From contig CANMHB010000006.1 in the NCBI GenBank assembly GCA_947497485.1, positions 62,001 to 126,000 on the forward strand: a DNA stretch of 64,000 nucleotides, given 5' to 3'. A program made the position numbers and the translations under genes. This document shows, piece after piece, positions 1 to 64,000 of this stretch. Each line of letters begins with the position of its first letter. Positions within the stretch are counted from its first letter, which is position 1. The stretch is from Flavobacteriales bacterium (GTDB lineage Bacteria > Bacteroidota > Bacteroidia > Flavobacteriales_D > Crocinitomicaceae). Below the pieces are notes generated by a model. It saw only the letters and a list, made by a program, of their open reading frames with translations, ran no database searches and was not told the DNA's origin.

Positions 1-535
1 AAACAAATTCACTTAAAAGAACATGTTCTGGATGTCCATAGCCACCCATTTCATTATCAAGTGTAAAAATCACAGTAGGAGCGAATTCATTTATTTTAGT
101 AAGCACAATTGAATGAATTTTTTCTAAATCAAATTTTGAAGAAAATTCACTTTTGGGAATAGGCATGTAAGGAATGATTGAAGAATCAAAATCTAATCTT
201 CGCATTTGAGGGGGAATATTAATAAATTCAATTTCATTTAAAAATATTTTTGACGCTATAAGCATTGCTGAATCTCTCGATTGATTACCACTTGTAAAAC
301 ACAATTGCTTAATTTTCCACCCCTGTTTTTTTAGCATAGTCAAGGTGCCCGACATTGCAGCTGGATCATCATCATGAGCAACAACGATCATTGCCTTTTT
401 CGAAGTGGATATTTTTAGAAACTCATCTTCAGGATAGACTTCAATCGCAGCGTATTTGTTAAGTTTCTTAATTGAAACTCCACAACTGAATAAATAAAAA
501 GAAAAAAATAACAATATAATATTCAATCGTTTCAT
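1..535 (-). CDS. PIG-L family deacetylase-like lipoprotein (3' part cut by window edge)
   Basis: 178 codons are visible from an ATG at 535; the reading frame is open to the left edge, so the C-terminus is missing. The protein begins with a lipoprotein signal peptide (lipobox L15-F16-S17-C18). It then shows the two metal motifs of the PIG-L/LmbE zinc deacetylase family: A53-H54-D-D56-D57, a variant of the usual AHPDDE, and G167-H-P-E-H171. The family removes N-acetyl groups from sugars such as GlcNAc-PI or bacillithiol precursors; the substrate here is unknown. The lipobox suggests that it acts in the periplasm or on the outer membrane. The metal ligands His and Asp are kept, while the usual Pro and Glu of the first motif are replaced. 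Confidence 0.8.
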   Translation of the reverse strand, partial: MKRLNIILLFFSFYLFSCGVSIKKLNKYAAIEVYPEDEFLKISTSKKAMIVVAHDDDPAAMSGTLTMLKKQGWKIKQLCFTSGNQSRDSAMLIASKIFLNEIEFINIPPQMRRLDFDSSIIPYMPIPKSEFSSKFDLEKIHSIVLTKINEFAPTVIFTLDNEMGGYGHPEHVLLSEFV

Positions 536-665
536 AGTAATTGTTTTATATTTAAATGTTGAGAAAAATAAATAAAAAACAATTTAATTCACTGAATTTC
601 AATTTATTACTTCAAATTATCGATTAATTACTCAATTAAAATTTCAAAGAGTAAAAAATTTAAAA

Positions 666-2057
666 TTAAAGGTGAATCACCTCACCATAAGCAGCAGCAG
701 CAGCCTCCATAATGGCTTCTGACATTGTTGGGTGTGGATGAACCGTTTTAATTAATTCTTCGCCTGTTGTTTCTAACTTACGAACAGCTACTAATTCTGC
801 AACCATTTCAGTTACATTAGCTCCGATAAGATGACCTCCAAGTAATTCACCATATTTAGCATCAAAGATTAATTTTACAAATCCATCTTTTGCACCTGCA
901 GCACTTGCTTTACCTGATGCTGAAAACGGGAATTTACCTACTTTGATTTCATATCCAGCTTCTTTCGCGGCTTTTTCAGTCATACCAACTGATGCCACTT
1001 CGGGTGAACAATACGTACAACCCGGGATATTACCATAATTTAAAGGCTCAGGGTGATGACCCGCTAGTTTCTCAACACAAATTATTCCTTCAGCAGAAGC
1101 AACGTGAGCCAATGCTGGCCCTGGCACTACATCTCCAATCGCATAATATCCAGGAATGTTTGTCTGATAATAATCATTTACCAAAATTCGTCCTTTATCT
1201 ACAATTACACCTACTTCCTCTAAACCGATATTTTCAATGTTTGACTGAATACCAACAGCGGAAAGAACTACATCACATTCAATTTTTTCTTCTCCTTTTG
1301 CCGATTTTACAGTTACAACACAACCGCTACCTTTGGTATCAACTGATTCAACAGATGCGTTAGTCATAACATTTATTCCTGCTTTTTTGAATGATTTTTC
1401 CAATTGCTTTGAAACATCTTCATCTTCTACAGGAACGATATTAGGCAAATACTCAACGATTGTTACTTCCGTTCCAATCGCGTTATAGAAATAAGCGAAT
1501 TCAACACCAATAGCTCCTGAACCAACAACCACTAGTTTCTTCGGTTGCTTTGCCAAAGTCATTGCCTGGCGATAACCAATAATCTTCTGACCATCTTGAG
1601 GTAAATTTGGTAACTCACGAGAGCGAGCACCTGTTGCTATGATAACTCCTTTTGCAGCAGAATATTCAGTAATTGTTCCATTTTCATCAGTTACAGCAAC
1701 TTTTTTTCCAGCCTTGATTACCCCATTCCCTTTGATGACATCAATTTTATTCTTTTTCATTAAAAATTGGATACCAGCACTCATTCCATTTGCAACATCA
1801 CGACTTCGTTTAATCATAGCATCGAAGTCAGCATTTACATTTCCTACAGTGATACCATAATCTGATGCATGAGAAAGATATTCAAAGACATTTGCTGACT
1901 TTAACAAAGCTTTTGTTGGGATACAACCCCAGTTTAAACAAATTCCACCTAACGATTCGCGTTCAACAATGGCTGTTTTTAAACCTAATTGGGATGCTCT
2001 GATGGCTGTAACATATCCACCAGGTCCACTCCCTAAAACAATAATATCGTAACTCAT
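666..2057 (-). CDS. lpdA: Dihydrolipoyl dehydrogenase (E3)
   Basis: 463-residue flavoprotein that reoxidises dihydrolipoamide in the 2-oxoacid dehydrogenase complexes and glycine cleavage. The N-terminus has the FAD-binding GSGPGG loop (residues 9-14), followed by the redox disulfide C40-x4-C45. A second nucleotide-binding GSGAIG loop for NAD lies mid-protein, then the AIGDV FAD segment, and the C-terminal HPHPTMSE motif carries the catalytic His-Glu pair. The length is normal for the family. The ATG at 2057 is chosen as start; an in-frame TTG at 2078 lies inside a promoter -7 box and is unlikely to be used. It sits alone, well separated from the E1 and E2 genes found elsewhere in the window. 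Confidence 0.96.
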   Translation of the reverse strand: MSYDIIVLGSGPGGYVTAIRASQLGLKTAIVERESLGGICLNWGCIPTKALLKSANVFEYLSHASDYGITVGNVNADFDAMIKRSRDVANGMSAGIQFLMKKNKIDVIKGNGVIKAGKKVAVTDENGTITEYSAAKGVIIATGARSRELPNLPQDGQKIIGYRQAMTLAKQPKKLVVVGSGAIGVEFAYFYNAIGTEVTIVEYLPNIVPVEDEDVSKQLEKSFKKAGINVMTNASVESVDTKGSGCVVTVKSAKGEEKIECDVVLSAVGIQSNIENIGLEEVGVIVDKGRILVNDYYQTNIPGYYAIGDVVPGPALAHVASAEGIICVEKLAGHHPEPLNYGNIPGCTYCSPEVASVGMTEKAAKEAGYEIKVGKFPFSASGKASAAGAKDGFVKLIFDAKYGELLGGHLIGANVTEMVAELVAVRKLETTGEELIKTVHPHPTMSEAIMEAAAAAYGEVIHL

Positions 2058-2075
2058 TTTATCTGATTTTAGGGG

Positions 2076-2083
2076 CAAAATTA
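2076..2083 (-). promoter_or_regulatory. Bacteroidota -7 promoter box upstream of lpdA
   Basis: Reads TAATTTTG on the minus strand, matching the TAnnTTTG consensus of Bacteroidota primary sigma factor promoters, 18 nt before the lpdA ATG. No clear TTG -33 element is visible at the usual spacing. It helps decide the lpdA start because the upstream in-frame TTG is part of this box. Confidence 0.45.
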
Positions 2084-2121
2084 GTGAAAAATATCAAATA
2101 GCTTGTAATACACTTTCATAA

Positions 2122-2646
2122 CTAGAAAAGAGAAACTTTAGTAACTTGCATTTCAATTAAAGAGGCTCCTACTTTTCCATTCACATAGTTGTCGTCATGC
2201 ATTTGTATGCCCGATTTCGTTTGAATAAGCGCATAAATCTCCGTTTTTAACTTTCCCTCTCCTATCCCATGAATGACTCTAAATTTTTTGACCTTTTTAC
2301 GAATCATTTCATTTGTAAATCGTTTAAAACAATCTATTTGAACAAGGAACTTTTCGTGAGGAGTCAAACCCTTAGATTCTGATAGCAAACTTTCTATATG
2401 TAAATCAATTTCCGGAATTTGAAAATTGACTTTATTCGATTTTGATTCACTCAAAAAATCGCGTTCTTTCAAAACAATTTCTTTGCTTACAATCTGCCTT
2501 CTCGGAACAACTGACGAAATTTCGACGTACCTTTCAAATCCATGTTCGTCCAATAAAACAACTTTATTTGTTTGGATTTCTTTCAAAATAAAAGCTCCTT
2601 CTTCCTCTAAAATGCTTACCGAATCACCTACTTTGAAATTCCGCAT
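2122..2646 (-). CDS. Smr-domain protein (MutS2-C-terminal-like)
   Basis: 174 residues. The N-terminal part (about 1-55) has small beta-rich segments resembling the DUF2027 type found before Smr domains in Bacteroidota. The C-terminal half is an Smr domain: a D-L-H-I-E start near residue 80, and the V-I-H-G-I-G-E-G-K-L loop near residues 124-133 in the expected order. Smr domains bind or nick nucleic acids, mostly RNA or branched DNA; the target here is not known. The ATG at 2646 follows the stop of the upstream FtsX-like permease gene by one base, so the two are probably co-transcribed. No MutS ATPase part is present. Confidence 0.85.
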   Translation of the reverse strand: MRNFKVGDSVSILEEEGAFILKEIQTNKVVLLDEHGFERYVEISSVVPRRQIVSKEIVLKERDFLSESKSNKVNFQIPEIDLHIESLLSESKGLTPHEKFLVQIDCFKRFTNEMIRKKVKKFRVIHGIGEGKLKTEIYALIQTKSGIQMHDDNYVNGKVGASLIEMQVTKVSLF

Positions 2647-2647
2647 A

Positions 2648-4327
2648 CTAATTAAATCGGATTGCTTTGGTTGGACTTATTCTAGTCACCACGTAGCTGG
2701 GTAGAATTAATGAAACGATACAAACCGTAAACGTGATAAAATTAATTAGCAGCCAATTGAAAAAAGTCAATTCAACTGGAACTTTATCCAGATAATAAAT
2801 AGTAGGGTCAAGTTTGATAACACCAAAATTCATTTGAATGTAACAAAGAATTATACCTATGATATTTCCAAACAACATTCCTCTCAGAATTAGATAAGCA
2901 GCTTGGTAAAGAAAAATCTTTCTTATACTCCAATTTGCTGAACCAAGGGCTTTTAATATTCCTATAAAATTGGTTCTAACAACGATTAAAACCAGCATAG
3001 CTGAACCAACATTAATAATTCCAATTATCAACATTAAAAATATGATAATCAAAACATTGTAGTCTAAAAAACTCAACCATGCAAACAAATCGCTTTGAGA
3101 ATCAAGTATGCTTTGAACTTGCAACAAATCTCCATTTTTTGTGGGACGCATTTCAATTGAAGATTTTAAGCTTTCTTGAATGGGACTTAGGTTATCCCAG
3201 TCATTAATTTGAACCTCAAAACCGGTTACATAATTCATAGAACTTCCTATTCCTGTGGAAGAAGTAATTTGGATTTTATCTTTTCTCGAAAAAATATTAA
3301 ACGAATTAGTTGACAATTCTTCTCGCAAAATACAATTATTCGCATCTCTTTCTAATTCAATTGCTTTAATTCGTGATTGACATTTCATAATTAAGAAAGC
3401 TGTATCTAGCGGTTCAGACTTATTCGTTGAATAGGACATTTGATGAACAACCAATCGAATGGTGGTATCTCGTAAAGTATTCAAATAAACTCCAGAATAA
3501 ATATCCGGACCTGAACCCCAATCAAAAAGCAAATCCCTTGCATTGCCAGAGATTCCTGCTTTCAATAGCAAGGAACCTGACACAGAAAGCGAATCTTCAA
3601 TTAAGATTTCCGTCGATATTCCAAAATCACTAATTTTTTGAACCTCCCGAATATCGCAGAAGACCAATTTTTTATCAAATTCTTCAAGCCCAGTATTGTA
3701 AATCCCAACAACCTTATATCGTTTTGTAATGGGCTGATCTTTAACATAAAAGGTTGTAACCTCATCATTTATTTTGTAATTGAGATTCTTAGCCAAGACA
3801 GATGAAACAATTATTTCTTGGCATTCTTGTTTTGACTTAACGTTTGGTAATCGACCATTGATTAAATGTTTTTTTAAAAAAGTCCAATCGTAATCTTCTC
3901 CAACACCCTTCATTACGATTCCAGCGATCTCCTGTTTTTCAATTAAGGTGTCCTTTCCTGATGCTAATTTTATCGTTTCTTCAAATTTCAATGACTGAAG
4001 CAGCGCAGGCTTGTAACATACTGGATTAATGTTTGTGACTCCTTCCAATATTTTCAAATTATTAATTTCGGTTTGATTTTTGTGAATTGGTTCACTTTCA
4101 TAAATACTATTTGTTCCTGCTTTTGAAATCAATAAAGGTGCATTAAAACCTGTTATTTTTCTGCGTACCTCATTTTGAAAACCAGTTACAATAGCAATGG
4201 TTAATAAGTTAACAACAATGGCTAGTGAAATACTTATAATGGATATGCGGGTAATCGGTTTAGAAACTTTTATACCTTTCGCATTATTTAGAATGAGGCG
4301 TTTTGATATGAATAATTCGAAAGACAA
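2648..4327 (-). CDS. FtsX/LolC-type ABC transporter permease
   Basis: 559 residues. The opening S-F-E-L-F-I-S-K-R-L-I is typical of LolC/LolE/MacB-type permeases. One transmembrane helix lies at about 25-50, followed by a large periplasmic domain to about 400, then three C-terminal helices with an R-x-I-G-x-L-K-A-L-G-like coupling segment (here I-G-I-L-K-A-L-G-S). The family works with an ATPase to extract lipoproteins or for mechanotransmission; no ATPase gene is adjacent, so the partner is elsewhere. The start is a TTG at 4327: a stop lies seven codons upstream and no ATG lies between it and the first helix. Its 5' end overlaps the divergent DUF1343 gene by 20 nt. Confidence 0.85.
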   Translation of the reverse strand: MSFELFISKRLILNNAKGIKVSKPITRISIISISLAIVVNLLTIAIVTGFQNEVRRKITGFNAPLLISKAGTNSIYESEPIHKNQTEINNLKILEGVTNINPVCYKPALLQSLKFEETIKLASGKDTLIEKQEIAGIVMKGVGEDYDWTFLKKHLINGRLPNVKSKQECQEIIVSSVLAKNLNYKINDEVTTFYVKDQPITKRYKVVGIYNTGLEEFDKKLVFCDIREVQKISDFGISTEILIEDSLSVSGSLLLKAGISGNARDLLFDWGSGPDIYSGVYLNTLRDTTIRLVVHQMSYSTNKSEPLDTAFLIMKCQSRIKAIELERDANNCILREELSTNSFNIFSRKDKIQITSSTGIGSSMNYVTGFEVQINDWDNLSPIQESLKSSIEMRPTKNGDLLQVQSILDSQSDLFAWLSFLDYNVLIIIFLMLIIGIINVGSAMLVLIVVRTNFIGILKALGSANWSIRKIFLYQAAYLILRGMLFGNIIGIILCYIQMNFGVIKLDPTIYYLDKVPVELTFFNWLLINFITFTVCIVSLILPSYVVTRISPTKAIRFN

Positions 4328-5603
4328 TTTTACACTTATTTGGCTTCAAAAATACGGAAAGCTTCTTTGCCTCGAAACAATTTTTGTTTTTTTACTTGTT
4401 TCTTGTTCCCAAAATGTCAAGGGAGAGAATACCATAAGCGGTACAATCGTAATTAATGAAGACACGCTGAAAACGGATAACAATCAGAAAAAACAAACGA
4501 CTATCAAATCACCGATTCTTGGAATTGATCGTTTGCATCTTTTTGTAGATTCCTTGAAAGGAAAACGAATAGCTGTTGTAGGAAACCAAACTTCAGTAGT
4601 AAAGGGTGTTCATCTCGTCGATACCTTATTAGCATTAAAATTAAATGTTGTAAAAGTTTTTTCACCCGAACATGGATTCAGAGGAGATGTCGATGCTGGA
4701 GAAAAAGTGAATAATTCCGTAGATAAAAAAACTGGAATCCCGTTGGTTTCATTATATGGAAATAACAAAAAGCCAACTCAAGAACAATTGGAAAATGTAG
4801 ACATCGTGATTTATGATATCCAAGATGTTGGTGTGCGTTTTTATACTTTCATTTCGACACTTCATTACGTAATGGAAGCTTGTGCTGAACAAAAAAAACA
4901 AGTTGTAGTGCTCGATAGACCCAACCCAAATGGTCATTATGTTGATGGTCCAATTTTAGAATCTGCACATAAGTCATTTGTTGGCATGCATCCCGTTCCG
5001 ATTGTATATGGAATGACAATTGGCGAATATGCTATGATGATAAATGGCGAAAATTGGCTAGCAAATAATGCAAAATGTAATCTTTGGATAATCCCGTGTT
5101 TAAATTATACGCATAAAACAAAATATACGCTTTCGGTAGCCCCATCCCCAAATTTAAAATCAGATGCTGCTATTGCTCTTTATCCAAGTTTATGTTTTTT
5201 CGAGGCAACGACTGTAAGTGTTGGTCGAGGAACTGAAAAACCTTTTGAAATATTTGGACATCCACGTTTTCCAAAATCAGAAATCGAATTCACACCGACT
5301 CCTCAAACCGGAGCCAAAAATCCACCGCATGAAAATAAGGTCTGCAATGGTTTTGACTTAACTAAATCCACAGCCAAAAGGACTTATGAAATTAATCTAA
5401 ACTATTTGATTCAAGCTAGAGATTTATTAGGAGATTCAGCCGTACTAATTGATCAAAATGGTTTTTTCAATCGTCTTGCTGGAACTTCAACCCTGAAGGA
5501 ACAATTATACAAAGGTTGGTCTGCTAAAGAAATTCGGGAAACATGGAAACCTGGAATAAATAATTTCTTGGCAATAAGAAAAAAATATTTACTCTATGAA
5601 TAG
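4308..5603 (+). CDS. DUF1343 lipoprotein, NamZ-like exo-beta-N-acetylmuramidase
   Basis: 431 residues from the ATG at 4308. The N-terminus is a long lipoprotein signal ending in L30-V31-S32-C33. The body carries hallmark DUF1343 segments: K-R-I-A-V-V-G-N-Q-T near the start, F-S-P-E-H-G-F-R-G-D, D-I-Q-D-V-G-V-R-F-Y-T-F, and L-D-R-P-N-P. Characterised members (NamZ) remove terminal N-acetylmuramic acid from peptidoglycan fragments, so a role in periplasmic wall recycling is likely. In-frame ATGs further upstream would run the gene deep into the divergent permease, and 4308 places the signal peptide correctly. Even so, the first 20 nt are antisense to the permease start. Confidence 0.85.
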   Translation: MNNSKDNFTLIWLQKYGKLLCLETIFVFLLVSCSQNVKGENTISGTIVINEDTLKTDNNQKKQTTIKSPILGIDRLHLFVDSLKGKRIAVVGNQTSVVKGVHLVDTLLALKLNVVKVFSPEHGFRGDVDAGEKVNNSVDKKTGIPLVSLYGNNKKPTQEQLENVDIVIYDIQDVGVRFYTFISTLHYVMEACAEQKKQVVVLDRPNPNGHYVDGPILESAHKSFVGMHPVPIVYGMTIGEYAMMINGENWLANNAKCNLWIIPCLNYTHKTKYTLSVAPSPNLKSDAAIALYPSLCFFEATTVSVGRGTEKPFEIFGHPRFPKSEIEFTPTPQTGAKNPPHENKVCNGFDLTKSTAKRTYEINLNYLIQARDLLGDSAVLIDQNGFFNRLAGTSTLKEQLYKGWSAKEIRETWKPGINNFLAIRKKYLLYE

Positions 5604-5614
5604 GGATTAAGAAC

Positions 5615-6856
5615 TTATAATGTTTCTTCTTTCTCCGCCTCTATTTTCTCCTTCGCTTTCTTCTTTTCCTCTTCTTCCTTCTTTTCAGCTTCTTCCTCTA
5701 CTTTTTTCTTAATCGACGCAATCCATTCCTTATTTTTGCGCTCAAGCTCTTTTACAGGGATGAATGCTCGACCAGTAATTGGAAATAATTCTTGAAGTTG
5801 GCCACTGTAGTAAAACTCAAAACAAAGTCCTCCGAATGTATAGTCTTTACCACCAACATTAAAGGTTGATCCACCTGCTTCCGGATTCTTTTTTGGCTTA
5901 CTTTTTTGATAACCCAAATTAAACAGAGAGCCTAAAATCTCAGGACGATTTTCAAGTGTATAACCATTTCGCTCCCAATGTGCTTGATATTGTCTAAGTA
6001 AAAATGCCGTATACAAGTATGAATAATAATGATCCCCACGTTGAATTAATCGCTGTATGGTTTTTTGTTTGTGAGCTTTAATCGTGTCATTAACCAATTC
6101 GGGAAATGAATCATTCACATTGATACAATTTTGAAAATAATCTCCAGCATAAAACTCACTTTTCTTGTTGAATATCGTATTCTCTATTCGATATGCAGTA
6201 TGTTCTAGTATTCCAGTTACACCGTAACCGCGATTTGTTGGAAGCATTATTCGATTGAAAGGAAGTACATACTTTTTAAACTTCTCACGACCTGAATTGA
6301 ACATTCTTACCTGTTCACCAACCAAACACATAACAATCAATCGCGATTCGACACCAGTTAAACGAGAAACAGAATCAATTGCAAATCGATCATTCCTTAC
6401 TACTTTACAGAAATCCTTCCAAACTTGATAATTAGACCATTCATAAATTGAAAGCGGATCTTCTCCCTTTTTAACACTTGAAAGTTCCTCTTGAAATTCT
6501 TTGTTTTTTTTCATCATAATAGAAAATGCATCTATCATTCTTAGTCCAACAATTGGATTCTTAACAATATTATATGCTTCAGAAATCTTCTTAGCGTCTG
6601 CAGGTTTATACTTCGCAACAACGGCTAATTTTTGAAAGAATTCAAATTCTTTCGCTGCAATATTTGTGGTATCCTTCGTTAACTCATCATCATACTTATC
6701 TGCTATTTCAGAGAAATAACGATTATTCTCATCCACACTACCACTATTATTCGTCCATTTAAATTTTACTGCCAAAGCTGTAAACATTAAAAAAACAGCA
6801 ACAGCCGCCAAAATGTGAACTACAGAAAAGTATCCGATTTTTAGTATTTTCTTCAT
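5615..6856 (-). CDS. Membrane-anchored protein, possibly lysozyme/transglycosylase-like
   Basis: 413 residues. One N-terminal transmembrane helix (about 8-30) leaves the rest outside the cytoplasm. The middle contains G-V-E-S-R-L-I-V and, later, R-P-E-I-L-G-S-L-F-N-L-G-Y, an arrangement that recalls DUF1402/lytic-transglycosylase-like folds where a Glu follows a short helix. This is resemblance by eye only. The C-terminal 45 residues are a highly charged Lys/Glu coiled-coil-like tail. The ATG at 6856 is the start; a TTG 24 nt upstream lies in a promoter box. The gene is convergent with the DUF1343 wall-recycling gene, which would fit a murein role but proves nothing. Function unknown. Confidence 0.72.
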   Translation of the reverse strand: MKKILKIGYFSVVHILAAVAVFLMFTALAVKFKWTNNSGSVDENNRYFSEIADKYDDELTKDTTNIAAKEFEFFQKLAVVAKYKPADAKKISEAYNIVKNPIVGLRMIDAFSIMMKKNKEFQEELSSVKKGEDPLSIYEWSNYQVWKDFCKVVRNDRFAIDSVSRLTGVESRLIVMCLVGEQVRMFNSGREKFKKYVLPFNRIMLPTNRGYGVTGILEHTAYRIENTIFNKKSEFYAGDYFQNCINVNDSFPELVNDTIKAHKQKTIQRLIQRGDHYYSYLYTAFLLRQYQAHWERNGYTLENRPEILGSLFNLGYQKSKPKKNPEAGGSTFNVGGKDYTFGGLCFEFYYSGQLQELFPITGRAFIPVKELERKNKEWIASIKKKVEEEAEKKEEEEKKKAKEKIEAEKEETL

Positions 6857-6877
6857 AATCAAAAAAAAATTGGAATG

Positions 6878-6911
6878 CAAAAATAGGGAATTGTAATTAA
6901 TTTTTGAGCAA
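6878..6911 (-). promoter_or_regulatory. Candidate promoter for the membrane-anchored protein
   Basis: On the minus strand a TTG (6911-6909) is followed after 23 nt by TATTTTTG (6885-6878), fitting the TTG/TAnnTTTG Bacteroidota promoter at the wide end of its spacing. The ATG of the gene lies 21 nt further on. Confidence 0.4.
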
Positions 6912-7055
6912 AATTGGTAAAAGCGTGTTAAGTTATTTCATTTCTACATAGAAATAAGGAATTTAAAATGTGGTATTTTTAGTCAAATTAGTTCATAAAA
7001 CCTAACTTTGAACCATTCTTTTTGATAATTGTTCGAACTAAATAATTTGGGTTAA

Positions 7056-8081
7056 ATGAAGAAAAAAACATGCGTTTTACTTATTCAGTTGGGAACTCCT
7101 GTTAGTCCCAAAACAAGTGATGTTAGAAAATATTTGTCTGAATTCCTAAACGACCCTCGAGTTATTGACATTCCATGGCTTGCTAGAAAAATACTTGTAA
7201 ATGGAATCATCGTCCCATTTCGTGCACCAAAATCAGCGAAAATATACAAGGAACTTTGGGAAATTGGCAAAGGTGTTTCTCCCCTACTAACTCATTCATT
7301 GAATGTTCAGAATAAATTGAAAGAAGTTTTTAATTCGGATGATATAACAATAGAACTAGCGATGCGCTATCAAAATCCTTCGTTAGATTCTGTATTAAAG
7401 CGCATGAAAACTGCTAATTACGATCAAATAATCATCCTTCCTTTATTTCCGCAATATGCAAGTGCTTCTAGTGGATCTGCTATTGATAAAGCAATGAATA
7501 TCATTCGTCAATGGTGGGTTATCCCTGAAGTAAAAATTATAAGTCAATTTTGGGATAACGAGGGATACATCAATTCAATCGTCGATCGGGCCAAGCAATT
7601 TAAGTTAGAGGAATACGATCATGTCTTATTTTCTTATCATGGTTTACCTGAAAGGCAGGTTGACAAAGTTTATGAAGGGTCTGATTTGTGTGGAGATCAA
7701 CCATGTGAAACAGAAATAAATGAAAAAAACAAATTTTGCTACAAGGCGACAAGTTACGCAACTACGCGTTTAATTGCTGAAAAGCTAAATTTATCTGAAA
7801 AACAATACACGGTTTGCTTCCAGTCTCGACTTGATAAAAAGTGGTTGACACCTTTTTCAGACAAGATTGTTGAAGACCTAGCCAAAAAAGGAGCTAAGAA
7901 ATTATTGGTTTTTAGTCCGGCATTTGTTGCTGATTGTCTTGAAACGATAATTGAAATCGGTTCTGAATACCAAGAAATTTTTGAAGAACATGGTGGCGAA
8001 AAGGTTCAATTAGTGCCAAGTTCTAATGATCATCCAGAGTTTATTGATGGTCTCGTTAAGTTGATTCGTGAACGCTTGTGA
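7056..8081 (+). CDS. hemH: Ferrochelatase
   Basis: 341 residues, normal for bacterial ferrochelatase, which inserts ferrous iron into protoporphyrin IX (or coproporphyrin III) as the final steps of haem synthesis. It starts with L-L-I-Q-L-G-T-P. The signature Y-H-G-L-P-E-R holds the metal-site His195, and C-L-E-T holds the catalytic Glu296. The Cys-rich stretch at 212-228 (L-C-G-D-Q-P-C and F-C-Y-K) occurs in many non-Firmicute enzymes, some of which bind a [2Fe-2S] cluster; whether it does here is not shown. It is a single gene with its own upstream region and no other haem genes nearby. Confidence 0.96.
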   Translation: MKKKTCVLLIQLGTPVSPKTSDVRKYLSEFLNDPRVIDIPWLARKILVNGIIVPFRAPKSAKIYKELWEIGKGVSPLLTHSLNVQNKLKEVFNSDDITIELAMRYQNPSLDSVLKRMKTANYDQIIILPLFPQYASASSGSAIDKAMNIIRQWWVIPEVKIISQFWDNEGYINSIVDRAKQFKLEEYDHVLFSYHGLPERQVDKVYEGSDLCGDQPCETEINEKNKFCYKATSYATTRLIAEKLNLSEKQYTVCFQSRLDKKWLTPFSDKIVEDLAKKGAKKLLVFSPAFVADCLETIIEIGSEYQEIFEEHGGEKVQLVPSSNDHPEFIDGLVKLIRERL

Positions 8082-8111
8082 ATTTTTGACTTTAAATTGC
8101 TAAGATTCATT

Positions 8112-8141
8112 TTGCTATTGACTAATACTTTCGTAATTTTG
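8112..8141 (+). promoter_or_regulatory. Promoter of ahcY (TTG-N19-TAnnTTTG)
   Basis: TTG at 8112-8114 and TAATTTTG at 8134-8141 with 19 nt between, a good match to both elements of the Bacteroidota housekeeping promoter. The ahcY ATG is 29 nt downstream. It is the clearest two-element promoter in the window. Confidence 0.7.
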
Positions 8142-8170
8142 CAATCCTAAAAATAAATTTTAATTTAAAA

Positions 8171-9484
8171 ATGAGTAATACAACCGAAAAAGTAACCTAT
8201 AAAGTAAAAGACATTAGTCTTGCTGACTGGGGTAGAAAAGAAATTAAATTAGCTGAAGCTGAAATGCCCGGATTAATGGCTTTACGTGACGAGTATGGTC
8301 AATCAAAACCATTGGCAGGAGCGAGAATCGCAGGATGTCTTCACATGACTATTCAGACCGCAGTTTTAATTGAGACATTAGTTGATTTAGGTGCCGAAGT
8401 AACTTGGTCTTCCTGTAATATCTTTTCAACGCAAGATCATGCGGCGGCGGCAATTGCAGCAGCAGGAATTCCAGTTTTCGCATGGAAAGGAATGAATGAA
8501 GAAGAATTTGACTGGTGTATCGAACAAACATTATTTGCGTTCAAAGACGGCCAACCTTTAAATATGATTCTTGACGACGGAGGCGATTTAACGAACATGG
8601 TTTTTGACCGTTTTCCAGAGTTAACTAAAGACATCAAAGGATTATCAGAAGAAACGACCACTGGTGTTCACCGTTTGTATGAACGCAAGAAAAATGGCAC
8701 CTTGGTAATGCCCGCAATTAACGTCAACGATTCTGTAACTAAATCGAAATTTGACAACAAATATGGTTGTAAAGAATCATTAGTTGACTCCATTCGTCGT
8801 GCTACAGATGTTATGATGGCTGGTAAAGTAGCAGTTGTATGTGGGTACGGTGATGTTGGAAAAGGATCTGCTGCTTCGTTAAGAGGTGCTGGCGCGAGAG
8901 TAATCGTAACAGAAATTGACCCTATCTGCGCTCTTCAAGCTGCAATGGACGGATTTGAAGTTAAGAAATTAGATTCAGTTGTTCACTTAGGTGATATCAT
9001 TGTTACAACTACAGGAAACAAAAACATTGTTGTTGGTCGTCATTTCGAAAAAATGAAAGATAAAGCAATCGTTTGTAACATCGGACATTTCGATAATGAA
9101 ATCGACATGGCTTGGTTGAACAATAATCATGGTTCTACAAAATATACCGTTAAACCGCAAGTTGACATCTACAACGTTAATGGAAACGAAATTATCATTT
9201 TGGCAGAAGGTCGTTTGGTTAATTTAGGTTGTGCAACTGGTCACCCATCATTCGTAATGTCAAATTCATTTACAAACCAGACGTTGGCTCAACTTGAATT
9301 ATGGCAAAATTCAGCTAGTTATGAAAATGATGTTTACATGCTACCTAAGCATTTGGACGAAAAAGTTGCTCGTTTACACCTTGCAAAAATTGGTGTAGAA
9401 CTTGAGACTTTGACGAATGAACAAGCTGATTACATCGGTGTTAAAGTTCAAGGACCATTCAAGGCTGAACATTATCGTTATTAA
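8171..9484 (+). CDS. ahcY: Adenosylhomocysteinase
   Basis: 437 residues. Hydrolyses S-adenosylhomocysteine to homocysteine and adenosine, clearing the product of methyltransferases. Family marks run in order: G-C-L-H-M-T-I-Q-T near residue 55; [30 protein letters not shown], with the catalytic Lys/Asp region; the NAD-binding loop G-Y-G-D-V-G-K-G-S; and the ending K-x-E-H-Y-R-Y that caps the cofactor of the neighbouring subunit. The start ATG at 8171 has a strong promoter and the gene ends in a hairpin terminator, so it is a single-gene unit. No SAM or SAH riboswitch can fit the 30-nt leader. Confidence 0.97.
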
Positions 9485-9508
9485 TCGATTGAAAATAATT
9501 CATATGAA

Positions 9509-9537
9509 ATGGCCAGAATCTCTGGTCATTTTTTTTT
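9509..9537 (+). terminator. Rho-independent terminator after ahcY
   Basis: A 9-bp stem (ATGGCCAGA with TCTGGTCAT, one G-T pair, 3-nt loop) is followed directly by a run of T residues, 24 nt past the ahcY stop codon. Confidence 0.8.
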
Positions 9538-9561
9538 ACTATAAATCAATGTCAATTTTTG

Positions 9562-9569
9562 TAATTTTG
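9562..9569 (+). promoter_or_regulatory. -7 box upstream of the comB-like gene
   Basis: TAATTTTG only 8 nt before the ATG at 9578, so the mRNA would have a very short leader or none. No TTG is seen at the usual -33 distance. Confidence 0.4.
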
Positions 9570-9577
9570 TAATACAA

Positions 9578-10300
9578 ATGGAAGATAATCGAAAACGCGT
9601 AGAAGTATGTTTCACTCCTGGTGAATACCCATATTACAAAGATGAATTCGAAATTGTTGTTGTAATTGATGTTCTTCGAGCTACTTCAGCAATATGTGCA
9701 GCATTTGAAAATGGCATAAAGTCAATAATTCCTGTTCCAACCGTTGAAGAAGCATGGGATTATAAATTAAAAGGCTATTTCGCGGGTGCCGAACGAAAAG
9801 GTAAAATTGTGGAAGGGTTTGATTTCGGAAATTCCCCTTTTGCATATATGCGCGATGATTTCAAAGGACAAGAAGTTGTTTTAACAACAACCAATGGTAC
9901 TAAGTCACTTGATGTTGCAAAAAATGCTGAAACTGTTGTTGTTGGGTCTTTTTTGAATCTTGAAGCTTTGAGTAAATGGCTCGAAATACAAAATAAAAAT
10001 GTGCTTTGCCTTTGTTCTGGTTGGCAAGATAAATTTAATTTGGAGGACACGATTTGTGGCGGTGCGATATCTGATTATCTTATTTCTACAGGAAAATACA
10101 CATCTATTGAAGATTCTTCCATTGCTGCAAAATACCTTTTCCTTTCAGCAAAAGATAATTACCTAGGATATCTAAAATCTAGTTCGCATAGAAGAAGATT
10201 GAAAAACTTAAATCTAAACGAAGACATCAAATATTGTCTAACACCTAATCAAACCGATGTTATTCCGATTCTCAAAGATGGTAAATTGGTTAAACTTTAA
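9578..10300 (+). CDS. 2-phosphosulfolactate phosphatase family protein (ComB-like)
   Basis: 240 residues matching the ComB family across its length: V-V-V-I-D-V-L-R-A-T-S-A near residues 27-38, the L-T-T-T-N-G-T segment near 102-108, and C-S-G-W / D-T-I-C-G-G-A toward the C-terminus. ComB removes phosphate from 2-phosphosulfolactate in archaeal coenzyme M synthesis and in bacterial sulfolactate metabolism. Most bacteria carrying the family do not make coenzyme M, so the true substrate here is open. The end overlaps the start of the following phospholipase-like gene, suggesting co-transcription. Confidence 0.85.
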   Translation: MEDNRKRVEVCFTPGEYPYYKDEFEIVVVIDVLRATSAICAAFENGIKSIIPVPTVEEAWDYKLKGYFAGAERKGKIVEGFDFGNSPFAYMRDDFKGQEVVLTTTNGTKSLDVAKNAETVVVGSFLNLEALSKWLEIQNKNVLCLCSGWQDKFNLEDTICGGAISDYLISTGKYTSIEDSSIAAKYLFLSAKDNYLGYLKSSSHRRRLKNLNLNEDIKYCLTPNQTDVIPILKDGKLVKL

Positions 10301-11285
10301 AAGGATTATTCTATTCTTGGTTTGTGGGATTTTCTCATTAAGTGGAATTTTTTATACTTACAAAACAACTTGGGGTTTCTTTGGTCATAAGCGAATTAAT
10401 CGAATTGCGGTTTTCACGCTGCCAACTGAAATGTTCGGATTTTACAAAGAACATCTCGAATATTTAACAGACCATGCAGTAGATCCCGATATGCGTCGCT
10501 ATGCGGTTGAAGGAGAAGCACAATGCCATTACATCGATTTGGATCATTACTATAAACCTGGTGAAAATCCTTTTGAGATCATCCCTAGAAGATGGAATGA
10601 TGCCATTGCTAAATTCACAGAAGATACACTTCAAGCCTATGGAATCGTGCCTTGGCATATTCAAGTCATGAAATTCAAACTGCAAAAAGCGTTTGAAACT
10701 AAAAATGTCGATTTAATTCTTAAATACTCTGCTGATATTGGGCATTACATCGGAGATTCCCATGTTCCATTACATACTACGGAAAACTACAACGGGCAAC
10801 TTACAGGGCAAAAAGGAATTCATGGACTCTGGGAAAGTCGTTTGGTAGAAATAAATGCCGAAGATTACGACTATTTTGTCGGCAAGGGTAAATACATTAA
10901 AAATGTTCTCGACTTCAGCTGGGACAATGTCAGGGATTCACACAATGCTTTAGATTCAGTTCTTAGAATTGAGAAAGAAATAACTTCCAATTTCCCTGCA
11001 GATCGAAAATATAGCTATGAGCAAAAAGGAAATGCAAATGTATCCGTTTATTCTCGTGAGTTTTGTGATTTGTATCACAAGAAATTAAACAACATGGTTG
11101 AACGTCGTCTGCGTGCTGCAATTTTAGCTGTTGGTTCTATTTGGTACACGGCATGGGTGGATGCTGGTCAGCCAGATTTATCCAAATTACAAGAAACTCC
11201 TCCTTCAGCAGAACTTCTAAAAGAATTTAAGGAATTAGACGCTCATTTCCACAATAGTCAGCATAAGGGAAGAATTTGCGATTGA
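10257..11285 (+). CDS. Zinc-dependent phospholipase C / S1-P1 nuclease-fold protein
   Basis: 342 residues. An N-terminal hydrophobic segment (about 16-35) is followed by W39-G-F-F-G-H44. If cleaved before Trp39, this gives the Trp1 and His6 zinc ligands seen in P1/S1 nucleases. Further on are H-Y-I-G-D-S-H-V-P-L-H and H-G-L-W-E, the other expected zinc-binding segments; the Glu in the last motif is the phospholipase C version (nucleases have Asp). It is probably a periplasmic or secreted hydrolase; lipid versus nucleic acid as substrate cannot be settled by reading. The ATG at 10257 overlaps comB by 44 nt; the in-frame ATG at 10278 is an equally good start. Confidence 0.82.
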   Translation: MLFRFSKMVNWLNFKRIILFLVCGIFSLSGIFYTYKTTWGFFGHKRINRIAVFTLPTEMFGFYKEHLEYLTDHAVDPDMRRYAVEGEAQCHYIDLDHYYKPGENPFEIIPRRWNDAIAKFTEDTLQAYGIVPWHIQVMKFKLQKAFETKNVDLILKYSADIGHYIGDSHVPLHTTENYNGQLTGQKGIHGLWESRLVEINAEDYDYFVGKGKYIKNVLDFSWDNVRDSHNALDSVLRIEKEITSNFPADRKYSYEQKGNANVSVYSREFCDLYHKKLNNMVERRLRAAILAVGSIWYTAWVDAGQPDLSKLQETPPSAELLKEFKELDAHFHNSQHKGRICD

Positions 11286-11308
11286 CGATAATTTCGTATT
11301 TTCATTAA

Positions 11309-12487
11309 ATGAAATACATTTCCCGAACAGTTTGGATTTTATCTCTAATTAGTTTATTTACCGATGCAGCCAGTGAAATGCTATATCCGGTCTTACCAAT
11401 TTATCTAGAATCTATTGGATTTTCAGTTTTATTCATAGGAGTTTTGGAAGGCATTGCTGAGGCCACTTCAGGCTTGAGTAAAGGATATTTCGGGAATCTA
11501 TCAGATTCTATTGGTAAAAGAATTCCATTTGTACAATTTGGCTACCTTCTAAGTTCTTTTTCAAGACCATTAATCGTACTATTTTCTGTTCCAATTTGGG
11601 TTCTTTTCACAAGAACTTTAGATCGTTTAGGAAAAGGAATTAGGACGGGAGCAAGAGATGCAATTTTATCTGAAGAATCTACTAATGGCAATAAAGCTTC
11701 AGTTTTTGGATTTCATCGATCAATGGATACACTTGGAGCAGTAATGGGACCATCTATAGCTTTGATCTATCTTTATTTTTATCCTGGAAATTATAAAACC
11801 ATATTTATTATCGCTTTTATACCTGGAATACTTTCAATTATTACTTCACTTTTTTTGAAAGAGAGCTCAAGTTTAAAAGGAAAAAATTCGAAAAAGAAAA
11901 TTGGTTTTTTTTCATTTCTAAATTATTGGAAATCAAGTGACATTCATTACAAAAAACTAGTTGTGGGACTGCTTTTATTTGCTTTAATAAATAGTTCCGA
12001 CGTATTTCTTCTATTGAAAGCAAAAGAATCAGGAATGAGTGAAGTTTTCGTAATCGGGTTATATATATTCTACAATTTAATGTATGCAATTTTCGCCTTT
12101 CCTTTGGGACGGATTGCTGATAAAATGGGAATTAAAACTATATATATAATTGGGCTAATCTGTTTTTCGATGGCCTATTTCGGAATAGCCTTATCAAATT
12201 CGAAAGTAGAATTTATTTCCTGCTTCATAATCTATGGAATTTTTTCTGCCGCCACAGAAGGAATATCAAAAGCATGGCTTACCTCAATTGTGGCAAAAGA
12301 AAACACTGGAACAGCAATTGGTTTTTACACAGGTTTTCAAAGTATTTGTACACTTCTAGCGAGTAGTTTAACCGGAATAATATGGTATAATTTCGGATCT
12401 TTAATTACACTTTGTTCAATCGCATTTTGCGCAGTATTAATTGCCATTTATTTCTTAAGGCTTAAGGTTCGAAAAAATCTCTTTTAA
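11309..12487 (+). CDS. MFS transporter
   Basis: 392 residues, almost entirely hydrophobic helices (about 11-12). The first loop has G-Y-F-G-N-L-S-D-S-I-G-K-R, matching the MFS loop 2-3 signature G-x-x-x-D-x-x-G-R/K-R. Helix 4 has R-T-L-D-R-L-G-K-G-I-R-T-G-A-R-D-A, a segment seen in a subfamily of uncharacterised bacterial MFS carriers. A second copy of the signature (G-R-I-A-D-K-M-G) opens the C-terminal half. The substrate cannot be read from the sequence. It starts 23 nt after the phospholipase-like gene, so it may belong to the same transcript. Confidence 0.88.
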   Translation: MKYISRTVWILSLISLFTDAASEMLYPVLPIYLESIGFSVLFIGVLEGIAEATSGLSKGYFGNLSDSIGKRIPFVQFGYLLSSFSRPLIVLFSVPIWVLFTRTLDRLGKGIRTGARDAILSEESTNGNKASVFGFHRSMDTLGAVMGPSIALIYLYFYPGNYKTIFIIAFIPGILSIITSLFLKESSSLKGKNSKKKIGFFSFLNYWKSSDIHYKKLVVGLLLFALINSSDVFLLLKAKESGMSEVFVIGLYIFYNLMYAIFAFPLGRIADKMGIKTIYIIGLICFSMAYFGIALSNSKVEFISCFIIYGIFSAATEGISKAWLTSIVAKENTGTAIGFYTGFQSICTLLASSLTGIIWYNFGSLITLCSIAFCAVLIAIYFLRLKVRKNLF

Positions 12488-12511
12488 CATTTTGATTGTT
12501 GCCAAATCAAT

Positions 12512-14338
12512 TCAAGGCTTCATTTTATTTTCTACCAACGACGTTGAATATTGCTGATATATCGCCTTAATAAAACGTATCTTCTTCTTTTCTTTAAGTG
12601 TCCATTTTATTTTACGCTTATCGTTCCAGGTTAATGGCTCATAGCCCTTTTCAAAAGCGATTAAATTTTCCGTTGAATAAGCAATTTTTGGCAACTTTTT
12701 ATAAGAAAAACAGGAAATCCCACATGCAAAAAACGCAGTTTCAATATTCAATAAATCCAAAGTTGTAGGAAGAATATCAATCTGTTGAAAAGGTTTTCCT
12801 GATTTCATTTTTGGCAACTTACCACTTGGGTGATAAAATGCAATCGGAATTCGATGTGACCATTCCAACGACGTTCGATCTGAACGACTTGTAGGCCCCA
12901 CATGATCAGCGCAAAAAATAAATAAAGTATTTTCAAACCAATCTTGCTTTTGTGCTTTTTCCCAAAAGGATTTAAATGCAAAATCAACATAACTGATTGT
13001 CGCACAAAGAGGGTCTGGTCCACGCGTGACTTTCTTTTTAAATTCTTTTGGAATTGTAAATGGATGGTGTGAAGATAGTGTAAAAATCATTGAGAAAAAT
13101 GGTTTTTTTAATTCATCCATTCGATCAATCGACCAATTCATAAAATGATGATCCATGATTCCCCAATTTCCATCATAATGCTTGTCGTTATTATATTCTT
13201 TTCTTCCAAAATAATGATCAAAACCAACAGCCGAAGCATAAGCGTCAAAACGCATCGATCCGTTGCTCGCCCCATGAAAAAATGCAGATTCATAACCCTC
13301 CTGTTTCAAAATACTTGGGAAACCCTGAAATTGATTCGAACTATAGGAAGAAAGAATAAAACTTTCGTTCATCCAGGTTGGAATAGAAGAAACTACAGTT
13401 GGAAGCGCGTCCATGGAAGTTCTTGCATTGGCGATTCCGTAATCAAAATACATGGATTGATTCAAAATAGAATCTAAATAAGGAGAGTAACTTTCTGGAC
13501 TCGCAGGTCCGGAATACATCGTTCCAAAGCTTTCAAGAAGAATGAAAACAACATTTGGTTTTCCCTTTAAAATGTTTTGTGGTTGGGATTTCTGAATTGG
13601 ATTAAAGAGTCTATTAACCTCCTTCTCTGAAAAATATTTTTTGGCCTCTACCCCAACAAAATCATACGTTTTAATGATCGTAAATGCAGAATTAAGAACG
13701 GCAGGAGAATTTTTCAAAGAACAATAATTCGTTGACTCAATAATTCCAATTGGTTTTAATTGAAATCCTCCGCGACCTATAACAATCGATAAAAATATAC
13801 CGAACAAAAATCCAATCCATGAACCGAAACTTTTCGGATCAGAAACAGGCTTTTTTACCTTAAAATACACGAACAAAATTCCACACAATGAGATAATATA
13901 AAAAAGAATCAACCACCAAAATTCCAATAAGAACTCACCGGCTAAACTTCCTGTTTCAGGATTGTTCAACATGTAAATTAAATAATCATAACTCGTTCGT
14001 TTTTCAGTATATGAAAAATAAGCCACGTCCCATGCATTGAAGAAAAATATCAAGGCAGAAGTCAAGATAAATAAGAACGTCAGAATATAACTTTTGATCT
14101 TTTCAACTTTTTCCCCTAATGGAATTAAAAAAAGGATAATGAAGGGTAAAAAATATAAGGCAATTGTAATGGCATCAAACCAAATCCCTATAACATGCTC
14201 ATAAAAGCCAAAATCACTAAAAGATTTAGAATTCGTGATCAATAATAATATTCTGTAAAGTTCTAAAACGATTAGAACCAAACTTAACTTAATCAATAAG
14301 TTAATACCATTATTTCGACGAATCAATTCGGTTTTCAA
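12512..14338 (-). CDS. LTA-synthase/sulfatase-fold membrane enzyme
   Basis: 608 residues. Five N-terminal transmembrane helices (to about residue 205) precede a periplasmic alkaline-phosphatase-superfamily domain: P-N-V-V-F-I-L-L-E-S-F-G with a following Thr as likely nucleophile, S-S-H-H-P-F, and F-C-A-D-H-V-G-P for metal binding. Relatives transfer phosphoglycerol or phosphoethanolamine to envelope glycans or lipids. Gram-negative Bacteroidota lack lipoteichoic acid, so the acceptor is unknown. The start is a TTG at 14338, one base after the E1 stop; no ATG occurs before the first helix, so translation is probably coupled to the E1 gene. Confidence 0.85.
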   Translation of the reverse strand: MKTELIRRNNGINLLIKLSLVLIVLELYRILLLITNSKSFSDFGFYEHVIGIWFDAITIALYFLPFIILFLIPLGEKVEKIKSYILTFLFILTSALIFFFNAWDVAYFSYTEKRTSYDYLIYMLNNPETGSLAGEFLLEFWWLILFYIISLCGILFVYFKVKKPVSDPKSFGSWIGFLFGIFLSIVIGRGGFQLKPIGIIESTNYCSLKNSPAVLNSAFTIIKTYDFVGVEAKKYFSEKEVNRLFNPIQKSQPQNILKGKPNVVFILLESFGTMYSGPASPESYSPYLDSILNQSMYFDYGIANARTSMDALPTVVSSIPTWMNESFILSSYSSNQFQGFPSILKQEGYESAFFHGASNGSMRFDAYASAVGFDHYFGRKEYNNDKHYDGNWGIMDHHFMNWSIDRMDELKKPFFSMIFTLSSHHPFTIPKEFKKKVTRGPDPLCATISYVDFAFKSFWEKAQKQDWFENTLFIFCADHVGPTSRSDRTSLEWSHRIPIAFYHPSGKLPKMKSGKPFQQIDILPTTLDLLNIETAFFACGISCFSYKKLPKIAYSTENLIAFEKGYEPLTWNDKRKIKWTLKEKKKIRFIKAIYQQYSTSLVENKMKP

Positions 14339-14339
14339 A

Positions 14340-16340
14340 TTAATAGTTCAAAAGCTTTTCAACGGCTTCAGACAATCTATCTTGTGGTAAAAATTGCTTT
14401 TCCAATGAAACAGCGAAGGGAACTGGTGTATCAAGTGAAGCCACGCGAAGAACTGGAGCATCTAAACTTTCAAAGCAATTTTCATTAATCAAAGCTACGA
14501 TTTCACCACCTATTCCTCCAGTTAGGCAATCTTCATGCAGAACGATAACTTTTCCTGTTTTACGAACAGCAGAATAGATTGCATCCTGATCCAATGGTAA
14601 TAGCGTTCTTAAATCGAGAATTTCGATCGATAAATCTTTTCTAGCTTCAACTAGTTCCAACGCCCAATGAACACCCAAGCCATAAGTGATTATGGTAATA
14701 TCATTTCCTGCACTTACATTTCTTGCTTTCCCAATTTCAACTGTGTAGTAATCATCAGAAACATCTTCTTTCAAGCTGCGATAAAGATACTTGTGCTCGA
14801 AATAAATAACTGGATTCGGATCCTCAATGGCCGCATTCAAAAGTCCCTTTGCATCCGATGGTGTTGAAGGATATACTACTTTCAAACCCGGTGTATGAAA
14901 AAACCAAGCCTCATTACTTTGTGAATGGAAAGGTCCAGCAGCTGTACCCGCACCAGTTGGCATTCTTACAACAACATCTGCATTTTGACCCCAACGCCAA
15001 TGAATTTTAGCCAAATTATTAATGATTTGATTAAAACCACAAGTTACAAAATCAGCAAACTGCATCTCAACCATTGCTTTCATTCCTGAAATCGAAAGAC
15101 CAAGTCCGGTTCCAACAATCGCAGATTCACATAATGGTGTGTTTCGAACGCGATCTTTACCAAACTTATCAACCAATCCTTCCGTGACTTTAAACGCACC
15201 ACCATATTCTGCAATATCTTGCCCCATTAAAACCAATTCGGGATGTTTTTCCATGGATTGAATTAAGGCATCTTGAATTGCGTCAATGAATCGCTTTTCA
15301 GAACTATTTCCAGACGGAACAATTACATTTTGATTGAACGGCGCGTAAACATCATTCAATTCAATTTGCAAATTAGCTTCAATTGCCGATTCAGCTTGAG
15401 CTTCCTCAAAACCTTTCTGAATTTCTTCTTTGAATGAATTTTTTATTTCCGACTCTAAATCATCAGTCAGGATGCCCAATTCTTTTAGGTAAAGTTCATA
15501 ATTAGAAACAGGATCTTTTAAAGCCCATTGGTCCTGCAGACCTTCTGGATAATATTTTGTTCCTGATGATTCCTCGTGTCCGCGCATTCTAAAAGTCATC
15601 AATTCCAACAAATAAGGTTTTGGGTCTTTTCGAATTTCATCGTTTATTTTCCGTACAGTGCGAATCACTTCTAAAACATTATTTCCATCAACCTGAATGG
15701 CATTCATTCCATAACCAATTCCTTTGTCGATGAATTGCTTACAACGAAATTGCTCAACAGATGGCGTAGAAAGCCCCCAACAATTGTTTTCAACACAAAA
15801 AATAACAGGTAAATCCCAAACAGCAGCAACATTTAATGACTCGTGAAAATCACCCTCAGATGCACCTCCATCGCCTGTAAAAACAATTGTTGATTTATTG
15901 TTTTTTTGAATTTTGTTTGCAAGGGCAATTCCATCGGCAATTCCTAATTGTGGGCCAAGATGCGAAATCATTCCAACTAACTTGTGTTCTTGTGTTCCAA
16001 AGTGAAAAGACCGATCTCTTCCTTTTGTAAATCCTGAATTTTTACCTTGAAATTGAGCAAACAATCTTTTTAACGGAATATCACGCGTTGTAAAAATACC
16101 CAGATTTCGGTGCATAGGAAGGATATACTCATCTGAATCCATTGCATATGCACATCCAACAGAAATACCTTCTTGTCCCCAGCCAGAAAACCATTTTGTT
16201 ATTTTACCCTGACGAAGAAGTATAAGCATTTTTTCTTCTATCAACCTAGGTTTTAGTAACTTCTTATATATTGACAATAGCTCTTGATCATCGAATCCTT
16301 CGCGGTTGAATTCAATGTTTCTTTTCTCCAATATTTCCAT
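14340..16340 (-). CDS. 2-oxoacid dehydrogenase E1, alpha and beta subunits fused
   Basis: 666 residues. The alpha part (about 1-330) has the thiamine diphosphate motif G-D-G-G-A-S-E-G-D-F-H-E-S-L-N ending in E-N-N; the beta part (about 345-666) begins R-F-I-D-A-I-Q-D-A-L and ends with the transketolase C-terminal segment. In Bacteroidota such fused E1 proteins are usually annotated as branched-chain 2-oxoacid or 2-oxoisovalerate dehydrogenase E1, which I consider likely but unproven. It needs an E2 and the LpdA E3. The start ATG at 16340 is clear. The downstream LTA-synthase-like gene follows with a 1-nt gap, an unrelated partner. Confidence 0.9.
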   Translation of the reverse strand: MEILEKRNIEFNREGFDDQELLSIYKKLLKPRLIEEKMLILLRQGKITKWFSGWGQEGISVGCAYAMDSDEYILPMHRNLGIFTTRDIPLKRLFAQFQGKNSGFTKGRDRSFHFGTQEHKLVGMISHLGPQLGIADGIALANKIQKNNKSTIVFTGDGGASEGDFHESLNVAAVWDLPVIFCVENNCWGLSTPSVEQFRCKQFIDKGIGYGMNAIQVDGNNVLEVIRTVRKINDEIRKDPKPYLLELMTFRMRGHEESSGTKYYPEGLQDQWALKDPVSNYELYLKELGILTDDLESEIKNSFKEEIQKGFEEAQAESAIEANLQIELNDVYAPFNQNVIVPSGNSSEKRFIDAIQDALIQSMEKHPELVLMGQDIAEYGGAFKVTEGLVDKFGKDRVRNTPLCESAIVGTGLGLSISGMKAMVEMQFADFVTCGFNQIINNLAKIHWRWGQNADVVVRMPTGAGTAAGPFHSQSNEAWFFHTPGLKVVYPSTPSDAKGLLNAAIEDPNPVIYFEHKYLYRSLKEDVSDDYYTVEIGKARNVSAGNDITIITYGLGVHWALELVEARKDLSIEILDLRTLLPLDQDAIYSAVRKTGKVIVLHEDCLTGGIGGEIVALINENCFESLDAPVLRVASLDTPVPFAVSLEKQFLPQDRLSEAVEKLLNY

Positions 16341-16369
16341 GAAATTCTATGATTATTTTTTAGATGAAA

Positions 16370-16918
16370 TTAGATTTTCATCCCCTTAACTACACGCTCC
16401 TTACGTTTCGTTTTTTGCAGTTTTTTACGAACAACCAACAAATGAGCTCCACGTGCACTTCCTCTTGTTAAGTCTACTTTGTAAACTTCTCCACCATAAT
16501 TAATTTTTGGACCTCCTTGGGCATTCCAATCAGCATCTAAAAAATAACGTTTACTACCTGCATTTTCAGATTTCACGACAAATGGGATAACTTTATTCTC
16601 TCCATTTTCGAAGCGCACTTTTATTTCACCCTTTGAACCATAACTATCAAAAATACAACGCGTTCCAGCAGGAACAATCACAGACTCACTTTCACTACTT
16701 GAATTAACAACCAACGTTCCATTGTCAGTAGTATTTGAATTATCAGATTTAACCTCCTGGTTTAAAATAATCGTGTGAGATATAAAAAACTGAACTTTAC
16801 CCATTTTTTCTTCGTTATCTAAAGCAAATTCATCTCGAACTTGGTTCGTGTATGGAACTTTTACTCCGCAAGAAGCAATTAAAAAAGTAACGATTGAAAG
16901 AAAAATCAAATGTTTCAT
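16370..16918 (-). CDS. Small lipoprotein of unknown function
   Basis: 182 residues. A signal peptide with lipobox I14-A15-S16-C17 shows it is a lipoprotein. The rest is mainly beta-strand-like with a Ser/Asn-rich loop near 65-77 and a strongly basic C-terminus (R-K-K-L-Q-K-T-K-R-K). I recognise no named family. It lies 29 nt upstream of the fused E1 gene on the same strand and may share its transcript. A -7-like TAATTTTG box is present on the minus strand at 16942-16935, 16 nt before the start. Confidence 0.75.
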   Translation of the reverse strand: MKHLIFLSIVTFLIASCGVKVPYTNQVRDEFALDNEEKMGKVQFFISHTIILNQEVKSDNSNTTDNGTLVVNSSSESESVIVPAGTRCIFDSYGSKGEIKVRFENGENKVIPFVVKSENAGSKRYFLDADWNAQGGPKINYGGEVYKVDLTRGSARGAHLLVVRKKLQKTKRKERVVKGMKI

Positions 16919-17000
16919 ACAATATTTTTTTTTGCAAAATTAAATAAAATGATTGTGCTTGAGTGATATCAGAATGATTATTTGTAATTATTTTTGATTA

Positions 17001-17639
17001 ATGCAAATTACCTTTAAAATTCTTGGATTCATTCTATTACTGGTCTTCTTTTATTCATGTAATGGAAATAAAGTAGAGGACACAATCAAACTCGATGATA
17101 TTCGACCGAAAGCAGAAAATAAAGAAGATAAGGCGAGTGAAACTACAATCGATTCAACCATTATGATACTCAAAACCTATAAAAGTGACTCTTTTGATCT
17201 AAAACTTAGTAGGTTGGAATTTAAGAAAGCAACAACTTTCCTAAGTCGTTTCCCAAATAAAGAAAATGGTTTAAGAAATTTAATTGGTGAAGACACGACT
17301 AAAGTCTTCAATCATGAGTATTATATTTACAAAGACTCAACTCAGATGAAAAATGCATTTTTTAATTGGCTCGATTGTAATGGAACAGAATGCATAAGTA
17401 TCAAATTGTATGATGAATGTAAAATAGATGCAATAAATAATCTAATGGTCGTTTGTACAAATAATTCCATTGATATTATTCGAAGTTTAAAAACAATTAA
17501 ACCAGAAGAATGGATTTCTTTTGTTCGTTTTTCTAGACAAAGTAAAGACATCAAGTATATTATTTATCAGAAAAAAAATCAAAAAGCCAAATGGCTCGAT
17601 TTCAAAGATTTTAAACTGGTTCCAAAAAAGACAAAATGA
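17001..17639 (+). CDS. Putative lipoprotein, unknown function
   Basis: 212 residues with an N-terminal hydrophobic signal ending at Cys20 (F-Y-S-C, a weak lipobox) and a Lys/Glu-rich linker to about residue 50. The remaining part has mixed alpha/beta character with two Cys-containing segments (N-W-L-D-C-N-G-T-E-C, Y-D-E-C). No family is recognised. Its stop codon overlaps the next start (ATGA, 4 nt), so the two genes are translationally linked. A TATTTTTG box at 16989-16996 ends only 4 nt before the ATG, so either the mRNA is leaderless or this box is not the promoter. Confidence 0.72.
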   Translation: MQITFKILGFILLLVFFYSCNGNKVEDTIKLDDIRPKAENKEDKASETTIDSTIMILKTYKSDSFDLKLSRLEFKKATTFLSRFPNKENGLRNLIGEDTTKVFNHEYYIYKDSTQMKNAFFNWLDCNGTECISIKLYDECKIDAINNLMVVCTNNSIDIIRSLKTIKPEEWISFVRFSRQSKDIKYIIYQKKNQKAKWLDFKDFKLVPKKTK

Positions 17640-17971
17640 AATTGTTAAACAGAGGATTTATTAGCGTCAAGCCAACCGAAGAATTTTCAAAGTGGAAAAT
17701 TAAAAATTCGGATGATGAAATAATTGAATCTATAAATGCTGAAGCCACAATCTACTTGATTGAAGAAGATTTTTGGGATGACGCCGATATGATAAACAAA
17801 TACTTTAAAAAAATTGCAAACCAAGAATTTACGAATGTAACACCGAACCTCGAAAATTGGCCAAAAATGGAGAATCCTGAAGATTTTCACCTATTTTTCG
17901 ATGCCGAATTAGGTTCATTCGTTTTCGATTTACTAAAAACACAAATAGAATCTGAAACAATTAAATCATAA
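17636..17971 (+). CDS. Hypothetical acidic cytosolic protein
   Basis: 111 residues, no signal peptide, acidic, with a run E-E-D-F-W-D-D-A-D in the middle. No family is recognised. It overlaps the preceding lipoprotein gene by 4 nt and converges with the CYTH gene, overlapping its 3' end by 6 nt. A paired function with the lipoprotein is possible from the overlap alone. Confidence 0.65.
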   Translation: MKLLNRGFISVKPTEEFSKWKIKNSDDEIIESINAEATIYLIEEDFWDDADMINKYFKKIANQEFTNVTPNLENWPKMENPEDFHLFFDAELGSFVFDLLKTQIESETIKS

Positions 17972-18412
17972 TTTCTTAATTAATTCAGCATTAAAATAAT
18001 TTTTATCAAAAGTCACTTCTTTCCCTATCCAATCAGGTAGTTTAAAATTAAAATTCTCATCTGGTAATTCAATTTCAGCAATGAAAAGTCCCGATAATGA
18101 ACCTTCAAAAACATCTATTTCCCATTTCAACCCATCTATCTCCTTATAATAACGCTTTTTCGAAAGGATTTTCAACCCAAATTTCTCAATGATTTCTATT
18201 GCCTCTTGTTTCGGAATTTGATATTCAAATTCATCTCGCGTAATTCCAACAAGATTTCCTTTAATGGTTAGAAAAGCTCTGTCATTTTTAATTCGTACCC
18301 GCAATGATTTGGTCGTTTCATTGAATAAATAAGATTGTTGGATTATGTCAAATGGACAGTCTTGAATAACCGAAAAATCCTTTACCAAAAACTTACGTTC
18401 TATTTCCTTCAT
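17966..18412 (-). CDS. CYTH-domain protein (inorganic triphosphatase-like)
   Basis: 148 residues from the ATG at 18412. It opens with M-K-E-I-E-R-K-F-L-V, the CYTH signature (E-x-E-x-K), followed by alternating charged strands (R-V-R-I-K, F-L-T-I-K-G, E-F-E-Y, K-R-Y, W-E-I-D-V-F-E-G, A-E-I-E-L) that line the triphosphate tunnel. Bacterial single-domain members hydrolyse inorganic tripolyphosphate or related compounds with Mg or Mn. An in-frame TTG 18 nt upstream is a poorer start because E-I-E-R-K normally lies at the very N-terminus. Confidence 0.88.
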   Translation of the reverse strand: MKEIERKFLVKDFSVIQDCPFDIIQQSYLFNETTKSLRVRIKNDRAFLTIKGNLVGITRDEFEYQIPKQEAIEIIEKFGLKILSKKRYYKEIDGLKWEIDVFEGSLSGLFIAEIELPDENFNFKLPDWIGKEVTFDKNYFNAELIKKL

Positions 18413-18512
18413 TGCTTCAATTTTGAACAAAGATATCGTTGTTAAAAGAATGTTGACTTCAAAATAATTCCAAACGGATTAAAAACTTAAATTTGAATTC
18501 CACGAAAAGTAT

Positions 18513-20390
18513 ATGATAAAACTTAGAGCAAGAACTCCTCGTTGGGTAATAATCCTTATAGATTTATTACTTGCTGCCTCTTCTCTAGCTTTTGCATACC
18601 TAATTCGATTTGACTTAAAGGCAGATTCAAGTTTAATCCAGAAGGAATGGATGATCTTATCTAAATCCATTGGTTTTTATTTTTTGGTTAAATTTTCAGT
18701 GTTTTATTTTTATAAAATTCACAAAGGCTTGGTAAGGTATACATCGACCGAAGACCTTAAACGAATATTCCTTGCAGTATTAAACTGTAGTTTTATCTTT
18801 TTAATAGCTGGATTTATTCGATACAAGTTCTTGGATGATTATTTCTTGTTTCCAATGTCAGTTCTTATATTGGAATTTCTAGCTGGATTTGCCTTTGCTG
18901 TTGGTTCGAGGTTTATCATAAAACTTCTATATTTAGAAAGAACCAAATCAAAACATGAACTTGATAACGTATTGATATATGGCGCTGGTGTTTCTGGAAT
19001 TATCACCAAGCGAACAATTGAAAATGACCCGAGGAATAATCAAAATGTGATTGGTTTTGTGGATGATAATGCTAAATTGTCAGCAACGAGAATTGAAGGA
19101 ACTAAAATTTTTCATACCGAAAAAATTCGCATCCTAAAAGATGAATTTGATATAAAACAGTTGATTGTTGCCATTCAAAATCCGAATGCTGATAATTTAA
19201 AAAAAGTTTTAGATACCTGTCTCGATTTAAAAATAGCGGTACAAAAAGTACCTAATCCTAAAAGTTGGGTGAATGGAGAATTTACAACAAAACAACTTTC
19301 TAAAATCAATATTGAAGATTTACTTGGTAGAAAGCCTATCTCTCTGAGTAACGAGAAAATCAGTGAGGACCTCAATGGAAAAGTGATCTTGGTAACGGGT
19401 GCAGCAGGATCAATCGGTAGTGGTTTAACGAAAGAGATTGCAAAATACAAACCTTCCCTCCTACTTCTCTTGGATCAAGCAGAATCCCCAGTATATGATT
19501 TGCAGTTTGAACTGGCAACGCTTTATCCAGATCTGAAATTTGAAGTTATAATAGGAGATATTTGTAACGAAAATCGTATGAGGCGAATATTTAATCATTT
19601 CAATCCTCAATTCGTGTATCATGCTGCTGCTTATAAACATGTTCCGATGATGGAATTAAACCCTGCAGAGGCAGTTCTGAACAACATTAATGGAACTAAA
19701 GTTATCGCTGATTTATCAATCGAATTCGGAGTTAGAAAATTTGTAATGATTTCCACCGACAAAGCTGTCAATCCGACAAACGTTATGGGTGCCTCAAAAC
19801 GAATAGCCGAAATTTATGTACAAAGTAAAAATGATCAAACTAAAACACAGTTCATTACAACGCGTTTCGGCAATGTTTTAGGATCAAATGGTTCAGTGAT
19901 TCCTTTATTTCAAAAACAAATTGAAAATGGCGGACCAATAACAGTCACAGATGAACGAATTACGCGATTTTTCATGACCATTCCTGAAGCCTGCCAATTG
20001 GTTCTTGAAGCAGGGACAATGGGAATTGGTGGCGAAATTTACGTTTTTGATATGGGCGAGTCTGTTAAAATTATTGATCTCGCAAAAAAAATAATTTCAC
20101 TTAGCGGCTTAGAACTCGGAAAAGATATTGATATTAAAATCACTGGACTTAGGCCAGGAGAAAAACTTTATGAAGAATTATTAGCGAACGAGGAAAACAC
20201 TTTACCTACGCATCATGATAAAATTTTGATTGCCAAAATTAGAGCAGCTGATTCACACGATATTTCAAAAATTGACCAACTAATTAACTCCTTACAAATT
20301 GACGCTAATTCGGAATTGGTTCAAAAGATGAAAGACATTGTCCCCGAATTTATTAGCAATAATTCAGAATTTGAAAAATTAGATAAATGA
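18513..20390 (+). CDS. Membrane UDP-sugar 4,6-dehydratase (PglF/CapD/FlaA1 family)
   Basis: 625 residues. Four transmembrane helices (about 10-150) are followed by a first Rossmann domain (I-Y-G-A-G-V-S-G near 150) and then the catalytic SDR domain with V-T-G-A-A-G-S-I-G-S near 290. The active-site region S-T-D-K-A-V-N-P-T-N-V-M-G-A-S-K shows the T-D-K triad and Met in place of the usual SDR Tyr, the signature of this dehydratase subfamily. Members convert UDP-GlcNAc or similar into 4-keto-6-deoxy sugars for surface polysaccharides or glycoproteins. No glycosyltransferase genes lie next to it. Its last four bases overlap the thioesterase gene. Confidence 0.9.
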   Translation: MIKLRARTPRWVIILIDLLLAASSLAFAYLIRFDLKADSSLIQKEWMILSKSIGFYFLVKFSVFYFYKIHKGLVRYTSTEDLKRIFLAVLNCSFIFLIAGFIRYKFLDDYFLFPMSVLILEFLAGFAFAVGSRFIIKLLYLERTKSKHELDNVLIYGAGVSGIITKRTIENDPRNNQNVIGFVDDNAKLSATRIEGTKIFHTEKIRILKDEFDIKQLIVAIQNPNADNLKKVLDTCLDLKIAVQKVPNPKSWVNGEFTTKQLSKINIEDLLGRKPISLSNEKISEDLNGKVILVTGAAGSIGSGLTKEIAKYKPSLLLLLDQAESPVYDLQFELATLYPDLKFEVIIGDICNENRMRRIFNHFNPQFVYHAAAYKHVPMMELNPAEAVLNNINGTKVIADLSIEFGVRKFVMISTDKAVNPTNVMGASKRIAEIYVQSKNDQTKTQFITTRFGNVLGSNGSVIPLFQKQIENGGPITVTDERITRFFMTIPEACQLVLEAGTMGIGGEIYVFDMGESVKIIDLAKKIISLSGLELGKDIDIKITGLRPGEKLYEELLANEENTLPTHHDKILIAKIRAADSHDISKIDQLINSLQIDANSELVQKMKDIVPEFISNNSEFEKLDK

Positions 20391-20782
20391 TAATCTCTCC
20401 AGCTGAAATTCAGGTGCGCTTTGCAGATTTAGATGTCCTTGGTCATGTTAATAATGCCGTTTATTTGAGTTATTTTGAAATGACTAGAGTACACTACTTT
20501 AAAGAATTGTTAGGTGAATCTTGGGACTGGAAAAAAGCCGGTGTCTTGTTGGTTCGAAATGAAATAGAATATCTCGTACCCATATTACTTCATCATAAAC
20601 CACAAATCAGAATGTTTCTCATCGAAACAGGAACCAAAAGTTTCAAACTTGGATATGAAATTTTTATTGGTGAGGTTTTACATACGCGCGGATTATCGGT
20701 TATGGTTTGTTATGATGCTGTAACGGACAAAACAATTCACGTTCCAAGTGAAATGAAATCGGCCCTTGAAAAATTAATTTAA
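20387..20782 (+). CDS. Acyl-CoA thioesterase (4HBT hot-dog fold, YbgC/FadM-like)
   Basis: 131 residues, a full single hot-dog domain. The segment V-R-F-A-D-L-D-V-L-G-H-V-N-N-A-V-Y-L-S-Y-F-E carries the catalytic Asp (in D-V-L-G-H-V-N-N) and is diagnostic for 4-hydroxybenzoyl-CoA-type thioesterases. Such proteins hydrolyse acyl-CoA esters in the cytoplasm; the chain preference is unknown. It overlaps the dehydratase gene by 4 nt (ATGA), so translation is coupled although the functions seem unrelated. Confidence 0.88.
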   Translation: MIISPAEIQVRFADLDVLGHVNNAVYLSYFEMTRVHYFKELLGESWDWKKAGVLLVRNEIEYLVPILLHHKPQIRMFLIETGTKSFKLGYEIFIGEVLHTRGLSVMVCYDAVTDKTIHVPSEMKSALEKLI

Positions 20783-20792
20783 TCTAAAAAAT

Positions 20793-21803
20793 ATGCGTTT
20801 TAAATTATCTATTTTTCTGACAATTCTTTCTCCCCTATTAATTGCTCAAAAAGTTCCTTGTTATAAACAAAAGTTAATTTGTGATTATAAAAAAATAAAA
20901 AACTGCAATGAACTTGTTGCTTACGATGAATATTCTAACACCTATTTGTCTCGAAAAATGACATCTGAAGTTTTCAATGGGGAATGCTATTCTTGTTATC
21001 GAAATGGTGTTGTTCAAAGTCATATTAAAATTGTGAATGGCAAACAAGATAGCTTAGGGGAAAACTATTACGAATCAGGATGCCCTCAATCCAAAATGAA
21101 TTTTGTCATGGGGATAATGGATGGCGCAACTACTTTCTATTATGATAGTACCGGAAGAAAACAATCAGAAGAAAATTTTAATATGGGAAAAAAGGAAGGC
21201 CCATTCATTTCCTTTCAAAATAATGACAAAAATGACACAATTAAACTCGAAAACTATAAAAACGACAAATTAGATGGCGTTAAAAAAGATTTTTTTGAAA
21301 ATGGTAAAGTTCAACGAGTTGTATTTTATAAAAATGGCTTAGCCGAAGGGTCTCATAAACAATTTAATGAGGAAGGCAAAGTAATTGTTGACATTGCTTT
21401 CAAAGAAGGTAAGAACAACGGGGTTTGGACTTATTATTTTGATGATGGAAAAATTGCAAATATTCAGAATTGGAATAAAGGCGTGAAAAATGGTGAATTC
21501 AAAACGATGGATGAGAAAGGCATGATTCTAAAACAAGAGTTTTTCAAAAAAGGAACTCCCGATGGAAAACATATTGAGAATTATGAAGATGGTAAACCGA
21601 AACATATTACTCAATATCTAAAGGGTGAGAAAATAGAAGAATATAGTTTCGATATTTACGGAGTAAGGACGGATATCGTTAAAATTTCAGATAAAAATAA
21701 GAAGGCTGAGGGTAATTCACAAAATGAAAAAGAAGATGATGATCCCGAAGATGCAGTAAATGAAAAAAAATCAAAGAAAAAGAAGAAAAAAAACAAAGAA
21801 TAA
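20793..21803 (+). CDS. Secreted YwqK/MORN-repeat protein
   Basis: 336 residues. A signal peptide (about 1-18, ending I-A-Q) precedes about seven repeats of the MORN/YwqK type, each with a Y-x-x-x-G-K/R core (for example Y-E-S-G-C-P, F-E-N-G-K, Y-F-D-D-G-K, Y-E-D-G-K-P) spaced about 22 residues apart. The C-terminus is a Lys-rich tail encoded by A-rich DNA. Despite the family name (YwqK toxin-antitoxin antitoxin), Bacteroidota have many exported members with no toxin partner, and none is adjacent here. The role is unknown; beta-repeat surface binding is a guess. Confidence 0.8.
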   Translation: MRFKLSIFLTILSPLLIAQKVPCYKQKLICDYKKIKNCNELVAYDEYSNTYLSRKMTSEVFNGECYSCYRNGVVQSHIKIVNGKQDSLGENYYESGCPQSKMNFVMGIMDGATTFYYDSTGRKQSEENFNMGKKEGPFISFQNNDKNDTIKLENYKNDKLDGVKKDFFENGKVQRVVFYKNGLAEGSHKQFNEEGKVIVDIAFKEGKNNGVWTYYFDDGKIANIQNWNKGVKNGEFKTMDEKGMILKQEFFKKGTPDGKHIENYEDGKPKHITQYLKGEKIEEYSFDIYGVRTDIVKISDKNKKAEGNSQNEKEDDDPEDAVNEKKSKKKKKKNKE

Positions 21804-21812
21804 TTCTCCAGA

Positions 21813-22445
21813 CTACATTTTATAAGATACGCCAAAAGAAACCAATGGTCCACCTAAACCTACCTCACCAGTGATCCCCCAATTGTAGCCAAAATAGTAT
21901 CGATAACCGTAGCAAATCCTCATTGAAATTGGTAATATTGACGCATCCGAACCCTTAAAAGTCTTTACTTCTCCATCTTTAATCGAGGTAATCCATCTAT
22001 TATTTGTACCCGCGCCAATTCCAATATACGAATCAGACTGGGGACTACCTGTGAGAAGATGAAAGTTTAGTCGTGCATGAAATCGCAACCTTTTAGTAAT
22101 ATCTTGTGTTGAAGTTTGCTGATATTCCCATTGTCCTGTAATCCCATTGTATAAAGTATCAGTCGTTGCCCTTGAAACATTACTATAGTTATAGATCATG
22201 TCAAATCCAAAACTAATGTCTTCGCTAATCATGTAGGTGTAACGAATCCCAGAAGGAGCTAATCCTCTAAATTTCGTGATTTCACCGTCATTTATTTCAC
22301 CGGTAATGAAGTTTAAACCGCCAGAGAATCGAGCGGTGTTTGGAATACCTAAATATGCTTCGAAAACATGATTTCCTGCAAATAGAATTTGGGCTTGTAA
22401 CTTACAAGATACGATTAATAAAAAAGCAAGAAATAGATTCTTCAT
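21813..22445 (-). CDS. Outer-membrane beta-barrel-like protein
   Basis: 210 residues. A signal peptide ends A-Q (about residue 19). The remainder is a series of amphipathic strands (Y-L-G-I-P, F-R-G-L-A-P-S-G-I-R-Y-T-Y, F-G-F-D-M-I-Y-N-Y, I-G-I-G-A-G-T-N, I-T-G-E-V-G-L-G-G) and ends V-S-F-G-V-S-Y-K-M, a typical C-terminal barrel strand. It is probably a small outer-membrane barrel of unknown function. It is convergent with the YwqK-type gene (9-nt gap) and lies 4 nt downstream of the aconitase gene on the same strand. Confidence 0.72.
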   Translation of the reverse strand: MKNLFLAFLLIVSCKLQAQILFAGNHVFEAYLGIPNTARFSGGLNFITGEINDGEITKFRGLAPSGIRYTYMISEDISFGFDMIYNYSNVSRATTDTLYNGITGQWEYQQTSTQDITKRLRFHARLNFHLLTGSPQSDSYIGIGAGTNNRWITSIKDGEVKTFKGSDASILPISMRICYGYRYYFGYNWGITGEVGLGGPLVSFGVSYKM

Positions 22446-22449
22446 ATTA

Positions 22450-24717
22450 TTAATTCTGCATCATTTTTATCAAATTAAGGGCAGACCCCGCTTTAAACCA
22501 CTCGATTTGAGAATCGTTGTAAGTATGATTTAATTTAATTGATTCTTTTGTATCATTCGCATGGATGATTTCCAATGTCAACTGCTTACCTGGGGCAAAA
22601 TCAACAAGATCAACAAAATTAAATGTATCATCCTCCTGAATTTTATCGTAATCCGCATCATTTGCAAATGTCAATCCGAGCATTCCTTGCTTTTTCAAGT
22701 TTGTTTCGTGAATACGAGCAAATGATTTAACGATTACAGCTCTAACACCTAAATGTCTTGGCTCCATCGCAGCATGCTCACGAGACGAACCTTCTCCATA
22801 ATTATGGTCTCCAACAACAATTGAAGAAACACCTGCCGCTTTATAAGCTCGTTGAACTGCAGGAACTTCTCCATAACCACCAGTCAATTGATTTTTCACC
22901 TCATTAGCTTTTCCATTAAATGCATTTTCGGCACCAATTAACATGTTGTTTGAGATATTATCCAAATGACCGCGATAACGCAACCAAGGACCCGCCATAG
23001 AAATATGGTCTGTAGTACATTTTCCTTTCGCCTTGATGAGCAATTTCGCATTTTCAATATTCTTACCGTCCCAAGCGGGGAAATTCTCTAATAATTGTAG
23101 ACGAGAAGAATCAGGAGCAACAGCCACAACAACATTACTACCATCCTCAGCAGGGGCTTGATAGCCATTATCTTCTACATCAAAACCTCTTTTTGGTAAT
23201 TCATCACCAACTGGAGCATTTAATTTAACTTGCTCTCCTTTGTCATTCGTAATGGTATCCGTAATAGGATTAAACCCTAAATTACCCGAAATAGCAAGTG
23301 CTGCAACCATTTCTGGTGAAGTTACGAATGCGTGCGTATTCGGATTTCCATCTGCTCTCTTTGAGAAATTGCGGTTGAATGAGTGAACGATCGTGTTTTT
23401 CTCTTGTTTCTCAGCACCTTCCCGATCCCATTGTCCGATACAAGGACCACAAGCATTCGTAAAGATCTTCGTTCCCATTTTCTCAAAATCAGCAAGAATT
23501 CCATCGCGTTCAGCTGTATACCGTACTTGTTCAGAACCTGGGTTTATTCCAAACTCTGCTTTCGGTGTAATTCCTTGAGCAACTGCTTGTTGTACAATTG
23601 AAGCTGCTCTAGCCAAATCTTCGTATGATGAATTAGTACAAGATCCAATCAATCCCCATTCAACTTTCAATGGCCAACCATTTGCTTCTGCTTCAGCTTT
23701 CATTTTAGAAACTGGTGTTCCTCTATCTGGAGTAAACGGACCATTAATATGAGGTTCTAACTCTGATAAATTAATTTCAATCAATTGATCAAAATACTGA
23801 GATGGGTTTGCATAAACTTCCGCATCACCAGTTAAATGTTCAGCAATTGCATCTGCTGCTTCAACAACTTCTTGACGACCTGTCGCACTCAAATATCTTC
23901 TCATCGATTCATCATAACCGAAAGTTGAAGTTGTAGCGCCAATTTCCGCTCCCATATTACAAATCGTTCCTTTTCCTGTACAAGAAAGATTTAAAGCTCC
24001 TTCTCCAAAATACTCAACAATCGCTCCAGTACCACCCTTAACAGTTAAAATATCAGCGACTTTGAGAATAACATCTTTTGCAGATGTCCAGCCATTTAAT
24101 TTACCTGTAAGTTTAACACCTATCAATTTAGGAAATTTCAATTCCCACGCCATTCCAGCCATGACATCAACTGCATCCGCACCACCAACTCCAATTGCGA
24201 CCATTCCGAGTCCACCAGCATTAACTGTATGTGAATCCGTTCCAATCATCATTCCACCTGGGAACGCATAATTTTCTAAGACAACTTGATGAATAATCCC
24301 TGCACCTGGCTTCCAAAATCCAATTCCATATTTATTTGAAATCGAAGAAAGGAAATTAAAAACTTCGTTATTTTGGTTCAATGATTCTTGCAAATCCTTC
24401 GATGCGCCAACCTTAGCCTGAATTAAGTGATCTGCATGAACAGTAGAAGGAACCGCAACACGTTTTTTACCTGCCTGCATAAATTGCAACAAGGCCATTT
24501 GAGCTGTAGCATCTTGCATTGCGACACGGTCCGGAGCAAAATCAACGTAGGATTTTCCTCTTTCAAAAGAAACATTGGCATTTCCATCCCAAAGATGTGC
24601 GTACAATATTTTCTCTGCAAGAGTTAATGGTTTTCCAACTATTTTTCTCGCTGCTGCGATTCTTTCAGGGTATTGAGCATACACCTTTTTTATCATGTCA
24701 AGATCAAAAACTGCCAT
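22450..24717 (-). CDS. acn: Aconitate hydratase (mitochondrial type)
   Basis: 755 residues. Isomerises citrate to isocitrate in the TCA cycle. The length and the opening [12 protein letters not shown] are of the mitochondrial-type aconitase found in Bacteroidota rather than the longer AcnA/IRP or AcnB forms. The [4Fe-4S] cluster ligands are seen in G-S-C-T-N-S-S-Y and A-C-G-P-C-I-G-Q-W. The N-terminal H-A-D-H and [11 protein letters not shown] segments, and the C-terminal swivel domain segment [10 protein letters not shown] with the substrate-binding Ser-Arg, are all present. Confidence 0.96.
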
Positions 24718-24835
24718 TTGAATAATTTTTTAATTGAAAGTTCCGCGAATTTAATGATTAAATAGAAAAAATACACCTATGTTGTATGATTTTTTAAAAA
24801 GTGAAAAAAGTTGTAATTTGCGCAAAAAGTTTCGA

Positions 24836-25183
24836 ATGAAAAAACTATTTCTCTTCCTAGTAGCATTATTTCTATTAAGCTTTATTTCAACTGACATTCA
24901 AAAAGGAACAGCAAGTTATTATGGAAATTCAATGCATGGACGAAGAACCTACTCAGGCGAAAAATACCACAAGGATAGTTTAACAGCAGCCCACAAAACA
25001 CTGCCCATGGGAACGAAAGTCAAGGTAACCAATCTCAAAAATGATTCGATTGTAATCGTTAAAATCAATGACCGAATGTCTGCGCACGGAAGAATTATTG
25101 ATTTATCGATGGCTGCAGCAAAAAAACTTAATTTTGTCCGTGCAGGACTTGCCCAGGTTACAATTGAGAAAATTGAGAAATAA
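24836..25183 (+). CDS. RlpA-like double-psi beta-barrel protein
   Basis: 115 residues from the ATG at 24836. A signal peptide (about 1-19) precedes one double-psi beta-barrel domain: G-T-A-S-Y-Y-G-N, A-H-K-T-L-P-M-G-T-K-V-K-V-T-N, V-K-I-N-D-R and I-I-D-L-S-M-A-A-A-K-K-L. The RlpA family contains septal lytic transglycosylases acting on naked glycan strands. This short form lacks a SPOR domain, so septal targeting is not evident. An ATG at 24779 would add 19 residues before the signal peptide and is less likely. Confidence 0.85.
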   Translation: MKKLFLFLVALFLLSFISTDIQKGTASYYGNSMHGRRTYSGEKYHKDSLTAAHKTLPMGTKVKVTNLKNDSIVIVKINDRMSAHGRIIDLSMAAAKKLNFVRAGLAQVTIEKIEK

Positions 25184-25189
25184 AAATTA

Positions 25190-26248
25190 ATGTTAGAATC
25201 ATTAAAGATTGTTGATTTATCTACCGTTTTGGCGGGTCCATCCGTAGGGATGTTTTTTGCTGAATTAGGAGCTCAAGTGTTGAAAATTGAAAATTCAAAA
25301 ATTCCAGATGTCACTCGAAGTTGGAAACTTTCCAATGAAGATCCTAAAGGCTCAATTTCTGCCTATTTTTCGAGCGTAAATTTCAAGAAAAATTATATTC
25401 AACTTAATCTTTCAGAATCAACTGATTACAATCACTTTATTCAATTAATTTCGGAGGCAGACATCCTTATTTCGAATTTTAAAAAAGGTGATGATGCAAA
25501 ATTTAAAATTCAAGACGAAATTCTAAGAAAAAATAATCCAAAGCTAATCATCGGAAAAATCAGTGGTTACGGATCCGAAAGCGATCGCGTTGCCTATGAT
25601 TTGATCCTACAAGCAGAAACAGGTTTTATGTCAATGAACGGAACACCTGAAAGTGGTCCAGTGAAAATGCCTGTCGCAATGATTGATGTTTTAGCAGGTC
25701 ATCATTTAAAAGAGGGAATTCTTCTCGCACTCTTGGAACGAGAAAAAACAGGACTTGGAAGAACTGTTGAAGTTTCGCTTTATGATGCTGCAATATCTAG
25801 TCTCGTAAATCAAGCATCCAATTATTTAATGAGCGGACATGTAGCTCAACGAATTGGTAGTTTACACCCGAATATTGCACCATACGGCGAGATTTTTCAG
25901 ACTAAAGACAAAAAGCAAATAACGTTTGCCATTGGTTCTGAAACTCATTTTCAAAAACTTTGCTCGTTCCTCGATTTAATGGAATTAATTAATGATTCAA
26001 GATTTTTAAATAATCAAAATCGCGTTATTAATCGTTTAGAATTATTTAAACAGTTAAATCGAAAAATTTCAGAATTAAATAGCCAAGAAATTTTTAATGC
26101 GATGAAACAGCTTCATGTTCCGTGTGGCATAATTCAATCAATCGAAGAGGTATTTGAAAATCCAGAAGCTAAAAAATTAATTCGAGAGGAAATCATTGAT
26201 AATTCTCTCACAAAACGTGTTTCATCAATCGCTTTCAAATGGAAATAA
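25190..26248 (+). CDS. CoA-transferase family III (CaiB/BaiF) protein
   Basis: 352 residues. The opening L-K-I-V-D-L-S-T-V-L-A-G-P-S-V-G-M-F-F-A-E-L-G-A-Q-V matches the family III start, and a D-V-L-A-G-H-H region lies mid-protein, where the catalytic Asp is expected (M-I-D-V). Members move CoA between carboxylic acids (for example carnitine, oxalate or 2-methylacyl racemisation); the substrate is unknown. It begins 7 nt after the RlpA-like gene and overlaps the following GNAT gene by 10 nt. Confidence 0.85.
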   Translation: MLESLKIVDLSTVLAGPSVGMFFAELGAQVLKIENSKIPDVTRSWKLSNEDPKGSISAYFSSVNFKKNYIQLNLSESTDYNHFIQLISEADILISNFKKGDDAKFKIQDEILRKNNPKLIIGKISGYGSESDRVAYDLILQAETGFMSMNGTPESGPVKMPVAMIDVLAGHHLKEGILLALLEREKTGLGRTVEVSLYDAAISSLVNQASNYLMSGHVAQRIGSLHPNIAPYGEIFQTKDKKQITFAIGSETHFQKLCSFLDLMELINDSRFLNNQNRVINRLELFKQLNRKISELNSQEIFNAMKQLHVPCGIIQSIEEVFENPEAKKLIREEIIDNSLTKRVSSIAFKWK

Positions 26249-26667
26249 GAAGTCCAAAAACAACCAGTGAATGGGAAGAATATTACGATTTACGTTACCG
26301 AATTCTTCGAGAACCTTGGAAGCAGCCGCGTGGAAGCGAAAGAAATGAAGGAGACGCAACGGGAATGCATTTTGGTTTGTACGATTCGAATCAATTGTTA
26401 GGAATATTGCGACTAGACTCTATGGAAATAGGAATAAGTCAAATTCGCTTTATGGCGGTAGAAACATCCAATCAAGGAAAAGGAATTGGCGAAAATCTTA
26501 TGCTTTTTGCAGAGGAAATCAGTAAAAATCGAGGGGATAAAAAAATCATTTTGCATGCCCGAGAGATTGCATTGGGTTTTTATGAAAAAATGGGGTATCA
26601 ACTGATTGAAAAATCATATTTATTGTTTGGGGAGATTCAACATTATTTAATGGAAAAGAACATCTAA
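26239..26667 (+). CDS. GNAT N-acetyltransferase
   Basis: 142 residues, one GNAT fold. Strand 4 I-R-F-M-A-V is followed by the acetyl-CoA pyrophosphate loop Q-G-K-G-I-G-E-N-L-M, then A-R-E-I-A-L-G-F-Y-E-K-M-G-Y, the standard ending (Y-x-x-x-G-Y/F). The substrate is unknown. The gene overlaps the CoA-transferase by 10 nt and shares a single base with the trmH start, making a compact three-gene unit. Confidence 0.87.
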   Translation: MEIRSPKTTSEWEEYYDLRYRILREPWKQPRGSERNEGDATGMHFGLYDSNQLLGILRLDSMEIGISQIRFMAVETSNQGKGIGENLMLFAEEISKNRGDKKIILHAREIALGFYEKMGYQLIEKSYLLFGEIQHYLMEKNI

Positions 26668-27353
26668 TGGAAATTGAAAAAGCTGTTTTGCAAGAATTGT
26701 ACAAAATCATTACTCCAAATAAAGTAGAGATGTTTGATCGAATTGCTTCGCTGCGCACTAAATATTTAACCATTGCTTTAGAAAATATTTATCAAGAACA
26801 TAATGCATCTGCGGTTTTAAGATCGTGCGATTGCTTTGGACTTCAAGAAATGCATGTGATTGAAAAAGGATTTCAATATTCTGTTCAACGAGATATTGCT
26901 CTTGGTGCTGGAAGGTGGGTTGACTTATTCAATTATAATTTGGGTGAAAATCCAACAGAAGATTGCATTTTAAATCTTCAAAACCGCGGATATAAAATTG
27001 TAGCAACAACACCTCATACTGATGCCCATACAATTCATGATTTACCAATCGATCAACCTTTGGCATTTTTTTTCGGAACTGAGCGTCGTGGACTAAGTCA
27101 AGAAGTTATAGAACGATCAGATTATCAAGTTAAAATTCCCATGTATGGATTTACAGAAAGTTTCAATATTTCTGTTTCTGTAGCTATCCTGCTTCAAACG
27201 ATTCGTCAACGATTGGAAAAAAGTAACCTCGATTGGAAACTAACATCAGAAGAACAAATATCTCTAAAGATAAAATGGTGTCGAAAAATATTGAATGGAG
27301 GTCAGGCTTTGGAAAATGAAATTCGTAAGCGCTTAATTGAAAAAGAATTATAA
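26667..27353 (+). CDS. trmH: tRNA/rRNA 2'-O-methyltransferase, TrmH family
   Basis: 228 residues, a SPOUT methyltransferase. The three family motifs are clear: N-A-S-A-V-L-R-S-C-D (motif 1, with the catalytic Arg), F-G-T-E-R-R-G-L-S (motif 2) and I-P-M-Y-G-F-T-E-S-F-N-I-S-V-S-V-A (motif 3). The short N-terminal helix and C-terminal extension resemble TrmH, which methylates G18 of tRNA; I favour that over the L7Ae-like rRNA enzymes because there is no extra N-terminal domain. Confidence 0.88.
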   Translation: MEIEKAVLQELYKIITPNKVEMFDRIASLRTKYLTIALENIYQEHNASAVLRSCDCFGLQEMHVIEKGFQYSVQRDIALGAGRWVDLFNYNLGENPTEDCILNLQNRGYKIVATTPHTDAHTIHDLPIDQPLAFFFGTERRGLSQEVIERSDYQVKIPMYGFTESFNISVSVAILLQTIRQRLEKSNLDWKLTSEEQISLKIKWCRKILNGGQALENEIRKRLIEKEL

Positions 27354-27397
27354 CTTTGTGGCGGATTTAGATTAAAAACTTTAATAGAATACACGTC

Positions 27398-27616
27398 ATG
27401 GGAAAAGGAGATAAAAAAACGGCAAAAGGTAAACGTACAATGGGTTCATACGGTAACTCCAGAAAACGTAAAGAAACTAAACCGGTTGTTGTAGCCGCTA
27501 AACCAAAAAAAGTTAAAGTGGAAGCTGCTGCTGAAAAACCTAAAAAGGAAGTTAAGAAAACAACAACGAAAAAAGCAGCTGAGTCCAAATCAACGGAAAA
27601 GAAAGCTAAAAAATAA
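27398..27616 (+). CDS. Small ribosomal protein bTHX-like
   Basis: 72 residues, very basic. It opens M-G-K-G-D-K-K-T-A-K-G-K-R, the bTHX signature seen in Bacteroidota (a small protein that sits in the head of the 30S subunit in Thermus). A long Lys/Ala/Glu/Thr tail follows, of the low-complexity sort common in this phylum. It has its own terminator, and a TAACTTTG box (27351-27358) overlaps the trmH stop codon and may be its promoter. Confidence 0.85.
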   Translation: MGKGDKKTAKGKRTMGSYGNSRKRKETKPVVVAAKPKKVKVEAAAEKPKKEVKKTTTKKAAESKSTEKKAKK

Positions 27617-27621
27617 GGAAG

Positions 27622-27649
27622 AAGCCGGTCAATGACTGGCTTTTTTTTT
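27622..27649 (+). terminator. Rho-independent terminator after the bTHX gene
   Basis: GCCGGTCA pairs with TGACTGGC (one G-T pair) over a tiny loop, followed by nine T residues, about 8 nt after the stop codon. Confidence 0.78.
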
Positions 27650-27729
27650 AACATTCGGAAAGATTAATAAACATTTAATTTTCCATGTGAAATAGAATTA
27701 CAAATTTTACAATCTAAAAATTTTCGATC

Positions 27730-28794
27730 ATGAAACATAATTTTGGCGCAGGACCTTGTATTTTACCTCAAGAAGTTTTTAAAGAGGCTGCAGAAGCCGT
27801 ATTAGATTTTAACGGATTATCAATTCTGGAAGTATCTCACCGTCATAAAGACTTTGTGGCCGTTATGGATGAAGCGATGGATTTGGTTAAAAAAGCATTG
27901 AATGTGCCTTCTGGATATTCAATTGTTTACTTACAAGGTGGAGCAACATTAGGATTTACGATTGCAGCTCTCAATATGATGAGAGAAACAAAAAAAGCAG
28001 GTTACATCAATACAGGAACATGGGCGTCTGGTGCAATCAAAGAAGCAAAAAAAGTTGGCGTTGATGTGAATGTATTTGCTTCATCTGAAGATAAAAATTT
28101 CACCTACATTCCGAAAAACTATACGATTCCTAGTGGTGTTGATTATATCCATTTCACATCAAACAACACAATTTACGGAACACAATTTAAATCTTTTCCA
28201 AAGACCGATTTGCCTTTAGTTTGTGATATGTCGTCCGATATTTTTTCAAAAGAAATAAATGTTGCAGATTTTGATTTAATTTATGCTGGTGCACAGAAGA
28301 ATTTGGGTCCTGCAGGAGCAACATTGTATATTGTAAAAGATGAAATTTTAGGAAAATCAACTTCGCCATTTCTTCCTACCTATTTGGATTTAAAACAACA
28401 TGTAGAGAAAGAATCCATGTATAATACCCCACCCGTATTTTCAGTTTATGTTGCTATGTTGAACCTACGAAATCTAATAGCAAATGGAGGTGTAAAAGCA
28501 ATGGAAGATCGAAATAACGCAAAAGCTACATTGCTATACAATGAAATTGACTCAAATCCATTATTCAAAGGAGCTGTAGAAACAGAAGATCGTTCAAATA
28601 TGAATGTAACTTTTCTTCTAACTGATGAATCGCGCGCGGCTGAGTTCGATGCCATGTGGAAAGGAGCAGGAATTGTTGGATTGCCAGGACACAGATCTGT
28701 TGGTGGATACCGAGCTTCCATGTACAATGCATTGCCGCTTGAAAGCGTTCAAGTTTTGGTTGACGTAATGAAAGAATTCGCAAGAAAAGGATAA
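27730..28794 (+). CDS. serC: Phosphoserine aminotransferase
   Basis: 354 residues. Converts 3-phosphohydroxypyruvate to phosphoserine with glutamate as donor. It opens H-N-F-G-A-G-P-C-I-L-P and has Y-L-Q-G-G-A-T-L-G, D-M-S-S-D, and the PLP-lysine segment Y-A-G-A-Q-K-N-L-G-P-A-G. The ending G-L-P-G-H-R-S-V-G-G-Y-R-A-S-M-Y-N-A is characteristic. It is followed after 20 nt by serA, forming a serine-biosynthesis pair; the phosphatase serB is not in the window. Confidence 0.97.
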   Translation: MKHNFGAGPCILPQEVFKEAAEAVLDFNGLSILEVSHRHKDFVAVMDEAMDLVKKALNVPSGYSIVYLQGGATLGFTIAALNMMRETKKAGYINTGTWASGAIKEAKKVGVDVNVFASSEDKNFTYIPKNYTIPSGVDYIHFTSNNTIYGTQFKSFPKTDLPLVCDMSSDIFSKEINVADFDLIYAGAQKNLGPAGATLYIVKDEILGKSTSPFLPTYLDLKQHVEKESMYNTPPVFSVYVAMLNLRNLIANGGVKAMEDRNNAKATLLYNEIDSNPLFKGAVETEDRSNMNVTFLLTDESRAAEFDAMWKGAGIVGLPGHRSVGGYRASMYNALPLESVQVLVDVMKEFARKG

Positions 28795-28814
28795 TTAAAA
28801 TAGCATAAATTCAA

Positions 28815-29768
28815 ATGAAAATATTAGCAAACGACGGAATTTCGGCTTTGGGCAAACAATTACTTGAAGCAGCTGGGTACACTGTAATTACTGATAAAGT
28901 TGCTCAAGAAGATTTGGCAAAGGCTGTTAACGAACAGGGAATTGAAATCGTATTGGTTCGAAGCGCAACTACTGTTCGAAAAGAAGTAATTGATGCCTGT
29001 CCAGGATTAAAATTAGTTGGTCGCGGAGGCGTTGGGATGGACAACATTGATGTAGCTTACGCCCGTGAAAAAGGAGTTACAGTAATCAATACACCGGCAT
29101 CATCATCGCAATCCGTTGCTGAACTCGTGATGGGACAATTGTTTTCACTCTCCCGATTTTTGCAAGACTCATTTAAGAATATGGAAAATGGCGATTTCTC
29201 AACCTTAAAGAAAAACTATGCGAAAGGTGTTGAACTTCGTGGTAAAACTCTTGGCATAATTGGGTTTGGTAGAATCGGGCAAAGTTTAGCATCGTATGCC
29301 TTAGGTGTGGGTATGGATGTCATTGCAATTGATCAAACCTCTTATGAAATTGATATTCCTGTTAAAGTTGCAAATCAAGTAGTAAGCGTAAAAGTTAAAA
29401 CTCAAACTGATTTAAATTCAGTACTAGGACAATTGGATTACATTTCAATTCACGTTCCAAAGCAAGCAGATGGTCGATCAGTAATTACATCTGAAGAATT
29501 TGAAAAAATGAAGAAAGGCGTTCGAATTGCAAATGCTGCACGCGGTGGTGTAATTAATGAAACGGATTTAATTGAAGCATTAAATAGTGGGATTGTTGCT
29601 GCCTGCGCACTTGATGTTTTCGAAAACGAACCAAACCCTCGCAAAGATTTATTGTCTCATCCAAAAATTGCTTGCACTCCACATATTGGTGCGGCAACAG
29701 TTGAGGCGCAAGATCGAATTGGAGAAGAGTTAGCTCAGTTAATAATCGGACAGTTCGGAAGAAAATAA
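28815..29768 (+). CDS. serA: D-3-phosphoglycerate dehydrogenase (short form)
   Basis: 317 residues: the two-domain D-2-hydroxyacid dehydrogenase core without the regulatory ACT domain of E. coli SerA. It shows L-V-R-S-A-T-T-V-R near 53, G-R-G-G-V-G-M-D-N-I-D, the NAD loop G-F-G-R-I-G-Q, N-A-A-R-G-G-V-I-N-E and the catalytic His in C-T-P-H-I-G-A. Downstream of serC, it supplies 3-phosphohydroxypyruvate to it. Without an ACT domain, direct serine feedback of the E. coli kind is not expected. Confidence 0.93.
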   Translation: MKILANDGISALGKQLLEAAGYTVITDKVAQEDLAKAVNEQGIEIVLVRSATTVRKEVIDACPGLKLVGRGGVGMDNIDVAYAREKGVTVINTPASSSQSVAELVMGQLFSLSRFLQDSFKNMENGDFSTLKKNYAKGVELRGKTLGIIGFGRIGQSLASYALGVGMDVIAIDQTSYEIDIPVKVANQVVSVKVKTQTDLNSVLGQLDYISIHVPKQADGRSVITSEEFEKMKKGVRIANAARGGVINETDLIEALNSGIVAACALDVFENEPNPRKDLLSHPKIACTPHIGAATVEAQDRIGEELAQLIIGQFGRK

Positions 29769-29779
29769 GCCAAATTTAA

Positions 29780-29807
29780 TTGCATAATAAAGAAATTACT
29801 ATTTTTG
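29780..29807 (+). promoter_or_regulatory. Promoter of the CAU tRNA
   Basis: TTG (29780-29782) and TATTTTTG (29800-29807) are separated by 17 nt, a fit to the TTG/TAnnTTTG promoter, with the tRNA 5' end 25 nt beyond the -7 box. Confidence 0.6.
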
Positions 29808-29832
29808 CAATCCAAATGAACTTCGGTTCACC

Positions 29833-29906
29833 GGTCCTATAGCTCAGTTGGTTAGAGCACCTGACTCATAATCAGGTGGTCCCTGGTTCGAGCCCAGGTG
29901 GGACCA
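29833..29906 (+). tRNA. tRNA with CAU anticodon (elongator Met or Ile2)
   Basis: 74 nt fold into a full cloverleaf. The acceptor stem GGTCCTA pairs with TGGGACC (one T-G pair), discriminator A, no encoded CCA. The D arm has AGTTGGTTA, the anticodon stem CCTGA/TCAGG closes loop CTCATAA (anticodon CAT), and the T stem CTGGT/GCCAG frames the TTCGAGC-type loop. CAU is read as Met or, after lysidine modification, as Ile AUA. The C4-G69 and C5-G68 pairs resemble Ile2 in E. coli, but this is not enough to decide. The initiator is excluded because the 1-72 pair is intact. Confidence 0.93.
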
Positions 29907-29956
29907 CAAAATCATAACCCAGTAAATCAAGCGTTTACTGGGTTTTTTATTGGATT
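29904..29956 (+). repeat. Direct repeat, left copy, at the tRNA 3' end
   Basis: 53 bp beginning with the last three bases of the tRNA and covering its terminator. It matches 31894-31946 apart from one missing C, one A/G change and one extra G. The two copies enclose the AbiEi/AbiEii genes, so they may be attachment-site-like borders. From here to the inverted repeat at 30105 I see no gene. Confidence 0.85.
29918..29948 (+). terminator. Rho-independent terminator after the CAU tRNA
   Basis: Perfect 9-bp stem CCCAGTAAA/TTTACTGGG around a 7-nt loop, followed by six T residues, 12 nt after the tRNA end. Confidence 0.88.
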
Positions 29957-30104
29957 TTGGTTTGGTGTTAATTTATTAAAAGCCGTAAAACGCCGTTTGA
30001 CATTTATATTTTTTATTTCATACCGGAAAGCCTGAGCTGTTAAAATCAATTATTTGATTATCAATATTAAAGCTATTTCATTATCAATTCAAAAACCCAT
30101 ATTT

Positions 30105-30133
30105 TGTCACAAATATTTATTAAATTTGTGACA
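30105..30133 (+). promoter_or_regulatory. Inverted-repeat operator and -7 box of the AbiE-type operon
   Basis: TGTCACAAAT (30105-30114) and ATTTGTGACA (30124-30133) form a perfect 10-bp inverted repeat with a 9-nt spacer, ending 20 nt before the antitoxin ATG. A TAAATTTG box (30121-30128) sits across the right arm. This layout fits negative autoregulation, as shown for AbiEi antitoxins, but binding is inferred. Confidence 0.7.
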
Positions 30134-30153
30134 GAAAACAATTAATGTAATTA

Positions 30154-30762
30154 ATGTTAAGTATAGAAAACCAAATTGAAAAAGTAATAAATACTAAGCG
30201 TAAAGGATCGTTAATCCTACCAGATGACTTTATAGATTATGGTTCCTCTGAAGCCATTCGTAAAGCCTTAGATCGATTGGAAGATAAAAAAATAATTATC
30301 CGAGTTGCACAAGGTATTTATGTACAACCAAAAATAAGCCAATTAATTGGGCCGCTAACTCCTTCTGCGGAGGAAATAGCCGAGGCCATAGCAAAAAGGG
30401 ATAGAATCAGAACAATACCGTCAGGAAGTTACGCTTTGAATGCTTTGGGATTAAGCACACAAGTTCCAATGAAAATTGTTTTACTAACAGATGGGTCGCC
30501 TAGAGAAATCAAAGTCGGTAAACGAACCATTAAATTCAAAAGAACCACTCCAAAAAACTTGATGGCAAAAGGTAAAATAAGTCGCCTCGTAATACAAGCA
30601 TTAAAGGAAATTGGTAATGGTAAAGTAAATATCGAGGAAGAACAAAAAATACTCGAATTGTTGAAAAAAGAAAACGAAAAAGATCTCAAACACGATATTG
30701 CATTGGCGCCAGTATGGATTCAAAAAATAATGAAAAAAACATTTATTAATGGAGAAAATTGA
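30154..30762 (+). CDS. AbiEi-type antitoxin (DUF6088 family)
   Basis: 202 residues. The N-terminal third looks like a winged helix (S-S-E-A-I-R-K-A-L-D-R-L-E-D-K-K-I-I-I-R-V-A-Q-G-I-Y-V-Q-P), as in DUF6088/AbiEi proteins. The rest holds the conserved I-P-S-G-S-Y-A-L-N-A-L-G-L-S-T-Q-V-P segment and the V-L-L-T-D-G-S-P-R turn. It is the expected transcriptional autorepressor and type IV antitoxin for the nucleotidyltransferase encoded next. The next gene starts 14 nt before this one ends. The pair lies between direct repeats next to a tRNA, so acquisition by transfer is likely. Confidence 0.85.
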   Translation: MLSIENQIEKVINTKRKGSLILPDDFIDYGSSEAIRKALDRLEDKKIIIRVAQGIYVQPKISQLIGPLTPSAEEIAEAIAKRDRIRTIPSGSYALNALGLSTQVPMKIVLLTDGSPREIKVGKRTIKFKRTTPKNLMAKGKISRLVIQALKEIGNGKVNIEEEQKILELLKKENEKDLKHDIALAPVWIQKIMKKTFINGEN

Positions 30763-31789
30763 TTTTTACAAATTAAAGAATTCCGAGAAAGAAGCAATTT
30801 TCAATGAGATAGCCACCTTGGAAGGTATGAAGCCATTTGCGGTTGAGAAAGACTGGTGGGTAAGCCGCACTCTGGAAATCATTTTTCAAATGGAAATATC
30901 AAAATACTTGGTTTTTAAAGGAGGAACCTCATTGAGTAAAGCCTGGAAATTAATAAATCGTTTCTCTGAAGATATCGACTTGGCAATCGATATGGACTTT
31001 TTTATTACTCCAACGAAAAATTGGTCAAAAAGTGAACAAACTGAACTAAGAAAAAAAGCCGGCAAATACTCAACAGAAATTTTCTTTGAAGAATTACAAA
31101 ACGAATTTATTAAAAGAGGATTTAACGAACTCCAATTTAAAACAATCGAAACGAACGAAAGCGATAAAGACCCTAGGGTTTTAGAAATTTATTATCCAAA
31201 TATTATTTCGAAAGAATCAGAATATATTCTACCTCGAATTCAAATAGAAGTGAGTTGCCGTTCATTAAGAGAACCATTTACAACAAAAATGATAGGTTCA
31301 TTGGTGGATGAAATTTATAAGGACAAGGATTTTACCGAACCCATTTTTACTGTTCCTTCAGTAATACCTGAACGAACTTTTCTAGAAAAACTATTCCTAC
31401 TTCACGAAGAATTTAATAGGCCATCTGAAAAAATGAGAGTTGACCGGTTGAGCCGACATTTATACGATGTGTATCAGATTGCCCAGTCTAATATTGGTGA
31501 AAATGCCATTAATGACAAAGAACTCTATGAAACCATCGTTCAACATCGATTTAAATTCTCCAAAATCGGTGGTGTTAATTACAATTCTCATAACCCAACA
31601 ACGCTTAACCCAATACCACCTGTTAATGTTATTAAGGATTGGGAGATGGATTACATAAAAATGGTTGAGGATATGATTTATGAACAAAATCCACCTTCTT
31701 TTTCAAAACTGATTGATTGCTTAAATGAAATCCGAGAAAAACTTAAAAGAGTAAATTGGAAGTTTGAATTAAATTTTCCCAATACATAG
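30749..31789 (+). CDS. AbiEii/AbiGii-type nucleotidyltransferase toxin
   Basis: 346 residues. The segment E-K-D-W-W-V-S-R-T-L-E near 33-43 precedes the nucleotidyltransferase core: F-K-G-G-T-S-L-S-K (G58-G-T-S61) and S-E-D-I-D-L-A-I with metal-binding Asp75 and Asp77. A later R-T-F-L-E-K-L-F-L-L-H and R-L-S-R-H-L-Y-D-V-Y are also diagnostic of AbiEii. Relatives use NTPs to modify targets (tRNA 3' ends in the MenT branch) and cause abortive infection or growth arrest; the target here is unknown. It overlaps the antitoxin gene by 14 nt. Confidence 0.9.
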   Translation: MEKIDFYKLKNSEKEAIFNEIATLEGMKPFAVEKDWWVSRTLEIIFQMEISKYLVFKGGTSLSKAWKLINRFSEDIDLAIDMDFFITPTKNWSKSEQTELRKKAGKYSTEIFFEELQNEFIKRGFNELQFKTIETNESDKDPRVLEIYYPNIISKESEYILPRIQIEVSCRSLREPFTTKMIGSLVDEIYKDKDFTEPIFTVPSVIPERTFLEKLFLLHEEFNRPSEKMRVDRLSRHLYDVYQIAQSNIGENAINDKELYETIVQHRFKFSKIGGVNYNSHNPTTLNPIPPVNVIKDWEMDYIKMVEDMIYEQNPPSFSKLIDCLNEIREKLKRVNWKFELNFPNT

Positions 31790-31893
31790 TTTCTATTCGA
31801 TCCCAGATAATTGATTGTCAACTTTTATGAAATTAATGTTTGACATCCGCTCAATATCTTCCCTTAAAAAGTTAGATATTTCCGACCTCTCGC

Positions 31894-31946
31894 CCACAAA
31901 ATCATAACCAGTAAATCAAGCGTTTACTGGGTTTTTTGTTGGGATT
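31894..31946 (+). repeat. Direct repeat, right copy
   Basis: Near-copy of 29904-29956, including its own terminator hairpin, but without any tRNA body before it. It closes the 2-kb segment holding the toxin-antitoxin genes. Confidence 0.85.
31908..31937 (+). terminator. Second copy of the tRNA terminator, downstream of the toxin gene
   Basis: CCAGTAAA/TTTACTGG stem around the same 7-nt loop as the left copy, then G and six T residues. It may end the AbiE-type transcript, 119 nt past the toxin stop codon. Confidence 0.75.
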
Positions 31947-31987
31947 CGATTTGATCCGTGAGACTAATCATAAATGATTTAAACGGT

Positions 31988-32332
31988 CTACGCCTTCTTT
32001 ACAAATTCAGATTTCAAAGCCATTGCACCAAAACCATCAATTTTACAATCAATGTTATGATCACCATCTGTTAAACGGATGTTCTTTACCTTCGTTCCTG
32101 CTTTGATATTTTTTGGAGCACCTTTTACAGGTAAATCCTTAATGACAATGACAGAATCACCATTTTGCAAGATAGCCCCATTTGAATCTAATACAATATT
32201 CTCATCTATTGCCTCCGTATTTACTTCAACATTCCACTCAAATGAACACTCTGGACATGTATATTGATTCTCTCCAGTCTCATATCCATATGGCGATTGA
32301 CAAGATGGACATTCCTTTAATTCTTCTGACAT
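31988..32332 (-). CDS. yjdM: YjdM/PhnA zinc-ribbon protein
   Basis: 114 residues. An N-terminal zinc ribbon with C-P-S-C and C-P-E-C pairs is followed by the YjdM core: [23 protein letters not shown] and [11 protein letters not shown]. The family was once called PhnA or alkylphosphonate-utilisation protein, but a phosphonate role is not established and no phn genes are near. It is probably a cytosolic protein of unknown function. It stands alone, divergent from trhO. Confidence 0.93.
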
Positions 32333-32380
32333 TTAATAAACTTAATTTCAACAAATTTAGACTTTTAAGCCACAATTCCT

Positions 32381-32388
32381 TAATTTTG
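32381..32388 (+). promoter_or_regulatory. -7 box upstream of trhO
   Basis: TAATTTTG, 29 nt before the trhO ATG; a TTG at the -33 distance is not obvious. Confidence 0.4.
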
Positions 32389-32417
32389 CGAATCCTAATT
32401 ATTTAAAACAACATAGC

Positions 32418-33500
32418 ATGCAACTGTGGAACACATTAAATAAAGAGGAATTGGAAATGCATTTGCGCGAAGTTGGTCATAAATACGTGACGATTTCTTT
32501 CTACCAATATGCTAAAATTGCCAATCCTCGCTTATTCAGAGATCACCTCTTTCTTTTATGGTCAAAATTAGACGTCGTAGGCCGAACATATGTCGCACAT
32601 GAAGGAATAAACGCACAAATTGCCGTTCCAACAGAAAACTTAAGTCAATTCAGGGAAGAACTTTATGAAATTGAATTTCTCAATGGCATTCGTTTAAACT
32701 TTGCAGTTGATGATTCTGAAGCTGAGTTTCCATTTCTAAAATTAAAAATCAAGGTTCGTGACAAAATTCTTGCAGATGGATTGAGCGATGAAAGCTTTGA
32801 TGTAAGGAATAAAGGCAAGCATTTGAATGCGGAAGAATTCAATAAACTAACAGATGATCCAAATACAATTTTGATTGATTTTCGAAATCATTATGAATCA
32901 GAAGTTGGACATTTTAAAGGTGCAATTTTACCTGACGTAGACACTTTTCGAGAATCTTTACCCTATATAGAAGAAAACTATTTAAAAGGAAATGAGGATA
33001 AAAATCTCGTAATGTATTGTACGGGAGGAATTCGTTGTGAAAAAGCATCCGCATGGTTTAAGCATCGCGGTTTTAAAAACGTTCATCAGCTTGAAGGTGG
33101 TATAATCAAATACGCAAACGATTGCAAAGAAAAAGGTCTTGACAATAAGTTTATCGGCAAGAATTTTGTTTTTGATGAACGACGCGGTGAGCGCATATCC
33201 GACCACATAATTTCTGTCTGCCACCAATGTGGTTCACCAGCAGATACCCATACAAATTGCAAAAATGACGCATGTCATTTGCTTTTTATTCAATGTGATA
33301 AATGCAAAAATGAATTGGAAAATTGCTGTTCAAATGATTGTCTGGAAATGATTCATTTACCAGAAGCGGAACAAAAAGAGCGGAGAAAGGGATTGAACAA
33401 TAGTAACAAGATTTTCAAAAAAGGAAGATCATCACAACTTAAATTTAAAGCCAATAATGAAAAACCATTATCTTTGATTGAACAATCAATTCAAAAATAA
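32418..33500 (+). CDS. trhO: Oxygen-dependent tRNA uridine(34) hydroxylase
   Basis: 360 residues. TrhO (YceA type) makes 5-hydroxyuridine at the tRNA wobble position. The N-terminal acylphosphatase-like part has F-Y-Q-Y-A-K-I and H-E-G-I-N-A-Q-I-A-V. The rhodanese domain follows, with the active-site loop M-Y-C-T-G-G-I-R-C-E-K-A and then L-E-G-G-I-I-K-Y. A Cys-rich C-terminal region (C-H-Q-C-G, C-K-N-D-A-C-H, C-D-K-C, C-C-S-N-D-C) probably binds zinc. Directly followed by lgt with a 2-nt gap, so likely co-transcribed with it. Confidence 0.93.
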   Translation: MQLWNTLNKEELEMHLREVGHKYVTISFYQYAKIANPRLFRDHLFLLWSKLDVVGRTYVAHEGINAQIAVPTENLSQFREELYEIEFLNGIRLNFAVDDSEAEFPFLKLKIKVRDKILADGLSDESFDVRNKGKHLNAEEFNKLTDDPNTILIDFRNHYESEVGHFKGAILPDVDTFRESLPYIEENYLKGNEDKNLVMYCTGGIRCEKASAWFKHRGFKNVHQLEGGIIKYANDCKEKGLDNKFIGKNFVFDERRGERISDHIISVCHQCGSPADTHTNCKNDACHLLFIQCDKCKNELENCCSNDCLEMIHLPEAEQKERRKGLNNSNKIFKKGRSSQLKFKANNEKPLSLIEQSIQK

Positions 33501-33502
33501 AG

Positions 33503-34363
33503 GTGTTATTAGCAATTAATTGGGCTGTTGATTCTGAAATCATTGATGGATGGAGAACCCCAAATCTCTACGGACTACTTTTCGTATCTGGATTAGTACT
33601 AGGTTATTTCGTTGTGAAACGAATGTTCAAGCAAGAAGGCATCAAGGAAGATGTTCTTGACAAACTCGTTGCATACATGGTTATTGCGACAATTGTGGGC
33701 GCAAGACTAGGTCATGTTTTATTTTATGGTCCCTATTTTGATCGCTACGAAAATGGTTTTTTAGTTGAGCGCGGCTATTTCTCTCATCCTGAAGATATTG
33801 TCAAGATTTGGGAAGGAGGACTTGCAAGTCACGGTGCTGCAATTATCATTCTCATTTCACTTTATATTTTTTCCAAGAAAGTTGTTCAAAAACCATTTAT
33901 CTGGATTTTGGATCGCATTTCTGCCCCAATAGCTATTGGAGGTACATTTATACGTTTAGGTAATTTAGTTAATCACGAAATGGTTGGTGATGTAACCGAC
34001 ATTCCATGGGGATTTAGATTTCTTCATCACGATTGTGCATATCCCTATGATTGCAGTTGGGAACAAATTCCTGTTCGCCATCCTGCACAATTGTATGAGG
34101 CAATCTGCTATTTTATTGCTTTTCTCATTTTACTATTTCTTTATTGGAAAAAAGAAAAATGGAAATCACCTGGATTTGTATTTGGAAGCTTCCTTATTCT
34201 CATTTTTGGAGCTCGTTTCTTAGTAGAATTCATAAAGCTCGGACAAACTGCGAGGGATGAAGTTTGGTTTTTAAATACAGGACAACTTTTGAGTATTCCA
34301 TTTGTTATTGCAGGAATTATCCTAATTATTAAAGCGACAAGAAAACATGATTCAACAATTTAA
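33503..34363 (+). CDS. lgt: Prolipoprotein diacylglyceryl transferase
   Basis: 286 residues, about seven transmembrane helices. It transfers diacylglycerol to the lipobox Cys of prelipoproteins, the first step in maturing the many lipoproteins encoded in this window. The diagnostic segment is R-L-G-N-L-V-N-H-E-M-V-G; H-P-A-Q-L-Y-E-A and a C-terminal R-F-L-V-E-F-I-K segment also match. The start is a GTG at 33503, two bases after the trhO stop, with no ATG available before the first helix. Its end overlaps the next lipoprotein gene by 17 nt. Confidence 0.94.
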   Translation: MLLAINWAVDSEIIDGWRTPNLYGLLFVSGLVLGYFVVKRMFKQEGIKEDVLDKLVAYMVIATIVGARLGHVLFYGPYFDRYENGFLVERGYFSHPEDIVKIWEGGLASHGAAIIILISLYIFSKKVVQKPFIWILDRISAPIAIGGTFIRLGNLVNHEMVGDVTDIPWGFRFLHHDCAYPYDCSWEQIPVRHPAQLYEAICYFIAFLILLFLYWKKEKWKSPGFVFGSFLILIFGARFLVEFIKLGQTARDEVWFLNTGQLLSIPFVIAGIILIIKATRKHDSTI

Positions 34364-35192
34364 AATTCTAACTTTTATTACTTTGATTTTTCTTTTCGCT
34401 TCATGTGGGAATTCAAATAACACTGAAGCAGGTGGAAATTTGTCGGTTTCAAAAAACAATGATTCAATCAGCAAAGAGGAAAATCGTGACCAAGCCTTAC
34501 CAAAGATTGTAAAAGGAAAGGTCACAAAATCATTAACAGCAGGTGAAACTTCCGAAATCTCTCATATTTATTTTGAGTATTACGAATTAAATTCTGATTC
34601 ACCGATTTATGTCAAAACGGTCAATGAACTTATATCCAAAATTGTTCAAAATGAATTTGAAGAGACAGATAAACAGGAAATAACCAGTGATTTATCCAAG
34701 AGTTATTTTTCAAAAATTTTAACGGACTTTAAAGAAACCTTTTCTGAAATAGAAGAAGAATATATGCCATGGTCCATGATGGATTCTATTCATATCAGCG
34801 ATCAATATTCAGACTTTGTTCACCTTGAAGGTTTTACGTATTCATTTACGGGAGGTGCGCATGGAAATGGTTATGAAAGTCATTTATTAGTGAGTAAAAA
34901 AACCGGAAAAACACTTTCTCTTTCCGATGTATTCAGTAATAAGAAGAAGTTAAATGCACTCGTTGATCAATATTTTAGGAAAAGTATGGGTATTTCAGCT
35001 AATTCAGATTATCAGGATGAAGGTTTTTTTATTGAAGGAAAACTCGAAGCCAACAATAATTTTTATTTCACCAAAAACAATTTGGTGTTTTTATACAATT
35101 CCTATGAAATTGGGCCATATGCGATTGGAGCACCTTCCGTTGAAATTCCGATCGGCAAGATAAAAGACATTCTTAAACTGAACTTAAATTAA
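34347..35192 (+). CDS. DUF4163/DUF3298-type (RsiV-like) lipoprotein
   Basis: 281 residues. The lipoprotein signal ends A18-S19-C20. A Ser/Asn linker is followed by a domain with Y-S-F-T-G-G-A-H-G-N-G-Y near the middle and F-S-N-K-K-K-L-N-A-L-V, then Y-E-I-G-P-Y-A-I-G-A-P-S-V-E-I-P at the end, the DUF4163 plus DUF3298 signature. Members include the lysozyme-sensing RsiV ectodomain and PdaC-associated domains, so wall-related binding is possible. The first 17 nt overlap lgt. Confidence 0.85.
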   Translation: MIQQFKILTFITLIFLFASCGNSNNTEAGGNLSVSKNNDSISKEENRDQALPKIVKGKVTKSLTAGETSEISHIYFEYYELNSDSPIYVKTVNELISKIVQNEFEETDKQEITSDLSKSYFSKILTDFKETFSEIEEEYMPWSMMDSIHISDQYSDFVHLEGFTYSFTGGAHGNGYESHLLVSKKTGKTLSLSDVFSNKKKLNALVDQYFRKSMGISANSDYQDEGFFIEGKLEANNNFYFTKNNLVFLYNSYEIGPYAIGAPSVEIPIGKIKDILKLNLN

Positions 35193-35239
35193 TACTTAGT
35201 GTATGAATGACATTTTATTATTTTATTAAAATTCATTTC

Positions 35240-35247
35240 TATATTTG
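35240..35247 (+). promoter_or_regulatory. -7 box upstream of pdhA
   Basis: TATATTTG, 21 nt before the pdhA ATG, matching TAnnTTTG; no clear -33 TTG. Confidence 0.4.
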
Positions 35248-35268
35248 TCAATTGAAAACTGAAAAATA

Positions 35269-36321
35269 ATGCCAACGAAAACAGTTAAGCCTGAAAAAGC
35301 TTCAAAAGCAACCTCTTCCATTAAAAAGGAATTAAAATTCTCCAAAGAAACTTATGTGAAGTGGTACAAAGACATGCTTTTAATTCGAAAATTCGAAGAA
35401 AAAACTGGTCAATTGTATATACAGCAAAAATTTGGTGGATTTTGTCACTTATACATCGGACAGGAAGCTATTGTTGTAGGAACTGCAAGTGCTTGCCGGC
35501 CATCAGATAAACACATGACTGCCTATCGTGATCACGCGCATCCAATTGCATTGGGAACTGATCCACGCGTTTTAATGGCAGAACTTTATGGTAGAAAAAC
35601 TGGATGTTCTAAAGGAAAAGGTGGTTCAATGCACTTTTTTGACAAAGAAAAGAACTTTATGGGAGGACACGGAATAGTTGGTGCGCAAATACCGATGGGA
35701 ACCGGAGTTGCCTTCGCTGAAAAATACAAAGGAACGGATAATGTTGCTTTTGTTTCAATGGGAGATGGTGCTGTCCGTCAAGGAGCGCTGCATGAAACCT
35801 TCAACATGGCTATGATGTGGAAGCTTCCTGTCATTTTCATCATAGAAAACAACAACTATGCGATGGGTACGTCCGTTGAAAGAACAACGAATGTGACCGA
35901 TTTATCTAAAATTGGACTTTCATATGAAATGCCATCAAAAATTGTCAATGGAATGCGTCCTGAGGATGTTCATAATGCTATTGAAGAGGCGGCAAATCGC
36001 GCTAGAAGAGGCGATGGTCCTACCCTACTCGATATACGAACTTATCGATATAAAGGTCATTCAATGTCTGACCCTCAAAAATACAGAACAAAAGATGAGG
36101 TTAATGAGTGGATTGAACAAGACCCAATAGAACATGTTTTAAATATTATTAAAGCGAATAAATTTTTATCTGAAAAAGAGATTGAAGAAATCAACAATTG
36201 GGTGAAAAAAGAAGTTGAGGAGTCGGTTGAATTTGCTGAAAATTCTCCCTATCCTGAACCTCATGAACTATATGAGGATGTCTACATGCAACAGGATTAC
36301 CCATACATCAAAGAATATTAA
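35269..36321 (+). CDS. pdhA: Pyruvate dehydrogenase E1 component, alpha subunit
   Basis: 350 residues. The short basic N-terminus leads to L-I-R-K-F-E-E-K-T-G-Q-L-Y, Y-R-D-H-A-H-P and S-K-G-K-G-G-S-M-H-F-F, which mark the pyruvate-type alpha subunit. The thiamine diphosphate motif is G-D-G-A-V-R-Q-G-A-L-H-E-T-F-N ending E-N-N-N. The phosphorylation-loop region Y-R-Y-K-G-H-S-M-S-D-P is also kept. It is followed after 26 nt by the E2 gene; a separate E1-beta gene is not between them nor elsewhere in the window, so it must be encoded at another site. Confidence 0.94.
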   Translation: MPTKTVKPEKASKATSSIKKELKFSKETYVKWYKDMLLIRKFEEKTGQLYIQQKFGGFCHLYIGQEAIVVGTASACRPSDKHMTAYRDHAHPIALGTDPRVLMAELYGRKTGCSKGKGGSMHFFDKEKNFMGGHGIVGAQIPMGTGVAFAEKYKGTDNVAFVSMGDGAVRQGALHETFNMAMMWKLPVIFIIENNNYAMGTSVERTTNVTDLSKIGLSYEMPSKIVNGMRPEDVHNAIEEAANRARRGDGPTLLDIRTYRYKGHSMSDPQKYRTKDEVNEWIEQDPIEHVLNIIKANKFLSEKEIEEINNWVKKEVEESVEFAENSPYPEPHELYEDVYMQQDYPYIKEY

Positions 36322-36347
36322 CAACTAGTTAAAGAAAAATAAACAAA

Positions 36348-37601
36348 ATGGCAGAAGTAGTATATATGCCCAAACTAAGTGACACCATGACCGAAGGTGT
36401 TGTTGCGGCTTGGAATAAGAAAGTTGGAGATACGGTCAAAGCTGGCGAAATTCTTGCTGAAATCGAAACAGACAAAGCAACGATGGAATTTGAATCATTC
36501 TACGATGGTGTTTTGCTTCATATTGGTGTGGAAACTGGAAAAGCAGCGCCAGTTAACTCGATATTAGCCGTAATTGGCGAAAAAGGAGAAGACATTTCTA
36601 GCTTGCTTTCGGCTACCCCTACTGCAGAAAGTCCAAAAACTGATACTGCTCCAGCGAAGGAAAATACTTCTGTAACGGCACCAAAACCAGAGCCAATTAA
36701 AGAAACTACTACACCAGCGGCTAAACCAATTGCTGTTGCGTCAAATACGGAAAGGCTATTCGCCTCGCCACTAGCAAAAAAACTTGCAGAGGAAAAAGGA
36801 ATCGATATTTCTTCTGTTGCGGGAACAGGTGAAGGTGGTCGCATTGTGAAAAGAGATGTAGATCATTACACTCCTTACACACCAGCAGAGAGATCATTTA
36901 CAGCAGCACCAGCAGGAACTGAATCTTATCACGATGAAACGGTTAGTCAGATGCGAAAAACGATTGCACGCAGGTTGGCTGAAAGCAAATTTACGGCTCC
37001 GCATTTCTATTTGACTCTGAGCATCGATATGGATAATGCCATTGCAGCTCGCAAAACATTGAATGCGATGGAAGGAGTTAAAGTTTCTTTCAATGATATG
37101 GTAATTAAGGCTGTGGCCATTGCACTTAAACAGCACCCAAATGTTAATAGCGCTTGGATGGGAGATTTCATTAGAAGAAACGACCATGTGCATATTGGAG
37201 TTGCTGTAGCAGTAGATGAAGGTTTACTTGTTCCTGTAATTCGTTTTGCTGATACGAAAGGTTTAGTACAAATTTCATCTGAAGTAAAAGATTACGCAAA
37301 ACGAGCAAAAGATAAGAAACTGCAACCGAGTGATTGGGAAGGAAATACGTTTACGATATCCAATCTAGGTATGTTCGGAATTGAAACTTTCACGGCTATT
37401 ATCAATCCTCCTGACAGTTGCATTCTAGCTGTTGGTGGAATAAACGAAGTTCCTGTTGTGAAAAACGGACAAGTTGTTGCCGGAAATGTTATGAAAGTTA
37501 CTTTATCATGTGACCACCGTGTTGTTGATGGCGCAATGGGCGCTTCTTTCTTGCAAACCTTTAAAAACCTCTTGGAGAATCCAGTGGCTATGTTGCTTTA
37601 A
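36348..37601 (+). CDS. pdhC: Dihydrolipoamide acetyltransferase (E2) with one lipoyl domain
   Basis: 417 residues. One lipoyl domain (1-80) has the lipoylated Lys in E-T-D-K-A-T-M-E. A Pro/Ala/Thr linker (85-130) follows, then a peripheral-subunit-binding domain (about 130-168, A-S-P-L-A-K-K-L-A-E-E-K-G-I-D). The catalytic domain (about 195-417) carries the D-H-R-V-V-D-G active-site motif. It takes acetyl groups from the E1 encoded upstream and passes electrons to LpdA. Many Bacteroidota E2 proteins have two lipoyl domains and exceed 500 residues; this one has a single domain. Confidence 0.93.
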   Translation: MAEVVYMPKLSDTMTEGVVAAWNKKVGDTVKAGEILAEIETDKATMEFESFYDGVLLHIGVETGKAAPVNSILAVIGEKGEDISSLLSATPTAESPKTDTAPAKENTSVTAPKPEPIKETTTPAAKPIAVASNTERLFASPLAKKLAEEKGIDISSVAGTGEGGRIVKRDVDHYTPYTPAERSFTAAPAGTESYHDETVSQMRKTIARRLAESKFTAPHFYLTLSIDMDNAIAARKTLNAMEGVKVSFNDMVIKAVAIALKQHPNVNSAWMGDFIRRNDHVHIGVAVAVDEGLLVPVIRFADTKGLVQISSEVKDYAKRAKDKKLQPSDWEGNTFTISNLGMFGIETFTAIINPPDSCILAVGGINEVPVVKNGQVVAGNVMKVTLSCDHRVVDGAMGASFLQTFKNLLENPVAMLL

Positions 37602-37663
37602 TCAACAATTCTTAAGATAGTTTTCAACAATTTTAACTTTTCTTTAGATTTTAAACTATATTT

Positions 37664-37692
37664 AATTCCCGATAATACGGGAATTTTTTTTT
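37664..37692 (+). terminator. Rho-independent terminator after pdhC
   Basis: AATTCCCG/CGGGAATT perfect 8-bp stem with a 6-nt loop and a run of nine T, between pdhC and the large secreted protein gene. Confidence 0.85.
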
Positions 37693-37712
37693 GACAACAA
37701 AAACTACTGATA

Positions 37713-40700
37713 ATGAATAAATTATACTCGATTCTACTTTTAATTTTGATGTGCTTCTTCTTGAGCGACAAGGTATTTTCTCAAGCAAATATAAAAGTCA
37801 GAATAATTTCTGTAGAAACCACACAAAATGTAAATTGCGATGGTGGAGGTCAATTTAGTGGATGTTCAAGTGATTACGTATGGGAATACCAGGCAACAGA
37901 CAATACAGTAGGTTATTCTAACAATATTAGTTCAGCCTTACCTTTGACGAATGGATTACTCGGATCCATTTTTAATCATACATGGGTGGATAATAACAAC
38001 GGCGCCTACACTTTTAATGTTGGAGGTGGAAACATATATAATACTTGTTTATTTATTGGTTCCCAAGGTTACGATCCTGCAAATGGATATTTCTTTGACC
38101 ACGATTATATTTGCCCTAGCGACATTCCAACTCAAATAACTATTAGATGGGCAGCATACGACAATGATGGTGCTTTAACATATTCAACCAATGCAAATCC
38201 AGGTTCAAACACTGGAATTCAAACACAATCCATTACAGTGCCTTTGAGTAATGGAGTATCACCTATTACCTATGAGGCAACAGGAGAAAGTTGTGGAGGG
38301 GGCAGTCAAACCTTTAAAATAACTTTTGAATTGATTAGGACTGATTTTGCTCCAACAGTTTTAATTCTTCCTAATGATATTTGTGATGCTGTTCAATTAA
38401 ATACCAATACCTCATACAATATAGCGCTCTGTCAATCTAATGCATTACAAACAAATGAACCTAGAGCAGGTGATGTTGAGGCGAATCAATCTTCAGCATG
38501 GTTCAGGTTTGTCGCTCCACTTTCTGGCGCTGTTGAAATTACCACTGATCTGCCCGGTACAGAAATTGGAACCTATTTTCAAATTTACCATGCTGCCGAT
38601 GGCAGTGCCTGTAATACTGGAATTCAACCTCTTACAAATGATACACTAAAAGATAAATTTGAATATCTTTCACACATAGAGTATTCAGATGGATTGGATG
38701 ATATTCCACTTTTTTCTGATCCAGAGGCTGAAATCACCTTAAACGCTTGTGATCCAATTCCTTTCTTTAGTTATCAAAAACTGATTGCAGGTCAAACTTA
38801 TTACGTGCAGATAACAGGTGACAATGACGCTGCGGGAATTGTAGAAGTTCGTATCAATGATTTGGGTGGAGGACCTTCTGGAGATTCAGAGGATATACCT
38901 TGTCTTTCAACAACCGTTAATTATGGTCAAACAGCAATTTCATCTGATGCAAACAGCACAGAATCAGCACTTTTAGATTTTGGATGTGCTTATGATGGAA
39001 CTAATGACTATGCAGAAACAGGCGCACCTCATACAGATAATAACCCGATTCACTACCATGCGTATGACTATGATCATGTTGCAGCCAATAACCCTGTAGT
39101 AAATGAATCAATTTGGTTAAACTTTGTTGCTCCAAATAGTGGACGAATGATTTTCGAAGCTGATTATCAAAGTGCTCTTTATGGTGAAAACAATGCTTTA
39201 TTTGGTTACGACAAGCGATTTGCTCCTGGAATTCCAACTGATTTTTCTTGTGCTAACCTTGAGTATATTGCTGAAGACGAAGGAGGAACTAATAGCTTTT
39301 TAGGTGGAGACCCAAGCGCATTAATAGACCGTCGCTGCTTAGAACCTGGTTACAAATATTATGGAATGGTTGATCCTTCTGACAACCTTACTCCTTTAAG
39401 TACTCAAAATATTAAATCTTGGTTATTTGATCCAAGTATTGTTGATCCTACATTAAATTCTCCCGGAAATGATATTTTGTGTTTAGCTATGCAAGATACC
39501 CTATATGAAGTTCCTGTTATACTCGCAGGAACAAATCCTACGTTTCAAGCAGTCGCTGGTTCAAATGTTTTTGCTTGTCAAGAATATTTGGCAGGTGAAC
39601 CAAATGTTGACGCGAACCAAAACAATTGTGCAAATCAAACCGTATGGCACTATTTCACTGCTCCTCCATCAGGCGCCGTCGAAATGAGTATTCGGGCATA
39701 CATCGGTATGAATACCTTGCGTTATAATGTTTTCGAACTTTTAAATGGGGCAGATTGCTATGGAGGACTAAATCCAGCAACATTCACAAATGATGGAACG
39801 AGAAATACGCCAATAATAACACCTATTATTTCCGGAACAGCAGGATATGATGGAGCTCAAAATTCAGCTTGTTGTTTAGAGCCAGGGAGAATTTATGCTA
39901 TTCAAATCGATGGTGGATCTCCTGGAGATGAAGGACAATATATTATCGAATACATCAAAGAAATCGATAGTGATGCCGGAGATATTTATGTTGAATTAGC
40001 CAATGGCGATAGTCTTACGGTAGCTCAGCAAGATACCGCATTCATTTGCTTTGGCGATATTTTCAATCCTGGAATTACAGTTAACGGAATCGGTCAATCT
40101 ACGCAAAGCTTACCTAACTGTTTAACGCCAGGTTATGTTATTCATCAAGTTCAAACAATTCCTGATCCAATTGCAAATACAGGATTTAATAATGCATTCA
40201 TAGATACTTTGATCGGGCAAAATGGATTCTTTACAAACAATGGAGACGGAAGTGGTTCATTTGGCAACCCATTCTTTAACCAATTGTATTATATCTCTCC
40301 GGCTGGCGATATAACTGCGGATTGGGGTGATTTCACCTGCGGAACTTCTACTGTTTCTCAGGGACTACCAATTGTTTTCTTACAACAATTAAATGCAATT
40401 TTTACCTATGACAACTCCACTTGTACGGCTTCCTTTTCAGCCACTGGAGGATTAAATGGTTACTACTCAAATCCATACAATTACACCATTACGAGCCCAT
40501 CAGGTGCAATAGTTGCAAGCGGTTCATTATCCCCAAATGTTTCGACTTCCTACGTTGGTTCGGAAGCTGGAATTTACCAAGTTGTAATTAGCGATGGAGC
40601 TTGTCCACAATCCTTTACTTTTGATGCTACCAATTGTAACAATCCTTGCTTGCCAACCACTTCTAATGTTAATTTGGCAATTTGCGAAGGTGAATCAGTT

Positions 40701-41534
40701 TTACTCGGTGGAACTCAACAATCAGAATCTGGAATTTATACGGATGTTTTCATTACTTCTCAGGGTTGCGATAGCACAGTTATTACAAATTTAACTGTCA
40801 ATCCAGTTGAACAAACTTCTAAGCAATTTACTCTTTGTCCGGGAGGCTCAATACAAATTGGATCAAGTATTTACAATGCTCAAGGTTTATACATTGATAC
40901 GCTTCAAACACTAGCAGGCTGTGATTCAATTGTGACCTCGGTTATCTTTATGCTTCCTTCAATTACTACAAATATTGAAACAACAATTTGTAGTGGATCT
41001 ACTTACAACTTCAATGGAATTGATTTAACAGAAGCTGGAGTTTATAATGCAACATTGGCTACTACTGAAGGATGTGACTCAATTGTTGTTTTATCGCTTT
41101 TCGTAACTCCACCAAATGCAAGTTACGAAGTTGCTGAAATTTGCATTGGTGAATCATATACCTTCGGAAATAACACCTACACTGAGAGTGGAATTTATCA
41201 AGATACAGTTTCAACTTTAGCTGGCTGCGATTCATTAACAATATTGGAATTGTCGGTTTTGGATTGCGAATTTCAAATCAGTAATATTCTAACTCCAAAT
41301 GATGACGGACAAAACGATACTTGGCGTGTTAGTGACCTAACAAAAATTTCAGACTGCAATGTTTCCATCTTTAATCGTTGGGGTGAACCTGTTTTTGAAA
41401 CAGTCAACTATCAAAATGATTGGGGAGGCACTAAAGATGGTACACCATTACCTGATGGCGTATACTTCTATGCAATTAAATGTTCTGATAAAGAATATAC
41501 CGGTTCGATTAATTTATTGAGATTTAAAAAATAA
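37713..41534 (+). CDS. Large T9SS-exported protein with gliding-motility-type C-terminal domain
   Basis: 1273 residues. A signal peptide ends V-F-S-Q (about 24). The N-terminal region is followed by three pre-peptidase-C-like beta domains, recognisable from S-A-W-F-R-F-V-A-P, S-I-W-L-N-F-V-A-P and T-V-W-H-Y-F-T-A-P starts. Four tandem Cys-containing repeats of about 50 residues lie at about 986-1186. The last 85 residues are the gliding-motility-associated/CHU_C (type B) domain: I-L-T-P-N-D-D-G-Q-N-D-T-W, N-R-W-G-E-P-V-F, L-P-D-G-V-Y-F-Y-A-I. This tail directs export by T9SS. Probably a cell-surface adhesin-like protein; its ligand is unknown. It is followed after 8 nt by its likely PorP/SprF partner. 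Confidence 0.92.
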   Translation: MNKLYSILLLILMCFFLSDKVFSQANIKVRIISVETTQNVNCDGGGQFSGCSSDYVWEYQATDNTVGYSNNISSALPLTNGLLGSIFNHTWVDNNNGAYTFNVGGGNIYNTCLFIGSQGYDPANGYFFDHDYICPSDIPTQITIRWAAYDNDGALTYSTNANPGSNTGIQTQSITVPLSNGVSPITYEATGESCGGGSQTFKITFELIRTDFAPTVLILPNDICDAVQLNTNTSYNIALCQSNALQTNEPRAGDVEANQSSAWFRFVAPLSGAVEITTDLPGTEIGTYFQIYHAADGSACNTGIQPLTNDTLKDKFEYLSHIEYSDGLDDIPLFSDPEAEITLNACDPIPFFSYQKLIAGQTYYVQITGDNDAAGIVEVRINDLGGGPSGDSEDIPCLSTTVNYGQTAISSDANSTESALLDFGCAYDGTNDYAETGAPHTDNNPIHYHAYDYDHVAANNPVVNESIWLNFVAPNSGRMIFEADYQSALYGENNALFGYDKRFAPGIPTDFSCANLEYIAEDEGGTNSFLGGDPSALIDRRCLEPGYKYYGMVDPSDNLTPLSTQNIKSWLFDPSIVDPTLNSPGNDILCLAMQDTLYEVPVILAGTNPTFQAVAGSNVFACQEYLAGEPNVDANQNNCANQTVWHYFTAPPSGAVEMSIRAYIGMNTLRYNVFELLNGADCYGGLNPATFTNDGTRNTPIITPIISGTAGYDGAQNSACCLEPGRIYAIQIDGGSPGDEGQYIIEYIKEIDSDAGDIYVELANGDSLTVAQQDTAFICFGDIFNPGITVNGIGQSTQSLPNCLTPGYVIHQVQTIPDPIANTGFNNAFIDTLIGQNGFFTNNGDGSGSFGNPFFNQLYYISPAGDITADWGDFTCGTSTVSQGLPIVFLQQLNAIFTYDNSTCTASFSATGGLNGYYSNPYNYTITSPSGAIVASGSLSPNVSTSYVGSEAGIYQVVISDGACPQSFTFDATNCNNPCLPTTSNVNLAICEGESVLLGGTQQSESGIYTDVFITSQGCDSTVITNLTVNPVEQTSKQFTLCPGGSIQIGSSIYNAQGLYIDTLQTLAGCDSIVTSVIFMLPSITTNIETTICSGSTYNFNGIDLTEAGVYNATLATTEGCDSIVVLSLFVTPPNASYEVAEICIGESYTFGNNTYTESGIYQDTVSTLAGCDSLTILELSVLDCEFQISNILTPNDDGQNDTWRVSDLTKISDCNVSIFNRWGEPVFETVNYQNDWGGTKDGTPLPDGVYFYAIKCSDKEYTGSINLLRFKK
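40668..41270 (+). repeat. Four tandem about-50-residue coding repeats
   Basis: Each unit has an I/L-C-x-G core, a G-x-Y turn and ends in G-C-D-S-x-x-x-x-L-x-V. The units are seen at residues about 986, 1036, 1086 and 1136 of the large secreted protein. DNA identity between units is low, so this is an old protein repeat rather than a recent duplication. Confidence 0.8.
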
Positions 41535-41542
41535 GTAAAGTC

Positions 41543-42913
41543 ATGAAAACAAGAATTTTAACTTTCGCTATTTCCATTGTTTCGTTGACTTCATTGGCTC
41601 AACAAACCCCACAAAGTAACGTTTACGGATATAATAAATATTCGATTAACCCTGCTTACGTCGGATCAAGTAATTGTACAGAGATTAATTTTTCACACCT
41701 AAATCAATGGGTAAAAGTAGAAGGCGCACCCTTGACAAGCATGTTTAGTGTGAGCAGTCGAATCGGAAAGTCTCTTGGATTAGGAGGTCAAATCTTAATA
41801 GATAAAATTGGGATGCTTCAACAAATAAGCGGTCTTGGAACGATTTCATATGGATTAAACTTTGCTCAAGAGCACAACATCCGACTCGGAATTTCTGTTG
41901 GGTATAATCAATATCGTATTAATCCATCAACTGCAATAGCTTTTGATAACCAAGATCCAATTATTAACGGTGGTTTGCAATCAGCGGGTGCATTGAATAC
42001 AGAACTTGGCTTGGCATATAGTTGGAAAAATCTTGAATTAGCTATTGCTTCAAAACAACTACTTCAAACTTATTCAAATTTTGGATATAATAATCTTGAA
42101 GGATATGGATTAAGAAGACATATTAGTGGATTGATTGGTTACAGAATTAATATAAATGAAAAATGGTCTGTTAAACCATCTGTTTGGGCTAAAGGAACAA
42201 ACAATGGTTATCAATTTGATTTTAATGGTGATTTAAATTATAATGACCTGTTTTTCGGAGGTATTGGATACAGAACAAAAGTTGGATTAGTCGCAAGGGC
42301 AGGAATTAACATTCAAAAATTGTTTTTCATTGGATATGCTTATGAGACACCAATGAGTAATATTGCTTCATATAGTGCTGGTTCTCACGAGGTAATTCTG
42401 GGATTAAAACTTTGTAAAAAATCAAAACAGTTACCTAAAGATGAGGTTAAAAAGGAACTAAAAGACACAACTCAGAACATTGCCAAACAAGAAATTAAAA
42501 TAGATACTGTGGTCATTACTAAAATGGATACTATATATATTGAAAAACCAGCGGCTACAAGAAAAATTGATAATTCGGCGCTAATCAACAAGAATATTAT
42601 GTTCGAATTTGATAAATCTATAGTACAGAAAGAAGCCTTTGGTGAATTAGAATCTTTAGTCAACATTATGATGGACAGGCCTTCCATTAAAATTGAATTA
42701 CAAGGTCATACGGACGCTGTTGGACCTGAGGTTTATAATACTTATTTATCTCAAAATCGTGTTAACGCGGTTCGTGACTTCCTTATTGCAAATGGAATTG
42801 AAGCATCAAGAATCAAATGCTTGTACCATGGAGAGAGTAAGCCTAAAGCGAACAATAACAATGCGCAGGGAAGACAACAGAACAGAAGAGTTGAAGTTAG
42901 ATTTATTCAATAA
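41543..42913 (+). CDS. PorP/SprF-type T9SS protein fused to an OmpA domain
   Basis: 456 residues. A signal peptide (about 1-19) leads into a PorP/SprF beta-barrel domain to about 295: Y-S-I-N-P-A-Y-V-G-S-S near the start, and G-Y-N-Q-Y-R-I-N-P and I-G-Y-A-Y-E-T-P-M-S later. After a Lys/Thr linker, the last 105 residues are an OmpA peptidoglycan-binding domain: I-M-F-E-F-D-K-S, L-Q-G-H-T-D-A-V-G and N-R-R-V-E-V. SprF/PorP proteins accompany CHU_C-type substrates through T9SS. The OmpA part would anchor the barrel to the wall. The upstream neighbour is such a substrate. Confidence 0.92.
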   Translation: MKTRILTFAISIVSLTSLAQQTPQSNVYGYNKYSINPAYVGSSNCTEINFSHLNQWVKVEGAPLTSMFSVSSRIGKSLGLGGQILIDKIGMLQQISGLGTISYGLNFAQEHNIRLGISVGYNQYRINPSTAIAFDNQDPIINGGLQSAGALNTELGLAYSWKNLELAIASKQLLQTYSNFGYNNLEGYGLRRHISGLIGYRININEKWSVKPSVWAKGTNNGYQFDFNGDLNYNDLFFGGIGYRTKVGLVARAGINIQKLFFIGYAYETPMSNIASYSAGSHEVILGLKLCKKSKQLPKDEVKKELKDTTQNIAKQEIKIDTVVITKMDTIYIEKPAATRKIDNSALINKNIMFEFDKSIVQKEAFGELESLVNIMMDRPSIKIELQGHTDAVGPEVYNTYLSQNRVNAVRDFLIANGIEASRIKCLYHGESKPKANNNNAQGRQQNRRVEVRFIQ

Positions 42914-42936
42914 CTAAAATCTATATAATAGAACAT

Positions 42937-42965
42937 TGGCTGCTCAGTTGGGTAGCCATTTTTTT
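42937..42965 (+). terminator. Rho-independent terminator after the PorP/SprF-OmpA gene
   Basis: TGGCTGC pairs with GTAGCCA (one G-T pair), 8-nt loop, followed by seven T. Its T-tract overlaps the 3' end of the convergent repeat-protein gene. Confidence 0.75.
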
Positions 42966-43446
42966 ATAAATCTTTATTTATAGAGTGCATATCATTGTGA
43001 TTTTCCTCTATTTGGTCTTTTATGAACTGTATACTTTTTGCTAGAACAAATAAATCGGCAGAAACATTTTGCTTCAACCAAATCCAACTTTCTCGCTCAT
43101 GATCAATAGCCTTCGCCATGTGATATAACATCTCAAAATTATTTTCAAGAAGCCATTTAGCTGCTTTTTGATTACCTTCTGCCGCGTGTATCATAGCCAT
43201 CAAATGAGCATATCCATTTTTCAATAGCCATTGTCTAGGTTCATCTTTTAAATAAATTGCAAAAACACTAAAATAAAGTTCAGGGTAGCCATTATCTTTT
43301 AACCAATTTTGTAATTCAACATTACCTTCTACTGCCTTAGCCCACGCAAGGATTACCATTGATGGGTATTCGATGGATTGCAAAGGAACATACTCTAGCG
43401 GCTTTTCCTCTTCTTTTTTTTGTTTTTTAAAAAAACTCCAAACCAT
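42964..43446 (-). CDS. Small protein with exact 25-residue W-L-x-x-N repeats
   Basis: 160 residues. After a basic/acidic start (K-K-Q-K-K-E-E-E-K), Trp-Leu pairs occur at 48, 73, 98 and 123, each followed by Asn at +4 (W-L-K-D-N, W-L-L-K-N, W-L-L-E-N, W-L-K-Q-N), with hydrophobic helices and small residues between. This points to a helical solenoid of four 25-residue units. No family is recognised and no signal peptide is present; the first residues V-W-S-F-F could touch the membrane. It starts 26 nt after the SpmA/SpmB-type gene on the same strand, so the two are probably in one operon. Confidence 0.8.
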   Translation of the reverse strand: MVWSFFKKQKKEEEKPLEYVPLQSIEYPSMVILAWAKAVEGNVELQNWLKDNGYPELYFSVFAIYLKDEPRQWLLKNGYAHLMAMIHAAEGNQKAAKWLLENNFEMLYHMAKAIDHERESWIWLKQNVSADLFVLAKSIQFIKDQIEENHNDMHSINKDL

Positions 43447-43472
43447 TAGTCCGAAAAATAATTATTGTAAAT

Positions 43473-44912
43473 CTAAAAAAACCATAATGCAACGAAAATG
43501 GCTGTAATAACGCAAATTAAATCCACTAGTAACATTGTTCCAAGTGTATACCGAGTATTTTTAACGCTTATTGAACCAAAGTATACCGCAATTACATAAA
43601 AAGTGGTTTCGGCACTGCATTGAAAAATACAACTTAATCTTCCCGTTAAAGAATCTGGGCCAAAATTATTCATCGCATCAATCATAAATCCACGAGATCC
43701 ACCCGAACTAAATGGACGAAGAATAGCTACAGGAAGTGAATCAGTTATTTCCTTTGATACTCCAAGAAATCGAAACCCTTCCGAAATCCAACCACTAATA
43801 ATTTCAAATAATCCGCTATTCCGAAATAACGAAATAGCAACAAGCATTCCGAGAACATATGGAAAAATAGTAACACCCGTATTCAGTCCACTTTTAGCTC
43901 CTACAACAAACGAATCAAAAACCGTAGTTTCTTTCTCTCTAAATTTTCGTTCTTGAATGAATGAAAAAATTAAGGTGAATCCAATTATTCCAATTAACAA
44001 CAATCCTGAAAAATTACCAGTGAAATAATTCTTACCCAATACATCTAAACTATTAACATAGAAAAGTAAACCGACAATAGCGGCAATTACTGAAATTAAG
44101 GCTACAAGAATTGCGGCGCTTTTGAAATTAATTCGCTGACGGAGTCCAACGATTACGAAAGCAGCAATTGTCCCAATGAATGAAGTGATTATACAAGGCA
44201 ACATCACGTCTGCAGGATTCATCGCGTTTTGGGCAGCTCGATAGCCAATTATAGAGGTCGGAATCAATGTCAAACCAGCGGCATGTAAACACATAAACAT
44301 AATTTGAGCATCACTCGCCTTATCTTTTTCTGGATTAATTTCTTGCAGACTTTGCATCGCTTTCAGTCCAAAAGGGGTAGCAGCAGAATCCAAACCAAGG
44401 AAATTAGCAGAAAAATTCAACGTCATATAGGAAATTGACTCGTGGTTTTTGGGAACACTTGGAAAAACCTTTACAAAAAATGGACTTAGCCTACGTGCCA
44501 GTTTTTCAGTTGCACCTGAATCAATAAGCAATTGCATAATACCACAAAAGAATGCAAGATATGCCATTAGGGGTAAAATCAAATCCGTTAAACTAACCTT
44601 ACATGTTTCGAGCAAACCATCTGACTTTTGAACTCCCGAATAGACTTGAACCGTTTTATTTTTGAATACATAGGTTGTATCGGGATCTCTGTCATTTAAA
44701 TTCACAATAACTTTACCCTCAGAAGACTTTCTCAAAGAATCTCTTAAGGTTGAAGGCAGTTGCCGCATGTATTTCTCGCCAATAAGGATTGGATTTTCTT
44801 TTTTTCCATTTAAAACAAAATCGATCGAATAATTTCGAGATGTAAATACTCCTGTAACTACGAAGAGAATTGAGGAGATGAAAATTATGAGCCAAAATCT
44901 ACTTAATACCAT
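43473..44912 (-). CDS. SpmA-SpmB-type fusion (nucleoside-recognition/Gate domain membrane protein)
   Basis: 479 residues with about ten transmembrane helices. After the first helix comes a soluble loop of about 70 residues. Two Gate-type halves follow: L-M-A-Y-L-A-F-F-C-G-I-M-Q-L-L-I-D-S-G, N-F-S-A-N-F-L-G-L-D-S-A-A-T-P-F-G, and in the second half L-R-P-F-S-S-G-G-S-R-G and C-S-A-E-T-T-F-Y-V. In Bacillus the two halves are SpmA and SpmB, needed for spore-core dehydration; in non-sporing Bacteroidota the fused form is common and its function is unknown. Confidence 0.88.
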   Translation of the reverse strand: MVLSRFWLIIFISSILFVVTGVFTSRNYSIDFVLNGKKENPILIGEKYMRQLPSTLRDSLRKSSEGKVIVNLNDRDPDTTYVFKNKTVQVYSGVQKSDGLLETCKVSLTDLILPLMAYLAFFCGIMQLLIDSGATEKLARRLSPFFVKVFPSVPKNHESISYMTLNFSANFLGLDSAATPFGLKAMQSLQEINPEKDKASDAQIMFMCLHAAGLTLIPTSIIGYRAAQNAMNPADVMLPCIITSFIGTIAAFVIVGLRQRINFKSAAILVALISVIAAIVGLLFYVNSLDVLGKNYFTGNFSGLLLIGIIGFTLIFSFIQERKFREKETTVFDSFVVGAKSGLNTGVTIFPYVLGMLVAISLFRNSGLFEIISGWISEGFRFLGVSKEITDSLPVAILRPFSSGGSRGFMIDAMNNFGPDSLTGRLSCIFQCSAETTFYVIAVYFGSISVKNTRYTLGTMLLVDLICVITAIFVALWFF

Positions 44913-44993
44913 TCACCGAAGTTCTGTATAAAATCCTTTAATTTTCTCCCTCGCAAATTTTAATATTAACATACGTTATTGAATTCCTATTCT

Positions 44994-45026
44994 TTGTTCT
45001 ATTTGAGTTTAAGTTTTGTAATTTTG
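44994..45026 (+). promoter_or_regulatory. Candidate promoter of the pirin gene
   Basis: TTG (44994-44996), 22-nt spacer, TAATTTTG (45019-45026), then 14 nt to the ATG. Fits the Bacteroidota two-element promoter. Confidence 0.5.
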
Positions 45027-45040
45027 AGCTAACAATTTAG

Positions 45041-45754
45041 ATGGGACAAGTTTTTCATAAAAGTACGGAACGAGGTTTCGCAAATCATGGTTGGTTAGTT
45101 GCAAAACATTCGTTCAGTTTTGCAAATTGGTATGATCCGAATAAAATTCATTTTGGGGCTCTTCGTGTTTTAAATGACGACATTGTTGCTCCTGGAATGG
45201 GATTTGGAAAACACCCACACGATAATATGGAAATCATTACAATCCCACTTAAAGGTTCACTTCGACACGAAGATAGTATGGGCTTTTCAGAAGTCATTAA
45301 ATCCGGAGAAGTTCAGGTCATGTCAGCTGGAAAAGGAATTTATCATAGTGAATTCAACGCAAGTGCTTCTGAAGAAATCAATTTATTTCAAATTTGGATT
45401 TTTCCAAATAAACAGAATGTTGAACCGCGTTATGACCAAATAAACTACGATTGGAATGATTGTAAAAATCGCTTTCTGCAAATTGTCTCGCCTAATTCCG
45501 ATGATGAAGGGACCTGGATTTATCAGGACGCTTGGATTCACCTGGCAGATATTTCCGAGAACCAAACCATTTCATACCAAATCAAAAAAAATGGAAATGG
45601 TGTTTACTTCATGAACATTGATGGAGAATTATGTGTTTCAGATAAAACATTATTGAAACGTGATGCAATCGGAATTTGGAATGAAGAGGAAATTCAAATT
45701 ACTGCCCAATCCAATAGCAGAGTTCTAGCTATTGAAGTTCCAATGATTTTTTAG
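45041..45754 (+). CDS. Pirin family protein (bicupin)
   Basis: 237 residues. It opens with the pirin signature R-G-F-A-N-H-G-W-L and H-F-G-A-L-R-V-L-N-D-D. The N-terminal cupin has the metal ligands His58, His60, His102 and Glu104 in K-H-P-H-D-N-M-E-I and Y-H-S-E. YhhW-type members are quercetin dioxygenase-like, but the physiological role is mostly unknown. It is followed after 10 nt by a nitroreductase gene; together they may handle oxidative or aromatic stress, which is inference from position only. Confidence 0.92.
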   Translation: MGQVFHKSTERGFANHGWLVAKHSFSFANWYDPNKIHFGALRVLNDDIVAPGMGFGKHPHDNMEIITIPLKGSLRHEDSMGFSEVIKSGEVQVMSAGKGIYHSEFNASASEEINLFQIWIFPNKQNVEPRYDQINYDWNDCKNRFLQIVSPNSDDEGTWIYQDAWIHLADISENQTISYQIKKNGNGVYFMNIDGELCVSDKTLLKRDAIGIWNEEEIQITAQSNSRVLAIEVPMIF

Positions 45755-45764
45755 AAAAATCAAA

Positions 45765-46397
45765 ATGAGCAAAATTATTGAAGACTTAAACTGGAGGTAC
45801 GCCACTAAAAAATTCGATCCATCCAGAAAAATTTCAGACACTGATCTAGAAATTATTTTAGAAGCTTTGCGTCTCGCACCTTCATCCTATGGACTTCAGC
45901 CGCTAAAATATCTTATTATCGAAGATAAAGATTTACGCAATAAACTTAAAGACCAATCATTTAATCAGACTCAAATTACAGATGCATCTCATTTAATTGT
46001 AATTTGTGCTTTCGATGAAATTAGTGAATTATTTATTGATGAGCACCTCGAAAACACGTCCAAAATTCGATCTATTTCTCAGGAGAGCATTGCTGGTTAT
46101 GGCAATTTCATGAAAAAAGAAATTTTAACGATGGATAAGTCAAAAGTACGGGAATGGAATTCCAAACAAGCGTACATAGCACTCGGGCAACTGCTCCATA
46201 CGTGTGCATGTTTAAGAATTGATGCAACACCTATGGAGGGTTTTAATTCGGAGGAATACGATCGCATCCTTGACCTTAAAAACGAAGGATTACATGCTGT
46301 TTTGGTTTGTCCAATTGGCTATCGATCGGAAGCTGATTCAAATCAGCACTTGAAAAAAGTAAGAAGATCGAAAAATTATCTTTTTGAAATCAGATAA
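45765..46397 (+). CDS. Nitroreductase family oxidoreductase (NfsB-like)
   Basis: 210 residues, FMN-dependent nitroreductase fold. It opens L-N-W-R-Y-A-T-K-K-F-D, where the basic residues bind the FMN phosphate, then has R-L-A-P-S-S-Y-G-L-Q-P, Y-I-A-L-G-Q-L-L-H-T-C-A and the C-terminal V-C-P-I-G-Y-R. Such enzymes reduce quinones, nitroaromatics or dihydropteridines using NAD(P)H. The physiological substrate is not clear. Probably co-transcribed with the pirin gene. Confidence 0.9.
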   Translation: MSKIIEDLNWRYATKKFDPSRKISDTDLEIILEALRLAPSSYGLQPLKYLIIEDKDLRNKLKDQSFNQTQITDASHLIVICAFDEISELFIDEHLENTSKIRSISQESIAGYGNFMKKEILTMDKSKVREWNSKQAYIALGQLLHTCACLRIDATPMEGFNSEEYDRILDLKNEGLHAVLVCPIGYRSEADSNQHLKKVRRSKNYLFEIR

Positions 46398-46497
46398 AAT
46401 CCTTATTCACAAATCAACGTGAATAAAAACAGCCGTTTTCATTGGTATTAAGCCTTTAAAAAGGGTTAAAATTCTTATCTTTGAAGAACTCTTACTC

Positions 46498-48666
46498 ATG
46501 AAAACTAGAATATCCTTGTTGTTTTTTTGCCTTATCTCCCATTTCTTTTTTGGGCAAGGTAAATTAACAGCTAAGGATAGACATGAAATTGAGGAGTTAA
46601 AAAGTTCATTGATTCTAAATGGAGGTTCCCCAAGTAGCAATTTACTCGAAAGGTTGCCGATTCAAAAAATAAATGGAAATTATTACCTCAGCTTATTGGG
46701 TAAAATCAATTCCAATTTTGAACAAAGTTGTTTGATCGAAAAAAAGTGGTTAACTGGAAAAGCTATAGGTCAAGTAGCTTCAGTTAAAGTGCCATTGTCC
46801 GATTTAGCTTCCATTGAATCGAGTGACGAATTCGATTATTTGGAAATTGCTTCAAAAATTAGAAATCAATTAGACAAAGCTGTTGTTGATATGCATGCTG
46901 ATAGTGTTCAACAAGGAATTGATTTACCAGAGGGTTACACTGGGAAAGATGTTTACATTGGTATAACAGATTGGGGATTTGACTATACTTCACCAATGTT
47001 TTATGATACTTCTTTGCAACAAACGAGAATATTAGCTGCTTGGGATCAATTTAAAGCAAGTGGACCTTCTCCAAATGGATTTAATTATGGCACAGAATAT
47101 TCAACTCCCGCTGAATTATTTGCAGCTGGGTCTGATACTTCAAACATTTATTCCTATGCAACGCACGGCACACACGTTGCGGGAATAGCCGGGGGCAGTG
47201 GCGCTGGAACAATCTATCGTGGTGTGGCATTTGACTCAAAATTTCTATTCGTAACTTTTTTGGTTGACGAAAATGCCGTTCTAGATGCTTGGGAATGGAT
47301 GTATCAAAAAGCAAATGCAGATGGTAAAAGGCTTGTAATTAATATGAGTTGGGGACTTTACCATTTCGGTACATTAGATGGGACATCCCTATTAAGTCAA
47401 GCAATTTCTGCATACACTGATCTGGGGGTAGTTTTTGCCAATTCGGGAGGAAACAACGGTAATGTGAATTTTCACCTCAAAAAAACATTTAATAGTGATG
47501 TTTTAAAATCGAAGATCGATTTTTATTCATACAGCGCCAATCCAAATATGTGGGGACAAAGTGTTCATGCATGGGGCGAAGTTGGTAAAAGTTTTTCGAA
47601 TGGAATTATAATCACAAATTCGACAGGGAGTATTTTAGCTGAAAGTCCTTATTATTCGACAAACTCAACCCCTACTTATATTGACACTTTTCTCCTTGCA
47701 GGACAAGATACTATTTGGTATAACATAACTGCTGATAGCGCGCATCCCTTGAATAATAAACCACAAATGCGTTTGCGCGTAAAAAATTTAAACTCAGCAC
47801 TTCGTGTTTTATTGAAATCAACTGCAGATTCAGGAACTGTGAATTATTGGAATGTTACTGAACTAAGTAACGATGTTGGAAATTGGGGAATGAATTTCTC
47901 TGCAAGTGGAACAGGGACAGTAACTGGTGACAATCAAAATGGCATTAGTGAACCGTCATGCTCTGATGATGTGATAAGCGTAGCAGCTTATTCAGCTCAA
48001 TATATAACACCTGCTGGAAATTTGACAGGAGGAGCAGCAGCTTCATTTTCAAGTAATGGTCCACGTTACGATGGAGTTATGAAACCAGATATTGCCGCAC
48101 CAGGAGTTAATGTAGTATCTTCAATGTCTTCTTTTACAGATGCTGTATTCACATCAACTGCATCAATTGATTTTAATGGGAAAACCTATCATTTTGCTAA
48201 ATTATCCGGGACTTCAATGGCTTCTCCAATGGTAGCTGGTGTTGCAGCACTTATCCTCGATGCCAATCCATATCTTTCAGCACGTCAAGTTAAAGAAATT
48301 ATTATGGAAACTGCTCGTCAAGATAATTATACTGGAGTTATTCCCGCTGAAGGAAGCCCGAAATGGGGAGCTGGAAAAATAAATGCATACGCTGCAGTCA
48401 AGTTGGCTCTGCAAACCGTAGGTATGGAAAATCCTCCGCAAGAGTTAATGTGGAGTGTTTATCCAAATCCTGTAATGAATGAATTACATTTTACAATTGT
48501 TGAAGAACTACCCAAAACAATTTCCATTTTTGATATCTCCGGAAGTTATTATGAAAAACCAATAATAAATGGAAAAGTATATGTCTCAGACCTTCCTGCT
48601 GGACAATACTTTATTCGAATCCTAATTGACGGAAAGGTCCAACAAGATAAATTTATAAAGCAATAA
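46498..48666 (+). CDS. Subtilisin-like S8 protease with T9SS type-A sorting tail
   Basis: 722 residues. A signal peptide ends F-G-Q (about 20), then a propeptide to about 145. The S8 catalytic triad is seen as Asp in I-T-D-W-G-F-D (about 157), His in T-H-G-T-H-V-A-G (about 226) and Ser in S-G-T-S-M-A-S-P (about 572). A long insert between His and Ser includes a beta-rich region. The last 80 residues are a T9SS type-A sorting domain: V-Y-P-N-P-V, L-P-A-G-Q-Y-F-I-R-I, K-F-I-K-Q. It is therefore secreted or surface-attached. A TATCTTTG box at 46476-46483 may be its promoter. Confidence 0.94.
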   Translation: MKTRISLLFFCLISHFFFGQGKLTAKDRHEIEELKSSLILNGGSPSSNLLERLPIQKINGNYYLSLLGKINSNFEQSCLIEKKWLTGKAIGQVASVKVPLSDLASIESSDEFDYLEIASKIRNQLDKAVVDMHADSVQQGIDLPEGYTGKDVYIGITDWGFDYTSPMFYDTSLQQTRILAAWDQFKASGPSPNGFNYGTEYSTPAELFAAGSDTSNIYSYATHGTHVAGIAGGSGAGTIYRGVAFDSKFLFVTFLVDENAVLDAWEWMYQKANADGKRLVINMSWGLYHFGTLDGTSLLSQAISAYTDLGVVFANSGGNNGNVNFHLKKTFNSDVLKSKIDFYSYSANPNMWGQSVHAWGEVGKSFSNGIIITNSTGSILAESPYYSTNSTPTYIDTFLLAGQDTIWYNITADSAHPLNNKPQMRLRVKNLNSALRVLLKSTADSGTVNYWNVTELSNDVGNWGMNFSASGTGTVTGDNQNGISEPSCSDDVISVAAYSAQYITPAGNLTGGAAASFSSNGPRYDGVMKPDIAAPGVNVVSSMSSFTDAVFTSTASIDFNGKTYHFAKLSGTSMASPMVAGVAALILDANPYLSARQVKEIIMETARQDNYTGVIPAEGSPKWGAGKINAYAAVKLALQTVGMENPPQELMWSVYPNPVMNELHFTIVEELPKTISIFDISGSYYEKPIINGKVYVSDLPAGQYFIRILIDGKVQQDKFIKQ

Positions 48667-49163
48667 TGGAAATTCGAATTCTCAAGATTGAAGAACTTGA
48701 TCTTATTCGAAAACTTGCCTATCAAATTTGGCCCATCGCATATAAAGAAATTCTTAGTAAAGAGCAACTAGACTACATGCTGGAATGGATGTATTCATTA
48801 AATGCATTAGAAGAAAACGTTAGAAATGGTCACTACTTTTTTGCTATTTCAAACGATCAAAAAGATATCGGTTTTTTGGATGTTGAACCGAATAATCCCA
48901 TCAGAGGCAACATGAAAATTCAAAAGATATATGTTTTACCAGAATTTCATGGACAAGGATACGGATTTGAGTTACTCAAAAAAGCAAAAGAGTTTGCCCA
49001 ATCGATGAAAATGAATACATTAACCCTACAAGTTAACCGCCACAACAAAGCTGTCGATTTTTATAAACGAAATGGATTCGAAATAATCGATGAACAAGAT
49101 TTTGATATCGGAAATGGATATTACATGAATGATTTCATCATGCAATTTAATCTATCTGAGTAG
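48666..49163 (+). CDS. GNAT N-acetyltransferase
   Basis: 165 residues, one GNAT domain: I-Y-V-L-P-E-F-H-G-Q-G-Y-G-F-E-L-L forms strand 4 and the acetyl-CoA loop, and A-V-D-F-Y-K-R-N-G-F is the standard end. The substrate is unknown. Its ATG shares the last base of the subtilase stop codon. Its 3' end overlaps the convergent methyltransferase gene by 17 nt. Confidence 0.88.
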   Translation: MEIRILKIEELDLIRKLAYQIWPIAYKEILSKEQLDYMLEWMYSLNALEENVRNGHYFFAISNDQKDIGFLDVEPNNPIRGNMKIQKIYVLPEFHGQGYGFELLKKAKEFAQSMKMNTLTLQVNRHNKAVDFYKRNGFEIIDEQDFDIGNGYYMNDFIMQFNLSE

Positions 49164-50322
49164 ATTTTTTAGAACCTTCATATATATCAAATCGACGGAA
49201 TGAACATTCCAAATCACCATTGAATACTTTAATTTTTCGAGAAGGCTTTAATCCAATAGATTTAAATCCTTCTTCACTAGATGAAATTACCCAAGCTTCT
49301 GTGTTTGGCATTTTATGTTTTAACCAAGTACCAAATGATTCATATAATTCAGGAATATTGGCTGAAATTCGCTCTCCGTATGGTGGGTTTGTTATGATAA
49401 AATACTTTTCATCTGATTTGGTTATTTCATCAAATGATTTGGCACTTGTCTCTACAAATCTTCCGAAACTCATTACTCGTAGGTTCCTTCTTGCTTTTAA
49501 TATCATTTCATCAGAAAGGTCTGAACCAATTATTTTGCAAGGAAGTTCTCGAACAACGCGTTTAGCACCATTATAAATTTCTTCCCAAATACTTTTATCA
49601 AAATTCTTAAGATTTTTAAATGCATAATGTTGTCGTTCAATATTAGAAGGAATTCCCGTTGCCAAAAGCGCAGCCTCCATTAATAATGTTCCGGAACCAC
49701 AAAATGGATCAAGGAATGTCGTTTTTCGATCCCATTTAGACAATCGAATCAAACTTGCGGCAACTACCTCATTTAATGGCGCATCACCAACTGCTGTTCT
49801 ATATCCTCTCTGAAATAAAGGCAAACCACTTGTATTTAGTGAAATTGTAACTTCATGCTCTTTGATATAAATATCAAAAACAACATGCGATGTTTTTAAT
49901 TCTACATTCGGTCGATCATCATACTCATCTCTAAATTTATCTACAATAGCATCTTTAACCAATAGAAATGGATATTGTGTATTGTTGAAGAGTGTTGAAA
50001 AAACAGCTCCTTTTACTGCAAATGTTTTCGATACATCAAAGAAAGAAGTCCAATTTATTCGAAGTGCCTTCTTATATAAATCCTCATCCGATTTAATAAA
50101 AAAGTGATCTAACTCAACCAAAATAGAAATGGCACAGCGAATATGTAAATTTAAAAAATAGACATCCTTCCAAGTCCCGATAATGCGAACAGCTCGGTTT
50201 AAGATCTCAGTTTGCTCATAGCCAAGTTCATTAAGTTCTTCTGCCAAAGTTTCTTCAAAACCAAAAACACATTTTAATGTAATTTTAATTTCATGAGATT
50301 TTAATGTTTTTTCCGATTTCAT
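49147..50322 (-). CDS. THUMP-domain rRNA/tRNA guanine-N2 methyltransferase (RlmL N-half/YpsC-like)
   Basis: 391 residues. The N-terminal ferredoxin-like and THUMP region (about 10-165) includes F-G-F-E-E-T-L-A-E-E-L and F-A-V-K-G. The methyltransferase part follows with F-D-P-F-C-G-S-G-T (SAM binding) and the catalytic N-P-P-Y-G-E-R. This layout equals the N-terminal half of E. coli RlmL, which modifies 23S rRNA G2445, and related YpsC-type enzymes; the precise base cannot be read. The ATG at 50322 is preferred over a GTG two codons upstream. Confidence 0.9.
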   Translation of the reverse strand: MKSEKTLKSHEIKITLKCVFGFEETLAEELNELGYEQTEILNRAVRIIGTWKDVYFLNLHIRCAISILVELDHFFIKSDEDLYKKALRINWTSFFDVSKTFAVKGAVFSTLFNNTQYPFLLVKDAIVDKFRDEYDDRPNVELKTSHVVFDIYIKEHEVTISLNTSGLPLFQRGYRTAVGDAPLNEVVAASLIRLSKWDRKTTFLDPFCGSGTLLMEAALLATGIPSNIERQHYAFKNLKNFDKSIWEEIYNGAKRVVRELPCKIIGSDLSDEMILKARRNLRVMSFGRFVETSAKSFDEITKSDEKYFIITNPPYGERISANIPELYESFGTWLKHKMPNTEAWVISSSEEGFKSIGLKPSRKIKVFNGDLECSFRRFDIYEGSKKSTQID

Positions 50323-50339
50323 TTTCACTTATTTAAGTC

Positions 50340-50347
50340 TAAATTTG
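50340..50347 (+). promoter_or_regulatory. -7 box at the patatin-barrel gene
   Basis: TAAATTTG. An in-frame TTG at 50345 falls inside it, so translation more likely begins at the TTG at 50363. A -33 TTG is not evident. Confidence 0.45.
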
Positions 50348-50362
50348 TGCAAAAGAACAAAA

Positions 50363-52648
50363 TTGAAAATCAATTCCACAATTTTTTATCTACTATTTCT
50401 TTTGATAACTCAATCGACCTTAGCTCAACAACGAATAGGGCTAGTTTTGAGTGGAGGTGGTGCTGCTGGAATTGCTCATATTGGGGTACTTAAAGCACTT
50501 GAAGAAAGAGGGATTCCTATTGACTACATAACAGGCACTTCGGCTGGAGCTCTTGTCGGGAGTTTGTATGCGTGTGGCTATTCGCCTGAGGAAATAGAAC
50601 AATATGTTTTAAGTGAGGAGTTTCAATTAATGACTTCGGGAAAGCTAAACGCAGACAAACAATTTTTATTTCGGAAAGAAGATATTAATGCAAACGTACT
50701 GAGTTTTTCTTTTTCTCGAGACAGTATTCTTAAAAAGTCAATTCCTCTGAACTTAGTGACCCCTTCCCTACTCGATTATGAAATGATGCGAATAATGGGG
50801 ACAACTAGTTCTTCAAAAGCGAACGATTTCAATCAACTTTTTGTTCCTTTCCGTTGTGTAGCCTCGGATATTGTTAATAAAAAAAGTGTTGTGTTTTCGA
50901 AAGGCAATCTTAATGAGGCCGTGAGAGCTTCAATGACCTATCCATTGTATGTAAACCCAATTAAAATTGATAATGTTATTCTTTTCGATGGAGGTTTGTA
51001 TAATAATTTTCCAGTTGATGTCATGTATCGCGACTTTCATCCGGATTTCATAATTGGTAGCAAGGTTGCGGACAATCCAAAGGCGATAAATGAAAGAGAT
51101 TTTTTCGGTATAATTAACGAAATGATGACTACTCCCACAAATTTCAATTTACCATGTAATGAAGGAATTGTCATTGAACCCAAATGCGACGTTGGAACAT
51201 TTGATTTCGATAAAGTAAAACAAGCAATTCAAGATGGATATAATTCCGCACAAAAATACCTTGATTCACTGGAAAAAATAATTAATCGAAAAATTGATAA
51301 AGAGGAATTACTTGCAAAACGTGCTATTTTTAGAAATGAAATAGCTCCATTAAACGTTTCATCCATTTCAAATAACTACAATCGGAAACGTGACATCGCC
51401 TATGCGAGAAAATCCTTAATCAGATCGAGAAAAAATGAGGTGCTTTCACCTGAAAAACTTGAGAAAAGGTATTTCAGACTATACGCTACATCACAGATTG
51501 AATATATTCTACCGACCCTTCAGAAGAAGGATTCTACTTTTAATCTAGACTTAAAAATTACAAAAGCGAAAGATTTCAAAGTTGATGTAGGTGGCCATTT
51601 TTCATCGAGGGCAGTAAATACGGGTTATTTGGGATTAACTTTCAGGTCTCTTGGAAAAGTTGCTTCAAGCATTCATGCAGAATCTTATTTCGGTAAGTTT
51701 TATGGATCAGCAAAAGCAGATTTCAATCTTGAAATTCCTTCTGTTTACCCAATTTCAGTGTCAGGATATTTCACATTAAATCGTTGGGATTATTTTAGAA
51801 GTTTTGCTACCTTTTTTGAGGATGTTAAGCCATCATTTTTGATTCAAAATGAGGTCTATGGAGGAATTAAAATAAAAATGCCCGTTGGAAATAATTCAAA
51901 ATTAACATTTGATGCGCGCTACTTTGGAATTGAGGACGACTACTATCAAACCCAATCATTTACTAGTAAAGATACAGCAGACTATACGATTTTTAGTGGA
52001 AGTACATACTCATTTGAGTTTTTGAAAAACAGTTTGAATAGAAAACAATTTTCTAGTTCTGGACATTATTTTCTATTCAAAGCTCGATATGTTAATGGCT
52101 ACGAAAACACCTATCCTGGGTCAACATCCATATTAAAAGATACAATTAGTAAGCAACATAGCTGGCTTAGCTTACAAACTGAGCTTCAATCGTTTGTTTT
52201 AGATTATGATTTTTTTCATCTAGGAATTCATGCAAAAGGAGTTTACAATACACAATCTCTTTTTGCAAATTATACTGCTAGTTTATTATCGCTGCCCTCC
52301 TTTAATTTAGTCCCAGATGCTGAAACCTATTTTCTACCCGAGTATCGATCCCCGCAATTTATAAGTGTCGGTCTCAATTTCATTTTTTCAATTTATAAAA
52401 ACATTGATATTCGTGCTGATGGATACGTATACCAACCTATAATATTACTTACACAAAATACGGATGGAACAATCGGCTTTGAGCGCTCAGTAAATTCCAC
52501 TTCGTATTTATTATCCTCATCGCTTATTTATCATTCGCCGGTTGGACCGCTAAGAGCTACTATTAATTACTTCCCAAAACAAGCAACGCCGTTGGCATTT
52601 CAAATAAGTTATGGCTATGTAATATTCAATGAGCGCGCCATACGTTAA
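50363..52648 (+). CDS. Patatin-like phospholipase with outer-membrane barrel (PlpD-like)
   Basis: About 761 residues from a TTG at 50363, which gives a clean signal peptide (K-I-N-S-T-I-F... ending L-A-Q). An in-frame TTG at 50345 is the alternative; no ATG is available. The patatin domain has the oxyanion loop L-S-G-G-G-A-A-G-I-A-H, the nucleophile G-T-S-A-G-A and the catalytic Asp in D-G-G-L-Y-N-N-F-P. After a linker (about 300-370), the C-terminal half is rich in beta strands and ends F-Q-I-S-Y-G-Y-V-I-F, like BamA-type barrels. PlpD-type proteins are lipid hydrolases held at or passed through the outer membrane. Confidence 0.88.
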   Translation: MKINSTIFYLLFLLITQSTLAQQRIGLVLSGGGAAGIAHIGVLKALEERGIPIDYITGTSAGALVGSLYACGYSPEEIEQYVLSEEFQLMTSGKLNADKQFLFRKEDINANVLSFSFSRDSILKKSIPLNLVTPSLLDYEMMRIMGTTSSSKANDFNQLFVPFRCVASDIVNKKSVVFSKGNLNEAVRASMTYPLYVNPIKIDNVILFDGGLYNNFPVDVMYRDFHPDFIIGSKVADNPKAINERDFFGIINEMMTTPTNFNLPCNEGIVIEPKCDVGTFDFDKVKQAIQDGYNSAQKYLDSLEKIINRKIDKEELLAKRAIFRNEIAPLNVSSISNNYNRKRDIAYARKSLIRSRKNEVLSPEKLEKRYFRLYATSQIEYILPTLQKKDSTFNLDLKITKAKDFKVDVGGHFSSRAVNTGYLGLTFRSLGKVASSIHAESYFGKFYGSAKADFNLEIPSVYPISVSGYFTLNRWDYFRSFATFFEDVKPSFLIQNEVYGGIKIKMPVGNNSKLTFDARYFGIEDDYYQTQSFTSKDTADYTIFSGSTYSFEFLKNSLNRKQFSSSGHYFLFKARYVNGYENTYPGSTSILKDTISKQHSWLSLQTELQSFVLDYDFFHLGIHAKGVYNTQSLFANYTASLLSLPSFNLVPDAETYFLPEYRSPQFISVGLNFIFSIYKNIDIRADGYVYQPIILLTQNTDGTIGFERSVNSTSYLLSSSLIYHSPVGPLRATINYFPKQATPLAFQISYGYVIFNERAIR

Positions 52649-52657
52649 AACTATTTC

Positions 52658-52665
52658 TAATTTTG
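52658..52665 (+). promoter_or_regulatory. -7 box upstream of the VOC gene
   Basis: TAATTTTG, 12 nt before the ATG at 52678; an in-frame TTG at 52663 belongs to this box, so it is not taken as start. Confidence 0.45.
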
Positions 52666-52677
52666 CAAAAAAAATTC

Positions 52678-53742
52678 ATGGAAAAAATCATTTGTGGGAT
52701 TCAACAAATGGGTATTGGTGTCCCTAACGTTCAAGAAATTTGGAAATGGTATCGATCAAATTTCGGAATTGATGTCAGAATTTTCGAAGAAGCTGCTCCT
52801 GCACCACTTATGACAAAATATACAGGGGGCGTTGTTCAATCGAGGACAGCTACACTCGCACTCAGTATGGCTGGAGGTGGTGGATTTGAGATCTGGCAAT
52901 ACACAAGCAGAAATACCGAGAAAGCTACTTTTGAAATTGAATTAGGTGATTACGGAATGTATGTATGTAAAATAAAATCACGCGACGTCCGTAAAACTTT
53001 TGAATTTATCAGAAATAATCAAGGAAATATCCTAAGTGAACCCATGCGCGATCCTTCTGGGAAACTTTCTTTTTTTGTAAAAGATCCAAATAACAATATT
53101 TTCCAAATTGTTGAAGGAAGTGGTTGGTTTTCAGATACCGGTCACCCTTCACATTGTGGTGGCGTTGCGGGAACTATTATTGGCGTTTCAGATATGACGA
53201 AATCACTCGAATTGTACCAAGAAATCCTTGGTTATGAAACCATTGATTATGACGTTACCGAGCGTTTTGATGATCTTTCAGTTCTGAAAGGTGGGGATAA
53301 ACAGTTTCGTCGTGTAAGACTTTCTCACAAGTCTATGCGTCAAGGACCATTTGCAAAATTATTAGGCCCAACCCAAATTGAATTAGTTCAAGCGATTGAT
53401 CAGACAGGAAGAAGACCAATTTTCGAAAACCGTTTTTGGGGAGATTGGGGATTTATTCACCTATGTTTCGATGTACAAGGAATTGACCAACTTCAAAAAG
53501 AATGCGAAGCAAAAGGTTTTCCATTCACGGTTGATAGTTCGGATACATTTGACATGGGGGAAGCTGGAGGTAGATTCTCATACATTGAAGATCCTGACGG
53601 AACATGGATTGAATTTGTAGAAACGCATAAAGTACCTGTTATGAAAAAACTTGGTTGGTACATCAATTTGAAAAATCGCAAGCCAGGAAAATTTCTTCCA
53701 AATTGGATGTTGAAGGCTATGGCTTTGAATCGGGTAAAATAG
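52678..53742 (+). CDS. Two-domain VOC (glyoxalase/dioxygenase fold) protein
   Basis: 354 residues with two vicinal-oxygen-chelate domains: the first opens I-C-G-I-Q-Q-M-G-I-G-V-P-N, and the second opens at about 158 (G-V-A-G-T-I-I-G-V-S-D-M-T-K-S-L-E-L-Y). The second has H-L-C-F-D-V and ends with F-S-Y-I-E-D-P-D-G-T-W-I-E-F-V-E, typical metal-ligand positions. It resembles dioxygenases or isomerases acting on aromatic or keto compounds but lacks the C-terminal marks of 4-hydroxyphenylpyruvate dioxygenase. The reaction is unknown. The following lipoprotein gene starts 27 nt later. Confidence 0.85.
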   Translation: MEKIICGIQQMGIGVPNVQEIWKWYRSNFGIDVRIFEEAAPAPLMTKYTGGVVQSRTATLALSMAGGGGFEIWQYTSRNTEKATFEIELGDYGMYVCKIKSRDVRKTFEFIRNNQGNILSEPMRDPSGKLSFFVKDPNNNIFQIVEGSGWFSDTGHPSHCGGVAGTIIGVSDMTKSLELYQEILGYETIDYDVTERFDDLSVLKGGDKQFRRVRLSHKSMRQGPFAKLLGPTQIELVQAIDQTGRRPIFENRFWGDWGFIHLCFDVQGIDQLQKECEAKGFPFTVDSSDTFDMGEAGGRFSYIEDPDGTWIEFVETHKVPVMKKLGWYINLKNRKPGKFLPNWMLKAMALNRVK

Positions 53743-53769
53743 TTCGCATAAATTTTAAAAACATCTTAA

Positions 53770-54228
53770 ATGTTACAAAAAATCGTTTTCAGTTTAGGAC
53801 TGTTTTTATTTATATTATCTTGTGGACGATCGAATGAAAAAGATACAAAAAGCTTGGATACTAGTTCAACTCAGTCAATCAAACAGAAAATTGACACTAC
53901 ATTTGTGGTCATAACTTCAGATGACAATCCAAATGCAACAGGACTTTCCTTGGCGGAGATAATTGAAGTCAATAATATCTTTTTACAATGTATTTCAGAT
54001 AATCGAAAGCATTTACTTGCATCGAATAAATATTTGAGACAATATTTTCCATATTATAATGAAAAAGGTGAAAAGGAAGTTAGGGTAAATTGTTTTTGCA
54101 GCGCAATGGGGCTTGATTGGAAGAAAAGTGAAATCCGTATTGAGGATGGTGGAAATTGTTTCTTCAGTTTTTACATCCGACTTGATACTAAAAAATACTT
54201 TGACCTTATTATTAACGGTGAAGCGTGA
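53770..54228 (+). CDS. Small putative lipoprotein
   Basis: 152 residues. The lipobox I15-L16-S17-C18 follows a hydrophobic stretch; a Ser/Thr/Lys linker leads to a small domain with two Cys residues in N-C-F-C-S and one in N-C-F-F-S. No family is recognised. It lies 27 nt downstream of the VOC gene and could share its transcript. Confidence 0.7.
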   Translation: MLQKIVFSLGLFLFILSCGRSNEKDTKSLDTSSTQSIKQKIDTTFVVITSDDNPNATGLSLAEIIEVNNIFLQCISDNRKHLLASNKYLRQYFPYYNEKGEKEVRVNCFCSAMGLDWKKSEIRIEDGGNCFFSFYIRLDTKKYFDLIINGEA

Positions 54229-54315
54229 AATCAAATACAGCGTTTTAAATTTATTACATTAACAATGCTTGCAAAATCATAAAAATAAAAACGGAAGCGA
54301 GTCCACAAAACATTA

Positions 54316-56874
54316 TTAAATCAACCCTTTCGTTTTAAGAAATTCATCTAAAGATTCGATATCACCAAAAAGTACTTCGCGTGCTTTACTTCCTTGAAAT
54401 GAACCAATTATTCCCATCCCTTCAAGTTGGTCAACGATTCGTCCTGCTCGGTTGTATCCCAGCTTTAATTTCCGTTGTAATAAACTAGCTGAACCTTGTT
54501 GATTCATTACCACTATCCTTGCAGAGTCAACAAACATAGGATCAATTTCATTCATATCGAAGTCAGAACCACCCTCTGATCCTTCAGGGATGTATTCAGG
54601 TAAAATCAATGCCTCAGGATATGCTCGTTGGTCACCAATAAAACTACAAATTTCCTCTACTTCAGGAGTGTCAACAAATCCACATTGAAGACGTTTCATA
54701 TCCGAACCGGTAGAAATCAACATATCACCACGTCCAATAAGTTGATCGGCGCCAGATGCATCCAAAATCGTTCTTGAGTCAATTTTAGATAATACCCTAA
54801 ATGCAATTCGTGCAGGGAAATTCGCTTTAATCATACCTGTAATTACATTTACTGACGGACGTTGCGTAGCAACAATCAAATGAATTCCGATAGCCCGAGC
54901 CAACTGGGCGATACGCGCAATCGGATGTTCTACTTCCTTACCCGCGGTCATAATCAAATCAGCGAACTCATCAATTAGAACGACAATATAAGGCAAATAA
55001 CGATGTCCTTTCTCTGGATTTAATCGACGAGCAATAAACTTGGCGTTGTACTCCTTGATAGTTCTTACACCTGCATCTTTCAATAATTCATAGCGATCAT
55101 CCATTTCGATACACAAGGAATTTAGGGTGTTAACTACCTTCGAAGTATCTGTAATGATTGCATCTTCTTCGCCAGGTAATTTTGCTAAGAAATGTCGTTC
55201 AATTTTATTGTAAAGTGTTAATTCCACTTTTTTCGGGTCAACCAAAACGAACTTGACTTGAGCAGGATGTTTTTTATACAAAATGGAAATCAAAATTGCG
55301 TTCAAACCAACAGATTTACCTTGCCCTGTAGAACCTGCAACGAGTAAATGTGGCATTTTAGTCATATCAAAGACATAGGTCTCATTGGTGATAGTCTTAC
55401 CCATAACTACTGGGAGCTCACCATCGAAATTCTGAAACTTTTCTGATGCAATCAACGAACGCATGCTAACCATTTCAGGATTTGAATTCGGCACCTCAAT
55501 ACCGATTGTTCCTTTTCCAGGAATTGGAGCGATGATTCGAATTCCAAGCGCACTTAAGCTCAAGGCAATATCATCTTCAAGATTTTTAATTTTTGAAATT
55601 CGAACTCCGGGCGCAGGAACAATCTCATATAGCGTAACAGTTGGTCCAACAGTCGCTTTTATTTTCGCAATATCAATTTTATAGTGCGATAACGTTTGAA
55701 CAATTCGATCCTTGTTTGATTCAATTTCCTCCTTGTTAATTGAAACACCCCCTGATCCATATTCTTTCATTAATTCAATCGGAGGAAGCATGTACCCCTC
55801 CAAGTCTTTTGTAGGATCATATTCACCATATTCCGCGACCAACCCGGCCGCTAAATCCTCAGCGTCTTGATTTAATTTTTGAACTGGAGAATCTACAACC
55901 GGGCTTGGAACTTGCTCAATTACTTCATCTTCTCCGCCAATCTCAAATTCGAAGTCAGAATCCGGAGCAGAAACTTTGTCATCTTCTTTAATTGTCACAA
56001 TCAACTCGCTTTCATCGAAATCAGGATCGTCGTCTTCCACATCGTAATCGTTCTTCGAAAAATCAACGGTTTCAGAAATGATATCTTCTTTAATCTGATC
56101 TTCTTTAATCGGATTTACTATAATAATATCATCATATCGCTCGTCATCTAATCCGGTTGCAGGTTTTGAACTCTGCACGATGTTTTCATCGTCTTTTGAC
56201 GCAAAAAGATATGCGAAAAAGGCCTTGTAATTCGGGTTAAAAAGTAACGTTGTAATGACTAAAAAAGAAACGACTAATAAGGTTAACATTCCAAATTGAC
56301 CGATTGCAAGAATCATCCATTCATTAATATAAAATCCAAAAGTACCACCAAAATAATTTACCTTTTCAGCAAAAAAACCCAAGAAAACAGACCCCCAAAG
56401 CATATATGACATGACAACTATGTACGATCTTAATATTGGAGTAAGTGCAACGTCAAAAAGAATTTTAAAGCCCGAAATGAACATCAAAAAACAAATCCCA
56501 AAAGATGTAATTCCAAACGAGCGATAAATCATCAAATGCGAAATCCAAGCACCAAATTTACCAAGCCAATTTTCAACGGCGGGAGTATGGCTGTCAAATA
56601 AAAAATCTACAAAAGATCGGTTTAGTAGTTTATCTTGATCTATTTCCCATGTAAATAAATAGGAAAAACAAGAAATAAATAAATAGATTGCCAGAAGCGA
56701 AAGAAAGGAACCGGTAATTACTTTAATTTTCTGTTTATCAATTTTATCAAAGATGGTAGGCTTATCCTTTTGGGAAACACTTTTTTCTTTTTTATCATCT
56801 TTTTTGGATTTCCCCGAACTAATCGGCTGTTCTATTTTTTGCTCAGACTTGGGGATAAATTCGTTTTCTTCCAT
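54316..56874 (-). CDS. ftsK: DNA translocase FtsK
   Basis: 852 residues. Four transmembrane helices (about 50-215) anchor it at the septum; an acidic Asp/Glu-rich linker (about 220-340) joins them to the motor. The motor has Walker A G-S-T-G-Q-G-K-S (about 513) and Walker B V-L-I-D-E-F-A-D-L, with A-T-Q-R-P-S after it. The last 65 residues are the winged-helix gamma domain (S-A-S-L-L-Q-R-K-L-K-L-G-Y-N-R-A-G-R-I-V) that reads KOPS-type sequences. It pumps chromosome ends during division and activates XerCD. A short Lys-rich N-terminus precedes the membrane part. Confidence 0.96.
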   Translation of the reverse strand: MEENEFIPKSEQKIEQPISSGKSKKDDKKEKSVSQKDKPTIFDKIDKQKIKVITGSFLSLLAIYLFISCFSYLFTWEIDQDKLLNRSFVDFLFDSHTPAVENWLGKFGAWISHLMIYRSFGITSFGICFLMFISGFKILFDVALTPILRSYIVVMSYMLWGSVFLGFFAEKVNYFGGTFGFYINEWMILAIGQFGMLTLLVVSFLVITTLLFNPNYKAFFAYLFASKDDENIVQSSKPATGLDDERYDDIIIVNPIKEDQIKEDIISETVDFSKNDYDVEDDDPDFDESELIVTIKEDDKVSAPDSDFEFEIGGEDEVIEQVPSPVVDSPVQKLNQDAEDLAAGLVAEYGEYDPTKDLEGYMLPPIELMKEYGSGGVSINKEEIESNKDRIVQTLSHYKIDIAKIKATVGPTVTLYEIVPAPGVRISKIKNLEDDIALSLSALGIRIIAPIPGKGTIGIEVPNSNPEMVSMRSLIASEKFQNFDGELPVVMGKTITNETYVFDMTKMPHLLVAGSTGQGKSVGLNAILISILYKKHPAQVKFVLVDPKKVELTLYNKIERHFLAKLPGEEDAIITDTSKVVNTLNSLCIEMDDRYELLKDAGVRTIKEYNAKFIARRLNPEKGHRYLPYIVVLIDEFADLIMTAGKEVEHPIARIAQLARAIGIHLIVATQRPSVNVITGMIKANFPARIAFRVLSKIDSRTILDASGADQLIGRGDMLISTGSDMKRLQCGFVDTPEVEEICSFIGDQRAYPEALILPEYIPEGSEGGSDFDMNEIDPMFVDSARIVVMNQQGSASLLQRKLKLGYNRAGRIVDQLEGMGIIGSFQGSKAREVLFGDIESLDEFLKTKGLI

Positions 56875-56976
56875 CTCATAAATTGGGTTATTACGAAATT
56901 AAAAGAAACAAACCGCTTATTAGCTAGCATGATAATTTACTTTAAACAGCAAATTGTTAGTTAACAAGCTATAAAA

Positions 56977-57627
56977 TCATTCAGATTCGTACAATCTCGA
57001 AAATTCTTCAGAAAATTCCTCGAAAGTCACAATTTTATAGTCAATTCCAAAAGTAAATAATTGAGAAGGAGGATCCTTTCTTTTTATTTCCTTTAATGTA
57101 TATTTGAATAACCCATGATCATTAGCAACAAAATACAAAGTAGGTAAACCTGGTAATTCTTTAAACGCATTTAGATAGTAGGAAGGAATTTTATTATAAA
57201 CGTAAAAATTCAACTCATTTTTGACCATTTTTTGTTTTACTTTGAATTTTCTGCAAGTCAAGCCGGCAATTCTTTTGAAGCCTAGTTTCCTTCGGAAATT
57301 GTAAGCAACAATGGTGTCTTTATCGAGGTGTTCGTTGGTTCGAACCGCAAATTTCTGCTTAGGCGTATCAATTAATAAATAGGACTTATTTAATCGAAGA
57401 TGCTTAATTAATTCTTGCTTTCCTGTCTCCGAATTAAAGTTTACGATTCGAAGCATGGAGTCCTTTGCAAAAATGATCATCTCGGCCTTTACTGAATCCT
57501 TCTTATCTACTCGTTCGATAATATAATGAAGTTCACCTGAAAATGATTTTTGAGATTGCGAGAAATTTGAATGTGAAATTGAAAGACAAAGAATTAGAAA
57601 TAAGCAATATTGTAATCCTTTGTCCAT
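56977..57627 (-). CDS. Secreted protein, GLPGLI/DUF4412-like
   Basis: 216 residues. A signal peptide ends about residue 23 (F-S-Q). The body resembles the GLPGLI-type or DUF4412 periplasmic proteins of Bacteroidota: F-S-G-E-L-H-Y at the start, A-G-L-T-C-R-K-F-K-V in the middle, and E-L-P-G-L-P-T-L-Y just after. The assignment is by motif order only. The function is unknown. It lies upstream of ftsK on the same strand with a 102-nt gap. Confidence 0.72.
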   Translation of the reverse strand: MDKGLQYCLFLILCLSISHSNFSQSQKSFSGELHYIIERVDKKDSVKAEMIIFAKDSMLRIVNFNSETGKQELIKHLRLNKSYLLIDTPKQKFAVRTNEHLDKDTIVAYNFRRKLGFKRIAGLTCRKFKVKQKMVKNELNFYVYNKIPSYYLNAFKELPGLPTLYFVANDHGLFKYTLKEIKRKDPPSQLFTFGIDYKIVTFEEFSEEFSRLYESE

Positions 57628-57643
57628 TTCAATTTTATTTTAG

Positions 57644-57717
57644 TGGAGAAGATCGGGCTCGAACCGACGACCTCTTGACTGCCAGTCAAGCGCTCTAGCC
57701 AACTGAGCTACATCCCC
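57644..57717 (-). tRNA. tRNA-Ala (GGC anticodon)
   Basis: 74 nt cloverleaf on the minus strand. Acceptor GGGGATG pairs with CTTCTCC and includes the G3-U70 wobble that defines alanine; discriminator A, no encoded CCA. The D arm has GCTCAGTTGGCTAGAGC, and anticodon stem CTTGA/TCAAG holds loop CTGGCAG (anticodon GGC). One odd point is a U6-U67 mismatch in the acceptor stem. Confidence 0.94.
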
Positions 57718-57782
57718 TAATGTTTCCTCAAAGATATAAAAATAGATTGTATAAATTCCTCCGAATCTTAGTTTAATAGTAT

Positions 57783-57790
57783 TAATTTTG
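57783..57790 (+). promoter_or_regulatory. -7 box upstream of arginase
   Basis: TAATTTTG, 24 nt before the ATG at 57815, in the gap between the leftward tRNA-Ala and the rightward arginase-argS pair; no clear -33 TTG. Confidence 0.4.
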
Positions 57791-57814
57791 CATGCCTTTT
57801 AAAAGGATACGATT

Positions 57815-58753
57815 ATGCGTAAAAAAATCCAATTTATTTTCAATCCCTCTGAACTCGGTGCGGGAACCAGAGGCTCATCGTTAGGACCAAATGCAATTTT
57901 AGCTGTCGCTAGAGCCAAAAAATCAAATCTTTTCCAAAATCGAAAAATACGAAATATTCAAGATCATAATTATTTATTGGACTCACCATCCAATTTCAAC
58001 AATTCCAAATACATCGATGGCATCAAAAAGATATATTCAGAAATATCATTAACAGTAGAAAGCACTATAAAAAATAACACCTTCCCATTTATTATTGCAG
58101 GGGATCATAGTTCTGCTGGAGGAACTATTTCAGGAATTGCATCCAGTTTTCCAGGGAAGAAAATTGGCGTTCTCTGGATTGATGCGCATGCTGACCTTCA
58201 TACGCCTTACACAACTCCGTCAGGAAATGTACATGGCATGCCTGTAGCGACAGCACTCGGGGTAGACAATTTAGATTGTAAAAAAAATGAAGTTGATGCT
58301 GAAGTTATTTCAATGTGGGATAACCTAAAATCAAATGCTTTAAAACCTGAAAATCTTTTTTATGTGGCAGTTCGAGATACAGAAAAAGAGGAGAATTTTT
58401 TAATCGAAAAACTTGAAATCAAAAATTTCACTGTCGAAGAAGTTCGTAAATCAGGCACAACCGAATTAATTAAAATTCTTGAACACAAATTCAAAGATGT
58501 AGACTATTTATATGTTTCTTTCGACGTAGACTCCATGGATCCAGAATTAACTTCACATGGAACAGGGACTCCGGTTCCAAATGGTTTAACACCTGAGGAA
58601 GCGAAGGAACTTCTGAATGGCGTTTGTCAATTTGAAAAACTTGTCGCACTTGAAATTGTAGAGGTGAACCCATGTCTAGACGAAAAGAAAAACAAAATGG
58701 CCGAAATCACATTCGAACTGATTGAATCACTTGTTCAAACATTGGAAAACTAA
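57815..58753 (+). CDS. rocF: Arginase
   Basis: 312 residues. Hydrolyses arginine to ornithine and urea. All manganese ligands are visible: His98 in G-D-H-S, Asp123/His125/Asp127 in D-A-H-A-D, and Asp237/Asp239 in S-F-D-V-D. The substrate loop L-H-T-P-Y-T-T-P-S-G-N-V-H-G matches arginases rather than agmatinase or formimidoylglutamase. Only two bases separate it from argS, so degradation and tRNA charging of the same amino acid are encoded on one transcript. No urease or ornithine genes are nearby. Confidence 0.93.
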   Translation: MRKKIQFIFNPSELGAGTRGSSLGPNAILAVARAKKSNLFQNRKIRNIQDHNYLLDSPSNFNNSKYIDGIKKIYSEISLTVESTIKNNTFPFIIAGDHSSAGGTISGIASSFPGKKIGVLWIDAHADLHTPYTTPSGNVHGMPVATALGVDNLDCKKNEVDAEVISMWDNLKSNALKPENLFYVAVRDTEKEENFLIEKLEIKNFTVEEVRKSGTTELIKILEHKFKDVDYLYVSFDVDSMDPELTSHGTGTPVPNGLTPEEAKELLNGVCQFEKLVALEIVEVNPCLDEKKNKMAEITFELIESLVQTLEN

Positions 58754-58755
58754 AT

Positions 58756-60660
58756 ATGGAAAAGAAAATTAAGGATCTTTTGATTAATAATTCTATTGAT
58801 TTGTTTGGTAGTCAAATTAATGATTCACAAATTCAATTTCAGCTTACCCGAAAAGACGTTGAAGGAGACTTTACGTTGGTTGCTTTTCCATTCTCAAAAT
58901 TATTAAAGTGCTCACCAGCTGAAGCAGCAACTAAAATTGGCGAATTTCTAAAAAATCAACTTCCTGAAATTGATAATTTTGAAGTTGTCAACGGTTTTTT
59001 AAATATTATCTTAAATGATAACTATTGGATAAATTTACTTAACCGAATTAAAGGAAATGAACATTTTGGTTTTTCGGAACCAAATTCCAAGCCGTTATTA
59101 ATGGTTGAGTATTCTTCTCCAAATACCAACAAACCATTACATCTTGGACATTTAAGAAATATCTTCCTTGGTTATTCTGTTTCCGAAATTTTAAAAGCAA
59201 ATGGTCACAAAGTAATCAAAACCCAAGTCATTAACGACCGAGGTATCCATATTTGTAAAAGCATGCTCGCTTGGGAGAAGTTTTCTCCATTGAATTCAAA
59301 CGGAGAACGAGAAACCCCATCCAATATTGGAATAAAGGGCGATAAACTCGTTGGGAAATACTATGTTGAATTCGACAAACATTTTAACGCAGAGGCAAAA
59401 TCGATTATTGGTCAGTGGGAAAACGCCAATTTTGAAGGGTTTTCTGACGAAATCAAAAATGAGTTTTTAAAATTTAAATCCGCAAAAGAAGGAAAAGACG
59501 AAAAAGCAATAAGTGCCATTGATGAAAAAATAAAAGATTTAGCTAAAAATCAAACTACGATTCTGCGAGAAGCGAAAGAAATGCTCATTAAATGGGAAGC
59601 ACGAGATCCTCAGGTTTATTTGTTGTGGAGCACCATGAATGGTTGGGTTTATGAAGGATTCGAATCGACATACAAGAAAATGGGCGTTGATTTTGATAAA
59701 CTTTACTATGAATCGGATACTTTTTTACTCGGCAAAGATGTCGTAATTCAAGGTTTGAAAGATGGTGTTTTTTTCAAGAAAGACGATGGCTCAGTTTGGA
59801 TAGACCTCACTGAAGATGGTTTAGATGAAAAACTTGTTCTTCGGTCAGATGGTACAGCGGTATACATGACGCAGGATATTGGAACGGCAATCGATCGATT
59901 TAATGACTTTCCTGATTTAAATGGAATGGTCTATACAGTTGGAAATGAGCAAGATTATCATTTTAAAGTACTGTTTTTGATTTTGAAGAAATTAGGCTAT
60001 AAGTGGGCTGACAATTGCTTCCATCTTTCTTATGGGATGGTTGATTTACCAACTGGTAAAATGAAATCGCGCGAGGGAACAATTGTTGATGCCGATGATT
60101 TAATGGATGAAGTAATTGAAAAGGCGACGGAAATCACTGTTGAAAGAGGACATTTGGATGGCTTAACTGAGGATGAAAAATCAAATCTGTTTTATCAAAT
60201 CGGATTAGGAGGACTAAAATACTATTTATTAAAAGTGGACCCAAGGAAACGTATGATGTTTAATCCAGAGGAATCTATTGATTTGAATGGCAACACCGGT
60301 CCGTTTATTCAATACACGTATGCCAGAATTCAATCCTTGCTTGCAAAAGCTAGTTTTGCAAATAACGAACAGACTCTTAGTAACTATTCAATCTCTACAG
60401 AAGAAAAACAAATTATTAAAACGCTTCAAAGTTTTCCTGCGGTAATTCGAGAGTCAGCAGAAACCTATTCACCGGCGCTCATTGCGAATTTCGTTTATGA
60501 GTTAGTTAAGAATTATAATCATTTCTATCAATCAGTTAAAATTATGACTGAGGAGAATCAAAATATTAAAACCGCTCGCCTTACAATCAGCTCTGAAGTG
60601 GGTAAAACGATCCAAAAATGTTTAGGATTACTCGGAATTGAAGCTCCAAAAAGAATGTAA
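58756..60660 (+). CDS. argS: Arginyl-tRNA synthetase
   Basis: 634 residues, class I synthetase. The N-terminal Add-1 domain (1-about 105) recognises the tRNA D-loop. The HIGH motif appears as H-L-G-H within S-S-P-N-T-N-K-P-L-H-L-G-H-L-R-N, and the KMSKS loop is the degenerate K-M-K-S-R-E-G typical of ArgRS. The anticodon-binding helical domain, including the segment F-I-Q-Y-T-Y-A-R-I, fills the end. The length is in the range for Bacteroidota ArgRS. Co-directional with arginase, 2-nt gap. Confidence 0.96.
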   Translation: MEKKIKDLLINNSIDLFGSQINDSQIQFQLTRKDVEGDFTLVAFPFSKLLKCSPAEAATKIGEFLKNQLPEIDNFEVVNGFLNIILNDNYWINLLNRIKGNEHFGFSEPNSKPLLMVEYSSPNTNKPLHLGHLRNIFLGYSVSEILKANGHKVIKTQVINDRGIHICKSMLAWEKFSPLNSNGERETPSNIGIKGDKLVGKYYVEFDKHFNAEAKSIIGQWENANFEGFSDEIKNEFLKFKSAKEGKDEKAISAIDEKIKDLAKNQTTILREAKEMLIKWEARDPQVYLLWSTMNGWVYEGFESTYKKMGVDFDKLYYESDTFLLGKDVVIQGLKDGVFFKKDDGSVWIDLTEDGLDEKLVLRSDGTAVYMTQDIGTAIDRFNDFPDLNGMVYTVGNEQDYHFKVLFLILKKLGYKWADNCFHLSYGMVDLPTGKMKSREGTIVDADDLMDEVIEKATEITVERGHLDGLTEDEKSNLFYQIGLGGLKYYLLKVDPRKRMMFNPEESIDLNGNTGPFIQYTYARIQSLLAKASFANNEQTLSNYSISTEEKQIIKTLQSFPAVIRESAETYSPALIANFVYELVKNYNHFYQSVKIMTEENQNIKTARLTISSEVGKTIQKCLGLLGIEAPKRM

Positions 60661-60691
60661 TTATTTTATATCTTTGTAAAAAAAATCAACA

Positions 60692-61093
60692 ATGAAAATC
60701 TTTTACTCTATCCTTTTTGCCTTATTTGTATTGGTTTCCTGTGGAAAATATGAAAAGCCTTTCATTACATTTAAAAGTCCAGAAAAAAGAATTTGTAATA
60801 CTTGGAGTCAAAATAATTACGTGACTCCCGAAGGTTTGGAATCGCAGTTCGAAGAATCCATTTCTTTTAGCATAAATAATGAAGATTCAGTTTTTACAAG
60901 AGTAATTAATGGTACAACAACTACTGGAAGCTGGACATGGATGCCTGCATTAGATGGAAAAGTTGACAAGGAGCGAGTTCGTGTAAACTGCGAAGGATTC
61001 AATAAAGTGTTAACAATTAAAGTTTTAACCAAAAAGAATTTGGAATTTATAGACCAATCATCTGACTTTAGATACTTTTACTCTAAACTTTAA
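60692..61093 (+). CDS. Small lipocalin-like lipoprotein
   Basis: 133 residues; lipobox L14-V15-S16-C17. The remaining 115 residues look like a small beta-sandwich or lipocalin-like domain (R-I-C-N-T-W-S-Q-N-N-Y, G-S-W-T-W-M, L-T-I-K-V-L-T-K-K-N-L-E-F), as in many Bacteroidota lipoproteins of unknown role. TATCTTTG at 60669-60676, 15 nt before the ATG, may be its own promoter, separating it from argS. Confidence 0.75.
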   Translation: MKIFYSILFALFVLVSCGKYEKPFITFKSPEKRICNTWSQNNYVTPEGLESQFEESISFSINNEDSVFTRVINGTTTTGSWTWMPALDGKVDKERVRVNCEGFNKVLTIKVLTKKNLEFIDQSSDFRYFYSKL

Positions 61094-61100
61094 ATTCAGT

Positions 61101-62888
61101 TTACCCAAAAATTACCTCGTCGGTAATTTCCCGAACCATTTTGAAAAGTTCGTCTTTAAAAGCTTGGGCTTCGTAAGTTCCGCGTTCTATTTGACGTAAT
61201 TTATACTCCCATTGGCCTGTCAACTCAGGACTCTTTAGTAGATCATTTTTAATTGTATCAATCAAATTCATTCCAGTTTCGGTAGCGAAAATATTCTTCT
61301 TTTTCTTTTCGATGTATTTTCGTTTGAAGAGCGTTTCGATAATACTCGCTCTTGTTGACGGTCGGCCGATTCCATTTTCTTTCATTACTTCGCGCATCTC
61401 TTCATTTTCCACCATTTTTCCGGCTGTTTCCATGGCTCGAAGTAACGTTGCTTCCGTGTAAGGTTTCGGTGGTGTCGTTTTACCTTTATGAATCAATGGC
61501 TCATGCGGACCGCTTTCACCTTCCTGAAATATCGGTAATATTTTTTCTTCATCCTCCTTGCCTTTGGCTTCACCTTTTGATTTTGGTTCCTCTTTAGCCT
61601 TTAAATCTTCATAGACAATACGCCAACCTTTTTCAATGATTTGTTTACCTGTTACCTTGAATACCAATTGATCAACCTTTCCAAGTACAGTTGTATTTGA
61701 AACTTTACATTCCGGATAGAAGACAGCAATAAACCTTCTGGTTATCAAATCATAAATGCGTTGTTCATCGGGAGAAATTCCACTCGGAGCAATTCCGGTT
61801 GGAATGATGGCATGGTGATCGGTTATTTTTTTATCATCAAAAACAGATTTCAATTTGGGAATTGGTTTCGAAAGCAAATCTTCCGTAAAACGTTTGTAAT
61901 CCCTTAATCCATGCATTATTCCCGGGATTCGCGGATGTAAATCTTCCGAAAGATAGGTTGTATCAACTCTCGGATAAGTGACCAATTTCTTTTCGTAAAG
62001 ACTTTGTGTCAGATTCAACGTTTCTTCGGCGCTGTATCCATATCGTTTATTACCATCCACCTGAAGTGATGTCAAATCATACAATCTTGGATTTCCTTCT
62101 TTTCCTTCTTTTTGCTCGAAAGAGGTGACTTCGAATGGTTTATGTTTTAAATAAGCTAAGCCCTTATCAGCTTTTTCCTGTGACTTTAAACGATCAATTT
62201 GACAAAGAAATTCAGTTTCGCGATAAATTGTTTTCAACTCCCAGTATTCTTCACTTTTAAAAGCATTGATTTCTTTTTGACGTTGAACAATCATAGCCAA
62301 TGTTGGAGTTTGAACCCGTCCGACTGAAAGCGTCATTTTCTCTTTACCATATTTGCGGGTATACAAACGTGTTCCATTGATTCCTAAAACCCAATCGCCA
62401 ACAGCTCTTGAATTTCCGGCAGCAAAAAGATTATCGAATTCTTTGGCATCTTTTAATTTACTAAACCCTTCTTTGATAGCCTCCTCGGTCAAGGAAGAAA
62501 TCCAAAGTCTTTTTACAGGAACCTTACATTTGGCCTTTAACAACACCCACCTCTGAATGAGTTCTCCCTCCTGCCCGGCGTCACCGCAATTTATTACTTC
62601 TTCGGCTTCAGAAATTAATCGCTCGATGATTTTGAATTGCTTTATTGCGCCTTCATCTCCTCGCAGTTTTATTCCAAATTGTTGTGGGATTATTGGTAAA
62701 TCTTCTAATTTCCAGTATTTCCAATTGGGATTGTAATCTTCGGGATCTTTCAATGAGCATAAATGTCCATATACCCAAGTAACGCAATATCCGTTCCCTT
62801 CAATGTATCCATCTCTTCGAGTTCTTGCACCCAAAATCTCTGCTAAATCTCTTGCTACACTTGGCTTTTCCGCTATACAAACTTTCAT
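61101..62888 (-). CDS. topB: DNA topoisomerase III (type IA)
   Basis: 595 residues. The TOPRIM domain starts the protein (V-C-I-A-E-K-P-S-V-A-R) with acidic metal residues in G-D-A-G-Q-E-G-E-L-I. The active-site Tyr lies in L-V-T-Y-P-R-V-D-T-T, and the family segment S-V-G-R-V-Q-T-P-T-L-A is present. It relaxes or decatenates DNA through single-strand passage. At 595 residues it ends soon after the core and lacks the zinc fingers or long tails of larger homologues; a Lys/Glu-rich insert occurs near residues 425-450. Confidence 0.94.
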   Translation of the reverse strand: MKVCIAEKPSVARDLAEILGARTRRDGYIEGNGYCVTWVYGHLCSLKDPEDYNPNWKYWKLEDLPIIPQQFGIKLRGDEGAIKQFKIIERLISEAEEVINCGDAGQEGELIQRWVLLKAKCKVPVKRLWISSLTEEAIKEGFSKLKDAKEFDNLFAAGNSRAVGDWVLGINGTRLYTRKYGKEKMTLSVGRVQTPTLAMIVQRQKEINAFKSEEYWELKTIYRETEFLCQIDRLKSQEKADKGLAYLKHKPFEVTSFEQKEGKEGNPRLYDLTSLQVDGNKRYGYSAEETLNLTQSLYEKKLVTYPRVDTTYLSEDLHPRIPGIMHGLRDYKRFTEDLLSKPIPKLKSVFDDKKITDHHAIIPTGIAPSGISPDEQRIYDLITRRFIAVFYPECKVSNTTVLGKVDQLVFKVTGKQIIEKGWRIVYEDLKAKEEPKSKGEAKGKEDEEKILPIFQEGESGPHEPLIHKGKTTPPKPYTEATLLRAMETAGKMVENEEMREVMKENGIGRPSTRASIIETLFKRKYIEKKKKNIFATETGMNLIDTIKNDLLKSPELTGQWEYKLRQIERGTYEAQAFKDELFKMVREITDEVIFG

Positions 62889-62997
62889 TATCGAATCACT
62901 GAATCAATTATCAAAAGTAGGAAACAACCACCTAAAGTTCAAGTGATTTAAAGCAGAGTTATCAACGAAAAAGGGCATTCTTTTTCCTTAAATTATT

Positions 62998-63579
62998 TTA
63001 GTGAAACGGATTAAAATCTACCACAAAATGAAGTCTCGAATTCGAGGCATTATTTACACTGCCATGACTATTACTATAATCAAATAAGACAGAATCGGAT
63101 TTTAAAGAAACGTTTCGTGACTCTGATCCGCAGGTTAGTTCGCAGGAACCATCAACCAAATCGTTTAACAACAAATGAAAAATCAAATGTTTTCGATTGT
63201 GCGTATGAGGAGCAAGTTCTGTTTTCGGATACATTTTAAAAAAAGCAGAATAAAATAAACCAGGAACATCCTTTAAGAGTGAGGTTGTCTTGGGAAATAA
63301 TTCATCAACGTCAAATAGCTTATTCGGATAATCTTTTTTGAAAATAGACAAAGTTGAATATTTTCCATTTCTAATATCGTAACCTAGTTGATCGAGATGA
63401 AAGCCGTTATCCTTCACCCAGTAATCAGTGTAATAATCCAAAGCTTCATCCATAGGATTCAGGATTCCTTTTATCATTGGATTTGTTTCCTCAGCTCTTG
63501 CCAACTCATTGATAATTACATCCACATTTCTCTGAATGTTCATTAAAAACGGGTAGTCTTCGACATTATAAAACGTCAT
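62998..63579 (-). CDS. Aspartyl/asparaginyl beta-hydroxylase-domain protein
   Basis: 193 residues. The C-terminal half has the 2-oxoglutarate/Fe(II) dioxygenase pattern of the Asp/Asn beta-hydroxylase family: P-H125-T-H-N-R-K-H with the first iron His, F-D-Y-S-N-S-H172-G-S-V-N-N-A-S with the second, and R182 for 2-oxoglutarate. The typical third Fe ligand (Asp) is absent, as is usual in this family. The N-terminal 90 residues are not recognised. The substrate may be a peptide or a small molecule. Start codon overlaps the upstream gene by 4 nt (ATGA). Confidence 0.85.
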   Translation of the reverse strand: MTFYNVEDYPFLMNIQRNVDVIINELARAEETNPMIKGILNPMDEALDYYTDYWVKDNGFHLDQLGYDIRNGKYSTLSIFKKDYPNKLFDVDELFPKTTSLLKDVPGLFYSAFFKMYPKTELAPHTHNRKHLIFHLLLNDLVDGSCELTCGSESRNVSLKSDSVLFDYSNSHGSVNNASNSRLHFVVDFNPFH

Positions 63580-63947
63580 TTTACTAAAAGTTTAAGTGTA
63601 TCAATATTGAAATTTTCTTTCTCTTCAAATGGCAATTCTAGGTTTTTGTTATCGGTATTAAAGAAATAAACCGCCTTTGTTAAGTCATTTTTATAGAAGC
63701 CATCTGAAATTGGTATCAACCCATATTTATTACGAACCATTTCAACGACATCCTTTTCAACACCCTCAAAATAGTTTGGTCGGCACATATTTTCATTTGA
63801 ATAATCAAATCGCCAAATATTAACTTTTTGAATATCTTTTGCTTCCGTATATTCAAGTAAAGCCGCCTTCTTCGCAAAGGGTTTCTGAAATAAATCTGCA
63901 ATGTAATCCTTGCTTGGCTGATCTTCAAAGTAGAAATATTTTTTCAT
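63576..63947 (-). CDS. Hypothetical 123-residue protein
   Basis: 123 residues, cytosolic, with an aromatic-rich start (K-K-Y-F-Y-F-E-D-Q) and a segment W-R-F-D-Y-S-N-E-N-M-C-R-P-N-Y. No family is recognised. It sits between the hydroxylase (4-nt overlap) and an upstream gene whose stop overlaps its ATG by one base, so all three are translationally linked. A shared pathway is likely but undefined. Confidence 0.68.
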   Translation of the reverse strand: MKKYFYFEDQPSKDYIADLFQKPFAKKAALLEYTEAKDIQKVNIWRFDYSNENMCRPNYFEGVEKDVVEMVRNKYGLIPISDGFYKNDLTKAVYFFNTDNKNLELPFEEKENFNIDTLKLLVK

Positions 63948-64000
63948 TAACTTTTCTGCTCCAGTATATTCGAAATTAATTCCTGGTCTCGTGCCGCCTT
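63947..64000 (-). CDS. 3' end of an unidentified gene cut by the window edge
   Basis: 17 codons and a TAA stop are visible, reading K-A-A-R-D-Q-E-L-I-S-N-I-L-E-Q-K-S. The stop shares its last base with the first base of the next ATG (TAATG), which supports a real gene in the same operon. The family cannot be told. Confidence 0.5.
   Translation of the reverse strand, partial: KAARDQELISNILEQKS

Follow-up and report, generated by a model that had tools for sequence, protein, structure and literature searches.

An uncatalogued family of 25-residue Trp-Leu repeat proteins and its lineage-specific gene linkage to an SpmA-SpmB-type fusion

Introduction

The spore maturation proteins SpmA and SpmB have a role in spore core dehydration, and the phylum from which the DNA studied here was taken is not known to form spores. 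A 2012 survey (PMC3533761) states that neither activity nor structural data appear to exist for spmA and spmB. No substrate of SpmA/SpmB was found assigned in the literature, as searched by title and abstract start and among the matches listed. We analysed a window (the whole stretch of DNA under study, 64,000 nucleotides) in which a gene of this type stands next to one for a small protein with regularly spaced Trp-Leu pairs, here called the WL protein. The SpmA-SpmB-type neighbour (SpmAB below) resembles SpmA and SpmB in having two Gate domains and differs in being a fused protein of 479 residues with an insert of about 75 residues.

The WL protein is predicted to consist of stacked antiparallel helix pairs, as TPR, Sel1-like, PPR, HEAT and ARM repeats do. 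Sel1-like and TPR units have 34 or more residues. Ankyrin repeats, whose consensus includes the stretch EVVKLLLEAG, and LRV repeats (about 24 residues, with alternating alpha and 3-10 helices and a Cys cluster) are other described repeats. An excerpt of a 2024 review (PMC11514114) gives unit lengths of 31–36 residues for PPR and about 40 for HEAT.

The 25-residue repeat and its predicted fold

The gene and the parts of its product are given below. The gene was delimited from the ORF list and relatives, the N-terminal segment from the sequence and from pLDDT below 50, and the other parts from the AlphaFold model and the alignment.

42964..43446, minus strand: WL (25-residue-repeat) protein, 160 residues, ATG start, stop included
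43399..43446, minus strand: N-terminal segment, residues 1–16, predicted disordered, running from aromatic through basic to acidic
43291..43365, minus strand: repeat unit 1, residues 28–52, helices 29–39 and 43–51, Trp-Leu at 48–49
43216..43290, minus strand: repeat unit 2, residues 53–77, helices 55–64 and 68–76, Trp-Leu at 73–74
43141..43215, minus strand: repeat unit 3, residues 78–102, helices 80–89 and 93–101, Trp-Leu at 98–99
43066..43140, minus strand: repeat unit 4, residues 103–127, helices 105–114 and 118–127, Trp-Leu at 123–124
42970..43059, minus strand: long C-terminal helix, residues 130–159, with the motif KDxIExxHNDxH at residues 143–154

The initial annotation had described a ladder of Trp-Leu pairs in this protein, and we found it as described: the pairs start at residues 48, 73, 98 and 123, exactly 25 residues apart, and each Trp is followed at +4 by Asn (residues 52, 77, 102 and 127). 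Out of 200,000 residue shuffles of the protein none contained a four-step WL ladder (46 contained a three-step one), and a four-step ladder of any dipeptide was seen in seven out of 20,000 shuffles. The same period is seen in the alignments: the autocorrelation of column profiles peaks at 25, and next at 50, in A1 (0.337, with a shuffle maximum of -0.138), A2 (-0.019, with -0.251) and A3 (1.016, with 0.051), exceeding in each case all 200 column shuffles made per alignment. Counted over A3 (40 rows), the pair at sites 1–4 has its Leu in 40, 39, 40 and 40 rows and its Trp in 36, 34, 27 and 27, and Asn stands at +4 in 28, 28, 17 and 22, so Leu is the near-invariant mark of the repeat, Trp is common and Asn less so. 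When the four units are pooled (A3), the strongest positions are L22 (0.99), W21 (0.78) and A18 (0.72), followed by L5 (0.71), G14 (0.64) and N25 (0.59).

AlphaFold, supplied with 21 relatives (22 rows), gave a model of the WL protein with a mean pLDDT of 88.5 and a pTM of 0.79 (pLDDT of at least 90 at 121 residues). The model has eight short helices, arranged as four two-helix units of 25 residues, and then the long C-terminal helix; the helices of the units are 9–11 residues long, with seven three-residue turns among the first eight. Tandem helix pairs of constant length, as in an alpha-solenoid, are thus seen in the model, together with the autocorrelation at 25 and 50, and because of this helix layout the helical solenoid that had been suggested earlier stands as a prediction. 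Its short unit, short helices and three-residue turns set it apart from TPR, Sel1-like, PPR, HEAT and ARM repeats; these solenoid families have longer units than its 25 residues. A fold search of the model against the PDB gave no match with an E value up to 0.001 (best 0.76), and the same was true of viral predictions (best 1.3), an absence of matches that is no proof of a new fold. In a VIA comparison with 958 chains the best match was a designed PPR protein (Z 4.6, rmsd 6.5, 103 aligned).

Comparison with known repeats and families

No Pfam or NCBIfam model scored above its cut-off on the window's WL protein. Among 40 members of the family, matches to known families were weak and scattered (25 out of 49 and 25 out of 34 families listed); the most widespread among the matches listed were TQXA_dom (10 out of 40 members, best E 0.0021) and Peptidase_M24_C (eight out of 40, best E 0.0062). 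A sequence search of the window's protein against solved structures gave 0 matches up to E 10, and profile A3 gave eight, led by 9r2o_A 'N5' (E 0.012) and then MCM3 (0.25).

Ankyrin repeats bear some likeness to the WL units, which are also short helix-turn-helix elements and whose second helix, AxxWLxxNG, resembles the ankyrin consensus stretch. Ank_4 matched weakly in four out of the 40 members (best E 0.011) and was absent from the window's protein. We rejected this assignment: the period is 25 and not about 33, the model has neither a strand nor a beta-hairpin, and WL profiles compared with ankyrin proteins of related genomes (hhalign, local mode) reached at most 7.2% probability in nine comparisons, versus 89–96% in three ankyrin–ankyrin controls and 99.8% between two branches of the WL family. 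Sel1-like and TPR repeats were also rejected, given the period of 25 and the lack of a Sel1 or TPR match in the window's protein; Sel1 had no match in any of 20 genomes, the window's own among them. The Cys cluster of the LRV repeat has no counterpart in the window's WL protein, which is devoid of Cys; both helices of each WL unit are coded H, in a code of H, E and other that does not separate alpha from 3-10 helices.

No 25-residue Trp-Leu solenoid was found in the open-licence literature, as searched by title and abstract start and among the matches listed. With no model over its cut-off, scattered weak matches in 40 relatives and no profile similarity to ankyrins, the repeat merits the word 'unnamed' that it had been given. 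We conclude that the WL protein belongs to a family of small alpha-solenoid proteins that has not been catalogued. It is a clean candidate both for description as a new protein family and for use as a scaffold in repeat-protein design.

Distribution of the WL family

A WL protein match was found in 39 out of 40 relatives, a set that contains the window's own genome. In the order it was found in 110 out of 120 genomes, and in 92 out of 98 when the well-assembled ones are counted; 107 of these 110 carriers have a single match and the other three have two. In a class-wide sample of 295 genomes, the order-level profile matches 89 and the profile of a divergent branch 95. Three out of 198 genomes match in a phylum-wide sample, and each belongs to the window's own order; the 20 misses listed for this sample come from one and the same class, and a further 175 are unlisted, so that it barely covers the reach of the family beyond the class. 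On plasmids there was no match for the window's WL protein or for one divergent member.

Proteins of the divergent branch are 19–29% identical to the window's WL protein and keep the 25-residue spacing. A profile of the divergent clade (A4) recovers the window's protein at E 8.7e-22, and because the profile matches are reciprocal (8.7e-22 in this search and 99.8% in the profile–profile comparison) we regard the order-level and divergent branches as one family. Two or more full-length copies are found in five genomes of family f49, one of which has three.

The SpmAB neighbour

The neighbour suggested by the initial annotation is indeed there, upstream on the same strand:

43473..44912, minus strand: SpmA-SpmB-type fusion, 479 residues, two Gate domains, 26 bp upstream of the WL gene

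PF07670 scores over its cut-off twice within the 479-residue frame. The window's protein is of a long form, with the insert (about 75 residues, at about 30–105) placed after the first helix; a 410-residue form is free of it. In the SpmAB tree a very long branch splits the long form, which most of the genus g1 genomes sampled have, from the short form; the tree is midpoint-rooted, so this branch fits replacement and fast divergence of the long form alike and is not used here as proof of replacement. The predicted model of SpmAB is of medium confidence (pLDDT 70.7, pTM 0.66). Foldseek ranked transporters first, none reaching E 0.001 (a TRAP transporter came closest, at 1.4e-3), and in VIA all of the best 50 rows are transporters by title, 13 of them concentrative nucleoside transporters, with CNTnw in the lead (Z 14.0, rmsd 4.6, 281 aligned). 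The transporter families matched by the model move their substrates by an elevator mechanism. Since Z values of this size can arise in helical models from a common arrangement, 'transporter-like' is a lead only.

Within the window's own family (f1, probably Crocinitomicaceae; 31 genomes), SpmAB was found in all 31 genomes and the WL protein in 30, and in 27 the two genes are adjacent on the same strand with SpmAB first. Among the exceptions, three genomes have them on different contigs and one (G102) has SpmAB without a WL match. SpmAB adjoins the WL gene in 21 out of 23 loci of genus g1 (L001–L023) and in 27 out of 29 named records (L031–L059); the loci without SpmAB beside WL are L017 and L022 (both g1, with flanks of 1.5 kb) and L056, and the sequence of L033 ends early. 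The linkage includes SpmAB proteins only about 37–45% identical to the window's, and a very long branch separates these in the tree. Among 55 distinct linked loci (relatives, not independent cases), the start of WL overlaps the SpmAB stop in 13, as counted from the first in-frame ATG of the WL gene, the gap is 0–60 bp in 38 and it is 70–142 bp in four. Six of the 13 overlapping loci have later ATGs, and taking the next ATG abolishes the overlap in five (all but L054).

SpmAB homologues were matched in 69 out of 120 genomes of the order. Outside f1, 33 genomes match both WL and SpmAB (in one, G041, the SpmAB match is weak and covers 86 residues), and in none of the 33 are the two adjacent, with the closest same-contig pair about 31 kb apart; these match positions were compared by hand and many of the assemblies are fragmented. 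Another 47 genomes of the order outside f1 have a WL protein without a SpmAB match. Because of these 47 genomes and the 33 in which the genes are unlinked, the core function of the WL protein cannot require SpmAB next door, nor can SpmAB be its sole partner. Twenty regions from other families and from the exceptions, 16 of which have a called repeat ORF, show WL neighbours that vary by family. The operon proposed in the initial annotation therefore holds in part: the arrangement is kept within f1 (27 out of 31 genomes, with 13 start–stop overlaps in 55 loci), where the two genes are probably read as one transcript, and it is not kept across the order. A gene pair in an operon is no proof of physical contact.

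N-terminal extension and C-terminal motif

The window's WL protein begins with MVWSFFKKQKK. Such an N-terminal extension, aromatic and then basic and 14–32 residues long, is present in 52 out of 64 distinct WL proteins of f1, in one out of 40 other close relatives and in none of 21 divergent WL proteins (one out of 61 elsewhere overall), by a motif rule made after the sequences had been inspected; most proteins of the divergent branch start close to the first helix. We infer that this segment touches the membrane. The extension and the linkage to SpmAB are not strictly coupled, since ten f1 proteins (genus g1) are without the extension though their genes follow SpmAB, and two with it (L069 of G132 and L087 of G108) are encoded apart from SpmAB.

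At the other end of the protein, K143, I146, E147 and H154 are identical in 20 out of 20 rows of A1, D144 is kept in 18 and D152 in 19. Of the whole protein, the motif KDxIExxHNDxH would be the likeliest place of contact in the order-level branch; it is not kept in the divergent clade.

A second membrane-linked context in family f49

In family f49, divergent WL genes follow, on the same strand and within 2 kb, a gene for a protein with SPFH (Band_7_1, 289.5 bits) and GYF_2 domains in nine out of 10 genomes having both. The nine include G175, whose repeat match is a fragment of 34 residues; the tenth genome, G214, has 16.6 kb between the two genes. Because of this link we consider that a second membrane-linked context for the WL family exists. 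A protein with CxxC pairs is encoded between the SPFH and WL genes in L145, L149 and L151, with a weak zinc-ribbon match (L145 scanned). The regions in which divergent WL genes stand behind an SPFH/GYF_2 gene, with a zinc-ribbon-like gene in three of the four, are:

L145:2182-7868
L149:4455-7582
L151:4367-7338
L137:4303-5857

These SPFH neighbours may be akin to the SPFH system YdjI/YdjG of Bacillus subtilis, as f49 has a Band_7_1 protein near one with a weak zinc-ribbon match; the difference is that the SPFH–WL link is found in f49 only. In the class sample no same-contig pair of SPFH and WL closer than 100 kb was seen outside f49 among the matches listed, and the window's own genome has no SPFH match. 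A partnership with SPFH and zinc-ribbon proteins as a general rule was rejected, being confined to f49. For B. subtilis, an excerpt of PMC8581546 states that YdjI is needed for PspA localisation to the membrane. In L145, two WL copies in tandem are followed by a histidine kinase–response regulator hybrid.

Proposed role and alternatives

The WL protein is most likely a cytosolic adaptor, which would bind another protein or peptide. In f1 the adaptor would have acquired a link to the inner membrane: the WL gene comes after that of the SpmAB fusion, to which it would often be translationally coupled, the aromatic-basic N-terminus may hold the WL protein at the membrane, and the protein could act there as an accessory or regulatory subunit of the transporter-like SpmAB. 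Elsewhere in the class it would serve other or additional partners. This account, in which the WL family consists of cytosolic solenoid adaptors and the f1 lineage coupled its member to membrane-bound SpmAB as an accessory subunit, is the one we favour, tentatively. Its main rival, which is quite possible too, holds that the solenoid adaptor has a housekeeping task with an unrelated core protein as its partner, and that its gene's position next to SpmAB was fixed once in the ancestor of f1 and is functionally meaningless; the f1 arrangement would then add a lineage-specific job or none. Such an adaptor is consistent with a WL protein in 110 out of 120 genomes of the order whether SpmAB is present or not, with neighbours that vary by family in the 20 regions, and with the three f1 genomes that have the genes on different contigs and the two g1 loci without SpmAB in their flanks. 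Mere inheritance of gene order explains less well why start–stop overlaps and short gaps persist across several genera and beside very different SpmAB sequences, and the N-terminal addition, largely confined to f1, points beyond inertia.

Another alternative has the WL protein serve SpmAB-type proteins at large as their dedicated regulatory subunit, in line with the initial annotation, which called it a possible partner of this membrane family: the f1 gene pair fits it, but with 47 genomes lacking a SpmAB match and none of 33 adjacent outside f1 it is largely refuted as a rule, and we hold it to be very improbable. An enzyme or ligand binder, in which the stripe of K143, E147, N151, D152 and H154 would bind a metal or small molecule and the repeats would serve as scaffold, would account for the conservation within the motif in A1 (K143, I146, E147 and H154 in 20 out of 20 rows, D144 in 18 and D152 in 19) and for the position of the motif on one long predicted helix; it is improbable, as the motif is not kept in the divergent clade, no enzyme family is over its cut-off on the window's protein and a protein-binding surface explains the motif equally well. 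Returning to the adaptor coupled to SpmAB in f1, a more far-reaching form of it, which we consider rather unlikely, takes the 25-residue solenoid to be a new protein-binding repeat specific to Bacteroidia, the f1 protein to be a genuine cytosolic subunit of an SpmAB transporter, and the SpmA/SpmB family to be elevator-type solute transporters, to which this lineage added a regulatory solenoid. The f1 gene pair gives a way into the function of SpmA and SpmB, and the functions of its two products could be tested together.

Other features of the WL loci

Downstream of the WL gene, the window contains a hairpin that may mark an end of transcription:

42937..42958, no strand assigned: hairpin with a T-run (on the plus strand), between the WL gene and the OmpA-type gene, which converge (hairpin scan)

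Three hairpins were found in the region, not well above the mean of 1.5 (sd 1.4) in shuffles, and a promoter scan of the region gave seven promoter-like sites versus 8.5 in shuffles. Positions 37713-42913 of the window (plus strand) encode a 1273-residue protein with a gliding-type C-terminal stretch and then a 456-residue protein, presumably of the PorP/SprF type plus an OmpA domain. The gene for the latter is convergent with the WL gene, and the two stay side by side in several relatives.

TonB-receptor genes and genes for 80-residue proteins lie near WL members in several families. In three genomes of family f4 a protein of 170–172 residues is encoded after the WL gene, on the same strand and within about 20 bp:

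L118:8010-8528
L122:9030-9542
L126:7706-8224

A conserved small protein of 75–82 residues (MRIIGxIPHPxIxISIFxMNDKYxVKFEAGPMEQ), one copy of which was scanned and had no Pfam match, is encoded near divergent WL genes in seven out of 20 regions:

L143:4649-4891
L144:4568-4798
L146:3866-4111
L150:4726-4953
L155:3701-3949
L145:7623-7868
L152:4708-4941
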